Source of the DNA: Hysterium pulicare CBS 123377
Lineage: Eukaryota; Ascomycota; Dothideomycetes; Hysteriales; Hysteriaceae
Assembly: GCA_000467715.1 (NCBI GenBank)
Contig: AJFK01000095.1
Coordinates: forward strand, 122,516 to 186,515
Direction of reading: 5' to 3'
DNA: 64,000 bases
Of the stretch, positions 1 to 64,000 are shown piece after piece. Numbering within the stretch: the first letter of the stretch is position 1; every line of letters starts with the position of its first letter. The notes under the pieces were generated by a model. The model saw only the letters and a program-made list of their open reading frames with translations. It was not told where the DNA came from and searched no databases. The position numbers and the translations under genes were made by a program.

Positions 1-496
1 CTCGGCAATCCCACCTTCACCGATTTGCCCCGCACGTTCCCCACTTGACCCTGTGTCTCCATCATGCTGTAACCCCCACGCATTTATGTTGCATCTAGAA
101 TGCCCGCTGGCTTCAAATCTAAGGTACAGTCCGTCGTTGCTATTCCAGATTAGACTTACCTTCGGCGGAGTCGGCCTCCTCAAGAATCTGTGCTGCAGAA
201 AACGCTGATTTGCAGCTTTGCATCGCAATTCACAATGTCCAGCAGGGCCCGTCGCTCTCGCGCGTTCACAGAAAACGAAAACCCAGAAAGTCCGAAATCT
301 TCGAGCTAATAAGAAGACTACGAAACGAGGCGCCTGTCAGAAAACCACAACCAGGGGAACCATGCCTAGAACAGCAACGACGCCAGCAGTACTTCGTGGA
401 GTTGCAGTGGGAGCGGACATCGAGAGCATAATCATCTCGCTAAAATCTTCTCTACGGCTTTGCGAAATGAAATCCCCACGATGGAGAACACACGCA
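1..496. other. Window edge, no supported gene
   Basis: Several short overlapping frames exist, including an ATG at 236 followed by an Arg/Ser-rich start and an ATG at 101 followed by a possible GT donor at 125. None can be joined into a protein I recognise. It may hold one end of a gene cut by the window or the 3' flank of the hydrolase that follows. Confidence 0.3.
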
Positions 497-1300
497 CTAC
501 GCTGCTTCCACTTTCTGCAACCACCTTATCATCATCTCATTGAACTCCTCACTCTTTAGCTGATGAAACCAATGCCCATATCCCTCCCGAACATCAACCA
601 CATCCAGCTCTCCGAGTCCTAACTCCCTCTCTTTAGCCGCCAACTTCTCATCCGCATATATCACAAATCTCGGACACTTCCTCCCCTTCAAATAAGTCTT
701 CGCAACATACTCCCTCCCGGGGCTCCCATCCGCATATATCCCGGCCAAACTTTCCTTAATCACATACCCAGGGGTGCCTAGAATCCTCCTCTCGTACCAA
801 CTCTGCATCCATTCCGGCGTCTGCGGTCCCACGATGTTCTTCAAGGCCCCTTGCCACGCAACCTCCTCCCAGTTCTGCACAGTGCTGAACATGCCTTGTG
901 CCGTTTCGGCAAGTTCGTCAGAACTCCATTGGGGGAGGGGATCGACCAGAACGAGCCCTTTTACTACATCGGGGTGTTCGACGGCGAGAATGGAGGAGAT
1001 GATGGTGCCCATGGAGTGACCGCATACTATGACATCTTTTTGGATATCGAGATGTGTTAGCAGAGCCAGGGCATCGTCGGCATGAGTTGATAAGGTGTAA
1101 GAGCCTTGCGGAGCGGTTGAGCGACCATGGCCGCGAAGATCGAGGGCAATGACGCGGTGGGTTTTAGAGAGAATCGGGAGTTGCCAATTCCAGTCGTGCG
1201 AGTCGCAGGTCCAGCCGTGAATCAGCAGCACTGGGGGTGCTGTCTTAGGACCGGACACGGTGTAGAAGAATTTGCAATCGTTGTGGGCGAAGAAAGGCAT
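497..1300 (-). CDS. Alpha/beta hydrolase
   Basis: An intronless protein of 267 aa with the alpha/beta-hydrolase fold. The oxyanion-hole HGW lies near residues 29-31, the nucleophile elbow GHSMG puts the catalytic Ser at about 96, and a C-terminal GHW gives the likely catalytic His at about 243. The acid is probably an Asp of the DLRGHG or VDPLP strands. The ATG at 1300 is chosen because the longer open frame begins only with a TTG. There is no signal peptide, so it is probably cytosolic. The family covers esterases, haloperoxidase-like enzymes and lactonases; the substrate cannot be read from sequence. Confidence 0.85.
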   Translation of the reverse strand: MPFFAHNDCKFFYTVSGPKTAPPVLLIHGWTCDSHDWNWQLPILSKTHRVIALDLRGHGRSTAPQGSYTLSTHADDALALLTHLDIQKDVIVCGHSMGTIISSILAVEHPDVVKGLVLVDPLPQWSSDELAETAQGMFSTVQNWEEVAWQGALKNIVGPQTPEWMQSWYERRILGTPGYVIKESLAGIYADGSPGREYVAKTYLKGRKCPRFVIYADEKLAAKERELGLGELDVVDVREGYGHWFHQLKSEEFNEMMIRWLQKVEAA

Positions 1301-2133
1301 TTTGGCAAACGTTGGGTGAGGTTGAAACAATACTCAGAGGGGAAATGATTGGAGTGGAGTGAGGAAAGAAGAGATGAAGCGATGGACAATTTGAACAGGC
1401 CGTCGTCCAAGGAGCCTTTCCATTTTAGTGGTTCTACAAGGACACATATACTTCGGCTGACGCACGCCGTACCTCTGTTTACATCCGAATTTGTTCCATC
1501 CATCGTGATGATACTCAAGCTGACCTATCAGCGCTCATGCGAACTTGACTCAAATGTCAGCGTTCATTGCGCACGGATAGTGGCTGAGGCATATAAGATG
1601 GTGGTATTCTCGAATCTGAATGTGTCAGCATGTCTAAGGGCCAGGGGTATTCTGTACTAACCTTGGAGGTGCTGAGTCTAACCAAAAACGGGATATTCGA
1701 TCTTGGAACAGACCTTACGGGTGGTTGTAAGATTAGAAGCGCGCCTTGAGGCTTTCGTGAACTCGCCTACAAACTGTAAACTACCATTTGGGGGATTCTT
1801 GCCGACCGGCTCTCGAGTGTCAGAGTTGAAAATGAGGAAGGGCTTGAATTAGTAAGCGAAATGACGTATATGAGATATGATAAGAGAGTTGACTGGGCCA
1901 TCACCGCGCCCTTGGTGTACAGTCCTGCATCTGTATCGTCATTTTGATGTATTTCTCTCTTCAGGTGAGAAGATGTTCGGGATTATATAGCGAGGCGAGT
2001 CAATAGGTAACGACCTTCTACATACCTATTCATCTGAGTATTCCCTTTTGTCGTCATAACCCGCTTCATTGATATACCTCTTTCTCAAAGCAGTGCTTGC
2101 CAAAACCGAGCAACAAGGTTTCGAACTACCAAG
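1301..2133. other. Intergenic, divergent promoter region
   Basis: This is the space between two divergently transcribed hydrolases. The open frames here (for example 1349-1660) have no recognisable product and look random. I see no repeat or RNA gene. Confidence 0.5.
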
Positions 2134-3324
2134 ATGCCACCACTCTCTTTTCAAATCTCCATCCCGCAAGCCAAAATTGACGACATACAAAGCTGCGTCA
2201 AGAATTTCCCATGGCGTGCTGTAACCACATTCAACAATGGATGGCAATATGGCCCACCCCCAGAGTATATGAATTCCCTCTGCGAGTACTGGACCATAGA
2301 GTATGATTGGCGGGCACGAGAAAAGCTCATGAATTCTCTACCGCACTACAAGGCCAAAATAGATGGTCTGGCCATCCACTTCATACACGAGATCGGCTCT
2401 GGATCGAATCCGTGGCCATTACTCTTTCTACATGGATGGCCATATTCATTCCATAGCTTCTCACATATAGTGGAGAAATTGGCGTATCCAGAACGGTTTG
2501 TAGGGAGGGCTGAAGATAGGTTTACATGTGTGGTGCCGTCCTTACCTGGATATGATTTCTCTGATTTGCCGGAGAAACCGATGGGACCCCATGGTATTTC
2601 GAGACTCATGAACAAACTGATGACCGAGGTGCTCGGATACTCTCAATATATTTCTCATGGCGGAGATTGGGGATCGTATATAACGGAATGGTTAGCATTT
2701 GATCATCCGCAGAATTGCATCGGTATTCATATCAACATGCTCGAGATACGGCATCATGGCTCGCCTCCCAGATTTGGCCAGTCCCTACCTGATGCTTCAG
2801 AGGCAGACAAGAAATTTGTGGAAAAAGAGAAGAGTATTTGGGGCAATGAAGGCGCGTATGCGTCTCTCCATGGCACGAAGCCTCTTAAACTTGCCTACGC
2901 GATGATGGATAGTCCGGTTGGGATCGCAGCTTGGATACTCGAGGCTTTCTATGCTTGGTCTGATACCTCCGGCTTGCGGAATTTTGAAGACGTTTACAAT
3001 AAAGATGACTTGCTGGATAATATCATGCTTTACATCGTCACCGACGCTTTTAATACAGCAACCTGGATTTATGTTGGTGGCTTTGAGGAGAATGAATGGA
3101 GGCTTCCCGAAGGCAAGAAGATCGAAGCTCCAACTGCCGTACTAGCTCTTCCTGATCCAGTACTCCCCATGGCGCCACGAGCGGTTGCTGAAAGGAGCCA
3201 TAGGATTGTGAGATGGACTGTAGGGAAGGAGGGAGGGCATTTCCCATTTTATGAAGTGGGGGATCAGTTGGTACAGGAGCTAGTAGGGTTTGGAAAGCAA
3301 GTCAGAGAGGAGAGAGGGGAGTGA
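2134..3324 (+). CDS. Epoxide hydrolase (EHN family)
   Basis: A single-exon protein of 396 aa, the normal length for microsomal-type epoxide hydrolases. The N-terminal EHN domain (about 5-110, starting FQISIPQAKIDDI) wraps the alpha/beta-hydrolase core. The oxyanion motif HGWP is at 100-103, the nucleophile motif GGDWG places Asp at 178, and GGHFPFYE near 367 gives the catalytic His at 369. It should hydrolyse epoxides to diols in detoxification or secondary metabolism. No signal peptide is seen. A broken gene from the other epoxide-hydrolase branch lies at 56.9-58.0 kb. Confidence 0.9.
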   Translation: MPPLSFQISIPQAKIDDIQSCVKNFPWRAVTTFNNGWQYGPPPEYMNSLCEYWTIEYDWRAREKLMNSLPHYKAKIDGLAIHFIHEIGSGSNPWPLLFLHGWPYSFHSFSHIVEKLAYPERFVGRAEDRFTCVVPSLPGYDFSDLPEKPMGPHGISRLMNKLMTEVLGYSQYISHGGDWGSYITEWLAFDHPQNCIGIHINMLEIRHHGSPPRFGQSLPDASEADKKFVEKEKSIWGNEGAYASLHGTKPLKLAYAMMDSPVGIAAWILEAFYAWSDTSGLRNFEDVYNKDDLLDNIMLYIVTDAFNTATWIYVGGFEENEWRLPEGKKIEAPTAVLALPDPVLPMAPRAVAERSHRIVRWTVGKEGGHFPFYEVGDQLVQELVGFGKQVREERGE

Positions 3325-4269
3325 GACGTGAGACGTGAGAACCATCCTCCTCATTGATCAAATGCGATCCTAGGTGTAACCGGATATTGACGGAAGAAAG
3401 CGGACGTGGATGAATTTTCAAATAGGAAAAGATTTGATGACGAATTTGAAATAACAACTAATTTCTGACTCATAATTATGCCTATCGCCGAGCACCGGAG
3501 AGATTGATGTGATGGTGTTCATATGTCTCGTCGTTGGAAGTACCTACCTAGGTATGCGGAGTTGGGAAGCACGTGAATAGATAGATAATCTCTGCATCTT
3601 CCTTTGGGGTAAAAGCTGAAGGGTTCAGTCTGCGATTGAATAGAATTAAGGTGTCCGTATTGGCACGGTCCGTTGCGATATCTACTTCATGTTGAAAGCT
3701 CAAACGTTGGTCCGAATTGGGAATGAAGCTTTATTCTATCTTGCGTAGCTCGGATAGAAGGTAAGGTTAAGCTATGCCTCGGGATAGTTCGGAATCTTGA
3801 TGCGGCGACGTACCCGGCGTGTTCTTATCAGCATGTGCAATTGCTGCATGAAGAAACCCCAGTAGCGAGCCCACTGCAGAGATATTATTGTCCCCCTTGG
3901 TGTCGCAGCATATTTTGCGGCGGCCTCTTGTTGTGACGCCGGGTTTGGACAGCTGATCGGGAGCATTTCCCCACACCTTGGCCATCTTCACAAGCCGAAG
4001 CGGGCCATAGCTCCATCATCCCCTCTGCCCGAGGTGCACTCCACGAGGTGAAGCCCTGGTTTTACGCCATCATCCATTCATCGTCCGATGATCTAGCCCG
4101 CTGTCTTTACCTTCTTTGTTGATCCTCGGCTCCGGCAACATGATGGGTGACGTCTACTTAAATAATTATTCCCCCTTCCTCTTATCCCCACTCCTGGCCC
4201 TTCTATCAACCTCATTCCATCCGACCTAATACCGACAAGTACCCCTAAAATATTACAGCAAATATTACA
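3325..4269. other. Intergenic, malate synthase promoter
   Basis: The stretch holds the 3' end of the epoxide hydrolase and the upstream region of malate synthase. A small repeat of GAGACGT occurs at about 3321-3338. Pyrimidine-rich DNA at about 4168-4240 precedes the malate synthase ATG, as is common at fungal transcription starts. Antisense frames at 3767-3991 are not convincing as genes. Confidence 0.45.
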
Positions 4270-6120
4270 ATGGCTGCCAATCCAAACGATATCCTCAAGG
4301 ACGTAAACGTCTTGGGTTCATTGAACGATCAGACCCGCAAGATCCTCAGCAAAGATGCAGCTGTTTTCCTCGCTCTCCTCCACCGTACCTTCAACAACAC
4401 CCGCAAAGCTCTCCTTCAGAGGCGAGTGGTCAGACAAGCCGAGCTCGACAAGGGTCACCTCCCCGATTTCCTCCCCGAAACAAGACACATTCGAGAAAAC
4501 GATGCATGGAAGGGCGCTCCGCCAGCACCAGGCTTGGTCGACAGGCGGGTGGAGATCACGGGCCCAACAGATAGGAAGATGGTCGTCAATGCATTGAACT
4601 CAGATGTGTGGACATACATGGCAGATTTTGAAGGTAGGATTCACCTCCTGTATTGAGGCATCTTCAGCTGGAGCCATACTGACTCAATGCCTATAGATTC
4701 GAGCGCACCAACATGGGACAATATGATCAACGGCCAATTAAACCTCTACGATGCCATCCGCAAGCAGGTAGACTTCAAGCAAGGCGAGAAGGAGTACAAG
4801 CTTCGAACAGACCGAACACTACCCACACTCATTGCCAGAGCTCGAGGCTGGCACTTAGACGAAAAGCACTTCACAGTAGACGGAGAACCAATTTCTGGTG
4901 GATTGTTCGACTTCGGTCTCTACTTCTTCAACAATGCCCATGAACTTGTCAAGAGGGGAACTGGTCCCTACTTCTACCTGCCCAAGATGGAGTCACACCT
5001 TGAGGCTCGCTTGTGGAACGATGTATTCAACGTGGCTCAAGATTACATTGGAATGCCGCGAGGAACGATTCGAGGCACTGTCCTGATTGAGACCATAATG
5101 GCAGCTTTCGAAATGGACGAGGTAGGTTCGATAAGTAGCCCTCCTGTGGTACAGTCTAACCTTTGGATAGATCATCTATGAGCTCCGCGACCATAGTGCT
5201 GGACTCAACTGCGGTCGTTGGGATTACATCTTCAGTACTATCAAACGATTCCGTCAAAACCCCAACTTCGTGCTTCCGGACCGTTCTGACGTAACCATGA
5301 CCGTCCCTTTCATGGATGCCTATGTCAAGCTCCTCATAAAGACCTGCCACAAGCGAGGTGTCCATGCGATGGTGAGCATCTACAATTTGAAAGCAGAGTT
5401 CGTTTCTTGTGACTGACGAGTAAAAGGGTGGCATGGCGGCTCAAATCCCCATCAAGAACGACCCCGCGGCTAACGATGCAGCAATGGCAAATGTCCGCGC
5501 TGACAAGCTTCGCGAAGTCCGCGCCGGCCACGATGGCACATGGGTTGCTCATCCTGTGCTCGCTTCGATTGCTTCCGAAATCTTCAACACACACATGCCA
5601 ACGCCTAACCAAATGTTCGTCCGTCGTGAAGATGTTCATATTACTGCGAACGATCTCCTGAACATGAATGTACCAGGCAAGATCACAGAAGCCGGCATCC
5701 GCAAGAATCTCGACATTGGCCTCAGCTATATGGAAGCTTGGGTACGCGGAGTCGGATGTGTGCCTATCAATTACTTGATGGAGGATGCGGCAACGGCGGA
5801 GGTGTCTAGAAGTCAGCTATGGCAATGGTGCAAACACAATGTCGACACCGCCGAGGGCAAGAAGGTGACGAAAGATTACGCTCTGAAACTGCTCCGTGAG
5901 CAAGCACAGAAACTAGGAGAGAAGGCTCCCAAAGGAAATAAGTTTGGTCTGGCAGCGAAGTACTTCGAAAGTCAAGTGACTGGAGAGGATTACGCAGAGT
6001 TCTTGACATCGTGAGTCTGCCCAACTTCAATTCCACCGTCGCCATTACTGACATAACTTTAGATTGCTCTATAACGAAATCACAAATGTGGGTCCCGCAG
6101 CCGGTGCTTCCAAGTTGTAA
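4270..6120 (+). CDS. acuE: Malate synthase, peroxisomal
   Basis: Condenses acetyl-CoA and glyoxylate to malate in the glyoxylate cycle, needed for growth on acetate or fatty acids. The model has five exons: 4270-4633, 4697-5121, 5171-5371, 5427-6010 and 6063-6120 (543 aa, the usual size). All introns are 49-63 bp with GT-AG ends. The first junction restores the family motif DFEDSSAPTW. The signature [17 protein letters not shown] follows the second intron, [10 protein letters not shown] follows the third, and the catalytic-region motif [13 protein letters not shown] is near the C-terminus. The last three residues are SKL, a classical PTS1 peroxisomal signal, created only by splicing the tiny last exon. 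Regulation by carbon source is expected from the family but I did not identify a site. Confidence 0.97.
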
Positions 6121-7112
6121 ATTCTACATGTCTTTCTTTACTTCACCCCACCCAAGTGATCCCCCATAATGACCCCAAAAAGCGTACGGGATGAGATAAC
6201 TGTATTGTAAGCAAAAATATATCGAGAATGTGCTTAAATTTGTATATGGCATAAGCGTTTGAATATGTGATTAGTCAAGATGGGTTCTGACAATTTTCTT
6301 CTACTATCTGCAGGTTCAGTCCGGCGTCGCAGCTTCTAAGCTTTGAGACCTCCTCCCCTCCCTTCCATCGAGAATTATTGCCTGCAATCTCATGACTTTA
6401 CCGAGGTTGGATGAAATATGTGGATGAGATGTGGGATGACGATCATTGTCACATGCGCATCGGAACTGCTGGATCGTGGGGATCAATCAAGGCGTTTGGA
6501 TTGGTTGTTTGCTTTTTATGTATGTGTTCGCTTCCTGAATATAGGTTTCTTCCAATCATCTGAGATATTAACGTCGATTTTTTGGGGTGAGCCCGTAGAT
6601 AGGTATCTTCTCTTGACACGTACTTCTGTTCTGTTACCTCTGCCGTTACCTGACTTGCTCTGATCACAAATCATGTCGATATTCCAGGTCAAGTAACTTT
6701 GCTGGAGTTTTTCATAAGTACCATCTATCTACTCCGTACACTGATCATATTCACTCACAAGGTATACAATTCCTTCGATCCGTTTGCTACGTCCAAGCTC
6801 TAGTCAAGAGAACTTGGTCCTATACCCCTGCATTATTCGGTACCTCTCGTGTGAGTGCAAGCCACTTTCGAGGAGCCGAAAACCACCAGTATTAAGCTCT
6901 TGCCAATCACCGTTAAAGGATTCAGCCTCGCGAGCCGTGCCGCCTCAGGATCAGGGGTGCAACTTTCCGACTTGGTCTTCATAAATTTCCAGCTTCGCAA
7001 TTCCCTCGCTGATAGCTTGTCACTAATGATCTACTCACGATACTCATTTTTCCAATCAAGATGGTTTCAGGTCTCCAAAAATAGCCAATTCTGACCTTTT
7101 TTTTCGGCATAG
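6121..7112. other. Intergenic, no clear gene
   Basis: About 1 kb with no convincing coding frame. The first exon of the downstream CFEM gene should lie in its last few hundred bases, but no ATG followed by a hydrophobic signal peptide could be found. Confidence 0.4.
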
Positions 7113-7961
7113 TTACGAGTCAAAATATCAGTGATCTTCCGACATGCGGGGTGCGTAGCTTTCTTCTGCCTGTCTTGAGTCTGGTTCATCGAACTTTCAC
7201 CAAATCACTTCCCTAAGAACCCCAGCGGCTAGACGTCTGACAGAGAAACAGCAAACATGCTTCAACAACATGATTCACATTGCTCAAACACAATATGGAT
7301 GCGCCGCTGGGGATATCTACTGCTACTGCACAGTAGCAGACTTTGGATATGGGATCAGAGACTGTGCGAACGAAGCATGCAGCTGCGAGGACGCTCTACA
7401 GGTAATTAGTTTTGGTGTAGTATTTTGTGAGAGTAAGTATACCTTTGCCGTTGGAGCAGTCTATTACCTACGTTGGGGGAAATTGCTAAATTTTTCCAAG
7501 AGCCAACTTCCACAGCAGCGGCATCCACTACAGGAGCAGCAAATGCTACATCATCTTCCAACACTCAAATCAGGTCCTCCGCTTCTTTGGTAACATCCGC
7601 AATTGTCTCATCAAACAAACCACCTTCATCTACAGCAGCGACATCGTCCACTTCAGCGTCATCTCAATCCCCACATTCTTCATCGGGCTTGTCAACAGGT
7701 GCAAAGGCAGGTATCGGCGTCGGTGTGCCGATCGGAGTGTTCCTCATCATTGGCGTGACTGTCTTCGCTACAAGGAAGTTTCACGGATACACGGGCCCAA
7801 GAGCTGAACGTCAAGGACGAAGGCATGATATGGAGCAGAGTCAGCATACAACACATTTGGGAGAGATTGATGATGGTGAAGTCCCGGCCCCTCCTTACGA
7901 ATTACCTACAAAGGCAAATGTCGCTGAATTGGAAAGTAAAGAGGCGGGACGGCGGACGTAA
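7113..7961 (+). CDS. CFEM-domain single-pass membrane protein, 5' end unresolved
   Basis: Exons 7113-7150, 7252-7432 and 7501-7961 join in frame. The first splice restores the CFEM start DLPTCGQTCFNNM, followed by the DIYCYC core and DCANEACSCEDA, giving the cysteine spacing of CFEM domains (haem binding or surface sensing in fungi). A Ser/Thr-rich stretch of roughly 70 residues follows, then a TM helix (GIGVGVPIGVFLIIGVTVFA) and an acidic cytoplasmic tail. The second intron is 68 bp with a GTAAGT donor. The signal-peptide exon was not found: an acceptor (GGCATAG) seems to precede 7113, but no fitting first exon is visible upstream. The gene could have a distant first exon or be 5' truncated. 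Confidence 0.7.
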
Positions 7962-8655
7962 TGCGCCAGTTCTCCTCTTCGTTTACGAGCTCTACCGGCG
8001 GATTCAAGACATTCTCTGACACGAATTTGAGTAGGCCATCTACTTAATGAAAGTGGCATCCCATGAAGAGGCCTGGCCAATCTTCAGTGGCGCATGCTAG
8101 TCCTTCCTTCTTAGACACCGAGTCAATATCTTGCGTCCGCGAATTGCTCACAACCCCTTCGCCGGGGTAAACGAAAACCTTATGCGTTCGCTTAGAAATA
8201 TTTTGTTACCGATGTAGCCGCCATGGCCAAAATTAAACCTGTTCGCTCGCAAATCGCAGCATAAAAGCAAGGGAATAACGTCAATAAACGCACCACTTCA
8301 TACATGCTCGAACAGTTGGCTCCCCGGCTAGGGGTCTTGTCATACAACGAGCTTTAAACTCACACCTTGCTCGTCAGAAAAATCATAAATTCAAGGAAGT
8401 GGAGAAGATCGACAACTTCCTGAGAAAGTCATGATGGAGCTCGGAGCTCATTCGCGGGACTCGTTTTTTGAATTTGTCTCCATGGAGATAGTAGCCAGTG
8501 AATTCTTATTTTCCATAACATCATAGTTCCATGGTCCGTTTCATACCAATCCTTAACACCGTTCGTGGCCTCCGTGACTGTAGTTCAACAACACACTCCC
8601 GGATATCTGTCACTAGCTAAGTCCTGATCTCAATTTTATGGTGTCGACAGCTCAA
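7962..8655. other. Intergenic, nothing recognised
   Basis: This lies between the CFEM gene and a convergent small secreted protein gene. No coding, RNA or repeat signal was seen. Confidence 0.45.
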
Positions 8656-9078
8656 TCATCTGCCCCCCCAATCTTCCAGATCTTTTGGGCCGCATACATC
8701 CGTCAAAGTCTGGTTCAACGCTGTTAGTAAACATTTTAGAGTATGTACTCCGGCTTTTGATTTCCAATGGCGAAAAGAACTTACCTTGGCCGCATTCATG
8801 CAGAAGTCGTTGCATATCGGATGATCACCAAAGGCGCAGGCGAATTTACATTGTTCGCAGTTCGGACGACCGTTTCCGTGTTCGTTTATCTCATAGCCCG
8901 AGGACTCGTAGTTGTGCTTCGACGTAACCTTTCCTGTGTTGACATTGAAGGGTAGCGCTGTTGAATGACATTGCTCGCAGGTGTTATCGGTGAGGCTACT
9001 GAAGGGAGGGATGTAAAGGGGAAGACTGTTAACCCCTGCTGCTGAGATAAGAAGGTATGCGAGATTGGATAGCTTCAT
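8656..9078 (-). CDS. Small secreted cysteine-rich protein (effector-like)
   Basis: Two exons (9078-8785 and 8709-8656) give a 115-aa protein. Residues 1-18 (MKLSNLAYLLISAAGVNS) form a signal peptide. The mature part has two CEQC motifs, the second followed by KFAC, then two more Cys and one Cys in the last exon (TDVCGPKDLEDWG). The donor is GTAAGT, and TTTACTAAC is a near-perfect branch site. Using the CAG 13 nt past it (75-bp intron) keeps the frame; the nearer TAACAG would give an immediate stop. I know no family for it. Size, secretion and paired cysteines fit an apoplastic effector-like or surface protein, which is inference only. Confidence 0.7.
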   Translation of the reverse strand: MKLSNLAYLLISAAGVNSLPLYIPPFSSLTDNTCEQCHSTALPFNVNTGKVTSKHNYESSGYEINEHGNGRPNCEQCKFACAFGDHPICNDFCMNAAKVSSFRHWKSKAGVHTLKCLLTALNQTLTDVCGPKDLEDWGGR

Positions 9079-10345
9079 CTTGAGAGAAGTTGAAAGTAGG
9101 ATGTGATGTGTAAGGCTTGGGGACTTGGGGGGTTTCAATATAGTATGGAGTTGTTTGGAGAGAATTGAAAGAGAAGACGAACCGAGCGTGCGCGTTGAGT
9201 CAACGAAGTGTCTCAGAGAGGAAATCGTCGACTCATATTGACTTTTGTCGTCGTCAACAGTGACGATAGCGTACCGAGAACCAAAGTATCGAAACGAAGA
9301 AGAACCGAACGAGTAATCAAAGGAACCCCGTTTCATCATACGACGAAATCAATCATAAGATTCAAATATAATTACCCCATACGCGTGGTTGAGCTTTTAC
9401 CAAACTTTTTTAAGTTGTGGGGTGCCATGAGTCTGGTGGATTATAATTCGGGACGGCAAAACTCGGAATTCGATAATCTACACAAATTGAGGAGAGATAA
9501 TGACCCAGAACATGCTTTGGAGTTCGAATGCAAGCTCAAATCATGGAATCTACAAACGAACGCGGGCGTGTCGATTTGTCGTCGTTATTTGTGGGGAAAT
9601 ACTCCAAAAGGGGTGAGCTTCAGAATCTTGCCGAGCTCGATGTTTCGGAACGTAACACAGCAGCTGCACGGAAATTTGTAACGAGGAGCTTGAAGTCCGA
9701 ACCAGTATCATCCGGAAACAAATAATCTGACTTCTTTGAACCATCGAGTATCATCAAAACGGACCAGACATCTACCCTACTTTCTTCGTCAACGTCCGCT
9801 CCGCCATGATGCTCGAGGGCTACTCGATAATCTCGAACCGAGTTCTTTGTAGCCCATGTTAGGACAAACAGAATGTCTGCAAGTTGACCGAAATAACAGC
9901 GCCCCGTGGTTTCACGAGCCATGTTTGTCGGGTCGATGGCACCGCATATACGAAATTGCGATACTCCGCAAAGAACATGATAGCTCAGATATCGCTCTGT
10001 TTTCGTAAACACCAACCTGTTTTGCTGCCCTTTAGCTCATTCATGAGAACTTTCGTTGTATGGAAGTGCGTTAAGAGAAATATTCTAAAGCGATACTAGA
10101 GGAATCTTCTATCCTTCATGTTATCTGGATTCTCGTGGTATGCTCCCTCTCGGAATCCTCCTTCTACGTTCTCCAAGCCTAAATCTGAGGAGTCTAAACT
10201 CTCTTCTTCTGATACCAATTCTAGGCCTATACCTTGACCTGCTATCCACTACAGTTCCGCCTAAACTCTAAACCATTGCCGTACGCGACCTTCTTGAAGG
10301 TAACTTCGGGCTCAATCTTTCACCTATCTCCCACCAAACTCACCC
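9079..10345. other. Intergenic with an uncertain minus-strand ORF
   Basis: A minus-strand frame at 9620-10015 (up to 131 codons) encodes an ordinary-looking, non-repetitive sequence including DILFVLTWATKNSV, but has no recognisable domain and no clear splice partners. It could be an exon of an unknown gene or chance. The rest shows nothing. Confidence 0.3.
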
Positions 10346-10774
10346 ATGGCCTCCTCAACTATCCATCACTTGAACGCCACAACAACATTCCCCGCTGCAA
10401 CAGCATCAACAACTTCCTTCCACTCCCCCAACAACCAACCCCGGAAACCCCTCTCCCACTCCGCAAAAGTTGGCATCGGAGTCTCGCTTGCGGTGCTCGT
10501 GTCTATTGGCATTGCACTAGCGCTTTTGGATGCGCTCTGGTTGAGGAAGAGGAAGAGGGGGACATGGTTGGAGACACAGCATGGCGAGGTGGACAGGGAT
10601 GACGGGGATGTGAGTGGAGGGGTACAGGATTTAGGGAAAGATGATGAGAGAAATGGAATGAGTTTGACGAAGAGGGGGGAGGAGGTTAGGCGGGAGGTTA
10701 GTATTGGTGTCAGTGGTGGGGGAATGAGAGGGGAAAAGGCGAGGGAGTTGAGGGGTGGAGCAGGTTCGGTATGA
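10346..10774 (+). CDS. Hypothetical single-pass membrane protein, possibly an exon
   Basis: A 142-aa frame has a Thr/Ser/Asn-rich start, one TM helix (AKVGIGVSLAVLVSIGIALALL, about 45-66), a basic stop-transfer (LRKRKRG) and an acidic then Arg/Gly-rich tail. The layout and the GIGV start of the helix resemble the C-terminal half of the CFEM gene at 7.1-8.0 kb. That is typical of fungal surface sensors that lack most of their ectodomain here. No upstream extracellular domain was found, so this may be the last exon of a larger or truncated gene. Confidence 0.4.
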   Translation: MASSTIHHLNATTTFPAATASTTSFHSPNNQPRKPLSHSAKVGIGVSLAVLVSIGIALALLDALWLRKRKRGTWLETQHGEVDRDDGDVSGGVQDLGKDDERNGMSLTKRGEEVRREVSIGVSGGGMRGEKARELRGGAGSV

Positions 10775-12180
10775 AAGAGTGGTCTTGCGCAGGGCGATGG
10801 TTGGGAGGTGAGAGGATTCTTTGGACTGCGGCTGCACGGCGATGAGTTTGAGATTGGGAGTTTGAAAAGTGATAAGAGCAGCTGGACCTTTATAGTTATG
10901 AGATAATGAACTGGAAGACGTTTATGTTTCGGTATGCTTCACAACCTTCAAGAGGCCTTTAGTAGGCTTCTTTCTTGAAGAATACATGCATATAAGAAAG
11001 TCTTGTTAGGAAGAAAACCGTTTTGAGGCAATCTGTGATAGTTTAAGGGTGTTCTAGAGCGAATAATCTTAGAAGCAAATAGGTCTGAAAGAAGATCATC
11101 TTGGAAGATAGTCCACTTGGAAGATAATTGTCTAAGAGCATTGATCTTTGCAAGAAGAAATATCTAGAAAGGAAAATAGTTAAAGAGGAAGTCTGAGGAG
11201 AGAAACATTTGAAGAGAAAAACGTTTGAGGAGGGAAAAGTTCGAGGAGGAAAAGCTTTGAGGGCCAAACTTCTGTGGCGTAGATCATCTGTAGGGAAATG
11301 TGACTAAGAGGGAGAGTGCCTGAGGGGGAAAGCCCCTGAGAGGGAGAGCGTCTGAGAAGAAAAATCGTTTGAAACAGGAATAATTTACCATGCAAATCGT
11401 CTATAACGGAAATCATCTCAAATTGAAATCGCCTTAGCAGCCTTGCTTCCCTTTTGTTGTGGCGGATTAACAAATTTTAGTCTAGAAGTTCTGCTTCTGA
11501 AGAGGTTCGCTTTTGGGATCTGTTTCAAGGTGAGTGGAGGCCTTGTTAGAAGCGTTGCTTTTGTGGGTTTCTGCTCCTTTAGAAGCTTTGTGAAGTTCAT
11601 GGAAAGCTTCTTGGAAGAGATATTTCGACTCAATTCCATGGCTTTTTACAAATCGACACAGAAGCACCGCTTCCGAGAAAGAAATCTATTGCGAAGAAAA
11701 AAGCGCGAGATATGAAGGGGGTGTCTCACGTGATTTCTTCCCAATCGAGTTAGTACCAGACAGAATAGCTTTCACTCACGAACACCTTTACACCTATCAT
11801 TATTCTTCCAGTACGTCCCATCTCACCGCATTCCCCTCTCTCACAAAATAATGCGAAGCAAAGACCTAAGTTCGGACGGTCATGCCGGCTAAATATATAA
11901 TTTAAGGCCCCCCCGATTCTCAGGTTGCCCAGAATATGACGTCGCGAGATCAATAAGGCGAAGGATTCCCAGGCTATGCTCGTTGGACCACCCAATAACA
12001 ACACCTATAAGTCCGGATCATAAGATGATACTGTAATCTTAGAACTGTAAGGCGTTATGATTTGGAAGGACTACCTTTTTGTCCGCTATGTGGCCAGGAA
12101 CGAAGTGCTTATATCTCGACCATGGCACCGTACGGCGATTTTCATTACATTCTATGTATTATTGAGTCTTTTTAACAAAC
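10775..12180. other. Intergenic with degenerate repeats
   Basis: About 1.4 kb of AT-rich and purine-biased DNA. The repeat tract inside it is listed separately. Upstream of 12181 sits the promoter of the SGNH hydrolase. Open frames here are by-products of the repeat. Confidence 0.5.
11040..11400 (+). repeat. Purine-rich degenerate tandem repeat
   Basis: The plus strand is strongly purine-biased and built of imperfect units of roughly 16-18 nt. Examples are CTTGGAAGATAGTCCA next to CTTGGAAGATAATTGT, and a run of units beginning TGAGGAG, TGAAGAG, TGAGGAG and CGAGGAG at about 11190-11260. Units have drifted and contain stops in all forward frames. It could be the relic of a repeat-protein gene or a non-coding minisatellite. 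Confidence 0.55.
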
Positions 12181-13062
12181 ATGTATGCACATCTATTCAA
12201 AAAGCTGGCTTTGCCGGCTGCGATTCTTTCGTTCAGTGAGTTTTCTCACTTCTCCGTTCCAAGTCGTATACTCTCAGTAATACTTCGAACTAACTTGCTA
12301 ATAGTCACACCCTTTATATCAGCCCTTCCTCATAATGTCCGTACCGTCGTAGCACCTGGCACCGAACTTCGTATTCTCCCCCTCGGTGATAGCATAACCT
12401 TCAGATGGAACTCAACCAGCGGCACTGATGGGTACCGTCTCGGACTTTCCCAAGACCTCTCGGGGTCTGACTGGCTCTTCGTTGGAACACAGCGCTCCGG
12501 CTCTATGGTAGACAACTATAATGAAGGGCACCCTGGCTATACTATTTCAAGAATTGCTGGAGTCGCAGGTCCTGCCTTAGCGGAAAGACCCAACATCGTG
12601 TTGTTGCATGCGGGAACGAACGATCTGAATAACTCCCCACCGCCGGCGAATGAGAGCTATGCCGATGCGCCGGAGAGACTGGGGACTTTAATCGATGAGG
12701 TTGTCAACGCTTGCCCGGATGCTGCGGTGCTCGTGGCGCAGGTTATCAATGCCAAGAAATCGAATACAGAGGCTAGAATCAAGACATTCAATGCGGCTGT
12801 TCCTGGTGTTGTGCAAGCGAGAGCAGACAAGGGCGAAAAGGTCGCTGTGGTTGATTTCAGTGCAGTGGAAATAGACGAGTTGATTGACGGACTACACCCG
12901 TCAGTATTACTACATGGACTAGATCAGAGCGTGGTAGCTGACGAAGAATTCAACAGAACTGTCGCGGGTTATAAGCATATGGGGAACATTTGGTTCCAAG
13001 GCCTTCAAACCGTCGCTGCGAATGGTTGGATCACGGCTCCTGTCCGGATCCCACTTGAGTGA
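12181..13062 (+). CDS. Secreted SGNH/GDSL hydrolase
   Basis: Exons 12181-12235 and 12305-13062 (69-bp intron) give 270 aa. Splicing creates a continuous hydrophobic signal peptide (about residues 8-25, ending FISA). Block I is LPLGDSIT with the nucleophile Ser48, block III is HAGTNDLN, and DGLHPS near the C-terminus supplies the Asp-His pair. The organisation is that of secreted carbohydrate-esterase-like SGNH enzymes (CE3-type), so removal of acyl groups from plant cell-wall sugars is likely. About 20 residues that loop after DGLHPS are not typical of the family. Confidence 0.88.
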   Translation: MYAHLFKKLALPAAILSFSEFSHFSVPSRILSVILRTNLLIVTPFISALPHNVRTVVAPGTELRILPLGDSITFRWNSTSGTDGYRLGLSQDLSGSDWLFVGTQRSGSMVDNYNEGHPGYTISRIAGVAGPALAERPNIVLLHAGTNDLNNSPPPANESYADAPERLGTLIDEVVNACPDAAVLVAQVINAKKSNTEARIKTFNAAVPGVVQARADKGEKVAVVDFSAVEIDELIDGLHPSVLLHGLDQSVVADEEFNRTVAGYKHMGNIWFQGLQTVAANGWITAPVRIPLE

Positions 13063-13784
13063 TATATGGGACACGTCAATTTCTTGAGAAGTCATCCTTG
13101 TGGCGACTTGTATGGATTTTGGGTATGGATATGAGCATTGTAGGCGTGCATAGACTTTGCTATAGGCTGGTTCGCAGTAGAAATGCACGAGTCGTTTCCA
13201 GCAAACTTAGTAATCCAACTGACTCTTGATTGGCTGAGGGACACATATCATTGGACGGCCGCTTTTCTTTCTCCATGGCCAACACGCGGGGCATATGAAT
13301 TGCGGGGAATCAAAACGCTACTCCATGCCCCTGCGCCTGCAGTCCGAGCATCCGCGGCGTCCATCAACGTGACCTGTGACAGAATTCCTGTCGTCTTCAA
13401 TACTTCCATTCCTCAGCTTCATTGCCACGTCTCAGCTCATCGTTGCCAGCGAGAATACCCATCACGCTATCATCCGGAGAAATTTGAAGACAATCCATGG
13501 ACATTTCGAAGTTGATCAGCACACCTAAACCGCGGTAACGCTTCGCCTGAAGGTTTCCGTCTTGCCTGTCTCGATTTATTGTCCTGCCGATTTTCCATCT
13601 TGCTGTAGCGTCATTAGCGTTCTGCGTCCCTGTGACCCTTTCCCAATGTCTATATCAACGCTCAGATGCGGCAGAAACTAGGTAAACGATACGTGACGGT
13701 ATTTCTTCTCCACAATCCTCTTCGTTCTTTTCATCCTTCATTCTTTAGCCTCAGTTTGTACTGAACTGCACGCTCCTTGCCACA
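13063..13784. other. Intergenic, P450 promoter
   Basis: No gene is recognised. The frame at 13183-13515 has no known domain. The last 200 bp should hold the P450 promoter. Confidence 0.45.
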
Positions 13785-15571
13785 ATGGCTGTCGTGGATG
13801 CCAGCCGGGTACAATTGCTCGCCATTGGGGTCCCAATTGCTGTTTGTATCCCCAATATAGTCATAGTCCAACAATTGCCCGTCTAATACTTCGCTTAGTA
13901 TATTCTCTACTTCATTGTCCGATCCATCTACCGCGTTACCCTGCATCCTCTCGCCAAGTACCCAGGACCTATCCTCTGGGCAATCTCTCCCGTCCCCTCA
14001 ATCTATCATCTCCTCCGTGGCCGTATTTCCTTCGAATACAAGCTTCTCCATGACAAATATGGCCCCGTCGTTCGCGTCATGCCCAATGAACTCGCCTTCA
14101 ACACTCCCCGCGCTTTCGAAGACATCTATGGCCACCGTGTCGGACTGCCTAACATGGACAAAGACCCTATTCACGTGGGCGCAGTCGAGGCTATTCCTGG
14201 AGCAACGAACTTGACCATGGCTCCTGATACGCACCACGCTAGACAGCGACGAGCGTTGGCGCATGCGTTTTCTAAACAAGCTTTACTCGAGCAGGAACCT
14301 ATATTGAAAGGATACGTGGCCCTGTTCGTTCAGAGGTTGCGAGAGTTAAGCCACAAAGGACAGGCGGCAAACATGGTGTCTTGGTTCAATTTCTGCACAT
14401 TCGATATCATTGGAGATTTAAGCTTTGGCGAACCTTTCGGGTGTCTGGAGCAAGGTTCGTATCAAAAAAGAGATGCGATATACGGAAACTGACATTCTTC
14501 GTAGGCGAAGGCGGCGAGTCTGCCGAATGGGTCATTCTCATCTACGAATCCATCAAGGCCGGCTGCCTTGAACAAGCCACCCGCCGTTTCGCAACCCCTG
14601 GGTCTTTGGCTCAACGGTTTTTCCTCTGGTGCATTCCATCCCTCATCCGCGAACGACGGTACAAACACCTGCGCAACTCAACCGAGAAAACCATTCGAAG
14701 AATGAACACCAAGACCGAGCATCGAGACTTCATCTGGTACATCCTAAGGCAGAGGGAGAAAAAGAACGAGGTCTCTGATGACGAGGTAATCATGAATGCT
14801 GCGTTGTTTATGTAAGTTTCCTATCCCGCCATCTTGTCGAGAATCTTAGTAAAAGGCAAGTAGCTAAACTCTTTTGTGCGCCGTAACAGCGTCGCAGGTT
14901 CCGAAACTACTGCTACTGAACTCTGCGGTCTTCTGAATCACCTCCTCCGCAACCCACCCATCTACAAACGCCTCGTAGACGAACTCCGCACCGCTGTAAA
15001 GAGAGAGGAAGACTTGAACATGGACGTACTCGGCAAGCTCCCCTGGATGAATGCATGCATTGAAGAGGGTCTTCGTATCTTCCCTCCCGTCCCAATTGGC
15101 CTGCTGAGAACGGTCCCCGAGGGAGGTTCGGACATCGACGGACACAGAGTACCGGGGGGAGTAAGTCGCAATCCCACCACCATTCCACAAAACAAGCCAT
15201 CGCTAACATCCACCTAGACCTCCGTCTGCGTCTCCTCCTGGGCCGCCGCCCACTCTCCCAACAACTTCGCCTCCCCCGACGACTTCATTCCGGAGCGCTG
15301 GATGGATGGCGACGCGCGCTTCGACTCGGACCAAAAGAAGGCAGCTCAGCCCTTCTCGCTCGGTCCTCGTGGCTGCATTGGCCGTAATCTGACTTACGTC
15401 GAACTGAGATTAATATTGGGGGCTCTGCTTTGGAACTTTGATGTCGAGTTTGCAGATGGTGCGCCGCTTTGGAATCCGGCGGAGGAACACAAGGGGCTTA
15501 GGGCTTATAATACTTGGGAGAAGAGTCCACTTATGGTAAAGATTACGGATATTAGGAAGAGTCCGGCTTAG
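13785..15571 (+). CDS. Cytochrome P450 monooxygenase
   Basis: Five exons (13785-13841, 13899-14454, 14505-14811, 14890-15160, 15218-15571) give 514 aa, normal for a fungal P450. The N-terminus is a membrane anchor formed across intron 1, then the KYPGP hinge. The I-helix oxygen-binding motif AGSETT appears once intron 3 is removed. The K-helix EEGLR, the PERW motif and the haem-binding FSLGPRGCIG (Cys about 450) are all intact. The donor of intron 1 (GTTTGT) is weak but is the one that keeps the anchor in frame. The sequence resembles the CYP65/isotrichodermin-hydroxylase-like group, so a secondary-metabolite substrate is plausible but unproven. Confidence 0.93.
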
Positions 15572-15947
15572 AGTGAGTAGATGGATAGGGTGGATGGGGC
15601 TGGATGGTTGATAAGAGTGGAAGGACATGATGTAGTTATGATTGCTGGTGTTGATAGGACAGATTTTGTGGGGGGTTTCGGGTTTAGGTAGATGAGATTG
15701 GATTGATGGTATCGCCTTTTTGAAAGAAATGGAATTATGAGATAATAGCAATGGATAAAGATTTTAAGAAATGATGCCTGAGACCAATTTGGTCAGTAAA
15801 TTGCCTGGTCAAATTGAATAAGTCACGTAATAAAATGGCACCTTGATGTCAAAGCCGAGTAGCAGAAGTGAAACTCAGAGAAAGAGTCGAACTCGATTTA
15901 ATGCCAGAGGTATCGTGATCGAAAAACCAAAGTCTTCTAAATTCCTC

Positions 15948-17246
15948 TCACGGAATGACTTTAGCCTTCCTCATGCGATCAAAAGCAATCTTCCACGTTT
16001 CCGGCGTGCGGATCTCCTCTGTATAGCCCACCTTGTGCGATGCTTCCATGCTCATCTGGCGGTCGAAGTCGAACATTGTCATAATGTAATACTAGATTGA
16101 ATGATTAGCTACCTTCAGTAATTTGAAAGATAGAGGCATGTCTACCTGGAACCCAGGATGGGTGATATCCGAATCAACGCTTCCAGTCTTCAAACTATGC
16201 TTCTTCTCCAATTCATCCCATTCTTTCCGATGTTGCGCGATGTATGCTCCCGGCTGAGGGGAGCCCTCTTCTGGTCCTGTACCCTTGAGGCCAAAGTACT
16301 CGCAGATGACGGGCCATTTCCCGGACCACGTATCCAGCTGACCACCCACATTATATGATTTCGCAGACGTTTTTTCAGGGTTTAGAGATGCAAGGATGGA
16401 GAAATGAGCGACCATGTCTTGAGGTGACTCGTTGTACTTGTTCACCCAAGACTTGTCAGTACCTGGGAATGGACACTTCGCACCTTCGCCCTCTATCGCA
16501 CGGTACAACGAGAGATACAGCCCCAATGTCTGAGCGAGACAGTACGCGTTGTTGTTTGGGACGAAACCAATGATGTTGTCGGGTCTGATTTCACACCACG
16601 ACCACTTCTTGCCTTTGGCCATTCGCTTTAGGCAATCAATTTGGTTATAGTAGAAGAGTTGGCTGAGGAAGGGTTCGGGGATTGGCGGTAGAGATTCTTT
16701 GAGCGGGAGGTCATTCGAAAAGGGGAACTTGTCGAGCATCTGACACCCATAGATTTTGGTGCCGGAGGGAAGAACGACGTAGGATAAGGAAGTGGAGAGG
16801 TGTTCGATAGCAGTGACGGCGCGTTCGAGCATGTCTTCGTTGACGCGACATTCAGCATCGTTGTCGTCGAGCTGCTTATATGCTTTGAATCATCGTGAGC
16901 CCATATCTTACGCTGTGGAAATTGATGTTCGGGACTTCAAGGAAACGGGTATCAGCTCACAGTAGAAATAAACTTGCGTGACACTGTCAACATCCGGCAC
17001 CTTCTCCTTGATTGTCTTCTCCAAGTCTTCCTGGCTACCCTTCAAAAGATCAATGCCAGATACTATTTGCAATCTTGGATCATCGGGCCAAAGAGCCATC
17101 TCCCTGGTGAGCGGCCTGTTCACCAGCGCCGAGACTTTGGAGAAGGCATCCTTGGACGGGTAGCCATTGAGGATCGCATTCACGATAGCCCAGCCTGATA
17201 TTCCAGATGCTCCATAGACAAGAGCGTGGTTACCTGTTGGTGCCAT
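15948..17246 (-). CDS. PRISE-type NAD(P)H reductase
   Basis: Three exons (17246-16961, 16882-16146, 16091-15948) give 388 aa. The N-terminal GASGISGWA is the Rossmann dinucleotide loop. FYYNQIDCL matches the NFYYxxED-like motif of progesterone 5-beta-reductase/iridoid synthase relatives, and RPDNIIGFVPN is the next conserved block. The last exon carries the characteristic FDFDRQMSMEASHKVG ending. These short-chain reductases reduce enones or similar carbonyl compounds. The gene is tail to tail with the P450, with 376 bp between stops, which suggests but does not prove a shared pathway. Confidence 0.9.
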
Positions 17247-17661
17247 TGTGGATAGTACGCTCACTTACGGGAGTATAGAGAGCGATGTGAAGCCTGCCGT
17301 CGACGCAAAGGCGGCAGATGGTAGGCAAGGTAGGTTTTGTACCCCATTCCGTACCTGGCCTTGGTCCGTTCATGTGACAGTACCAGTATCCACAGTGGCA
17401 TTGGAAGGTTCGCGGTCAGCTCCTGGGTTGGTTGAGCGCGTCCCCTTGAACTACGGAGTTGTATTTCCATCGCGTATGACTTGTATCCCCCGCACTTTCG
17501 CCCCGCCATGACTCGTTCGCCCTCGTGTCTTGAGAGTAGAGTCCGTCTATAGATTTCCGGGCATAGGGATAGGCAAGGCTGAAGCGAGCCTTACTGGTTC
17601 TTTGTAAAGCTGCTAGATAGGTAAATGTTCCCTCTTGGTCCTTCGAAATGGCACCCCAAAG
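17247..17661. other. Divergent promoter between reductase and NTF2-like gene
   Basis: 415 bp separates two divergently transcribed genes, so both probably share this control region. I see no recognisable binding site. Confidence 0.5.
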
Positions 17662-18157
17662 ATGGCTTCAATTCCCCTAGACGACGATGCCGATTCCTAC
17701 CCTTCAGAATACCCATCAGAGTGCAACATTGACTCGGACATCAAAGCCTTCATAAAGAAGTACTACCAAACCGTCGACATGCTTGGGAAGCATATCGAAT
17801 ATTCCGAGTGCTTTGCGGAGAACGGCTGTCTCGTCACTCCGAGTGGTAAAAAGTTCACTGGACGAGCTGGTACTTGGCCCTAGCATCATAGCAGACTGTC
17901 TTCTGACTCAATTCCCAGCTCTAAAGGCTGTCCATGAAGGTATGTGGGGAGGAATCGAGAAGCGCATCCATCGACCAGATAGGATCTTTCCTTTTGGTGA
18001 AAACGCGAACGAAGTTGTCATCATCGGACGAGTTGAATACTGGAAAACTGACGGGTCAAACATAAAAATGGACATGGCCAGTCGAGCGAAATATCAGAGA
18101 AATGCTGCATCTGGTGCTGTGGAGATGGCAGAATTGCAGGTATGGTTGTCTGGGTGA
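17662..18157 (+). CDS. NTF2/SnoaL-like small protein
   Basis: Two exons (17662-17869, 17919-18157) give 148 aa. The 49-bp intron joins FTGRA to ALKAVHEGMWGGIEKR. The pattern of an N-terminal helix with FIKKYYQTVD, a central strand set and the ending AELQVWL fits the cone-shaped NTF2/SnoaL fold found in many small fungal enzymes and binding proteins. No catalytic residue can be assigned. The second ATG (17662) is used because the upstream frame start has a poorer context. It is divergent to the PRISE reductase. Confidence 0.75.
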
Positions 18158-18570
18158 ACCACCTTTGAAGTCAGGGGCCTGGGTTCCGTAACATGAAAAT
18201 ATCCATCTCCTATCATCATACGTGAGAGGATATGTTTGATAATAAGAACACAAAGAGGTGCAGAGCGGACCGGGGACTTCCTTTAGATGGATCTATCCTC
18301 TCTCATCCATTCCTACCCAACTCACCCAAGGTCATACAAAGGCCAAAGCCAGCAGCGTGGCTCACCCGTTCGAAAAGCGTGGTAGTGAGCGAAATTAGGG
18401 AACCGTTTCTCCTCGCCCGATCTCCAGATCTTCAATAAGCTTTCTCGATGACCTTTAGTTATATAGAATCAGAAAGCTCTTCGCGCGAGCTCTCATCAAT
18501 TCATAATTCAATACCTGAAGGAACTCCATCTAACAGAGATCTTACATCTACAATCGCTCCCCTCCAGCCA
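18158..18570. other. Intergenic between convergent genes
   Basis: 3' flanks of the NTF2-like gene and the SRP receptor gene. No further feature was seen. Confidence 0.5.
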
Positions 18571-20687
18571 CTAACTCATCAACAACCGACAAACACTTTT
18601 AACGTTCAATCCCCTCAAATCAGCATAATGCTGTCCAACTCCCAAAAACACAACCGGAATACCAGTCGCATGTACCATACTAACAAGCGTGCCCACCATA
18701 TCCCCAACCGTATCGCACTTACTAATGACAAACCCATCAAGTCCACGCCCAGCCCCAAAACTGGCATTGAAATTCCTAGCCTGAGCTACGGAATCCGATC
18801 CCACCAGCGCCTCGCCAACCATCAGAATCTTATCCGGTTTAGCTAGCTTGGCGAATTTCTCGAGCGAGGACATAAGGCGTTGATCGTTGTGTCTCCGTCC
18901 GGCGGTATCAATAAGTACAACGTCGAAGTTGTTTTTAGCTGCATAGCTCACTGCATCGGCAGCGATATTTGCAGCGTCTTTGCCATAACCTTTCTCGAAG
19001 ATGTCGACTTCGCCGCCCTCGCGTTTGGAGAGCTCCTTGAGATTACGCACGTGGACGCGCAGTTGTTCGACGGCGCCAGAGCGGAACGTATCGGCTGCTG
19101 CGATGAGGACACGGTGGTGATTTTGGAGAAGGAAGAAAGCGATTTTGGAGAGATTGGTGGATTTGCCGACACCGTTGACGCCGACAATAGAAAGGACGTA
19201 GGGACGGCCGGTAGAGGTTACGTTCGAGATTTCGCGGAGGAGGTCGAGTGAAGTGGTGGGGGTGAGGATCTTGGTTAATGCTGTTTCCATCGCGGTCCGG
19301 ATGGTCGATTCGACGGCTGTGTAACAGTTAGAGAAATTCGTGCGGTTTGTAGATACTGGGCGAGTAGGATTGAGGCAGGGAGAAGCAACATACTTGTAAA
19401 GTTCCCAGTCTTGAGACCGACTAGATCTCGTTCCACGCTCTCGCATAACCTTACGGCTGCCTCCCGTGCGACATTCTTCTTCAATAAATGATCTTCCATG
19501 CCTTTCAAAGGCTTTTCTAAATCTTCCTTGGTCAGAGTCTTTCCACCCACCACATTCCTGAAAAGTCCCCCTATGGCGCCTAAGCTTGATCCTACTATGC
19601 CGCCAGCAGCTCCAGAGCTTTCTTTCTTCTCGTTCGCCATCCTCAAAATCTCATCCATCTCTTCATCTACATCTTTAAGAACAAATTGGCCTTTGCCAGT
19701 CCTCCTGCCCCATGTCTCTGGCCTTATTTCTTCGAGCGCTTCGGATTCTGAGGCGTCGCTCTTGAGGTCAGTGGTCGAGTAGTCTAACACCACAGAACCA
19801 TCCTCTTCGTCAGCACCGAATTCATTCCATACACGGTTCCTCTTCACCGAGCCTTTTGCGCTAGCTTTGCCTTTCTTTGTTGAAGCTTCGTCGCCTGATG
19901 AAACTGGTGCTGAAGTTGCTGCGGCGGCTTTCTTCCGGTCTCTTCGCGACGGTTTACCTCCTGGTCTTGCTTTCCCTGTGATAAGGCGATTTACGGCTGG
20001 TGTAGACGGTCGCGAAGTATCTGGAGTAGGGACGGGGGTCACGTCTGTTGAGGTATCATCGTTGTATAGAGGTTTTTGAGGTCCTGCGAAATCAATCGAT
20101 CAATAGAGGTCCCCGGCCATGATTAATGCACATACCATTTCGCAGAATTGGCATTGGTGGAGCTTCTTCCGCAGCATTATCGGTTCCTGAACTTGAAGGA
20201 GGCGTGATATCGACCGTAGGAGGGCCAGTCTTGGGACCATCACTTGTGCGCTCGAGTTCTTGCATCTGCCTGTCGAAGTACGGATCGAAGGGACAATTCA
20301 CAACGCTCGTATGCTCCTTCTTGAGTTGTTCTCCGTACAATCCTGCGAACAAAGTCCGAACATTCTCGAGTAGTTTGTCTATCCATGTCAAATGGACTAG
20401 CGATTGATAAACCGCCTGGAATAATTTAGCAAGACACTCCAATTCAAGGAAGGCATGTTCCTGCATACCACAAAGATCAATCCCAGATCCTTTGCTGCAG
20501 TCCATTTCAATGTGTATCCTTCCTTCTTGTACGTTGGCTTCTGAAAATCGTCGGCGCCGGTCGTTATACGCTCCTCGATAAAGACGTCGCGTATGAGGCT
20601 GTTAATAATATTCGCACCAACGGGAACATAGGTACGCGACCACAGGACAACGCCCGAGGTTGTCAAAATCTCAAAGGTATCCAACAT
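18571..20687 (-). CDS. SRP101: Signal recognition particle receptor subunit alpha
   Basis: Docks SRP-ribosome complexes at the ER through its GTPase. Four exons (20687-20469, 20415-20136, 20083-19394, 19316-18571) give 644 aa, matching the family. The N-terminal SRX longin domain (MLDTFEILTTSGVVLWSRTY, about 1-130) binds the beta subunit. A charged, Lys/Ser-rich linker follows. The NG domain holds GVNGVGKS (442-449), AAADTFRSGAVEQL, the DTAGR switch and a SKCD guanine-specificity motif. The introns are 52-77 bp. The gene shares a 251-bp upstream region with YIF1. Confidence 0.96.
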
Positions 20688-20938
20688 TGCTGCAAGTGGG
20701 CAAATGTGCAAATGTGGTGAGCTTTCGGTGGTGGTGGGACGCACAATGACGAGCGCGAGGGTCCAGTTGAGCGGTCCAGAGCGGAAGTTGCCAGCTGTGT
20801 GCATCTTGCTCCGAAAGGCAGCAGGAAACAATATCAACACCACAATTCTCTTCCGCACCAAATCCACACCCCCCATTTCTCCGGCCTCTTCTTCCAATTT
20901 ATGCCACACAAAAGCCTCGATTGACATCCAACACGACC
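20688..20938. promoter_or_regulatory. Bidirectional promoter, SRP101 / YIF1
   Basis: Only 251 bp lie between the start codons of two divergent early secretory pathway genes. Both promoters and 5' UTRs must fit in it, so co-expression is likely. No specific motif was identified. Confidence 0.6.
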
Positions 20939-22155
20939 ATGCAGCGCCCAACCTATGCGAATGCACCCGCACACTCGCCGCCGCTTCACCATCCCGTCCC
21001 ACAACACGTTTCCACAGTCCCACAGCTCCGCTCTCCGCCGCCTCCAGTACCACCCTCGCAACCTGGCAGTGGATATGGCTATGGGCAGCCGCAGGGAGGA
21101 GGCCCTGGGGCCGGCGGTGGTGGCTACAACAACATGCATCCTGCATTCGGAGGCTTTATGAATGATTCTACAGCACAAATGGGATACCAGGTCGGCAGGA
21201 GTGCCGTGATTGCGGCTCAAGATTATGCAGACCAGCACGTGAGTGAATACTAAGCTTTGGAGGACTGCTCCCATGTGAATTCCGAGGCGACGGATGATAG
21301 AAGTTAATCTCTGGGTTTTTAGATCAACCGCTACGTGAATGTTGGCGCCATAAAACACTACTTCAACGTGTCGAATCGCTACGTCGCGACCAAACTATAC
21401 ATCGTCCTCTTCCCTTGGTGGCATAAGCCTTGGTCGCGACAACAACGTCTGACCAACGATGGATCATCAGGGCTCTACCTTCCACCTCGAGAAGATATAA
21501 ACTCGCCGGATATGTACATACCAAGTGCGTCGCCCTCCCTTCCCCTCACCTGACAGCCTCTGTCCTTCTATCTACACCTGCCAAATATAAAGAAGCTAAC
21601 CTTCGTCTAGCCATGGCTTTGGTGACTTACATCCTCCTCTCCACCCTCCTCGCTGGTCTCCGCGGCGCCTTCCACCCCGAACTCCTTGGCGCAACAGCTG
21701 CAACCGCCTTCATAGTCGTAATACTCGAGATAATATCTTTAAAACTCGGAACATACCTCCTCGCCATCTCTTCAGAGTCCCAACTCCTCGATCTCGTGGC
21801 CTACAGTGGATACAAATTCGTCGGCATTATTTTAACCCTCCTGGTCTCCGAGATATTCAATCGCACCTCGCTAGGTACTGGCACCGGAGGAACTGGTGGC
21901 TGGATAGGCTGGATAGTGTTCCTTTACACGTTTGGTGCGAATGCCTTTTTCCTACTAAGGAGTTTGAGGTATGTCCTGCTCCCGGATCAGGGGAGTAGTG
22001 GCGCGCCAGGAGGTGGCCCAAGCTATACCGTTGCGAGGAGTCAGAAGAATAAGAGGACCCAGTTCTTGTTTGTGTATAGCTATGTTGTGCAGTTCATTTT
22101 CATGTGGTTATTGAGTCGGCAGAGTGCCGATCCGAAGTTGGGGATCAAGGCTTAA
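20939..22155 (+). CDS. YIF1: YIF1-family ER-Golgi transport protein
   Basis: Exons 20939-21238, 21323-21524 and 21611-22155 give 348 aa. A Pro/Gly-rich cytosolic N-terminus (about 1-65) precedes the conserved block that runs to INRYVNVGAIKHYFNVSNRYV across intron 1. The C-terminal half has several TM helices (LVTYILLSTLLAGL; ATAFIVVILEIISLKL; GIILTLLVSEIF; WIVFLYTFGANAFFLL; FLFVYSYVVQFIFMWLL). YIF1 pairs with YIP1 and Rab GTPases in COPII vesicle budding and fusion. The start is the first true ATG; upstream codons in frame are non-ATG. Confidence 0.94.
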
Positions 22156-22554
22156 GGATAGAGCGAGCAGGCAAGGCTGGAAGTGGACGAGCAAGATGAG
22201 AGGATCTGCGCTTTCCTGCTTGCGAGCTGTTGATGTCCAAGCCACTATAAAAGATATGCATCATTGGCATTAGAATGCGGCAGCGAGAAGTGACCAGAAC
22301 AGCGCAGGTATTGATAAAAATTAGAGATCACTACGAAACCAAACCAAGGCCCTTCTTCGCTATCGCTATGTGTCATCTACTTACTACTCGTTCCACATTC
22401 ACCACCCCTCATCAATCGCTAAGAGTGGATGAAGAGAGAAACTCAAGGTCACGAATGGTTCTTCTCGAGCGGCTGAAACGATCCATTCTCTCTTCAACAT
22501 GCTGACCATCTCGACCTGCCAATCTTGCCCAGAGCCTCAGCGAGAGAAGCCACA
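22156..22554. other. Intergenic between convergent genes
   Basis: 3' flanks of YIF1 and of the type II membrane protein gene. Nothing else was seen. Confidence 0.5.
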
Positions 22555-23386
22555 TCAACTTGGTATCCAGTCTGCATTCTGCACTTCGGTCTCACACCCG
22601 CCACCCGCACACATTCTCCCACTCGTGCCCTCTTCACTAGTTCGCTCAACTGTCCCATTACCCTTCAACCAACAATTTGCCCCATGATTATTTACATACG
22701 AATTAGACAGATCATCGCCGATTGTGAAAGCAATGCATCGCTTCTCCTGTCCATTTACATAATTCAGCGACACGCATGCATCGACGCAGTCTTGCAGAGA
22801 GTAGGCAATGAGCGCTGAAATGTCGCCTCCCTCATAGTTGGTCTGACTATGACATCTAAAGTACGTCCCTCTGTCCCAGGCTTCAAGCAGGACTTCTGTG
22901 CCATCTGTATTGTTCGGTGGACAAGCATTGGAGATGCGTGCTACGGTGGAGGGAACGGGAGGCGTATACGTTGGTGTTAGTGCGGAGTTGATGGAGCTTG
23001 TTGTCGGTGAAGTGGCGGGTGTTGCTGCTTGAACCGTGATAGTATCCGATCTTTCAAATGTCAGTGACTCAAGATCAAGTAGAACGCAGAGTAGTCTCGC
23101 AAGCAGCGGAAGAAATAATCGCTGACTTTGCGTTCTGAACAGCGAGCGATCCGCCAACACCGCCCCCTACAGCTGCGCCAATCACTACGATTGAAAGGAC
23201 GATGAGCAACCAGAAAGTAGGTCTTTGGAGTCCCAAGATCCTCTTTTCTGGTGGTCCATACCCTTGGTATCCAGACCAAGCCTCAGCTGGCCCTTTCGGT
23301 TGATGTCCTAGCTGTTGAGGGTGATTATAGTATCCCTGGGGAACCTCAAGACCGTCTTGATGGTATGTCTGGGGAGCATCTGCCAT
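22555..23386 (-). CDS. Type II membrane protein with Cys-rich ectodomain
   Basis: Two exons (23386-23127, 23050-22555) give 251 aa. A Pro/Gly/Tyr/Gln-rich cytosolic N-terminus leads to KRILGLQRPTFWLLIVL, then a TM helix (about 57-82) with GGGVGG repeats. This is a very common layout in filamentous ascomycetes. A Thr/Pro/Ser stalk follows, then an ectodomain with about nine Cys, including CVDAC and CAGGGC, and motifs such as YFRCHSQTN and CIAFTIG that recall the PAN/apple-like domains of this group. Function is unknown; a wall-sensing or carbohydrate-binding role is possible. Confidence 0.75.
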
Positions 23387-25795
23387 GGCAACGCGGATGA
23401 GGAATTAGAAAATAGAAAGGTTGAGGTGACGAGAGGAGAAAGCCATAGCGGGGGAACAGGGTTGGAATGGGTTGGAAGTGCTAATATGCACATGCGGCCA
23501 AGAGAAGGATGCGGTCAGGATCCTGTATGGACTCGATGGTAGAGCTCTTTCTCCGCCTTTCAGGCCGTTGGAAAATCTTCTACCCTTCTCAAAATAAGGC
23601 ATTACTGCAAGGCATTCCTCTAATCTCTTTCAAAAAATCGTGCTTCATAAAGAGCATACTTTGATCTCGCTAACCATTCGATACTGTTTAAGAGGCTGGC
23701 TCGTTCTGTTCCAAACGCAGAATCGTGTGATGACGATGGTTCGATATGGATAAGATGGACGAAGGCGAATACAATGGCGTCCAATAACGCTCCAACGATC
23801 TCAGCCTTGCAGAAATGGCCCCTTCAAACGGAGAAACGCAGTAGATTCGACTGATCTTCTCCAATGGTTCCATGGACTTCCTCGCTACAGATATCGGTCT
23901 TTGAAGATAGGCGGCTTGAACCGAGTGTAGTGATCCATAGGACGACCGCATCCACCATAAGTGCGCCTGGGCATTCTTGAGACTTCGCGTTGATCGCCGC
24001 TTCCGGACCAACCAATGCTCCATGTAACCTATGTGGACATTTAACTCAGTCATCCTGGCAAAGAAATACTACATACCTAGAGCGTTATGAATGAAGTGTT
24101 GTATCATTGCATGGTGATGCTGAAGTAAGTGTGTATACGGAGCGGAAGAACCATGCAGCGAACGAATCACAACCAGGTGCTACTCACCTCGATATAATTT
24201 ATGCACTGAACCTGAATCGTCTTCTGGACTTATGTTATCAAGTGTAGTACTTATCAATTCTTCTACTTATGCATTCTTCTTCATGTGAGTGGAGATGAGA
24301 AGGAGTGGGGTGATTATTATGGGTAAGGTTTGGATAATCAGGCGTTGAGGCGGAATGGAGGATTCGATATCGGATTTGAGGCGGAAAGATTGCGAATAGA
24401 TCAGGTCTCAGGATCTAGTTCTCTCAACGCTGCTTTCAAATCCTCGAGGAGCAGCCAGCTGGGCGGCGAACCTAAGACCGTCGATGAGAAAAGGAAAGCA
24501 CGATACCACCACCTCTCCTCATTCCACAGGGCAATGCATCTCATAGACTCAAACGTCCTAGTCGGAGCCAATGGCCTACCCTCCACAGGATCAACCACAC
24601 TACTCTCCTTTTTTGCTCCCTCCTCCTCACCACCCATACTCTTCCTCTCCCAATCTCCAAGAGCTACACTCTGTACCCACACAACCAGCGCCTCGGCCCC
24701 AGCCTCCCCCTATTCTTCGTCCCTTCTTCAAGCAAGAAAAGAAATATTCGAAACCTCTATCCGATGATAAGAGCGAGTAAAAGCACATGCTATTCCTCTT
24801 CGCCTTCTCCCTCGCCTTCTTCTCCTTTGTGGTCTTCGCGATGGTTGAGGAATGTAGGCACTTTGGGGGAGCAGATCGCTGAGATGGAATCCTATTGCTG
24901 GGTGCTTTTTCTTTGCCCCGTGGACTAAGTATAGGAAGGGCATACCAGAACGAAGAGTGTTGTGTTATTGAGGGATACTGGAGGATGCGGCAAGTTTGGC
25001 TGGTGTGCTTGGGCGGGGGGCTGGGGAGAGGGTGGAAGGGATTGGAGAGGGTGGAGAGGGTGAAGGAGATGAAGAGGGCGGAACGATATGGTCGAAGAGA
25101 TTAGGTAGGTTTGAGCGTTCAAGATGGATGAGCTTTCGAAGGAAGTGCTCTACGGCTGGTAGTCGAAGCTTGCAAGGTTAGCTTAATTCGCGAGTACGAA
25201 CCTGGATAAGAAGCATACCCCAGATATGCCATCTAGTTGGTCGGTAGTAGAAGACATGTAGTCATCAAGTCACAAAAGACAGGACGAAGTAAAAGTGCAC
25301 GACCTCGGTTCAGTGCCTATACTAAGCTAACTAATAAACGTACACTCCCCCACTCTCATTTATCTTGCATCAATGGACTAGGCATAAGTAATGCCCGTAA
25401 ACCAGCTAGCCGTACAGCTAGCTCCCATTCTCTCTTGACCCACGCCCGGGTCAATCGAGAAATCCACCCATCAGTAAACGCCGATATAAAACAAAGCACC
25501 AAAAAAGTAAAGTGAATTGACAGATAGGAAAAGATGAGGTAGAGTCTGAGGTAAGACAGAGGAAATATACAAGGAGTATGGTGCTGTGGTGGAGGTAATA
25601 TGTTTGTTCAAGCATGCAACATCAGTGTCTTTCCTGTTTTTAACTTTTTGACTTTTGTGTATCGAGGGGAGATGGTTAATGTTGAACCAAAAAGTGAACT
25701 GAGTAGAAGATCACCAAGAATTGGTCCAGCCGTCATCCATCTCTTTCGGATAAGAAGTTAAAGTCTTCAAATGTATAGACGCAAGCACGATAGTG
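23387..25795. other. 2.4-kb gap with weak ORFs only
   Basis: Two frames deserve mention. One starts at 24571 (+) with MAYPPQDQPHYSPFL, is Pro-rich, and is followed in another frame at 24788 by a short hydrophobic segment (MLFLFAFSLAFFSFVVFAMV); the two could be exons of a small membrane protein, but no good splice pair links them. The other is a minus-strand frame at 23688-24053 with no known domain. Plus-strand G-rich sequence lies at 25005-25080. The cyclin 3' UTR probably lies near 25600-25795. Confidence 0.3.
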
Positions 25796-27967
25796 CTATA
25801 AAACGCCTTCCCACATGCCGGGTCCTTGTCGTCTGAACGGTTCAACAGCTTCACTCGCACAACATGTCCTCTTCCGTCCAAGATCTTTCTGAATAGGTAA
25901 GCGCGCCTCCGGCACCGTGGTCTTCGGGGACTGCAGCCCCTTGGGCCCAGTGCATGACGAAGGTGTCCTACCTCCGGATGGAGAGAGCATGAATGATTGA
26001 GCGATCGACCTGTCCGCAAGGACAGTCTTTTGACCCCGGAGAAAGGATGTTGAACGAGAATTGTGGAGCAAGTGGCGGACATTCTGTTGCAGGTCGACGG
26101 AGGATCGGCCTCGCTTTCGGCTCGTCTGAACGCCGATAGGAACTGAAACAGCCACTGGGCTTTCGTATCTGACAGGTGAAGTCGCCTCGACGTCATCAAT
26201 GTGGAAGCTCTCCAGATCAGGCGAAGACATTGGTTCCGTAGCCATGAATTCAGGTGCCTCCTTACACTTCTGCAACGCCGGGTATGGAAGTCTCGCGCTG
26301 CGGCATGTCGCCAATCGGGCCAGTTTGGCCTGATTCGGCGCCCAGCCTACGGATGAGACGGATGAGATTGATGAAGCCCGGGAAGAACGTGAAGAGGTAT
26401 CCAAGATCATAGACTCTGGAGAAGATGCTGACGAAGTAGTAGAGTGCGCAATCGATGGTCGCCTGCCAGCGAACTGATAAGCTTCCAAGCCATTCTTGAC
26501 CGCAGGGTTGAACTGGTCGACACATGAGCGAGCCAAAGAGGAGCTTTGTGCCTGTGCCATTGCCGAGCACATCGAGGGACGTCTTGATCCAAATCCCATA
26601 GCACTCGCTGCAGGAGTGTTAGAGAGGACAGATTGAGGCGTCAAAGTAGGAGTCGGCAATGGAGCCATGCGTGCCAAGGTTGGCGTTGGTGGAAGAACAT
26701 CGGTTTTAGGTTCCAGAAAGCGTGGTATCCTATAGTGTGGTGTTGGAGTGGGTGTAGTCTCTTGCGAGCTGGAGCCCCCGGGAAGCGGAAGAGGAGAGCG
26801 GACAGGAATGTGGAGGATGTCTCCAACCTCCATCTTCACCTCTGTGCGGACTGGGGTGACTGGTGCCCGAGGAGAGCTATCAACGATGTCCAGTTCAGGC
26901 GTCAAATGTGGGATGATAGCTCGCCACGAATTGAAGGCGACGCTGATTGGACATGGTCCAGGAGATGGAGGAGTGTTCGAAGGGGTATGCTTGAGAACAA
27001 TCTCCTGCCATCTTTCCCAGACTGGGTCGGTGATGTGGAGTTTCCAATTGACAGCCGCAAGAAAAGCCATTTCATTCGTATTGATTTCGCAGACTTTTAG
27101 GCCTGAAATTTTGCTCCAAGCTCGCGCAGAATAGTTGCGATCTTGCAAGTACTTTGACGCCAAAATAAGCGCCGCCAAGAACATGCGTCGACCACATTGC
27201 AACGCGCGAAGAGACTGCATATCCTCAGGTTGCTCCATGGTGAAGTCGTGTTTGGGCACGTGAGACTTGATAAGAACGAGGTAGTAGAGCGCAACTTGGA
27301 GCGTTGAATAACTCGTCCGAGATCGGCGCAAAGTTTCTTGGATGAAGGTCCTAAGAGGAAGAACACCTCGTCCAGTAGCTGCCTCACAGCGGCTTGAGGG
27401 GACAGAGAGAGGCCATATTACCTCCACCATTTGAGTTGCAGAATCTTGAAAGACGAACGCCTTAGTAAAAGAACGAAGGTAAGAAGAGACGAAAGAATAA
27501 TACTAACCGACTAGACAATCCACGAAGGTGAGCTTCCGCTCGCATTGTCGAATCAATTGAGGAGGAGGGCGGTGATTGACGGTACTTGATGATCTTCGAG
27601 GATGTTGACGCTGATCAGCTGGCACAGGGATGTCGGTCCTCAACGGAGGCAATACCCTCTCCGAAGTAGTCTCTTGGCATGTCGGAGGCTGGTAGCGAGG
27701 ATAGGTGCTCACTCTGGTAATCGGCGCGAAAGACGTTGCGTTCACGTCGTTGCACGATGCAGGTGCTCTGGTCCTCGAAGAACTCCAATCATCTGACTCC
27801 CACCCAACATGAACGGAAGTTGAACTGGAAGAGCTAATACTGGATGTCTGGGATGATGTAGCATCTACTGAAAAGACAGAGGATGATGATGATGAGGCGG
27901 ATGACGAGATAGATGAGGCATAGGGATGACTTGTACTAAGTATCTGATGCTGAATGTCGAGGCTCAT
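25796..27967 (-). CDS. Pho85-type (PCL/Pho80-like) cyclin
   Basis: Two exons (27967-27508, 27444-25796; 63-bp intron) give 702 aa. An N-terminal Ser-rich region (about 10-60) precedes the cyclin box, which starts at the splice (KLTFVDCLV joined to DSATQMVEVIWPLS) and continues through TSYSTLQVALYYLVLIKS, RMFLAALILASKYLQD and NEMAFLAAVNWKLHI. These blocks identify the Pcl1/Pcl2-like G1/S branch. The C-terminal 400 residues are long, disordered and rich in Ser/Thr-Pro sites, suiting regulation by CDK phosphorylation and degradation. About 3.4 kb of gene-free DNA lies upstream. Confidence 0.9.
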
Positions 27968-30900
27968 GATGAAAGAGGAAAGGTTTAAGGAGCAACAGCA
28001 CCAACGTAGAATTAGAAGTGAGCGGAGAGGGTGAGTACTTGTTGAAATTACTTTATCGTGCTTAACCCAATAGGGAAAATTACGAGTGGTAATACAACGG
28101 AAGGAGATCAAGAGATCGTGGGGTGACCAGGAGATTAACCGATAGACAAACCGTTCGGAAGTATGCCCTACGCCGTTTTTTGTATGATTTCGGCAGATGA
28201 CCGATATCTTTTTCTTCTGCAGTTCTTTTGGAAATCTGGTCTTTCCTTTCGGGAGTATTTGTATGATGTTGTTTGGGACACTAGACGTCGGTCTGGCGAT
28301 CCAATGGAGGATTCGGAGTCGGGGTAGCAGAATAGAATACGGAGTATCAGGTAGGGACGATTGACAGCAGGCTCACGGGTTAAGACGTCGTCCGAGCAAA
28401 TCGAATTGCGTAGATGGGTTTCAACCGCTAGCCGTAGATGACTCCAGTCACCGTCTGCCGCAGAATCACTGGAACAAGACCTTGTGAGAGACCGATCCGC
28501 AATGCGCTTCGAAAGAATCAGCCCTTAGGATAGCAGTTGCTACCGTAAAAGCCAAGAGAATCGAAGATTTGCGGGGATCTAGCAGGCGGCACCTCCGTTG
28601 GCGATGGTCTTGTATCCGGAGGTGGCAGTAATATCTGAGTGACGGCTGACTGGAGTCTTGGGAATCATGGGGTACATTGTGGCTTTCTGAATCGATAAAT
28701 GAAGTGTTCCTAGGTGATGACTAACCTCCACAGAAGAGTCACCAAGTAAAAAGTAGCTTCAGTTAACTTGAAGGGAGATCCAGAGTTATCTTGAGGTTGT
28801 TTTGGGAATTATTATAGTGAGGTTGAGAGAATATCTCGAAGGAAGGTCGTTTGGGTGTTTGATGTGGTTGGCAGGAGAGGCGGTGGGGGAGTGGTTGGAT
28901 GGCTCGGTGAGGCTGTCGCAATCGAGTAAACGAGGCAACGCCGACGAGTCGGTAATGGCGGTGGAAGAGGTCGATGTACGAATAGAAAAAAATGCACTGG
29001 GCCGGCGCAGGTATTAAAGAAGGTCCAGTGTGAGTGAATGACTGACTGGTATGAGTCTTTGCAAGGCGGCAACGGAGCAGTGGCGGCAAGTGTCGGGGCG
29101 TTTGCGAAACAAAGCTGCTGCTGCTGGCTGAACAAAGACCAGGTAACAAACGGTAGAGGGGAGAGTGGGCCAAATGACTATGATGATTGAACTGAAGGAA
29201 GAAACAGAGCGTGCGAGCTGTCTAGATGCCCCAGGGCTCTGATGGTGGTATTGACGGGGCCATTTTGCTGTGCAGTGAGGAGAGAGGTTCGAGGGAGGCG
29301 AGGGTTATTATCATCCTCGATGCACCACACCCGCCCCCGTTAGAGTCATCTCATGGTCGTGGTCCGTGAGTCGCCACCACTCGCGCCTTTTGCAGTAATT
29401 ATTCTTCACATCATTGGCTTCGGTTTTTTCATTTGCTATTTGCTTCACATCACCATCCCACAGGCCATGAATTTCTGTGCGAAACATAGCGGGTTACGGC
29501 CTCTTCGTTGTCGCAGTTTGCGAGGGCAGACAGCGGGAGAACAGACGAGTGTGTTCAGATTGATGCGCCGGCAGCCTAGGGGAGCCTGCGATGCCAACTC
29601 TGCGCTTCCAAGCTGCAACAACACCGCCGCCTCTGCCTCTCTCTGCCTGGGGCTGAGCTCCATCCTCAACTTTGGAAGCACGCACGCAAGGTGGCTGATA
29701 ATCCTTCTAAAATTCAGGAGAAGCATCGCAACCTGGGAATTTGGAAGTCATCGTCCCGGAGGTTTGCGTCAGCGCAAGGAGAGAGTTCCGTGGACTGAGC
29801 AAACCTCAGCTCCGTTCTTCGTTGATTGCGTCTGTGCAGGGTGCCCGGCGTTCAGGAGCTGAGGAACCAATGATGGCGAGGCTATTCTGGATTTCCCCTC
29901 ACACAAATCCGTGCAGCTCTGCGATAGGCTCATCTCAGCTAGCCTTCAAGATAGCTCCGAGCCTGAAAAGGACGCTTGTACTTGAAATGTATGAATTTAC
30001 TGTGTAAGAAGAAGTGCCCCAAGCAGCTAATTTCACTGTGTTGGGATGGATTAGCCACATATTCAATCAGGCTTCCAGGTCTTCCCGATCGGATGGGGCC
30101 TCCGTATTGCTGTCCACCTGCAAGCTCCTGAAAGTGCGACCAGCTCAAGCCCTCAGGGTGGTGCAGAATTCATATGGATATGACGGCTCCCCCGTGCAAC
30201 TTGCGACCCCCCACATGCAAATGTAGCTGAAGCCGTGTTAGGAGCGAGCAGAGGCAGGAGGCATCCGAAGTTTGAGAGGTCTCCACAGGCAGAAGCAGCC
30301 GTGGCGCAAAGCGCATTTGGATTTGGGCTGGCTGGTTGCTGGTGGGTTGGGTTGATGATGACACGCAGCATGGCTTGCTGAGACGGAAGCGTCTGGAGAC
30401 AACAAGACCACTTCGATTTACTCGATGCGTACCGATGCGCCGTGGGAATAAAACATGCCGGAAAAGCCCTGACCATCTCCCTCCAACCTGCAGCAATTTC
30501 GCCCGTTGTTGCTGATTGAGTCCACAGGTCCCGCTTGCTTGCAGCCATACGTGGCCGATTGTCGGCGCCGAACTCTTCCGAACTCGCCCCCTGCCACAAA
30601 GAAAATTTCTAGGACGTGGTGGCGCTGAGTCAACACTGCTCATTTCGGCCTAGCCCTGCTCTTCTGCCTGCCTGCTGGGCAAGACGAAGCGGCACATGGC
30701 GTGAAAGTGTTAGACAGTCAACGTGACCATGGGGCTACCTTCGGCATGGCGACGTTGGTGGCCAGCGTGACCTAGATACGATTCATTCCAAGGTTGTGAG
30801 CATTAAAACTTGATGGATGAAGTGAGCACGGCGCTGAAGGCAAGGCTGCAGCCTGCTCAAAAAGCCTTGTCGGATCCAGTCACTTGATTTGAAACCCGAT

Positions 30901-31414
30901 CACTGATGAAGCTCCGATCCGGGATGAGTCGGAGTCATCGTTGCCTGTGACGAATATCGCCAAGACTAGAAGTTCGGCATTGAGATGAGTGGCGACGATG
31001 AGAAGGCGAGAGGAGGCGCCGATTCACCGGTGAGAAGAACCTGAGGCTTCAAAAGCGTTCGAACGACGACCAGGTTGAAGCCCGAGCAGATAAGCGTGTG
31101 GATCTAGGTACATGGATCGATTATGACACTGTACATGAGAAGGATATGGAAAGACTGATAAGAGATTCATAGCCACAAAAATGAATGTACCATGGCTGAA
31201 GCGATGTTGTGATACTAACGGACGCCAAAATCCGATCTTGAATCCATGGAAATGCTAAGGATAGGAACACAGATTCTACCGTCGCAAACATACATACACG
31301 TGTTGCCAAACACAAGTCCAAAGAAGTGGATGGAAAATTACTTGCGGTTAGAGAAGGTAGGACACATCTGATGGTCGTTCATGCCTCAGGCTTTCTCCGT
31401 CATTGCACGCGTTT
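27968..31414. other. 3.4-kb gene-free upstream region of the cyclin
   Basis: Short frames on both strands (for example 28763-29173 minus, 29353-29862 plus, 30153-30643 minus) overlap one another and have no known domain. A frame from the ATG at 29353 begins with a hydrophobic stretch but then becomes low in coding character. I see no RNA gene or mobile element. Long upstream regions are usual for fungal G1 cyclins, so it may be a complex promoter or hold a long non-coding RNA. Confidence 0.35.
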
Positions 31415-33057
31415 TCAGTCAGCAGCCGGTTTTCCAAGTAGCCATGCTTCTTCCGCGCTTTGAGCACCAGGAATACTAGATTTATCAAAACGCGATTGGG
31501 ATGAACCTTCGTCGAAGTGCGACAACGCAGATACTTTTGTCCAACCACTGGACCCGGAGCCCCCATACGTACATAACGTTCTGGCATCGCTGCCTAAGTC
31601 GACCTGGGAGTCCAACACAGGTAGCGCTGAATTCCTCCAAGAGGTGTGAGGCTTTTCAACGACGGCTATCTCGTTACTCCCAGCAGCTGAACGGACGTTC
31701 GCTGTGGCTTCATTGATCGACGCATTTCCTGTGAGACTACCTTCTTCCGTGGTGGCTGCAAAAGGACAGGGTGCCAACCGTTGGGGCAGTGTAGTAGTCG
31801 CATGGGGTGATTGCGGATGGCTCGACGACATACTGGTAACATGTCCACCATTGTTGGTATTACCATGGACTAGGTCCAAGCGCAAAGAGTGTTCTTTGCT
31901 TGCAACTCGTTCGTCTGCATGAGCTTCAGCACGTGCAGTATTAAAAATGGTTGGGAGCTCGTCCAAAGCATCAGCGGAAGCGACATTCTTGGGCACAGCT
32001 TGCTTGGCTACCACTCCTTGGGGATCAATTTGGCGAAACATGTCCATCGGATCGAACCAGGTCCGGACCTGTTGAAGTCTAACTTTGTCGTCGACGGTAG
32101 CAATCGTCACTCCCTCAATATCAATTGGACCACCGTGAGCCCTAGCCGTGACCTTCTCTCCCTTGCTAAACAAAAATCAGCTTTGTATATAATGGCACGA
32201 TCTTGCACCACTCACTTGTTCAATCCTACATAGTCGTTCTTCATTACTCCCCAGTGACGCCACCGGAATGCAACCTGCGGCGGCCCGCTATATACTTCAA
32301 GAACCTCCCAAGCAAATTGCGGCATCATGCGCTTGAAACTCTTATGACTTGATGCGAAGTCAGAATGTTCTGGGCTGTAGTACTCGTTCGGACTAATGAG
32401 CGAATTGTAGGTTCCGACTTTCAACATATGCTCCGCCGACTGCGGCTCGCCGCTTCCAACAGCAAAAGAGTAGTTTTCCGGATCGATAGTTCTCCAGTCG
32501 GACAGGTTGGGTTTGAAGGAAGCTTCAACTTCCCAATTCTTGACCAGATTCTGGACCAGCTCGGGAAGACTGCCGGCTGCATGGGACACCCTTTTGGCTT
32601 TTCGCTAAGTCAGTTCCAAATCACTTTAAAGATCAACGTACCACTCAGATCTATGCCATGGTCGGAGTTGAAGTGAAGATAATGGAAGAGATGCCGATTG
32701 GGATGTATACAGATAGTAATGGTTCCATTGCAACGGAGCGTAGGGGAGTTGAGAACAATGCAAAAGAAGTCCAATTTTTTACAATCTTGAAACAATTTAG
32801 AGGGAAGATATAGATAAAACGACGTGCGATCGGTTAATTTATAGGAAGAGAACTAGTACCTGAAGGATAAGACAACCTATATAAGGCGAAGAAACAGAAC
32901 AAGACTCACTCTCTTCAAAGACTTTACGAGTCATTGAGTAATCAGGAGCTCTTCCATATCGCCACTTAGCTTGATGGTCCTTCAATACTGCATTAGGATC
33001 GGTGAGATAGTCAGGAAGCTCTGGCTTGGGAGCCGACGGAGTTTTGACGGAAGTCAT
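31415..33057 (-). CDS. Pathogen-related-protein homologue with C-terminal extension
   Basis: The middle part matches the family of barley-type pathogen-related proteins (SnoaL/NTF2-like fold): KWRYGRAPDYS, AGSLPELVQNLVKNWEVEAS, FAWEVLEVYSGPPQVAFRWR and DMFRQIDP. The only frame-consistent GT-AG model is 33057-32860, 32604-32216, 32165-31415 (445 aa). Intron 2 (50 bp) is secure. Intron 1 (255 bp) is not: the obvious donor GTGAGT at 32909 leaves the wrong phase for either acceptor, and the model inserts about 20 odd residues after VFEES. The last roughly 160 residues are low-complexity and absent from plant members. Function is unknown in fungi. Confidence 0.65.
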
Positions 33058-34684
33058 TCTCGGGGCCCTTTGACTGTATATTGTAGTTGAGCACCAAAAA
33101 GAAAGATGGAAGGAATAGAGTGAGGATAGAGATAGTTCAGAATGATGGAATTGTTGGATGAGGCAGTCTGAATATAAACAAAGCGAGCCGTTGGATGAGT
33201 ACTGACGCCCCCTGATGAATGATGGGTGATAATAAACGTGGGAAGAAGCAGAGGAAGCAGAGATAAGTTTCTCAGGACGAAAAGGTACGTCAAATAGAGA
33301 AATAAGCTCACGGAACAGGCTAGGAGCGCACCTGGCGAGAGTAATTCTAGACCGAAATGTAAACCATGCCCCGGTTGTGCTTCCTGCGGTATATGCATGT
33401 CATGAAAGACTCCTTTGCCTCAGCAAGCCATCCAACTAGATTCGGGCAATGGTCCCTGGATCAGCGCCGCGTGTAACGACGATATCGTTTTGAGATGGTC
33501 GAATTGCCATCATTGAAGACTGTGCAATTCACCTGTTGCCATGCGAGGTCTGGATTTCGCCAGGAGCTGTTGGGGGACCCGTAAATCAGTAATACAGGGT
33601 GTAAGCAAAGTGCTGTATTTTAATTAAGCAGTCATGCAACACCATTCTGTGTCTCCTCTTCCTAACCTGATATGTTAATTTGCCGAGTTCCTTCATGGTT
33701 ATCATCTTCGGTCTTGCTTGATTATGGTCAATGTCCCATATGGATGAACGTTGAGACGGGACCAAGGGATTTGAGTCAATGAAAGGTGGACAAGGTAAGG
33801 CAAGTTCGAAGTCCAAGCCGCGGAAGATGCGAGGATGAGAAGTGAATTCTAATCTATGTACAGTGATAGAAAGAGACATGTGGAAGGTCATAGGAATTCC
33901 CTGCCGTCGCAGCAGCGGATTTCATGGCAGAGTAGTGAAGTGAATCTCGACAGAACGAACAGAAGATCAGAGCTTAGGTTCAGGCTAGCCGTTTGCGATG
34001 AAGCCGTCGATTCTTCAACAGAAGCCTCGACTCCACGTCTTCAAGATACTCCGTACGTGGCACGCGACATTCTTGAGATCGTCTGCGGTCTGGTATTCCC
34101 TGCGTTCAAATTGCAAATGAACATGGCGTAAGGTACATACCAGTTGCTAGTCCAACACAAAATGCAGTCATGATGTTTCTCTCGCCTTGAGGACATTGAT
34201 GACCCCTCCGATCGACATCAGGATTGATATGTTCAAATGACTAACCCTCGCGGACTTGTGGCTACCTAGGTACTTGCATCAACGTTCCGATATTTTTCGC
34301 ACGATATTTAACTTCCAACGTCGAATACAGGGAAGTCTGTTAGTCTATTCTTAGCAAGGAATGTTAGCAATGAGTGCACCCGCTGGGACCCTTCTATCTA
34401 TGTGTTTTTGGCAGGTCAAACACCCTTGAGGTGTTTGCAAAGTGTTAAAATGCTGATATTTGCCTTTGTGACTGTTTAGAGGTCTAATATCAGAACATGT
34501 AATGGCTTTTGGTTAACTAGAAGTGCTCCTCCACGTGACCACGCATATCCCGCCAAGAATATGACGTCGTGTTTGTATTCTCCAAAACCCCAGACATCAA
34601 CCTGTTCGCACCGTCTGCTAACCAATCCTCCACGGACTTCTGGATCTCCAAATCCCTTTTTCGAAGTTTTTGAAGCCCGCGAAC
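33058..34684. other. Intergenic, nothing recognised
   Basis: This is the divergent space between the pathogen-related homologue and the PIP-kinase-like gene. The hydrophobic antisense frame at 33054-33398 overlaps the promoter of the former and has no homologue I know. Nothing else stands out. Confidence 0.4.
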
Positions 34685-35877
34685 ATGGGTCACCGTCAGC
34701 GCCTAATAGGCAAATCCATCCTCAAAGCCATATTCCGCTCCAAAAGGGACGCGTCCGACAAACCACCAAACCTCTTTGCACGTATCCTAGGGTTCTTCGC
34801 CATCTTCAGCCTCGCATTGAAACGCTACAATGCCGAACTCTTCAAGCATCTCCGGAATGATGTGTGGAAGATAGATGAAGACGAATATACAGAGTCCTTC
34901 CGTTCGGAGAGGAAGAGCAAGCATGATGGAATCATATCAGTTGGGGATATGGGATATTCTGGCTCTGTAAACAAACCTATATGATTCCCCATCCTATGAA
35001 AACTCTAGTAGGACAGCACTAACGCCCACCCAAACAGACCTTCTTCGCAACCTCGAACTCCAAATACCTACTCAAATCCCTCCCCCGCTACTTCGAACAA
35101 TCCTTCTTCCGCAAGCGCCTCCTCATTCCTTACACCGAGCACATGTCCGCCTATCCAACCTCCCTCCTCGTCCGTATAACCGACCTTCTCGCCGCATACG
35201 GACCGACGATTGGCACCCTACTCGGCACTACACCCTCCCACCACATCGTCATGGAGAACATACTATACGGGAAAGAGAGTAGTGGGGGAGAGGGCAAGGA
35301 ACAATGGGAAACATATGACCTCAAACCCGCCGATTACTTTTTTCCAGAACGGGATATCGCTGGGGGAGCGCTAGCACCTGAGAGCGTGAAGGAGAGGCTG
35401 ATTGATGATTTCGAGGATAAAGTTCGTGTTAGCATCGACGAGAAAGAGGAGCTGGTATCCACACTATCCGCAGATACCAAGATCCTGCAGGACGCCAACG
35501 CGGTCGACTACTCTCTCTTCCTCGTCCGCTATCCATACACCCTTCACAGTCCTTCGCCTTCCTCCTTGAACTCCTCAGTCCCAGCCCCACCCGGCCTCCC
35601 TTCTCCATGGCGCTCAGGTGTCGTTAGCAGAGACCAAAAATGGGTCTACAGAGCCATCATCCTCGATTTCTTCTGGGCTAAGGATGCGCTTCAAGCGAAG
35701 GCTTTGACGGGGCTGGTCAATAGCTGGAATTTCTTTCAGAGGGGGAAAGGAGATGGTCCGATGAGTATTACGACTACGGCGGATGAGTATAGGCGCCGCT
35801 TCTTGAAAATGGTCGAGGAGATGGTGGAGGTTGAAGATAGTGCGGGGAGGCCTTCGGGGGGTGAGGAGTATAATTAG
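34685..35877 (+). CDS. Compact PIP-kinase-fold protein
   Basis: Exons 34685-34966 and 35038-35877 give 373 aa. Landmarks of phosphatidylinositol-phosphate kinases are in order: a Gly loop (DMGYSGSTFFATS, made by the splice), the ATP-site Lys in KYLLKSLPR, then PTSLLVRITDLLAAYG, HHIVMENILYG, a YDLKPADYFFPERD block in place of the usual DLKGS-R motif, a DYSLFLVRYP segment and a C-terminal IILDFFWAKDALQAKAL. There are no MORN, FYVE or other added domains. The changed DLKxS block and the shortened C-terminus make it a divergent, perhaps inactive, PIPK. Cytosolic location is expected. Confidence 0.8.
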
Positions 35878-36099
35878 GACCTGGAGCTTGTGGCTCGCGG
35901 GGGCGTTTCGTTCGGTGGTTCTTAGGACTTTGTAGTTGATATAGCGCTTTTGAGACGGAAATCGTGATACCCCTTCCGTAATTATAATGATCAAACTCTG
36001 GCCCGATCTGCGTCGCTGCCACTGTGAAAACGTATTTTCAACCGCAAAGAACGTTTCCAGCTTGGAAATCTTTCCTTCGGTGGTCGTACTTAGTAAACT

Positions 36100-36560
36100 T
36101 GCTTCTGACATAAAATCTAAAGGTCGAGGTTACGGTAAAGAAAGAACTTTTTTAGAAAGTAGCGCTTCTAGGATGAAATTTTGAAATATTTATTTCTATA
36201 GAGAAGCTCTTCTTCTCCAAGAGATTGTGTCCTTCTAAAAATTTAGATATATCTAGGGTTCCTAAATAGGCTCTATGCCACCGTCTTCAGCTGCTGCTAG
36301 GCCTAAAATCGGGTCACAAGTAAATTTTCTGAGAAGCAACGCTTCATCTAGAGACTTTGTTAACTTCTAAAAATGAGAGGAAAAAGATTTTATCTAGATA
36401 TAACGCTTCCAGTATTATTTGTTTGAGAATCTCTTGATATTTAGAGGAAATAGAGGCACTGAGTAGGGCATGTTCGTAAAGAGCTTTCTACATATCACGA
36501 AAAAGGGGATGAAAGGTAAAGCCATCTAGGAGCTGAACCCCTGAGGTGGATTCCATTGCT
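36100..36560. repeat. Degenerate AT-rich repeat with AACGCTTC words
   Basis: The words AGCGCTTCT (36161), AACGCTTC (36338) and AACGCTTC (36400) recur in AT-rich DNA with no open frame. The 12-mer AAGCAACGCTTC at 36334-36345 is the exact reverse complement of GAAGCGTTGCTT at 11549-11560, next to the repeat tract there. This may be one old repeat family. Confidence 0.35.
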
Positions 36561-36751
36561 CTTGGAGAGTGTGCAGGAAGGAAAGCCCCTCAGGCGTAAG
36601 TAATCTATCACTCAACCAGAAAGAAGGGTTTCATATAGTTATCATTTCTCATTCATGTAATCGCAAGTAGCTACATCGAATGCATCCATTCATTCGATCA
36701 TAAGTCGAGCATTTTGCTTCCTTCATACGCCTTTTTGATGCCAATACCATA

Positions 36752-36778
36752 GCAAGACATGCAAGACATGCAAGACAT
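36752..36778 (+). repeat. Three perfect copies of GCAAGACAT
   Basis: The 9-bp unit GCAAGACAT occurs three times without gaps. It is non-coding and just downstream of the four-TM gene. Confidence 0.9.
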
Positions 36779-37094
36779 GGGACGACAAATCCACATACAG
36801 ACTGATATTTCCAGTCATCCAGAAAACTTTTCGTCCTCCTGTGATATCCTGTCCCTCAGCACATCTCTCTTCCCAACAGGGTAGCCATAGTATGCGGATT
36901 GTGTGTCGCTGGAATAATACAGTAAACGCTGTGCTGTGTATGCTGGGCCGTCAAGAATGGTACGATCCGTAGTCGATATATGTTCTGAATACCAAGTACA
37001 ATGGGGTGACGATATCGGGCTATGGATGTTGAAGTGGATGCGCCCATAGAGGGCTTTCCGATCAACCGATCCAGCGCGTTATATGCCATTGTGG

Positions 37095-38925
37095 TCAGAA
37101 GCCGGAATTTTGGAGACCCGAACGCTTTGATGACCTCTCGAAAGCGATGCTGGCGATGCCTTCGAGCGTCAATTGCTTCTGAACCTTCACTACCATAGGC
37201 TTGGCGTAGCTCATGAGAGCAGTGGTAGTAATGGCAACTGCAATGACGGCAAGAAATATAGCGCATGAGGTGAAGAACCAGAAAAACCCCTTAGAAATTG
37301 CCGCGACGAGGTAGTTGGTCAGATCCGCATCATTGGGAATAGGACGCGTGATGCCGACGGCTGTGCCAAGAGCTGCTTGACTGAAGTATTTGGCATAATA
37401 GTCTGCCAGTTCTTGGACCGACTTTGCCTGAGTGGCAGCTGCGGTCATTTCCTTGGCAATAACCAGATGATCAGTGTAGCCGAAATTGCCGGGGGCCGCC
37501 GCACTTAAGATGAGGGCGGCTGTAGCAGCCGACACAGCAGTCGGGGATAGTTTCCGGACAAGGCCAGAGTTCTGAAGGTATTTCCAATACTCTACATTCA
37601 CTGAACACTCGAGGACGCTGAAAAGCACGCTATCATTCATGCCGACATGAACTGATGCATCGTTGGCGAACGCACTGAAAGCGTAACGAGCATACAGCTG
37701 CATAGCGACAAAGAAAGTAGTGGCGTTATGCGGTGATGCGGCAGAGTCATCGCTGGGAGCTAGAATGAATGTCGATCTGATGAACCTTCCCGAGAAGGAC
37801 CGAGTTGGGCATAGGAATGAGGAATCCTCGTCATTCCTGACACAGTTTAGCCCGATAGACTGGCATTGTGTTGTCACGCCGTAAGTTGACGCAACAAACG
37901 ATGCATTTGATGGGGGTTCCGCGTCCAGAAGAAGAGCCGTTCCATTGACGAACCCCACTTTGTTCACGGACGAAGTGTTTTCGATGGCCTGGTTGGCGTC
38001 ATCTGTGCCATTGACGATGAGGAGTCGAGAAGGACAGAGACTGAAATTGCCGAATATGCTGGAATAAGTCTGAGGAGAATGATCCTGGACGCAGTCCTGA
38101 GTTATGGCACGACCCCAGGAGTTGGCGATATGCTTGCCCTTCACCGGAGCTTGCATCTCGACCATGGTGGTAGTCGCATGAAGGCCGACATCGCCAATGA
38201 GGATCATAATACTGGATTTTGATTAGCCGGTTCTGAGAACATAAGTTTCAGAGACTTACGCAGTAGACAGGAGTATGACCATCAGTAGAAAAGCTGACCC
38301 AATCTGAGGATGTGTTGATTTGCCCCAACGCACGCAGTACTGAAGACCCCGTCGAAAAGCACATAGTCTTCCCGTCAGTAGGCTCACAAGTGTTTCGCCT
38401 TCAAGGTTCGAAAGCATTTTATAACCGTCCTTCCCCACCTTGTCGCACATGTAACGGGCGTGCAGCCATGTGGAAAGATAGATCAATGGCGAGATCAGTA
38501 TAAACGCCAATGCAGTGCAAATAGTGGCAGGGATCAGTACGACACTGGAAGAGACGCCGACCGCATATCTGGTATTTGCCAACTGATTGTCGTCGAAGCT
38601 GGTAAACCTGAAACCAAATACCATCCATATGAAGGTGACGATAATCGCGACTAGACACAAAAGTGCGAAGCCACCAACATAGATGATGGCGAGCAGCGAC
38701 GACTCTGCTTCACCTGATGTGGACCGATGCTCTGCGGCGATTAGGACTGGGAAGCTTGGGATATAGGAAGTGGGAAACTGTGCAGACACTGTGCAGATAG
38801 GAAGAATTGGTAAGCTCACCTTTTCTCGTCAACTGGGCTGGACTATCGTTGCTTTTAGACGTATAGAGTGGCGGAGGGCTCGTGTAGTCCGAGGCCTGCA
38901 TAAACTGAGGCAATGGGGCCTGCAT
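37095..38925 (-). CDS. Four-TM membrane protein of unknown family
   Basis: Three exons (38925-38820, 38713-38260, 38211-37095) give 558 aa. A Pro/Ser-rich N-terminus is followed by TM1 (about 42-70), TM2 (about 84-117), TM3 (about 168-190, across intron 2), a loop of roughly 300 residues with Cys and several N-glycosylation sites (NGT, NTS, NAS, NAT, NDS), then TM4 (about 495-521) and a basic tail. The big loop is therefore probably extracellular. Similar layouts are widespread but unnamed in filamentous fungi. I assign no function. The first ATG is 38925; earlier in-frame codons are TTG. Confidence 0.75.
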
Positions 38926-40244
38926 CGTGGACAGCGTTGCGGTCAAGTTTGATGCTCAAAAGACCGCAATGATCGAGGCAAGAAGATTGGCAAGGCGAGG
39001 GTTGACGTGTGATCGGGTGGTCGTCATGAAGAACGAAGGTGAGATTTGGTGGCCAAAAGAATAAAGATGTGGAGAAAGTGATTGAAGAAAAGGTGAGACG
39101 AAGAAAGGAAGTGGAGACGGGATGCACATAAGGCTGGGGCTCAAGTGACCTTCACCGGTGAAGCTGATTAGGACAAGGCCAGGAACGGGGAAAGAGCAGA
39201 TCACCCGTGAGTGGACTCGCTTGTCGTCTAGTTTCCATCTTGAGTCGGTTCACCCATATAAAACCTGTTTGGCGGGTCGGAGGAAACACAAATGGCACCA
39301 TTCACTCGTGGAGAAACCGCTACGGGAGACTGGGCGCACTGGGTCGGTAGTTGATACTTGCTAGCAGGCCTAGCCGTTTCTAACACATGGGTGATCCGCG
39401 GGTGGTGGTTGCGCCATCAAGTGGCAGCCGCATATACGGTGCGGAATATGCAGCTGCTAAGGCTGAATGCCATGTTTCAATGACACTTCGAACGGTGATA
39501 GGATTCAAAGATATGCATGGTCAGCTTCTAGCCTTGGAGGGCCAACCACGTGCAGGCCTCGCCCTCCACTCGTTGGATGGGTGCCTCAGCCGCATATTGA
39601 CACACACACACACGAACGTATGGCAGCTTTGGGCACTTTCGGGAATGTGCGTGAATTCATCGTGGTGCAACAGATGTGGTGAGGGAAAAATTGGGGGCTG
39701 GAAAAGGGCATGCTCCGAATCGTAGTGGCGGGGCATTCGCGTTCCGAATCCATTCCAGCTTGCCAACGAATCAGAGCGAAGTAACCTTCACTTCTGTCCG
39801 CCGTCCTGACCGTCTCCAACAGTCCAAGATGACAAAGCCTGTAGACATGATACCCAGTTGTTTGAAAGGGTAGCCCTGCTCAAGAGCCTTACGTCGGTGC
39901 GCGAATCTATATCTTTGGAACATTTGGTGTTACGACGAGTCCTCATCACCGTTTAAAAAAGGCCTGTACCAATTCCAGCACGAAATACACGTAGTTCCGA
40001 GATGTCGAGAAGCCACCAAGAATACAGTCTATCTTTGTACGTAGGTTGCACTCGGTCCTCATCCTGTCGCAAGCTGAGTTGATAGAAATTAAAGCGAACA
40101 AAAAGAATAGCAAAGAGTGAACCTGAACTACTGATCGTGAGCCAATTGGAAATAGCAATGAAGGTTGTTAAGAGAGTTCCGTGAGTACTCAATGTCAAAT
40201 CCTTGGTAGGGGCTAGGTGTTGGTAAACTTCAAGCATGCCCGGC
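38926..40244. other. Intergenic, nothing recognised
   Basis: Promoter side of the four-TM gene and 3' side of the rhodopsin-fold gene. It contains a (CA)7-type microsatellite at about 39600-39613. Short frames such as 39387-39725 have no domain. Confidence 0.45.
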
Positions 40245-41570
40245 CTAAGCCTTGAAGGAATCGGCATTTATATGAACATTGGATGGTAGTGAAGCCTCAC
40301 TTGGTACGGTATGAAAATGGTTCGTGCCCGGGCTTGCAGGGGTATGGACTGGCAGAATTTCGTCTGGATCCTCTTGAGCAGAGCCCTCCGAACTTCTCAA
40401 GGTCTCGAGTATAGAATTATGAACGAATCTCGCTCGTGCTTGGATTCCAGAAGGTCTCGGAGCAGAGGCTGCTCTGCGTCCCCGCTCCCGATCCTGTGCT
40501 TCCTTTTCATTGGCTTTCTGCTCTTTTTGGGCAAAGAGCGCTCGAAATGAGACCAGACATGCAATAAAAAAGGCTACGCCAAATCAGTATTGATTTTAAC
40601 TTTTCGAGAGTCTCGAGGGCTACTAGCACTTACCAACGGTATTCTCGATGAAGAACCAGAACCATATCCATGTGATGTTCATCTCCTTCATGTCTTTATC
40701 TTTCACTGTTCTATAGACGCCGCCGAATATACTGCCTCGTATAATAGTGACAGCAATCGTAAACAGGACAAGAGAGAAGATTCCAGAGAGTATAAGTTTT
40801 TTTCTTAGACTTATTCGGACTCTCCAGAGAATTGATGTTGGAAAACATATTACTTGCCTTCATTAGTAATGTTGCTCGCGTATCACCAGTTTAAGAGGAG
40901 CCAGTAACTTACTCAATGCATCGGAGACGACGTCGAGGGCGCACGACACCTTGAAAAATGTGTAGGTACGTTTCATAGTTGACGGAAGGGAGCAAGTCGT
41001 TATAATGTCCTCGATGGGGCCAAAGAGACAGTGGTATTGCAGAGTCCCAATGCATACTGCCCCACATGCCATGGTAATGCCCAAGACAATCCACCAAAAG
41101 ATGAGATACTGGGTTATTTGCTTTCCCAGTCGATAAAAGAAAAGAAGGAAGTTCAGCTTAATAAGCCAAATGCCTACATAGTAGAGAAGCATTGCAACGG
41201 CGAACCCCCTCACTCCTTTCTGAGTATCATTCAAGAAGTTTGGACCGGGAATCACCAATCCGTTAGAAACATTCTCTAAGTTGTAAATATCTACCAGAAC
41301 CATCTGAGCGTCGACGGCTGTTGCAAGCAGCAATATCAACGCAAGGATCATAAGCCAGTCATCTACCAGCAGGCGGTGGAAGCATGCATATCTGACGTAG
41401 AGTCGAAAGCTGAATGCAACGATACAAATAGCGAACGCTACCCAGATGATACCCTTAGCATGTTAGCGGATATCTGCATGAAAGATTCTTCGACATACAT
41501 GGAATGCTGGCAAGGACACCAGTAGTGAGGTTGTTCGAACTGGTTGAAACTTGCTCGAGGCGTCCATCAT
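40245..41570 (-). CDS. PTH11/SAT4-type 7TM rhodopsin-fold protein
   Basis: Four exons (41570-41499, 41453-40913, 40852-40634, 40573-40245) give 386 aa. After splicing it reads as a fungal rhodopsin-domain protein: FHGIIWVAFAICIVAFSFR, LVDDWLMILALILL, KLNFLLFFYRLG, the CALDVVSDALIICFP block across intron 2, LRKKLILSGIFSLVLFTIA, ITWIWFWFFIENTV and, after intron 3, FFIACLVSFRALFAQ. The C-terminal tail of about 100 residues is charged and Ser-rich. The family includes PTH11-like putative GPCRs and SAT4-like cluster proteins. It lacks a CFEM ectodomain. A short acceptor, CAAG, is used for intron 2 because the AAG four bases earlier would cause a stop. Confidence 0.87.
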
Positions 41571-42636
41571 GGCGTTGCTACCTTCGTCTGATGTCCGGCT
41601 GAAGCATACTTATATGAGTATTCTTCTCTTGGGGGCCAAAGTAAACATATTGGTGCATTCAAACATGGCTGCATGAAAATGGTCAGAGGGACGAGAGGTC
41701 AAGGTATAAAAATAAGCTGCCTCGTCGCTTGTTGCAGAATCGATAACGCATGTCAGCAGAGGGCAGACATGTCGATAGAACATGTATGCTGAATCGGCCC
41801 CCCAGAAATGCGAATGGCAGAATTACAAAATGTTCTATTGGAGAGGGTGATAACATCCTTGTTGCCTGTAGCCGCCGATTTGGTTATCTGGAGACAATTC
41901 TTGACTTACCCGGTAGTCGCACAGTATGTATACCAGACCTTCGCATTCGGTAAGGGTGCTATCATAACGTACGGAAACTCGAGAACCACTGCTTGTGAAT
42001 GTTGCATTCCCGACTTGCTCATGACATATTCTGATAAGATGCGGGGTCTAAAAGGCTTCAGTCAACGCCGAGGAAAGGCTGGCTAGGGACACATTTCAGA
42101 ACAGTCTATCCAATAAAATCAGCTAACAGGAGCGGCTTTTGGAAAATTTGATTAGTAACATTGTGCAAAGCTGGATTGAGCTTCTTGCATGCTGCCGGTT
42201 ACTAAGTACCATTCACTCGGGTCGCGCGCAGATATCGACTTTACAGAGTATAGCCAATAAGGAGGAGCTTGCGTGAGAGCGAGCAGAAAACACTTTTCGT
42301 TTGACCGTCGAATAATCATCATGTACTCCTTTGTGCCAGAGTTGAGGGAGATTTGGCTGGAATGCTCCGAATGACAGTGGCGGCGCTTGCATGCTCCCAA
42401 TCCTCGAAAGAGTGCCGACGAATCAGGCAAGGTGACTTCCACATCACCTCACCAGCGCCATGAACGTATCGTCTTTCACGATCCAGGTCATCGATGGATT
42501 TCCTCATCTGCTTTTGAATAGAAAAACTTTGCTGCTCTGCTGCGACAACCTCTTGGCATCCACATCTCGTATACCTGACGTTGCTGCAGGTCCTCACCAC
42601 TGAAGCACTACTACCTTGAAGTAGCATATCGCTACC
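41571..42636. other. Intergenic, nothing recognised
   Basis: Divergent space between the 7TM and 2EXR genes. No coding or RNA signal was seen. Confidence 0.45.
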
Positions 42637-43575
42637 ATGGCAAAGCGAAAGCTATCTAATTCGGAGGCAGCCCTACCAGCATCTAAATTACGGGACTTGG
42701 GTACGCAAGGGCAGTCGTTGGCAATATCAAATATGGTACCTTCTCAAATTCTGCCACCAAGGTGCCGGTTCATGGAGCTCCCCGCAGAACTACGATTATT
42801 GATCTACGACTATCTACTCATCAGCCACGAACCACTTCAAGGCAAGCTCGCTAGAAAAGATAACGTCTATGGCCTATGTCTTTCGATCCTACAGGTCAAT
42901 CGCCAGATTCATCAGGAGGCATACCCCGTCTTCTTCGAGAAGAATACCTTCTACGTCAGCAACTCCCTCGAACTGATCAAAGACGAAACCTCGTTGAACA
43001 ACCATGGAAGTATTGATCCCCCGATTGTTCAAAACATTTGGCCCTCTGTCCGTCACATTTACATCGATATCATGTGCGTCCCTTCCGACTCTAGCAGAGA
43101 CAGCGACGACCACTGGAAGCGCGACGATCCCCATTGTGTCGCATATGTGCGCGCCCTAGCTTCGATGCTCGAATCATGCGGTCCAAACCTCCAAAGTCTC
43201 AAGCTAACAGCCAACGTTACCGCCTCCCCCTTCGCTCGAAAGTCGCTCGGATCCTTCTTCATCTGCGATCGCGAACGCGCCTTTGTCTACGCCATCGCCG
43301 TTCTCAAAATCCCCAAAATCCAAATCCATTTCGATTTTCCGGATGCCTACCTCCATATGAACCTGTCACCGAGGCAATTCTTGGGTCGGTCGATTCTGCT
43401 CATGTCGTGCCATGTTCTGTTCTGCCATTCACAGGTTAGGATTGAGAGGCTTATCGCGGCGTTTGATAATCGAAGGCCTTCTAGCTCGATGGAAGGCGAA
43501 AGGATTGATTTATCCCCTTTCGTCTTCAAGACTTGTGCTTCATTGAAGTCTTTCGAGGGAGCTGTCCAAAATTGA
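42637..43575 (+). CDS. 2EXR/F-box-like domain protein
   Basis: A single-exon protein of 312 aa. The fungal 2EXR domain starts FMELPAELRLLIYDYLL (about 46-62) and continues with ILQVNRQIHQEAYPVFFEKNTFYV. The middle holds the usual VRHIYIDI and LQSLKLT strands. This family is large in filamentous ascomycetes and resembles F-box N-termini; its function is mostly unknown, and an adaptor role in ubiquitin ligases is only guessed. The context ACCATGGCA supports the start. Confidence 0.85.
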   Translation: MAKRKLSNSEAALPASKLRDLGTQGQSLAISNMVPSQILPPRCRFMELPAELRLLIYDYLLISHEPLQGKLARKDNVYGLCLSILQVNRQIHQEAYPVFFEKNTFYVSNSLELIKDETSLNNHGSIDPPIVQNIWPSVRHIYIDIMCVPSDSSRDSDDHWKRDDPHCVAYVRALASMLESCGPNLQSLKLTANVTASPFARKSLGSFFICDRERAFVYAIAVLKIPKIQIHFDFPDAYLHMNLSPRQFLGRSILLMSCHVLFCHSQVRIERLIAAFDNRRPSSSMEGERIDLSPFVFKTCASLKSFEGAVQN

Positions 43576-45807
43576 TCCGACCAAGGATCCGCGGTCATGA
43601 CTCCGAATACCAAGCGTGAAAGGTCGGTCCCAGGACGCTGTATAACCTCTCACGGCTGGTTACTTGAATTTTGAGAAGGAGAATCAATTATTCTGCACGG
43701 AATACAGTTTTCGATATTTGAGGCTTTCTCAAGATGATCCTCACACTTTCAACTGCTTTGCAAACGAGGTGAGGGGACAAATATCTGGCTTCTCACTCTT
43801 TAATATATTTCTCTGGTGCATTGCTTCTAGTCAAGGAACTCCGCCAAAGGAATAAGTCTCACAATAAGCTGAGGAGCTTTGCCAAGGATATTCTTTCACG
43901 CTAGTTCTGCTAGAGAAACGCGGGCTACTCATATTCAATACCAACCACCTCAAAGTCATTCCCTTGCTCCCATTCCCGTCGTGAATGCTTCGTCGCGACT
44001 CCCAGATCCTTGCCTTCACTCCCCTTCCCAAACCCCAGCGGCTCTCGTATTTCCCCCGCGCAATCTCAATGGGCAGCAAGTTCTAAATCTATGATATTTG
44101 CTTAAAATTGGTGTAATCGATTGCTATAACGTATAGAATATGTGAGATAAGCCAAAATCATGTTGTACTTGGCTTGGATATCCAATGTTTTGTCAGAAGT
44201 ACCTTACGCGAGTTGAAAGTAAAGACGAAAGGAAGGACAGACAAGATCTGGAAATGCTACAAATGTTGCATTCAGCGTATGTGCCCGCACCAACCTGGAA
44301 TTTTCAGAATTTTGGAGAAGGAGAAATGTCTACCACGCGGTAAAGTGGCAACGTGAAAGTACCACTATAAGTGCTATGTCTTTCGAAGCAATAAGACAAA
44401 CTGGCACCTGTCTAATAGGTAAGTTAAAAGAGAGGACAAAAGTGCTTCTCGATTTCTAGGACTAGCTGAATATCAAGGTCTTACTCATGACGTTGGGGAC
44501 TAGTGCCGTCGGATAGGAACTCCCTGCGTCGAACTGTAATCAATCGATGCATCTAAGCTATCGCTATTTCTTTTCGATTGAACTTGACCGCCGACTTGAG
44601 AAATTACGTCTTCGAGCCCTAGTGGAATGCTTCCGTTGAAAGACAGGCTATTGGACGTGCCGTTCGTCTCGGACAGCAAAAGCAAGTTTCTTGTTATAGT
44701 CTGGCATTTATGAAAAGTACTGTGGAGGAGTATGTGTATCCTCGACAATCTAGAAATCTGTAACTCGCCTCTGTAGGTTGTGAGAGGAAAGTAGATGATG
44801 GAAAAGAGAGGTTAAAGGATTTGCTCGTAAGTCATTGCATATCTTCGGTGTCGGGTTGCGAAATGAGATACGTATCATTAACTACGATGGCTAGGAGCTG
44901 CGGTCGCTTGTAGTGCGAGATGGAAATCCTCTATAATTTATCTCCCCTGCCGATTTCTACTTTAAGTATTGCTTGTTGCATCACGATTACAAACCGTCTA
45001 ACAGCTTGTTTCGGACCCTTTGTGATATATTCGACCCGTATATCCCATACATCCTCTCGAATTCGCGTTAGTCCCTTTACGACAATCAAAACCTCTGTTT
45101 CATGATCTCTATGCAGCACGAACTTATTCTTCCCCGAAACGTTCTCCAGCGACACACTTCCCTCTAAATGCTACAGCATCTTGTCTAGATAGGTTATAGT
45201 TCTTCCACCTGCCCGATATGAAGCACATCTTCCCCCTTTATCAGATCGACCTTCTTCGCATATGCCATCCTATGTTCTCTCCAACGCCACACCTGTCCAC
45301 GTTCCCCGCTTCTCTTCATCCCCTTTCCATATGCAACACCGTCAAATTTGGATTATCCCAACGGCATGTGCGCTTTCCATCTTTGTTTCGCATGTAGACC
45401 GAGCGCAGAGTTGGTGGAACGGAGCAGTCGAAAATCCTAATCGTGGACATAATGTGGCGGTGGAGAATAGTATCCAAGTTCATGAAACCAACTCCAGAAT
45501 GATGACCTTGGATCTATGTGTAGACTACCAAGAGAACTATACTATGCTCGACGTGTCGAAGAAACTATGTAATACCATCCTTGATCAATCCAGGAATCTG
45601 AAATCTACCAAAAGCTGATGGCGAAGATTTTCCAAAGCCTTGCCGCTGCATAATTTTCCAAATTCCAATACCCCCTACCCGACTCTCCTCAAAAAGAAAA
45701 ACACGCGAAGCTCACCACCCTCCCACCATCTCACAAAAATAAACTCCATTCCATCCATCCCATCACCTTCTCTACTACCCATGCCCTCCAAAAAAAAAAA
45801 ACGTTGC
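43576..45807. other. 2.2-kb gap, weak ORFs only
   Basis: Frames at 44931-45155 (minus, no ATG) and 45262-45618 (plus, ATG start) have no known domain. A poly-A run of 12 at 45790-45801 lies next to the Pol III terminator of the tRNA gene. Confidence 0.35.
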
Positions 45808-45815
45808 AAAAAAAA
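45808..45815 (-). terminator. Pol III T-run terminator of the tRNA gene
   Basis: Eight A on the plus strand, so eight T on the tRNA strand, start 8 nt after the tRNA 3' end. A second run of 12 follows at 45790-45801. This supports transcription through the interrupted 3' half. Confidence 0.85.
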
Positions 45816-45823
45816 GTAATAAT

Positions 45824-45975
45824 CGCCCGACCTGGGACTCGAACTATGAACGAAATGTTAGCATTTCGTAAGTCTCGGAATTTGAAAATTCCGGGGCGAT
45901 TTTAGTGGGTAATGAACATACCCCAGAGCCTTGAGATTAAAAGTCTCACGCGCTAACCAATTGTGCCAGCCGGGC
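45824..45975 (-). tRNA. tRNA-Lys(UUU) interrupted in the T arm
   Basis: Removing 45844-45921 leaves a 74-nt tRNA. The acceptor GCCCGGC pairs with GTCGGGC (one G-U), with discriminator G. The D arm is GCAC/GCGC with one A-C mismatch. The anticodon arm TGAGA-CTTTTAA-TCTCA gives anticodon UUU. The variable loop is AGGCT. The T stem CTGGG/CCCAG is perfect with loop TTCGAGT. The A box TGGCACAATTGG is intact; the B box GTTCGAGTCC is kept because the insert ends in G. There is no insert at 37/38, where eukaryotic tRNA introns normally sit. A T8 terminator follows. Either an unusual intron-bearing gene or a gene broken by a small insertion. Confidence 0.85.
45844..45921 (-). other. 78-bp intron-like insert at the T-loop boundary
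   Basis: It lies between T-stem base 53 and T-loop base 54. It begins GTATGT, has GCTAAC with the branch-like A at 45858, 14 nt before the 3' end, and ends ATAG, as do mRNA introns in this window. It also carries two perfect 8-bp hairpins: CGGAATTT/AAATTCCG (loop 2) and ACGAAATG/CATTTCGT (loop 4, which contains the branch site). An 8-nt piece, AATCGCCC, is complementary to the tRNA 3' end GGGCGATT. Confidence 0.75.
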
Positions 45976-46524
45976 CTGTTTTTTTTGTTTCAAAATCAAT
46001 AATATCATCTATAACAGTGCACAAAATTCGGGAGCAAAAGTGAGGATTTTGAAGCAGCTTTCGAGCGTAGCGGGTTCCTGGCGGTGAGTCAAATTGTTGC
46101 GTAACAAAGAATGTGGTGGGATGACGGGTAGTGGCGGTGTAGTCAGGGGCTAATTGGTTCCCAGGGGTCTTGGCTGATGCGTACATTTTTGGGCCTGAGG
46201 CATCACGCTAGGAAGGGAACATCTTATGCGACAGTAGTCTTTAACTAGAATAAAAGGACTTTTTATGATATGCTATAAGACATGTTCGTCGTGACAAGGT
46301 ACATACATACATGCATAGAGCTACGACAGTCAACTACGCATGCAAGCATTTCGCTGCGTAAGGTATTTACAAGAAAAGGCTCCTCTCTACTCCGTGCTTC
46401 TAATGGCTAAATGGGACTTCTCCCTTCAGGGATGGTCAATTCCCAGACTTTTCCAACAACCCAACCTAGCCCAAACTTAGCCTTCGTACAGTCCTAATCC
46501 CATCTCATTACCACTTCCTACTTC
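45976..46524. other. Intergenic, tRNA 5' flank and ARG5,6 3' flank
   Basis: A run of eight T precedes the tRNA on the plus strand at about 45980. Nothing else is recognised. Confidence 0.5.
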
Positions 46525-50384
<3,860 letters not shown>

Positions 50385-51240
50385 CTAGTGCTTGGTGGCG
50401 ACGACTGCAAAGACCGTTAGGTTTGTGACTTGATAAGATAGGTGATCTTTGAGTTATAGTAGCTTACCCGAAGGAACAATGATGACGATGAGTAAAATGA
50501 TGATGCCAACAATCAGGCACATGCGCATCTTCATGTCCTTCCACCACATCTGCTTGCGCACGCGGTTTGCGCCACGTCGGAAGCCCTGGGCTGACACTGC
50601 GAGGTTGTCTGTCTTGTCTTGTAACGAGTCCAGACGAGCGCCACGCTCAGAGACTTTGTTGATGTTATCCCGCATGATTCCGACAGTGCTGTCGATTTCC
50701 TATCACGAGAGACGTTAGCTGAGAAGTTTGCCTCGGTGATCAAATATAAAGTGAGTAATTATCCAACTGCTCGGAGGTCGCAAGCCATCGAACAAGTCCC
50801 TTGAGGACTGCCGAAATGCAGGGCTGAATGCTGGTGACCAAAAGTATTGTCCGCATTACGAGGTGTTCCTCAGCTTGCAAGAGCTGAACAGCTTCGCCGA
50901 GACGAACGTAACCCTCTTCCAAGTGTTGAAACACACTATCGCTGGTGCGATAGCGATTGTTACGCTTTCTAAAGCCGATAAGGCGACGTCTCTAAGACTT
51001 GTTTTGCGGGTGTCCATTGTTGGAGCGGCCCAGCGTCCGGCACCTCCGCCCTGAAATTATCGCGACCTCTGCCCGGCCCCAACGTCGCTAAACAATCGTA
51101 GAGGGCGGAAAAGAAGAAAGATGTGAACATACCGCTTGAAGTGCTGCCGTGCGATGGTTGCCATTCTGGTTCGCACCTCCCGCAGTTGGGTTGCCTCCCG
51201 AAGGGATGTAGGGGTCGTATGGTTGCTCACGGTCGGCCAT
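50385..51240 (-). CDS. SNC1: Synaptobrevin-type v-SNARE
   Basis: Three exons (51240-51133, 50699-50468, 50404-50385) give 119 aa. The N-terminus [16 protein letters not shown] is typical of fungal SynA/Snc. The R-SNARE motif runs from [12 protein letters not shown] to [17 protein letters not shown], with the central Arg in the register of [13 protein letters not shown]-terminal TM anchor ([16 protein letters not shown]) ends in VVATKH, made by the tiny last exon. It fuses secretory vesicles with the plasma membrane and recycles by endocytosis. The first intron is 433 bp, long for this genome. Confidence 0.95.
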
Positions 51241-52463
51241 GGCTGTTATTGTTTATGGGGTAATAGGAGGGTCGGAGGAGTCGGTTGAGGCTGATGGCGA
51301 TTTCTGGGTTGCGATGTTCGATGGATGGGTGTTTGATGGAGTGAGAGTGGATGGGTTGAGTCGTGGTGTTGGCGGGTGAGCAGGTGGTTGGCGAGTTTCC
51401 TGTTGTAACTTCTTTGGTATGAGGGTGGTTTTAGGTGAGGCTGAATATCTTCGTGCAACCCCCACGGAATCTCTGCAAAAGACGCGCTGGGTTTTCGGAA
51501 AGAGTGTTGTGTTCGCAAAGGTGGATAGGACAGTGAAGCGTCAGAACCAGTCGCCGTCGTCTTTATGACAGAGCAGCTGATTCCTCATCGCGAGTACAGC
51601 CACAGATCACGTGGCCTCAGCCTCAATCTCCAGATCTCGTTGCTCAGCGAGATTAGTATTGTGGGACGTGGCCCGTGGCAAAACAAAGGAGCCAATTTCG
51701 AATTTGAGCCAAGGATGGAACGCAGGCTGACGCAGCGCCAATGCTGGCGGGTCGGCCATTTCGTTGGTCATCCGCCTATCTCAGGACTCTGGGCCTGAAG
51801 CATCACTTGAGACACTAAACGCAACAACACGCGCATCGCCAAACCGTATAAATTACATTATTTGCATTAGACATGCCCGTAACTCGCACCCTTTCCAGCA
51901 TAACTGATGATGACAGAGCCTTAGAAAAGCCCGTAAAAGGGAATATACAACGGGGCGCAGCAACGCTCAATCCGTATCCGCAACTTCTTTGTAACGTCCG
52001 ACTTGGCCCATACTTGGCATGACCGGACCATTGTTACCTTCTCCCAACTCCTGAATGGGGGCATACGATCGTTACTACCAAACTTTCCCAAGACTTCTTC
52101 AACTAACGCTCACTTAACCATTTCGCGCGCCTCTCACATGTACAGTACCGATCCTGCCGGCTGCCATCGTCGAACTTCTCGCAACTGAGCGGAACACTTC
52201 CAAGACCTTGCCAACCCGCCGGAGACTTTGTTTGTCGCTCGTTTCAGAATCGTCTTTCATCTCCGTCGTCGAGAAGACCTGTTCAGTGAACATCCTCAAA
52301 GAGTCCGACCTTACACCTACCACATAATCGTTTATGATATAAGAATACATATCACGACTCTACACGGCGCTGAGCGTAACAACGTCACCTAATAAAACAT
52401 ACTTGAATACAAGGGACAAATACAAGGGCTGGAACTGGGTTCCCACTTTATAATATCGAAATA
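51241..52463. other. Divergent promoter region, synaptobrevin / GH76
   Basis: 1.2 kb without a gene between two divergently transcribed genes of secretion and cell wall. CCACCAACC-like pyrimidine runs lie at 51245-51420. No specific element is assigned. Confidence 0.45.
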
Positions 52464-53919
52464 ATGAAATTCTCAAGACCAATCTTCGGGGCCTTGATGC
52501 TTTCGGCATCCAGGGTGAGGGCTATAGACTTGAACCCTGATGATCCAGGTATGTCTCCCTCTTCGGAGGCTCTATTTTTGTCGAATGGTAGATACTAATT
52601 ATGGAGTTTACAGCGTCAGTTAAGAGTGCAGCAAGTACTATGGCGTATGGAATGGTAAAGACGTACACCGGAAACCGTACTGGCGATATTCCTGGTAACC
52701 TTCCAGACCCATATTTTTGGTGGGAAGCCGGTGCAATGTTTGGTTCTCTCATTGACTACTGGTACTATACTGGCGACGACACATACAATGCCATCACCAC
52801 ACAAGCCATGTTGCACCAAGTCGGCCCAAACAATGACTTCATGCCACCTAATCAGACCAAGACCGAGGGTAACGACGATCAATCTTTCTGGGCGATGGCA
52901 GCGATGTCTGCCGCGGAGGTAAAGTATCCAGATCCTCCACCAGACCAACCTTCTTGGCTTGCTTTGGCCCAGGCGGTCTTCAACCTTCAAGCCAACCGAT
53001 GGGATCCAACCACCTGTGGTGGTGGTTTACGATGGCAAATCTTCACATTCAACAATGGCTACAATTACAAGAACACCATTTCAAATGGTTGCTTCTTCAA
53101 TGTTGCTGCTCGGCTTGGAAAGTACACCGGAAATACCACCTATACTGAATGGGCTGAGAAGATGTGGGATTGGGTAGAAAGCGTTGGCCTCATGGACGCC
53201 AACTACCATTTCTACGATGGTACTGATGACACTATCAACTGCACCCAAGTGAACCATATTCAATGGACTTACAATGCTGGCGTATTTATGCTCGGAGCTG
53301 CCACCATGTGGAACGTCGTGAGTCTACTCCAGCAACAGGCAATTCTTTTTCTGACCTTCAACAGACTGGCTCTGATGAATGGCGCACGCGCACTGCCGGC
53401 ATCATCAATGCAACCGATGTATTCTTTCAAAACAACATCATGTACGAAGTTGCTTGCGAAACCAACGGAAAATGCGATGTGGATCAGCGGTCATTCAAAG
53501 CATATCTCGCACGCTGGATGGCTGCCACCACCAAAGTCGCACCTTGGACCTCTGAACTCCTAATGCCCAGATTGAGGACTTCCGCCGTAGCTGCTGCAAA
53601 GCAATGCAGCGGAGGTAACGATGGCGCTACTTGTGGTATTAAATGGACCACGAATGGGGTCTGGGATGGCAGCTCCGGTGTTGGCGAGCAGATGAGCGCC
53701 TTAGAAGTGACTCAGGCGATGCTCATCACTTCAACAGCCGGCCCAGTCACCAATCAGACCGGTGGAACTAGCAAGGGGAATCCTTCTGCTGGATCACAAG
53801 GTGACAACGACGCGCTGGTTCTCGATACCATTACCACAGGCGATAAGGTTGGAGCTGGCTTCCTCACAACAGCCGTCCTTATTACCATCATCATGGGTGG
53901 CTGGTGGCTGGTTGCTTAA
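52464..53919 (+). CDS. GPI-anchored GH76 mannanase (Dfg5/Dcw1-like)
   Basis: Exons 52464-52548, 52614-53317 and 53365-53919 give 447 aa. The signal peptide is residues 1-20 ([13 protein letters not shown]). GH76 features are [11 protein letters not shown], the paired catalytic Asp in EGNDDQSFW (116-117), [25 protein letters not shown], and [13 protein letters not shown]. The C-terminus has a Ser/Gly/Asn stretch and a hydrophobic tail ([19 protein letters not shown]) for GPI anchoring. Family members act on alpha-1,6-mannan and link GPI proteins to cell-wall glucan. Introns are 65 and 47 bp. Confidence 0.93.
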
Positions 53920-54648
53920 TTTGTTAGAGGATATCGTTGTTACTTTGTGCGTTCTTTCTTATTCTTATATTGAGTTGACCCTCACAATTCGCATTTATTA
54001 TGGAACACCTACCCTGGGGAGTAGGTCATGGTGTTCAAAAGGCCTACAGGGATGGAGTTTTTGACTACCTATAAAGCTCATATTGGCCCTTTGGTCATCT
54101 AAACACATAGAAGCATAACACTCACTCGTACTTTCACTCGTTCTATTTGACCATTCGGTCTGATTTTGCAAAGTCGATCGGAACCAATTTGTCACGCTTA
54201 TTCGAAGTTCTCTGTCTTCGCTTATAGGCCCTCTAAGAAAGTTCCAAGATGAAGATTTGGGCGTTTTAATTGACCTGGACGCTGAAGTTAGTAGCTGTTC
54301 GAGTCTCATGGCGCCCTGACATGTCAATGTATTGTTTGTTTGCAAAGCTGAGGAAATACATTGCTTTACCAGTGTTGTTAGCTTGATCATAACTACCACA
54401 TTGAAGTATCAATACTATGTAAGTTTTCCAAGAGGGAGCACTTTTGAGGCAAACATCGCAAGTCGTGTTCAATCCCACGGCCTTCGTTCCTGCCAGCCTT
54501 TGCGAGCAACATTTGATGCGTTCGTGCCCTCTGACATGTGTTCTTTCCATTCTCACCGCCGGCATGGATGCAATGTCCGACCTAGACGTCTTAACTTACT
54601 TTGTCCTTGCCATCTTCATCGGCTTACGAAGGAAGCATCATCACCTAG
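53920..54648. other. Intergenic, nothing recognised
   Basis: 3' flank of GH76 and the upstream region of a small TM ORF. Frames here have no domain. Confidence 0.45.
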
Positions 54649-55020
54649 ATGTTTACTGTTACTCTTCCCCGCTTCACTTCTTCCCTTCCACAACATCATC
54701 TCTTCCACCACATCTTCACTTCCACCCTATCTTCTCAATCCATTGGCCTTTTCATCACGGAGGGCCCAGGCTATTTGCGTTGGGACTCCAAGCCGCACAA
54801 GTTCTTCGAAGACGTCCGAAAATCCCGAAGCAAACTGTTTTTCTTCGTTTGCTTCGTTTTGATTATCCTCTGGACAATCGCCTTCTGCATCTACTACTGC
54901 TGCTATGGTCATTTGAGAAAGGTCTATTCGGATTTCAAACAGTCAAAACTCGGTTCCTATCTCAAACGGTCAATCGCCCGCACAAGCATCTCCACGAATA
55001 GGGAAACCAGTCACGGCTGA
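54649..55020 (+). CDS. Small single-TM protein, hypothetical
   Basis: A 123-aa frame with a Ser/His/Phe-rich start, one strong TM helix (KLFFFVCFVLIILWTIAFCI, about 63-82) and a basic tail with SKLGSYLKRSIART. It has no family that I recognise. It ends 21 bp before the next ORF, and a TTGCAG acceptor lies between them, so the two could be exons of one transcript. Confidence 0.45.
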   Translation: MFTVTLPRFTSSLPQHHLFHHIFTSTLSSQSIGLFITEGPGYLRWDSKPHKFFEDVRKSRSKLFFFVCFVLIILWTIAFCIYYCCYGHLRKVYSDFKQSKLGSYLKRSIARTSISTNRETSHG

Positions 55021-55041
55021 TAGCCCAAGTCGCTTGCAGGC

Positions 55042-55485
55042 ATGGCGAATCCATGCCCCATCCACCTCTTTCTCGATGGTACTGAAGACCATCTCTGCGA
55101 CCCAAAGGGCTGGAATTTCACCAACTCTACCAAGCTTACCTCTGAATGCTACAAGTGCTCATTCCCCACCCATACCAATGCCACGTCCGGTCGGTTCACT
55201 TGGGAGCGTCACGATGCCCAAGTCACTAGGGTGGAAATATGCGAGAGGGTGGAGTGCCCGAGAGTTCCAGATGCGCTTGAAAAATGGATCGTGCTCGGAA
55301 CCGCGGTAGCGGTTATAATATTCTACCTCGTTGTCGGTCTCATATCGATAGTCCAGAAGAAGAAGCGACAGCGTCTGCTGCGCCAACAGCAAGATAATGT
55401 CGGTGAACATGAGTACATCCCGACAAATTGGCTCACAAAACGCCATGTCTTTGCGCCAGGAACTGTCGGAACCCGAAAACGATAA
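55042..55485 (+). CDS. Small Cys-bearing single-TM protein, hypothetical
   Basis: A 147-aa frame. The first 75 residues hold seven Cys with glycosylation sites (NFT, NST, NAT) and CYKC. A TM helix (WIVLGTAVAVIIFYLVVGLISIV, about 83-105) is followed by a basic KKKRQR stop-transfer and a Gln/Arg-rich tail. It looks like a type I surface protein but has no clear signal peptide at its own ATG; an upstream exon may supply one. Function unknown. Confidence 0.55.
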   Translation: MANPCPIHLFLDGTEDHLCDPKGWNFTNSTKLTSECYKCSFPTHTNATSGRFTWERHDAQVTRVEICERVECPRVPDALEKWIVLGTAVAVIIFYLVVGLISIVQKKKRQRLLRQQQDNVGEHEYIPTNWLTKRHVFAPGTVGTRKR

Positions 55486-55920
55486 GGCCGCTCTCAGCTT
55501 GAGCTGCAACTTCAGAACTCCTGCGTCAGAAGACTGTTCCACTTTGACTGCCGGACTTATTGCTCTCGGGATCCTCTCTATCCCAACTTATTCACAATTT
55601 CTATCTCCTCTCTGGCTTTCATTGCTGTATATGTAGCTTAGATCCGTAGCTGTAATTCCACTCATCTGATCAACCCTTTGTGCCCTGCTTAATTGCATCA
55701 TGACGATATCGAACCATAACTGGCACCGAGGTTCTAATTATTACCTACTGGATGTTAAAGGAGAGGTAGTATACGACTTTTCCAGGCAATATCAGCATAG
55801 GATTGCGCTATGGGATACTCCTTAAAGCTGGTTCACGACGGTAAGATGAAGAGGACTAGGCTTTAGGATCCTCCTCAAATCCAGTTCACAACCGTACGGA
55901 GAATATAATTGACCCCTCTT
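55486..55920. other. Intergenic
   Basis: 3' flank of the small TM genes. Two similar pieces lie at 55825 (CTGGTTCACGACGGTA) and 55880 (CAGTTCACAACCGTACG). Nothing else is recognised. Confidence 0.4.
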
Positions 55921-56415
55921 GGAGACCTGCGTTGTTGCATCCTTTAGCTTAGTGATCTCCTCATTATGCTTATTTCGCTCTTCTTTCATTAAAATCATTA
56001 GTTTAGAAGTTTGCGTTCCATGCTCCTTCTGCTCTTCATCAATTGAAGTCTTTAACTTGGAGACCTCTTTTTATTCGTCGATTGGAGTCTCTAGCTTAGA
56101 AATCTCTACTTCATGACCCTTTTGTTCTTCATTGATTAGTCTTTCGTTGAGACATCCTCATTGTGCTCTTTTGTGTCTCGTTGGTAGATGCCTTTAGCTT
56201 GGCGATTTCCTCGGCATACTCCTTGCGTACCTTATCAAATATGAGTACATAGAGTTGATGGCCTCCGAAAGTTCGACACTATTGATTTTATTGTAAGACA
56301 TTGCCTGTAGTAAGGCTTTTGAGCTTTGCAATAGGCTCGAATGAGCTTTGCCATCGTGAGAGCTTTGTTGTTGATGATATTGAGGGACATGCAAACCGTT
56401 ATGGTGAATCTGCAA
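55900..56415 (-). pseudogene. Decayed coiled-coil tandem-repeat gene
   Basis: Read on the minus strand, an 18-residue unit of the form xNEEQKxHxxEISKLKxx recurs about five times: NETQKEHNEDVS, INEEQKGHEVEISKLETP, a shortened KEVSKLKTS, IDEEQKEHGTQTSKLMIL and MKEERNKHNEEITKLKDA. Two stops (after STKD and after TPIDE) and at least two frame changes break it. Upstream in the same direction a frame with a Gln/Ser/Leu-rich head (56415 down) leads to EAINSMYSYLI and continues, after a shift, as KEYAEEIAKLKAST. The intact gene would have been a heptad-rich coiled coil. No known family is assigned. Confidence 0.6.
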
Positions 56416-56927
56416 GGCGCTGAGATCCGAGATTTACCCCTGTCCTTACCTTAACCACATCTATGTCCATCGCATCGCTGGCCTCTACCCTTCACACCAT
56501 ACGACGTAGCAAAGTATATCCCCAAACCAGAGCCACTAACTCACCTCTTTCTATAAAATCCTCCACGTAACTTCAGCACGTCGATCTTACTGAGATCATT
56601 GACGCTGAGATCGCTGAGAAGGTCGAATTGGTAGGGAAGAAGAGTGAAACCAAACAGAGACCGGCATTCGGACATTTCGTGTCCCCGAAGCTGACAAAAC
56701 CAACAAGAAATCAGGCTTGTTCAGTGTTGCACGGAGGAGGATCACTTCTATTTCCTCCATTATCCTCCTTGGTTACAGATGAGCATGTTGTTGGAATGCA
56801 TCCAATCGAGGTTCATACAAGATAATTATTTCTAGCGAACGTCATCTTCTACTTTCTTACATCTGTTCCATCCACCATTTACCCTACGCCTTCTTTTATT
56901 CGATTCTCAAACTTCAAACATTCCATT
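56416..56927. other. Intergenic
   Basis: Between the decayed coiled-coil gene and the broken epoxide hydrolase. No signal was found. Confidence 0.45.
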
Positions 56928-57960
56928 ATGGCTCATATTGCGTTTCCCAGTCAGGCCAGGTCTGTCACCCTCCCATCTGGGATTACATACTCCTACGTCC
57001 ATATAGCTCCACCTGAGGCCAACGACAAACCCACTTTCCTCTTTCTCCATGGGTTTCCCTCTTCAAGTCATGATTGGCATCATCAAATATCTCACTTCAC
57101 TGGACTCGGCTACGGTGTGCTAGCACCAGACTTACTTGGGTACGGCGGCACCGACGCTCCCACCCCACTTGAATCATACAAGTTCAAGAACATGGCTGCT
57201 GATATGGTTGCGCCACTCAAGCACGTGGGGTATAAATCTCGACAAAGGGGAGAAAGTGCATATCGTCGGCCATGACTTTGGTTCTATTTTCCTCGGCCCA
57301 CTCGTTGCTTACTATCCCTCAATTGCCCTTACCTGCGTGTTTGTAGCAGTAGCCTACAGTCCACCAGGGATGAAGTTGGATCTCGACCAATGGAGAGCAA
57401 TAAGTGAGAAAGCGCTGGGGTTTGAACTCTTCGGATATCAAAGGCTGTCCATTAGACTAGACGCTTGGAAGCTCCTCGGCTAACATAAAGAAAGCTTCTT
57501 CAGCCTTATATATGGACCGGAAGAGTACATGTTCAAACCCTTTTTCCCTGCTGGAGCGCTGGAGGTATGAATGAAGGCGGATCGTCAGCTTCCCCTGCAG
57601 AAGTGGCTTACTCCTAGATACAAAGAGACCAGAGACAAAATCTTCGAGTCCGACGATGCGTACAGAGGGCCGTTGAATTGGTATCGGGCTCGATTTGGAG
57701 AGTTTGTGGGCGTCGATGAAGAGGCAAAGGATATCGGGCCGGAGCGGCGGATTCCATGTCCTGCACTATTCACACAAAGTGAAGGCTCGAAGATGCTGAC
57801 TAAAGAGATGATAGCAAGGACTGGTAGGTACGCGGATGATTTCGAATATCAAGAAGCGAAGGGCGGTGAGGGACATTGGGTGCAGCTGGAGGTACCGGAG
57901 GAGATCAATCGAATTCTAGAAGATTATTTTTCTCGTAAGGAGAGAATGCCACACTTGTAA
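56928..57960 (+). pseudogene. Broken epoxide-hydrolase-type alpha/beta hydrolase
   Basis: The coding sequence is recognisable from end to end: the oxyanion motif LFLHGFPSSSHDW, PDLLGYGGTDAP, the nucleophile motif VHIVGHDFGS (Asp), the cap region HKESFFSLIYGPEEY and a C-terminal GGEGHWVQLE with the His. It is interrupted by a one-base shift near 57231 (after LKHVG), a TAA at 57481 and a TGA at 57568. GT-AG introns do not explain these: the gaps are too short or absent. The reading frames on both sides are well preserved, so decay is recent, or the assembly has an error at one site but hardly at three. Confidence 0.85.
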
Positions 57961-58515
57961 GTGAACAACTGAAGCAACTAGAAGAGATAGTAAGCCCCGA
58001 TCAATCCTCTAGATTTCGCAAATCGTACCTAAGCAGAAACGCAGTATGTAATTTGAACAAATGCTCTACAATTGGGATATCGAGACAGAGAAACAGCTAA
58101 GGAGCTTTACGCTTTGATGGGCGATTTACCAATATCGCAAGTCAATACATTCAGCTGGTTTGACCTTGGCGTGCTTGGGCACTTAGTTGTAGGCAGGACC
58201 TTGCGCTAACTTCAATCGGTTAAGATACCGTTGATCATGAGGCTGCCAACGGCCTACATAGCCATGTTGTTGCCTGGACGCCACTCCCCTGGAACAGGAA
58301 CTCTATTCGACTTCGGCGATCACCTTTGAGCAGCGTTCCCCCAGAGTGCGAAGCGTAGTATTGATAAGTATTCCTGGCAATACTCTCGGCAACTCGTTAT
58401 AGAGCACAGAATCGAGCATCGAAAACTAACCCCTTTGACGAATATCCATCGCTTTATAGCACAACTTAGCTGCTTGAGAGCCACCATTGTTAGCTTCCCT
58501 TCATCGGAAGTCATT
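57961..58515. other. Intergenic
   Basis: Promoter side of the F-box gene. No gene was recognised. Confidence 0.45.
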
Positions 58516-60223
58516 ATGCCAGAACTACCTTCTAGCTCTGAAGAGCTGGCCTCTTCTGAGAAGGCCGGCAAAGCGCCTGAAATATCATCGTCTGTACGAG
58601 AAGCTCGTCTCCGAAGATTCGATCAGCCTATGTCAGCGTCAACGGTAAGTACATAATTACGATGATCCTTGACAAAGACGGAGTCAAGTCTCCGGGGCCT
58701 CCCTACCCAGGTCTTTTTATACTGTGTGAACTATCTCGAAAGCGTGACAATCACTACTGTCGCTCACCAGAAAGTTCAAGATATCTTTATGTCTAACCCC
58801 ACCACAGGTCTCAAGCACCAGTACTTCCGAAAACAAGCGCCCCAAGCTCGAAGCAGATCATATGTCTCAAGAACTTGAAAAATTCCGACAGCAATGGGAG
58901 AAAGAGATTGCAATTCGATCAAAGTACAGCAACGAAGAGTCCATGGACGAAGCGACACGAGTAAAGCGCTTCGAACGGCAGCGAAATTTCACATTCAACG
59001 GATCTTTGCCACTCACCGACGAGCAGATCAAAGAGAAAAGCCGGCTGGCAGCTATTCGTCAAGCCGAGCATGAGCAGAAGTTGCTGGACAATGCTCAGAA
59101 ACATCTAGTCCGACTCCAGGATGAGGTGAAGCCATGGCTTCCTGAGTTATCAAAGCCGAAATCTTTCCGCGAGCAATTCCAGAAGGAACACTCGACTCCA
59201 GCATCCGGGATGGAGACTGAGCAGATCGAATCAAAGCAGAGAACCCTCGAACCACCTGCGACGGATCAACCAGGTAGAAACGAGGTCCAAGACGCCAGTC
59301 TCTTCGCCACCTTTACCGCACTCCAGATAACAGAAATCCTGGAAAACATCCTAGTCCAACTTCCAGACGTCCACCTGACCAACGCCAAGCGAGTCTGCTC
59401 TAAATGGCACGCATCCGCCTCCCATATCCTGTTAACTCCAAACCGAGACGTCCAAAGACGCTGGCTAAACCTCCCATCTTGTGGTCCTCTCCGCTCCGAC
59501 CTAATAACGTCCCTCGACGATGACCAAGAAGATAGCTTCTCTGGTCGTCATCATATTCGCGAAAACCCCAATCAAATAGAGAAAATGATCGTCTGGAACT
59601 GCAGTCATAACATACGACGTCGCAACCGCCCAGAACCCATCGAGCCCACAAACGATTGTGACGACTGCCTGGCACTTTGCAGCTTCCTTCATGGCAGCCT
59701 CTTCAGAAAACGTGAATACTGGCACAACAAAATAACCATCAACCCAACGATCATCTCCCACGTCCTGGTCTCCGGCGGCTGGGTTGTGCAAGGAGATCAC
59801 TGCTACATCAAACTCGTCCCAGAAACCCCTCCACGCTGCATAGCCCCCAAGGCACGCGACGCAGCTGCATCATGGCGGAACCTCTTCTTCACCTACCCCC
59901 CAGTTTCGCAGATGACTCTTTACGGCTACGACGCTTTCCACTGGGAGGGCGCCAGAATCGGGGACGCGAAAAATCTTACTCGGCTGCAGACTCTCAATGC
60001 ACCGGGTAGTGGGATTCGCGCGGGGGAGTTGTTGGATGCGGTAGAGCGACACGCCCCCGCCGTGCGCGACAGATGGCGGAAGAGTAAGGACAAGGAATAT
60101 GGGCGTGAGAGCGGATTGATTGGTGAAAGGATGTTTAGTCAGCTGGGGAAGGTGCTACCGAGTGAGCCGTGGATATACGTCAGGCTGGGTCAGGAAGAGG
60201 AATTCCGATGTGGAATCATTTGA
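58516..60223 (+). CDS. F-box protein with charged N-terminus
   Basis: Exons 58516-58644 and 58808-60223 (163-bp intron, phase 0) give 514 aa. The first 150 residues are Ser/Glu/Lys-rich and partly helical (EKFRQQWEKEIAIRS). The F-box lies near residues 195-235 (ALQITEILENILVQLPDVHL, then AKRVCSKWHASASHILL). The C-terminal part is the conserved module often found with such F-boxes in ascomycetes (FFTYPPVSQMTLYG). It probably presents a substrate to an SCF ubiquitin ligase. The target is unknown. Confidence 0.85.
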
Positions 60224-60727
60224 TCGGGCTAGGGGCGGGATAGCTAGTGCGGTAAAAGTAGACGCAGATAAATACCATACATAGTCAGTAATAGGGCCGG
60301 GTATTTATAGGGCACATGAGTTAGGAGGGAAAATCGAGCTACTCCAGAAGATGGAATCAGTAGGGTTTTGGAGTCGTCTGACCCATAGATCTTGAAATCC
60401 ACTCTAATAACAGTCAATGTTAAAGATAGAAAGGCACTAGAAATTAAGAAGTCCCGTCACCTGGACTCCAAAGATCAGGCAGTACAGACTCGAGTGGGGG
60501 CAGTCGGACATGATTATACAGACTTTTCATAGGAGAGTTCTCGAATTCGAAAACGCCTCGTCCGGTTCCGATAGTGCAAATGAGTAAGCTACAAAAACCC
60601 TGAATCCATGCTTCCTTCAAAAGGCCAGTAGTATAGTATGACGTCTCTCCTAGCTGGAACAACACCACATCCATCTCTACACACATGACTGATATGCCAA
60701 GCTTCGTTTGTCCGTCAGACGAAAGGC
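60224..60727. other. Intergenic between convergent genes
   Basis: 3' flanks of the F-box gene and the NAC beta gene. Nothing else was seen. Confidence 0.5.
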
Positions 60728-61690
60728 TTACTCCACCTCCGCCTTCGATTCAAAGTTCTCCCCCGCGACCAAATCCGGGATATCATCATCATCTTCGTCG
60801 TCCTTCTTCTCGCCATCCTCACCCTTCTCCTTCTGCATGCTTTGGTATGACTCGGCGAGTTTGCGGAGCGAGGCGAGCGAGTCTGGACCGAGCTGGTTGA
60901 GGATGCCAGGGACGAGCTCAGTGAGCTCTTTGTCTTCGCCGTTGCCGTAGATGGCGAACGTATTGGCGGGAACCGATGCGTGGACTTCATGCGGCAGAAG
61001 AAGCGGACCGTTAGCTTTCACTAGGTTCGAGAAGAAAATAGAGAGATTAGTGATTTCAAGGAAATAAAAAGAAAGAGGATCGAAGTCTTCTCATGAGAGA
61101 AGTGGAGTAGTAATGGGGGTTACATATGCAAGAAAATGCAAAATGATCGGAAAACTAGGACTAAAGAGAGGCTAGAGACGAAGGGAGGACAAAGCGGGGA
61201 ATCTTCGAGACTTACCCTTGGGCGCCGAGAAATGAATGACGTTTCCGTCACTCTTGAACATGTTGACCTCTTCAATGGCCTGAATTGGCTGCACATTCAG
61301 CTTCTTCAGCGATGTCTGTAGCTTCTTGTCGTCGGTGCCTGCGCTTTTGTGGACCTTCTTCACTTTTCTTCGCGGGGTTCCTTTGCCTCTGTTGACGTGG
61401 TCCGTTAGCTGAGTTCCGACATGGTTGCCTCTCAATATGTTTTATAACCCATTATCCAATCGCATATATATTCGAGACCCCTTTCCGTCGGTCGAGAAGA
61501 TCATGGGAGGGTAGAGGGAGGATACAGAGAAGGAATTGCTTACCCTGTTCACGAGAGCGTTAGCAGATTGTTTCTCCCATGCAAAGAACCAGAGTAGCTC
61601 GAAACATCCAAACTAAATTGATTGAAAAGGGTAGAATAACATACCAATGCGCACCGACGCTTGCATCCGCGCCAGTTTGGCCTGATCCAT
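60728..61690 (-). CDS. EGD1: Nascent polypeptide-associated complex subunit beta
   Basis: Ribosome-bound chaperone subunit (BTF3) that shields nascent chains and counters mistargeting to the ER. Exons 61690-61645, 61386-61216 and 60984-60728 give 157 aa, the usual size. The N-terminus [16 protein letters not shown] joins [13 protein letters not shown] (ribosome-binding motif) over a 258-bp intron using a CAACAGAG acceptor. The NAC domain spans [14 protein letters not shown] to [14 protein letters not shown], across the 231-bp second intron, and continues [16 protein letters not shown]. The C-terminus is acidic ([12 protein letters not shown]). Both introns are long for this genome, typical of highly expressed ribosomal-type genes. 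Confidence 0.95.
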
Positions 61691-62338
61691 ATTTGCGGTT
61701 TTGAGGAGAAAGGTGGTAAGGCTTCGGTATTAAGAGACCTGTTAGACAGTCTTTGATCAGTCGAATGGTTGTCAAAGTCTCAATGGTACAATCGAGATAG
61801 AGTAGTTGGGGATAGGGAGCCGAATACCTACCTGTGGCTGAGATTATGGGTAGCTATGTAAGGTTGTGCTGTTTGGGATGTGGTGATGGACTTCGGCGTC
61901 CTCGGAGCTCAAGTGCCGATTGTGGCCTCGCTAAAGTGTGGTCGAAATCCATCACCAAGTTTCCTTGGTCCTCGCGGATTTCACAAATAACTTTTCCAGT
62001 TTTCTTTCGATATACGTTACAAATTCTGGGTGAGGATTTTGCTGATAAGATTCCTGAGAAAGTCCAATCTCTTGATTGAATTTCTAGTGCTCAATTGGGA
62101 AAATCGTATTGAGGCTGAATGCCAAGACATATCACGAATTTGCATTTCTGGTTGGACAATTTCAAAGGCTAGGATTTTAGACTGTATAAAGAATTCTCAT
62201 CATGCATTTGTGTTGCAAGCTCGTCCTTGGCACAATCATAGAGTCTATCTTTTGATACTCTTCCCTTCTCTCTGGTATATACTTCGTCCTCCTCAAGTAA
62301 GAATCGTACAAATGCTGCTCGACTTGGTTGCCTTCCGA
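61691..62338. other. Intergenic, NAC beta promoter
   Basis: No gene was recognised. This holds the NAC beta upstream region and the 3' flank of the Bim1-like gene. Confidence 0.45.
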
Positions 62339-63104
62339 TTACAGTACTGCAAAGCCTGCCATACCCACGGCACCGAGAATGAAAGCACCCATCGTCATTT
62401 GAGCAGCTCCTCCCTTAGATGAGGTAGGAGAAGCAGCTGCACCCGATGCGGAACCGGATGCAGATGTGCTTGCGGTGGTTTCATTTGCATTACCCTTCAT
62501 GTTTGTGTTCGAAACCTGTACTCCGGTATTGTTGCTGCAGTGAGAAGAATATTCGGAAGATGAAAGTGGAGTTGATGTTAAAGTAACATCAGCACACTGT
62601 ACATTGTAAGCTTGTTTGTCAACATGATCGGATGTGAGGCGGGATATGGAGAAGACCCGAAAATCATAACATCGATTGGATGACACGTACCTGGTACAAG
62701 CCACCATCTGGATCTCCATTTGATAGAACTTGAATAGTTGCAGCCTGACCCTCCGTCCAGTTGACACCAGCAGGTATGCTGACCATTCCCACGCAGAAGT
62801 TGCCGAGGCCTTGCTCTTGAAAGGTTGGTCGCATGACGATGTTATAGTTGCTGCCAGGATCGCTACCTAGTGCGATTGTAACTTCAATGTCGGTTTGTGT
62901 GTGGTGCATGTCCAGCTGGATCGGGCCGCCGGTTGCAGGCCATGAGGTTCGATTTGAGGAGACTGTGTCGAAGCCACCGCATGGAAAAGTCACTGCCTTA
63001 TCATCGTCGAAACCTCGAGAAGCCGGGTAATTGAGCAAGAAGTGAGCGGAGGATAGAGAGCGCAGAGAGAGCAGAGAGAGTAGAGCAAGGGCGTTGGAAA
63101 GCAT
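62339..63104 (-). CDS. Bim1/X325-like GPI-anchored copper-binding protein
   Basis: Exons 63104-62691 and 62596-62339 give 223 aa. The signal peptide (1-20) ends just before His21, so the mature chain starts HFLLNYP as in LPMO-like X325 proteins, where the N-terminal His amine binds copper. The core has FPCGGF, GGPIQLDMHHTQTD, GNFCVGMVSIP and YQCADVTLTS (the last Cys joined by the splice). A Ser/Thr/Ala-rich stalk and a hydrophobic tail (MTMGAFILGAVGMAGFAVL) indicate a GPI anchor. Relatives serve copper uptake or surface roles, not polysaccharide cleavage. The intron is 94 bp. Confidence 0.88.
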
Positions 63105-63780
63105 GATCAATTGAGTGTGTAGAAGCAGTTGTTGAAGTTTGCTATCTGAGAGTATTATGGAGGTGAGGTAGCTGGTGACGTAGTAGTCATCCGGAAACTA
63201 GAAGAAAGAAGTGAAAGAGCTCTCTGGCGGTACCTGGTTCCTTATTTACCTTTTGTTCCTCGAGCTGGTCTACAGGGTCTCCGCGTGCCTGCCGTGTTAC
63301 CGTATGGCTTTGACGGCTTGGAGCAAGCCTTTTGAGCTTGTTACGGAGAGCTAATTAGCCCGTGGGGTGAGAGAAATATCGGGGAACCACTGCAGGCGTC
63401 TACATATTTCACCGCTGCTGTCACGAAGCGAGGCATCGTGGTGCGGAGTTTGGTGGAGTGGTCTCGGAGGGGCCCAGAAGGTGAGAATAAATGAGCAAGT
63501 TCCAAGCCCGCGGTACAGAAAGTGGCGTGCAGTTCGCAGGGATGGACCCTGTAATGCGCCGCCCTTCCCTCACCACCATTTCTTGTCGGATTTCGCCAAC
63601 CCTCACTTTACAGAAGGCTTCAGATTTCATCTATGGGAATAGGATTGGTACGGCAGTGGGTGATTGGCAAGTTGAAGACAAGCTTTCTGAAATACGTAGC
63701 AGAGATCTTGCAGTAGGTAATCGCCCACGCCGGTCACGAGCATATTAGCTTGATTGTGTAATCAAGAGGCTTGATTCTAT
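63105..63780. other. Intergenic
   Basis: Upstream of the Bim1-like gene. Frames at 63367-63748 on both strands have no domain. Confidence 0.45.
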
Positions 63781-64000
63781 TTAATAAGGGGGAGACCCCC
63801 TTAGACCCCCCTTGGCCTACAGCTAGCGTTTCTATTTATCTAGCGCTAGCTTAGCAGACTACAAAAATTTTCTACTTACTAAACAATATAGATCTATACT
63901 CTTTATAATAGCAACCTATAGTAGAAATCTATTTAAAAAAGAGTAAGTTATAGTAAAGGTATAAGAGAAGGCTAAATATAAATAGAAAGTATTAGGTAAT
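63781..64000. repeat. AT-rich edge, probable RIP-affected repeat
   Basis: From about 63780 the base composition shifts to very AT-rich, TA-dense DNA (CTATAGTAGAAATC, TATAAATAGAAAG), after a GGGGGAGACCCCC inverted repeat and CTAGCGCTAGCT palindromes. This is the look of an ascomycete transposon remnant mutated by RIP. It is cut by the window end. Confidence 0.55.

Follow-up and report, generated by a model that had tools for sequence, protein, structure and literature searches.

The minus strand of the window (the whole stretch of DNA that was analysed, 64,000 nucleotides of contig C80 in the assembly G000) contains a tRNA-Lys(UUU) gene whose two exons are separated by a 78-nt insert. This insert lies between nucleotides 53 and 54 and hence away from 37/38, the canonical position of tRNA introns. 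The features of the gene are as follows.

45824..45975, minus strand: tRNA-Lys(UUU) gene, made up of two exons around a single insert (excision scan, ARAGORN, cloverleaf scan)
45922..45975, minus strand: exon 1, nt 1-53, from the 5' strand of the acceptor stem to the 5' strand of the T stem, 54 nt, ending in CTGGG
45844..45921, minus strand: spliceosomal-type intron between nt 53 and 54, 78 nt (GT-AG ends, best excision, shared class)
45916..45921, minus strand: 5' splice site, GTATGT
45857..45862, minus strand: branch site GCTAAC; 45858 is the presumed branch A, 14 nt from the 3' end
45844..45845, minus strand: 3' splice site AG (TCATAG)
45824..45843, minus strand: exon 2, comprising the T loop TTCGAGT, the 3' strands of the T stem and the acceptor stem, and nt 73
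45957..45968, minus strand: box A, TGGCACAATTGG, uninterrupted
45835..45844, minus strand: box B-like stretch, GTTCGAGTCC, spanning the junction
45808..45815, minus strand: T8 run, resembling a Pol III terminator
45876..45893, minus strand: intron hairpin of 7 bp (folding)
45850..45869, minus strand: intron hairpin of 8 bp, whose loop contains the branch motif CTAA (folding)

The joined 74 nt are recognized by ARAGORN as tRNA-Lys(ttt), and both ARAGORN and the cloverleaf score find a complete cloverleaf with the invariant bases. The original prediction, that removal of 78 bp restores a tRNA with a paired T stem, thus holds base for base. Among 335 excisions tried (products of 69 to 77 nt), this one ranks at the top and is unique except for a one-base slide. 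The minimum-energy fold of the spliced product has four arms, with complete T and anticodon stems; two acceptor bases pair with the D arm instead. The signals originally listed for the insert (GTATGT, a terminal ATAG, and GCTAAC, whose branch A is 14 nt from the 3' end) read the same when the minus strand is read again. The T8 run and both promoter boxes, A and B, which had been described as retained, were all located; the box B-like stretch survives the junction since the last base of the intron is a G.

Default ARAGORN and Rfam at its gathering threshold report no tRNA within the window, and ARAGORN with introns allowed labels the locus “tRNA-Stop.” A cloverleaf scorer with GT-AG excision of 45 to 80 nt was run on 12 loci and both window strands, 201,564 bases in all. 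Within its range, which left out wholly uninterrupted tRNA genes and those with a long variable arm, it returned a single insert-bearing gene, tRNA-Lys(UUU), and five tRNA genes that have only a 37/38 intron.

The tRNA gene adjoins a reading frame (46864-49365) for Arg5,6, which is 91% identical to its counterpart in Zopfia rhizophila and 89% identical to those of Lindgomyces and Melanomma. The mannanase encoded at 52.6 kb is closest, among named relatives, to those of Glonium and Lepidopterella (86%), and that of Zopfia shares 73%. All of these fungi are Dothideomycetes. As the nearest relative differs between the two proteins, they place the fungus in this class and no lower.

Similar inserts in other tRNA genes

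The assembly (37.2 Mb in 596 contigs) was searched with the Rfam tRNA model, which gave 20 matches with 63 of 1,229 candidates scored; B-box patterns were then added and their matches decoded. Forty-three small stretches (20, 20, and 3) were picked by eye from the pattern matches for their tRNA-like 3' ends, and 18 of them contain a resolved tRNA gene. Only one of the patterns contained CTAAC (best 100 of 107 places). Six stretches were taken on that ground, and their single yield, tRNA-Arg(UCG), was found again by a pattern that lacks this motif, so that gene finding, apart from this one pattern, did not ask for a branch site. In total, 37 tRNA genes were resolved. This number is a lower bound and includes no gene for Phe, Asn, Pro, initiator Met, Ile-UAU, Thr-AGU, Arg-CCU, or Leu with the anticodon AAG, CAG, or UAG; tRNA-like sequences at four loci (L019, L020, L021 with two places, and L090) were left out of it. 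At the gathering score, Rfam reported 1 of 11 loci with inserts outside position 37/38 and 1 of 6 loci that have only a 37/38 intron. Loci of the latter kind are thus missed as well, and this failure is not specific to the unusual inserts.

Inserts outside position 37/38 recur in 13 of the 37 resolved genes. They number 19, none of them at 37/38, and occupy the D arm, the anticodon arm, the variable loop, or the T arm. The sites below follow standard tRNA numbering, assigned by hand on the cloverleaf.

Lys-UUU: 53/54; no 37/38 intron
Arg-UCG: 20/21 and 53/54; also a 37/38 intron
Gly-CCC no. 2: 53/54; also a 37/38 intron
Gly-UCC: 46/48; also a 37/38 intron
Val-CAC: 11/12 and 24/25; also a 37/38 intron
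Arg-ACG: 31/32; no 37/38 intron
Ile-AAU: 21/22; no 37/38 intron
Thr-UGU: 26/27 and 51/52; also a 37/38 intron
Ala-CGC: 25/26; also a 37/38 intron
Trp-CCA: 20/21; also a 37/38 intron
Leu-CAA: 22/23 and 53/54; also a 37/38 intron
Leu-UAA: 20/20a and 25/26; also a 37/38 intron
Cys-GCA: 24/25 and 47/48; also a 37/38 intron

The 53/54 site of the Lys gene is shared with Arg-UCG, Gly-CCC no. 2, and Leu-CAA. Ten of the 13 genes, all but Lys, Arg-ACG, and Ile, additionally contain an ordinary 37/38 intron of 11 to 32 nt. Such introns are present in 28 of the 37 resolved genes, including 18 of the 24 that have no insert elsewhere. This makes at least 19 introns of this kind, spread over at least 13 tRNA genes in a single dothideomycete. 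The original prediction, that a live tRNA gene carries an intron of mRNA type, finds its strongest support in the 18 further inserts of this kind in 12 other tRNA genes. Sites beyond nucleotide 53 are under-sampled, as the search patterns need an intact T loop. A Pol III constraint on the choice of sites was considered, as 18 of the 19 fall in the range from nucleotide 20 to 53, for which a uniform model gives p = 1.4e-5; it was given little weight.

Several individual loci deserve a description. The tRNA-Leu(UAA) gene (L110, G000:C369:4050-4380) contains two unusual introns and a 37/38 intron, i.e., three in all, and the exon between the two unusual ones is 7 nt long. The tRNA-Val(CAC) gene (L086, G000:C160:43400-43750) also has three introns. 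The first of these interrupts box A between nt 11 and 12; judged by eye, the GTAAGT at the 5' end of this intron partly rebuilds a box A-like sequence. The first intron of tRNA-Leu(CAA), in the D loop (L124, G000:C581:118540-118870), contains a T6 run, which might stop Pol III early. The tRNA-like sequences L090 (G000:C493:13780-14120) and L019 (G000:C95) have good acceptor arms, and a single excision leaves their anticodon arms unformed; they may be decayed genes or carriers of an unfamiliar type of intron. The stretches L083 and L085 (G000:C52:9970-10330 and C121:1500-1870) share the B-box-like sequence GTGGGTTCGATTCCCGCACCTACCCCCAAG, possibly as parts of a tRNA-derived repeat. In L084 (G000:C81:31870-32250), tRNA-like ends flank a stretch with an internal repeat, in which CATAGGCTGGTAGGTCAGTCAC occurs twice; this could be a SINE-like element or a decayed tRNA.

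Splice signals and alternative explanations

All 19 inserts begin with GT and end with AG, six of them having been placed by eye with these ends in mind. Those six, from Leu-UAA, Leu-CAA, and Cys, lie outside a blind excision test that covered the other 13 inserts in 10 genes. With the remaining introns of each gene taken out first and products of 69 to 77 nt allowed, scoring by tRNA structure alone put the GT-AG excision among the best of 335 in 13 of 13 cases, with 2 to 17 ties that each included one GT-AG solution. The motif GTNNGT is found in 18 of the 19 inserts, compared to 7.0% of background GT-AG segments from the same genome (p = 2.7e-20), and CTAAY is found in 16, compared to 1.6% of the background (p = 2.3e-26). 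The presumed branch A is located 14 nt from the 3' end in the Lys intron and 9 to 13 nt from it in the other 15 introns with CTAAY. The strict motif is absent from the first intron of Thr, the intron of Ala, and the first intron of Cys, where weaker motifs can be seen by eye, and the pyrimidine before the AG is missing in two of the 19 introns, both in Leu-UAA.

The mRNA introns of the window serve as a comparison. Six were predicted ab initio with GTNNGT and CTRAY required and with the length (42 to 114 nt) and branch distance (6 to 30 nt) left free, so that only their length and distance count; these are 48 to 60 nt and 10 to 12 nt, respectively. Protein alignment located three more, of 65, 47, and 69 nt with branch distances of 15, 10, and 17 nt; these begin with GTATGT, GTGAGT, and GTGAGC. 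The nine placeable mRNA introns thus span 47 to 69 nt, and the tRNA inserts other than that of Lys span 47 to 57 nt. The branch distance is wider in the protein-supported introns (10 to 17 nt) than in the tRNA set (9 to 14 nt), which counts against the likeness. In both length and branch distance, the tRNA introns fall toward the lower end of what the host introns show. Avoidance of T runs was examined as a further feature of the set (no run exceeds T4 in 18 of the 19 introns, and T5 occurs in 3 of the 9 mRNA introns) and was dropped, as the numbers are too small.

The position of these inserts brings to mind the non-canonical tRNA introns of archaea and some algae, which a Sen-type endonuclease cuts out before a tRNA ligase seals the exons; the GT, CTAAC, and AG would then be incidental. 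A passage of the tRNAscan-SE 2.0 paper (PMC8450103) describes such introns in archaea, at scattered sites and up to three per gene, as is seen here. The archaeal introns, however, are marked by a bulge-helix-bulge and processed by the endonuclease, whereas the fungal inserts carry spliceosomal signals, in which GTNNGT and CTAAY far exceed the background. The ten 37/38 introns of the same genes, an internal control, do not combine these motifs with GT-AG ends: none of the ten has such ends, and one has CTRAY. The lengths of the unusual inserts also resemble those of local mRNA introns. A home-made bulge-helix-bulge score averaged 3.82 for the unusual introns and 3.10 for the 37/38 introns, and did not mark even the latter, so that it favors neither side. 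On the sequence signals and lengths, removal by a Sen-type endonuclease appears very improbable.

Another explanation holds that the tRNA genes are dead, having been struck by small insertions. In its favor, the Lys intron differs from the others in being structured, which a recently inserted sequence could also be, and Ile-AAU and Gly-CCC each have a second gene that contains no unusual intron. Against this, ARAGORN accepts the spliced products of all 13 genes as tRNAs of the isotype expected from the anticodon, an assessment that, like the cloverleaf score, concerns form and not function. Moreover, splice signals are not expected in a random insertion. Another intact tRNA-Lys(UUU), the outcome that the original prediction had named as pointing to a dead gene, was sought and not found within the 596-contig assembly. 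Exact matches to the Lys pattern come from two genes only, tRNA-Lys(CUU) and the split tRNA-Lys(UUU), and none of the three places with a single mismatch can be read as a tRNA; this search extended to one mismatch, so that a more diverged copy could escape it. The spliced Trp gene, whose amino acid has a single anticodon, matches only its own locus in BLAST. For nine further isoacceptors of the 13, a second gene is absent among the 37 resolved genes, without a one-by-one search, and most isoacceptors were seen only once in that sample. The failure to detect a second Lys(UUU) or Trp gene makes it unlikely that these genes are dead, and the explanation by insertion into dead genes is hardly tenable.

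Spliceosomal introns normally reside in Pol II transcripts, and the tRNA genes could be read by Pol II within longer RNAs from which the tRNAs are processed out later. The internal promoters, however, are largely preserved. The box A pattern is uninterrupted in 11 of the 13 genes, and by eye also in Cys, with Val split at 11/12. A box B-like stretch is found in all 13, although the search patterns required the B box and mostly also a T run, so that this evidence is not independent for all genes. The T8 run 3' of the Lys gene likewise speaks against Pol II transcription, for which there seems to be very little room. Not all Pol III genes are affected by the inserts, as 5S rRNA has seven full-length matches on seven different contigs (47 of 1,863 candidates scored).

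The Lys intron stands apart within the set. It is the longest of the 19 (78 nt) and the most strongly structured, with a z-score of -3.18 for the fold of the whole intron. Only the unusual intron of Trp (-2.60) and the first intron of Thr (-2.31) stand out besides it, and structure was therefore dropped as a feature of the set. Either the Lys intron is young, or its own structure helps to bring the splice signals together. In the predicted fold of the unspliced Lys transcript, 15 of 51 pairs link exon with intron bases, and such pairing might hinder splicing.

As to origin, recent mobile introner-like elements might have entered the tRNA genes, with the Lys intron as the youngest copy, which would be compatible with spliceosomal removal. 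Such elements have been described in fungi (van der Burgt 2012, listed in the references of PMC11889510) and could supply new GT-AG introns, and the stable hairpins of the Lys intron would fit this origin. Introner-like elements are expected to have many near-identical copies, however, and no repeated family is seen among the 19. BLAST at E <= 0.001 matches the Lys gene nowhere else in the genome; this search skips common words, and distant copies could escape it. A shared ancestry of the 19 introns was rejected, as their interiors are no more alike than shuffled ones (best pair, 16.0; mean of the shuffled maximum, 17.8). Among the 18 introns other than that of Lys, the lowest fold z-score is -2.60, and 13 are within 1 of zero in either direction. 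An introner origin is thus unlikely.

On the preferred reading, tRNA-Lys(UUU) is very probably a working Pol III gene whose insert is a U2-type spliceosomal intron, one of a genome-wide set, that the spliceosome removes.

Proposed maturation pathway and significance

What was observed directly is the anatomy of the gene, the exact excision, the splice signals, their recurrence, the resemblance to mRNA introns nearby, and the failure to detect another Lys(UUU) or Trp gene; transcription of these tRNA genes, spliceosomal removal of the introns, and the order of the steps are inferred. Pol III would transcribe the whole gene from the retained boxes A and B and stop in the T run. The spliceosome would recognize GUAUGU, GCUAAC, and AG, the 78 nt would leave as a lariat, and nucleotide 53 would be joined to nucleotide 54. 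The T arm and the body of tRNA-Lys would be able to fold only after this removal. In the ten genes with a 37/38 intron, the Sen endonuclease and the ligase would act too, most likely after the spliceosome, because the Sen endonuclease reads the folded tRNA body. An exon between two unusual introns can measure only 7 nt, as in Leu-UAA, or 12 nt, as in Val. Exons of this size are hard to reconcile with exon definition, and intron definition, by which fungal splicing proceeds, would fit better.

Spliceosomal introns are known from other noncoding RNA genes. As described in part of PMC8917221, the U6 snRNA gene of Schizosaccharomyces pombe has an intron that the spliceosome removes from a Pol III transcript. 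U6, however, is an snRNA and itself a part of the spliceosome, whereas the genes described here encode tRNAs and make up about a third of those found. Short spliceosomal introns also interrupt structural RNA genes in the nuclear rDNA of ascomycetes, among them Cladonia grayi and other fungi, for which passages of PMC8527467, on lichen fungi, and PMC11889510 provide the precedent. Those are repeated genes transcribed by Pol I, in contrast to Pol III tRNA genes with most isoacceptors seen once. The canonical 37/38 introns, removed by the Sen endonuclease, likewise interrupt tRNA genes and co-occur with the unusual introns in 10 of the 13 but differ in their site, their length of 11 to 32 nt, and the lack of GT-AG ends.

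The cited part of the tRNAscan-SE 2.0 paper (PMC8450103) describes eukaryotic tRNA genes as having no more than a single intron, whereas up to three introns per gene are found here. According to a passage of a 2026 review (PMC13149111), the spliceosome plays no part in tRNA splicing. The matches listed for open-licence PubMed Central, outside which lie preprints and most subscription journals, include no report of spliceosomal introns in tRNA genes. The novelty is thus a known kind of intron in a class of genes where such introns are thought not to occur.

If confirmed, these introns would break both rules, that tRNA splicing does without the spliceosome and that a tRNA gene has one intron at most. 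They would imply that the spliceosome handles short, highly structured Pol III transcripts with exons down to 7 nt, and they would offer a natural system for the study of how introns are gained outside mRNA. Annotation of fungal tRNAs may miss genes. It is likely that the spliceosome of this fungal lineage now serves as an enzyme of tRNA maturation, that a third of the tRNA genes found, among them isoacceptors with no second gene detected, yield a functional tRNA only with its help, many of them needing both splicing machines in order, and that translation of AAA, UGG, and other codons depends directly on it. Decoding capacity would then be tied to splicing capacity.
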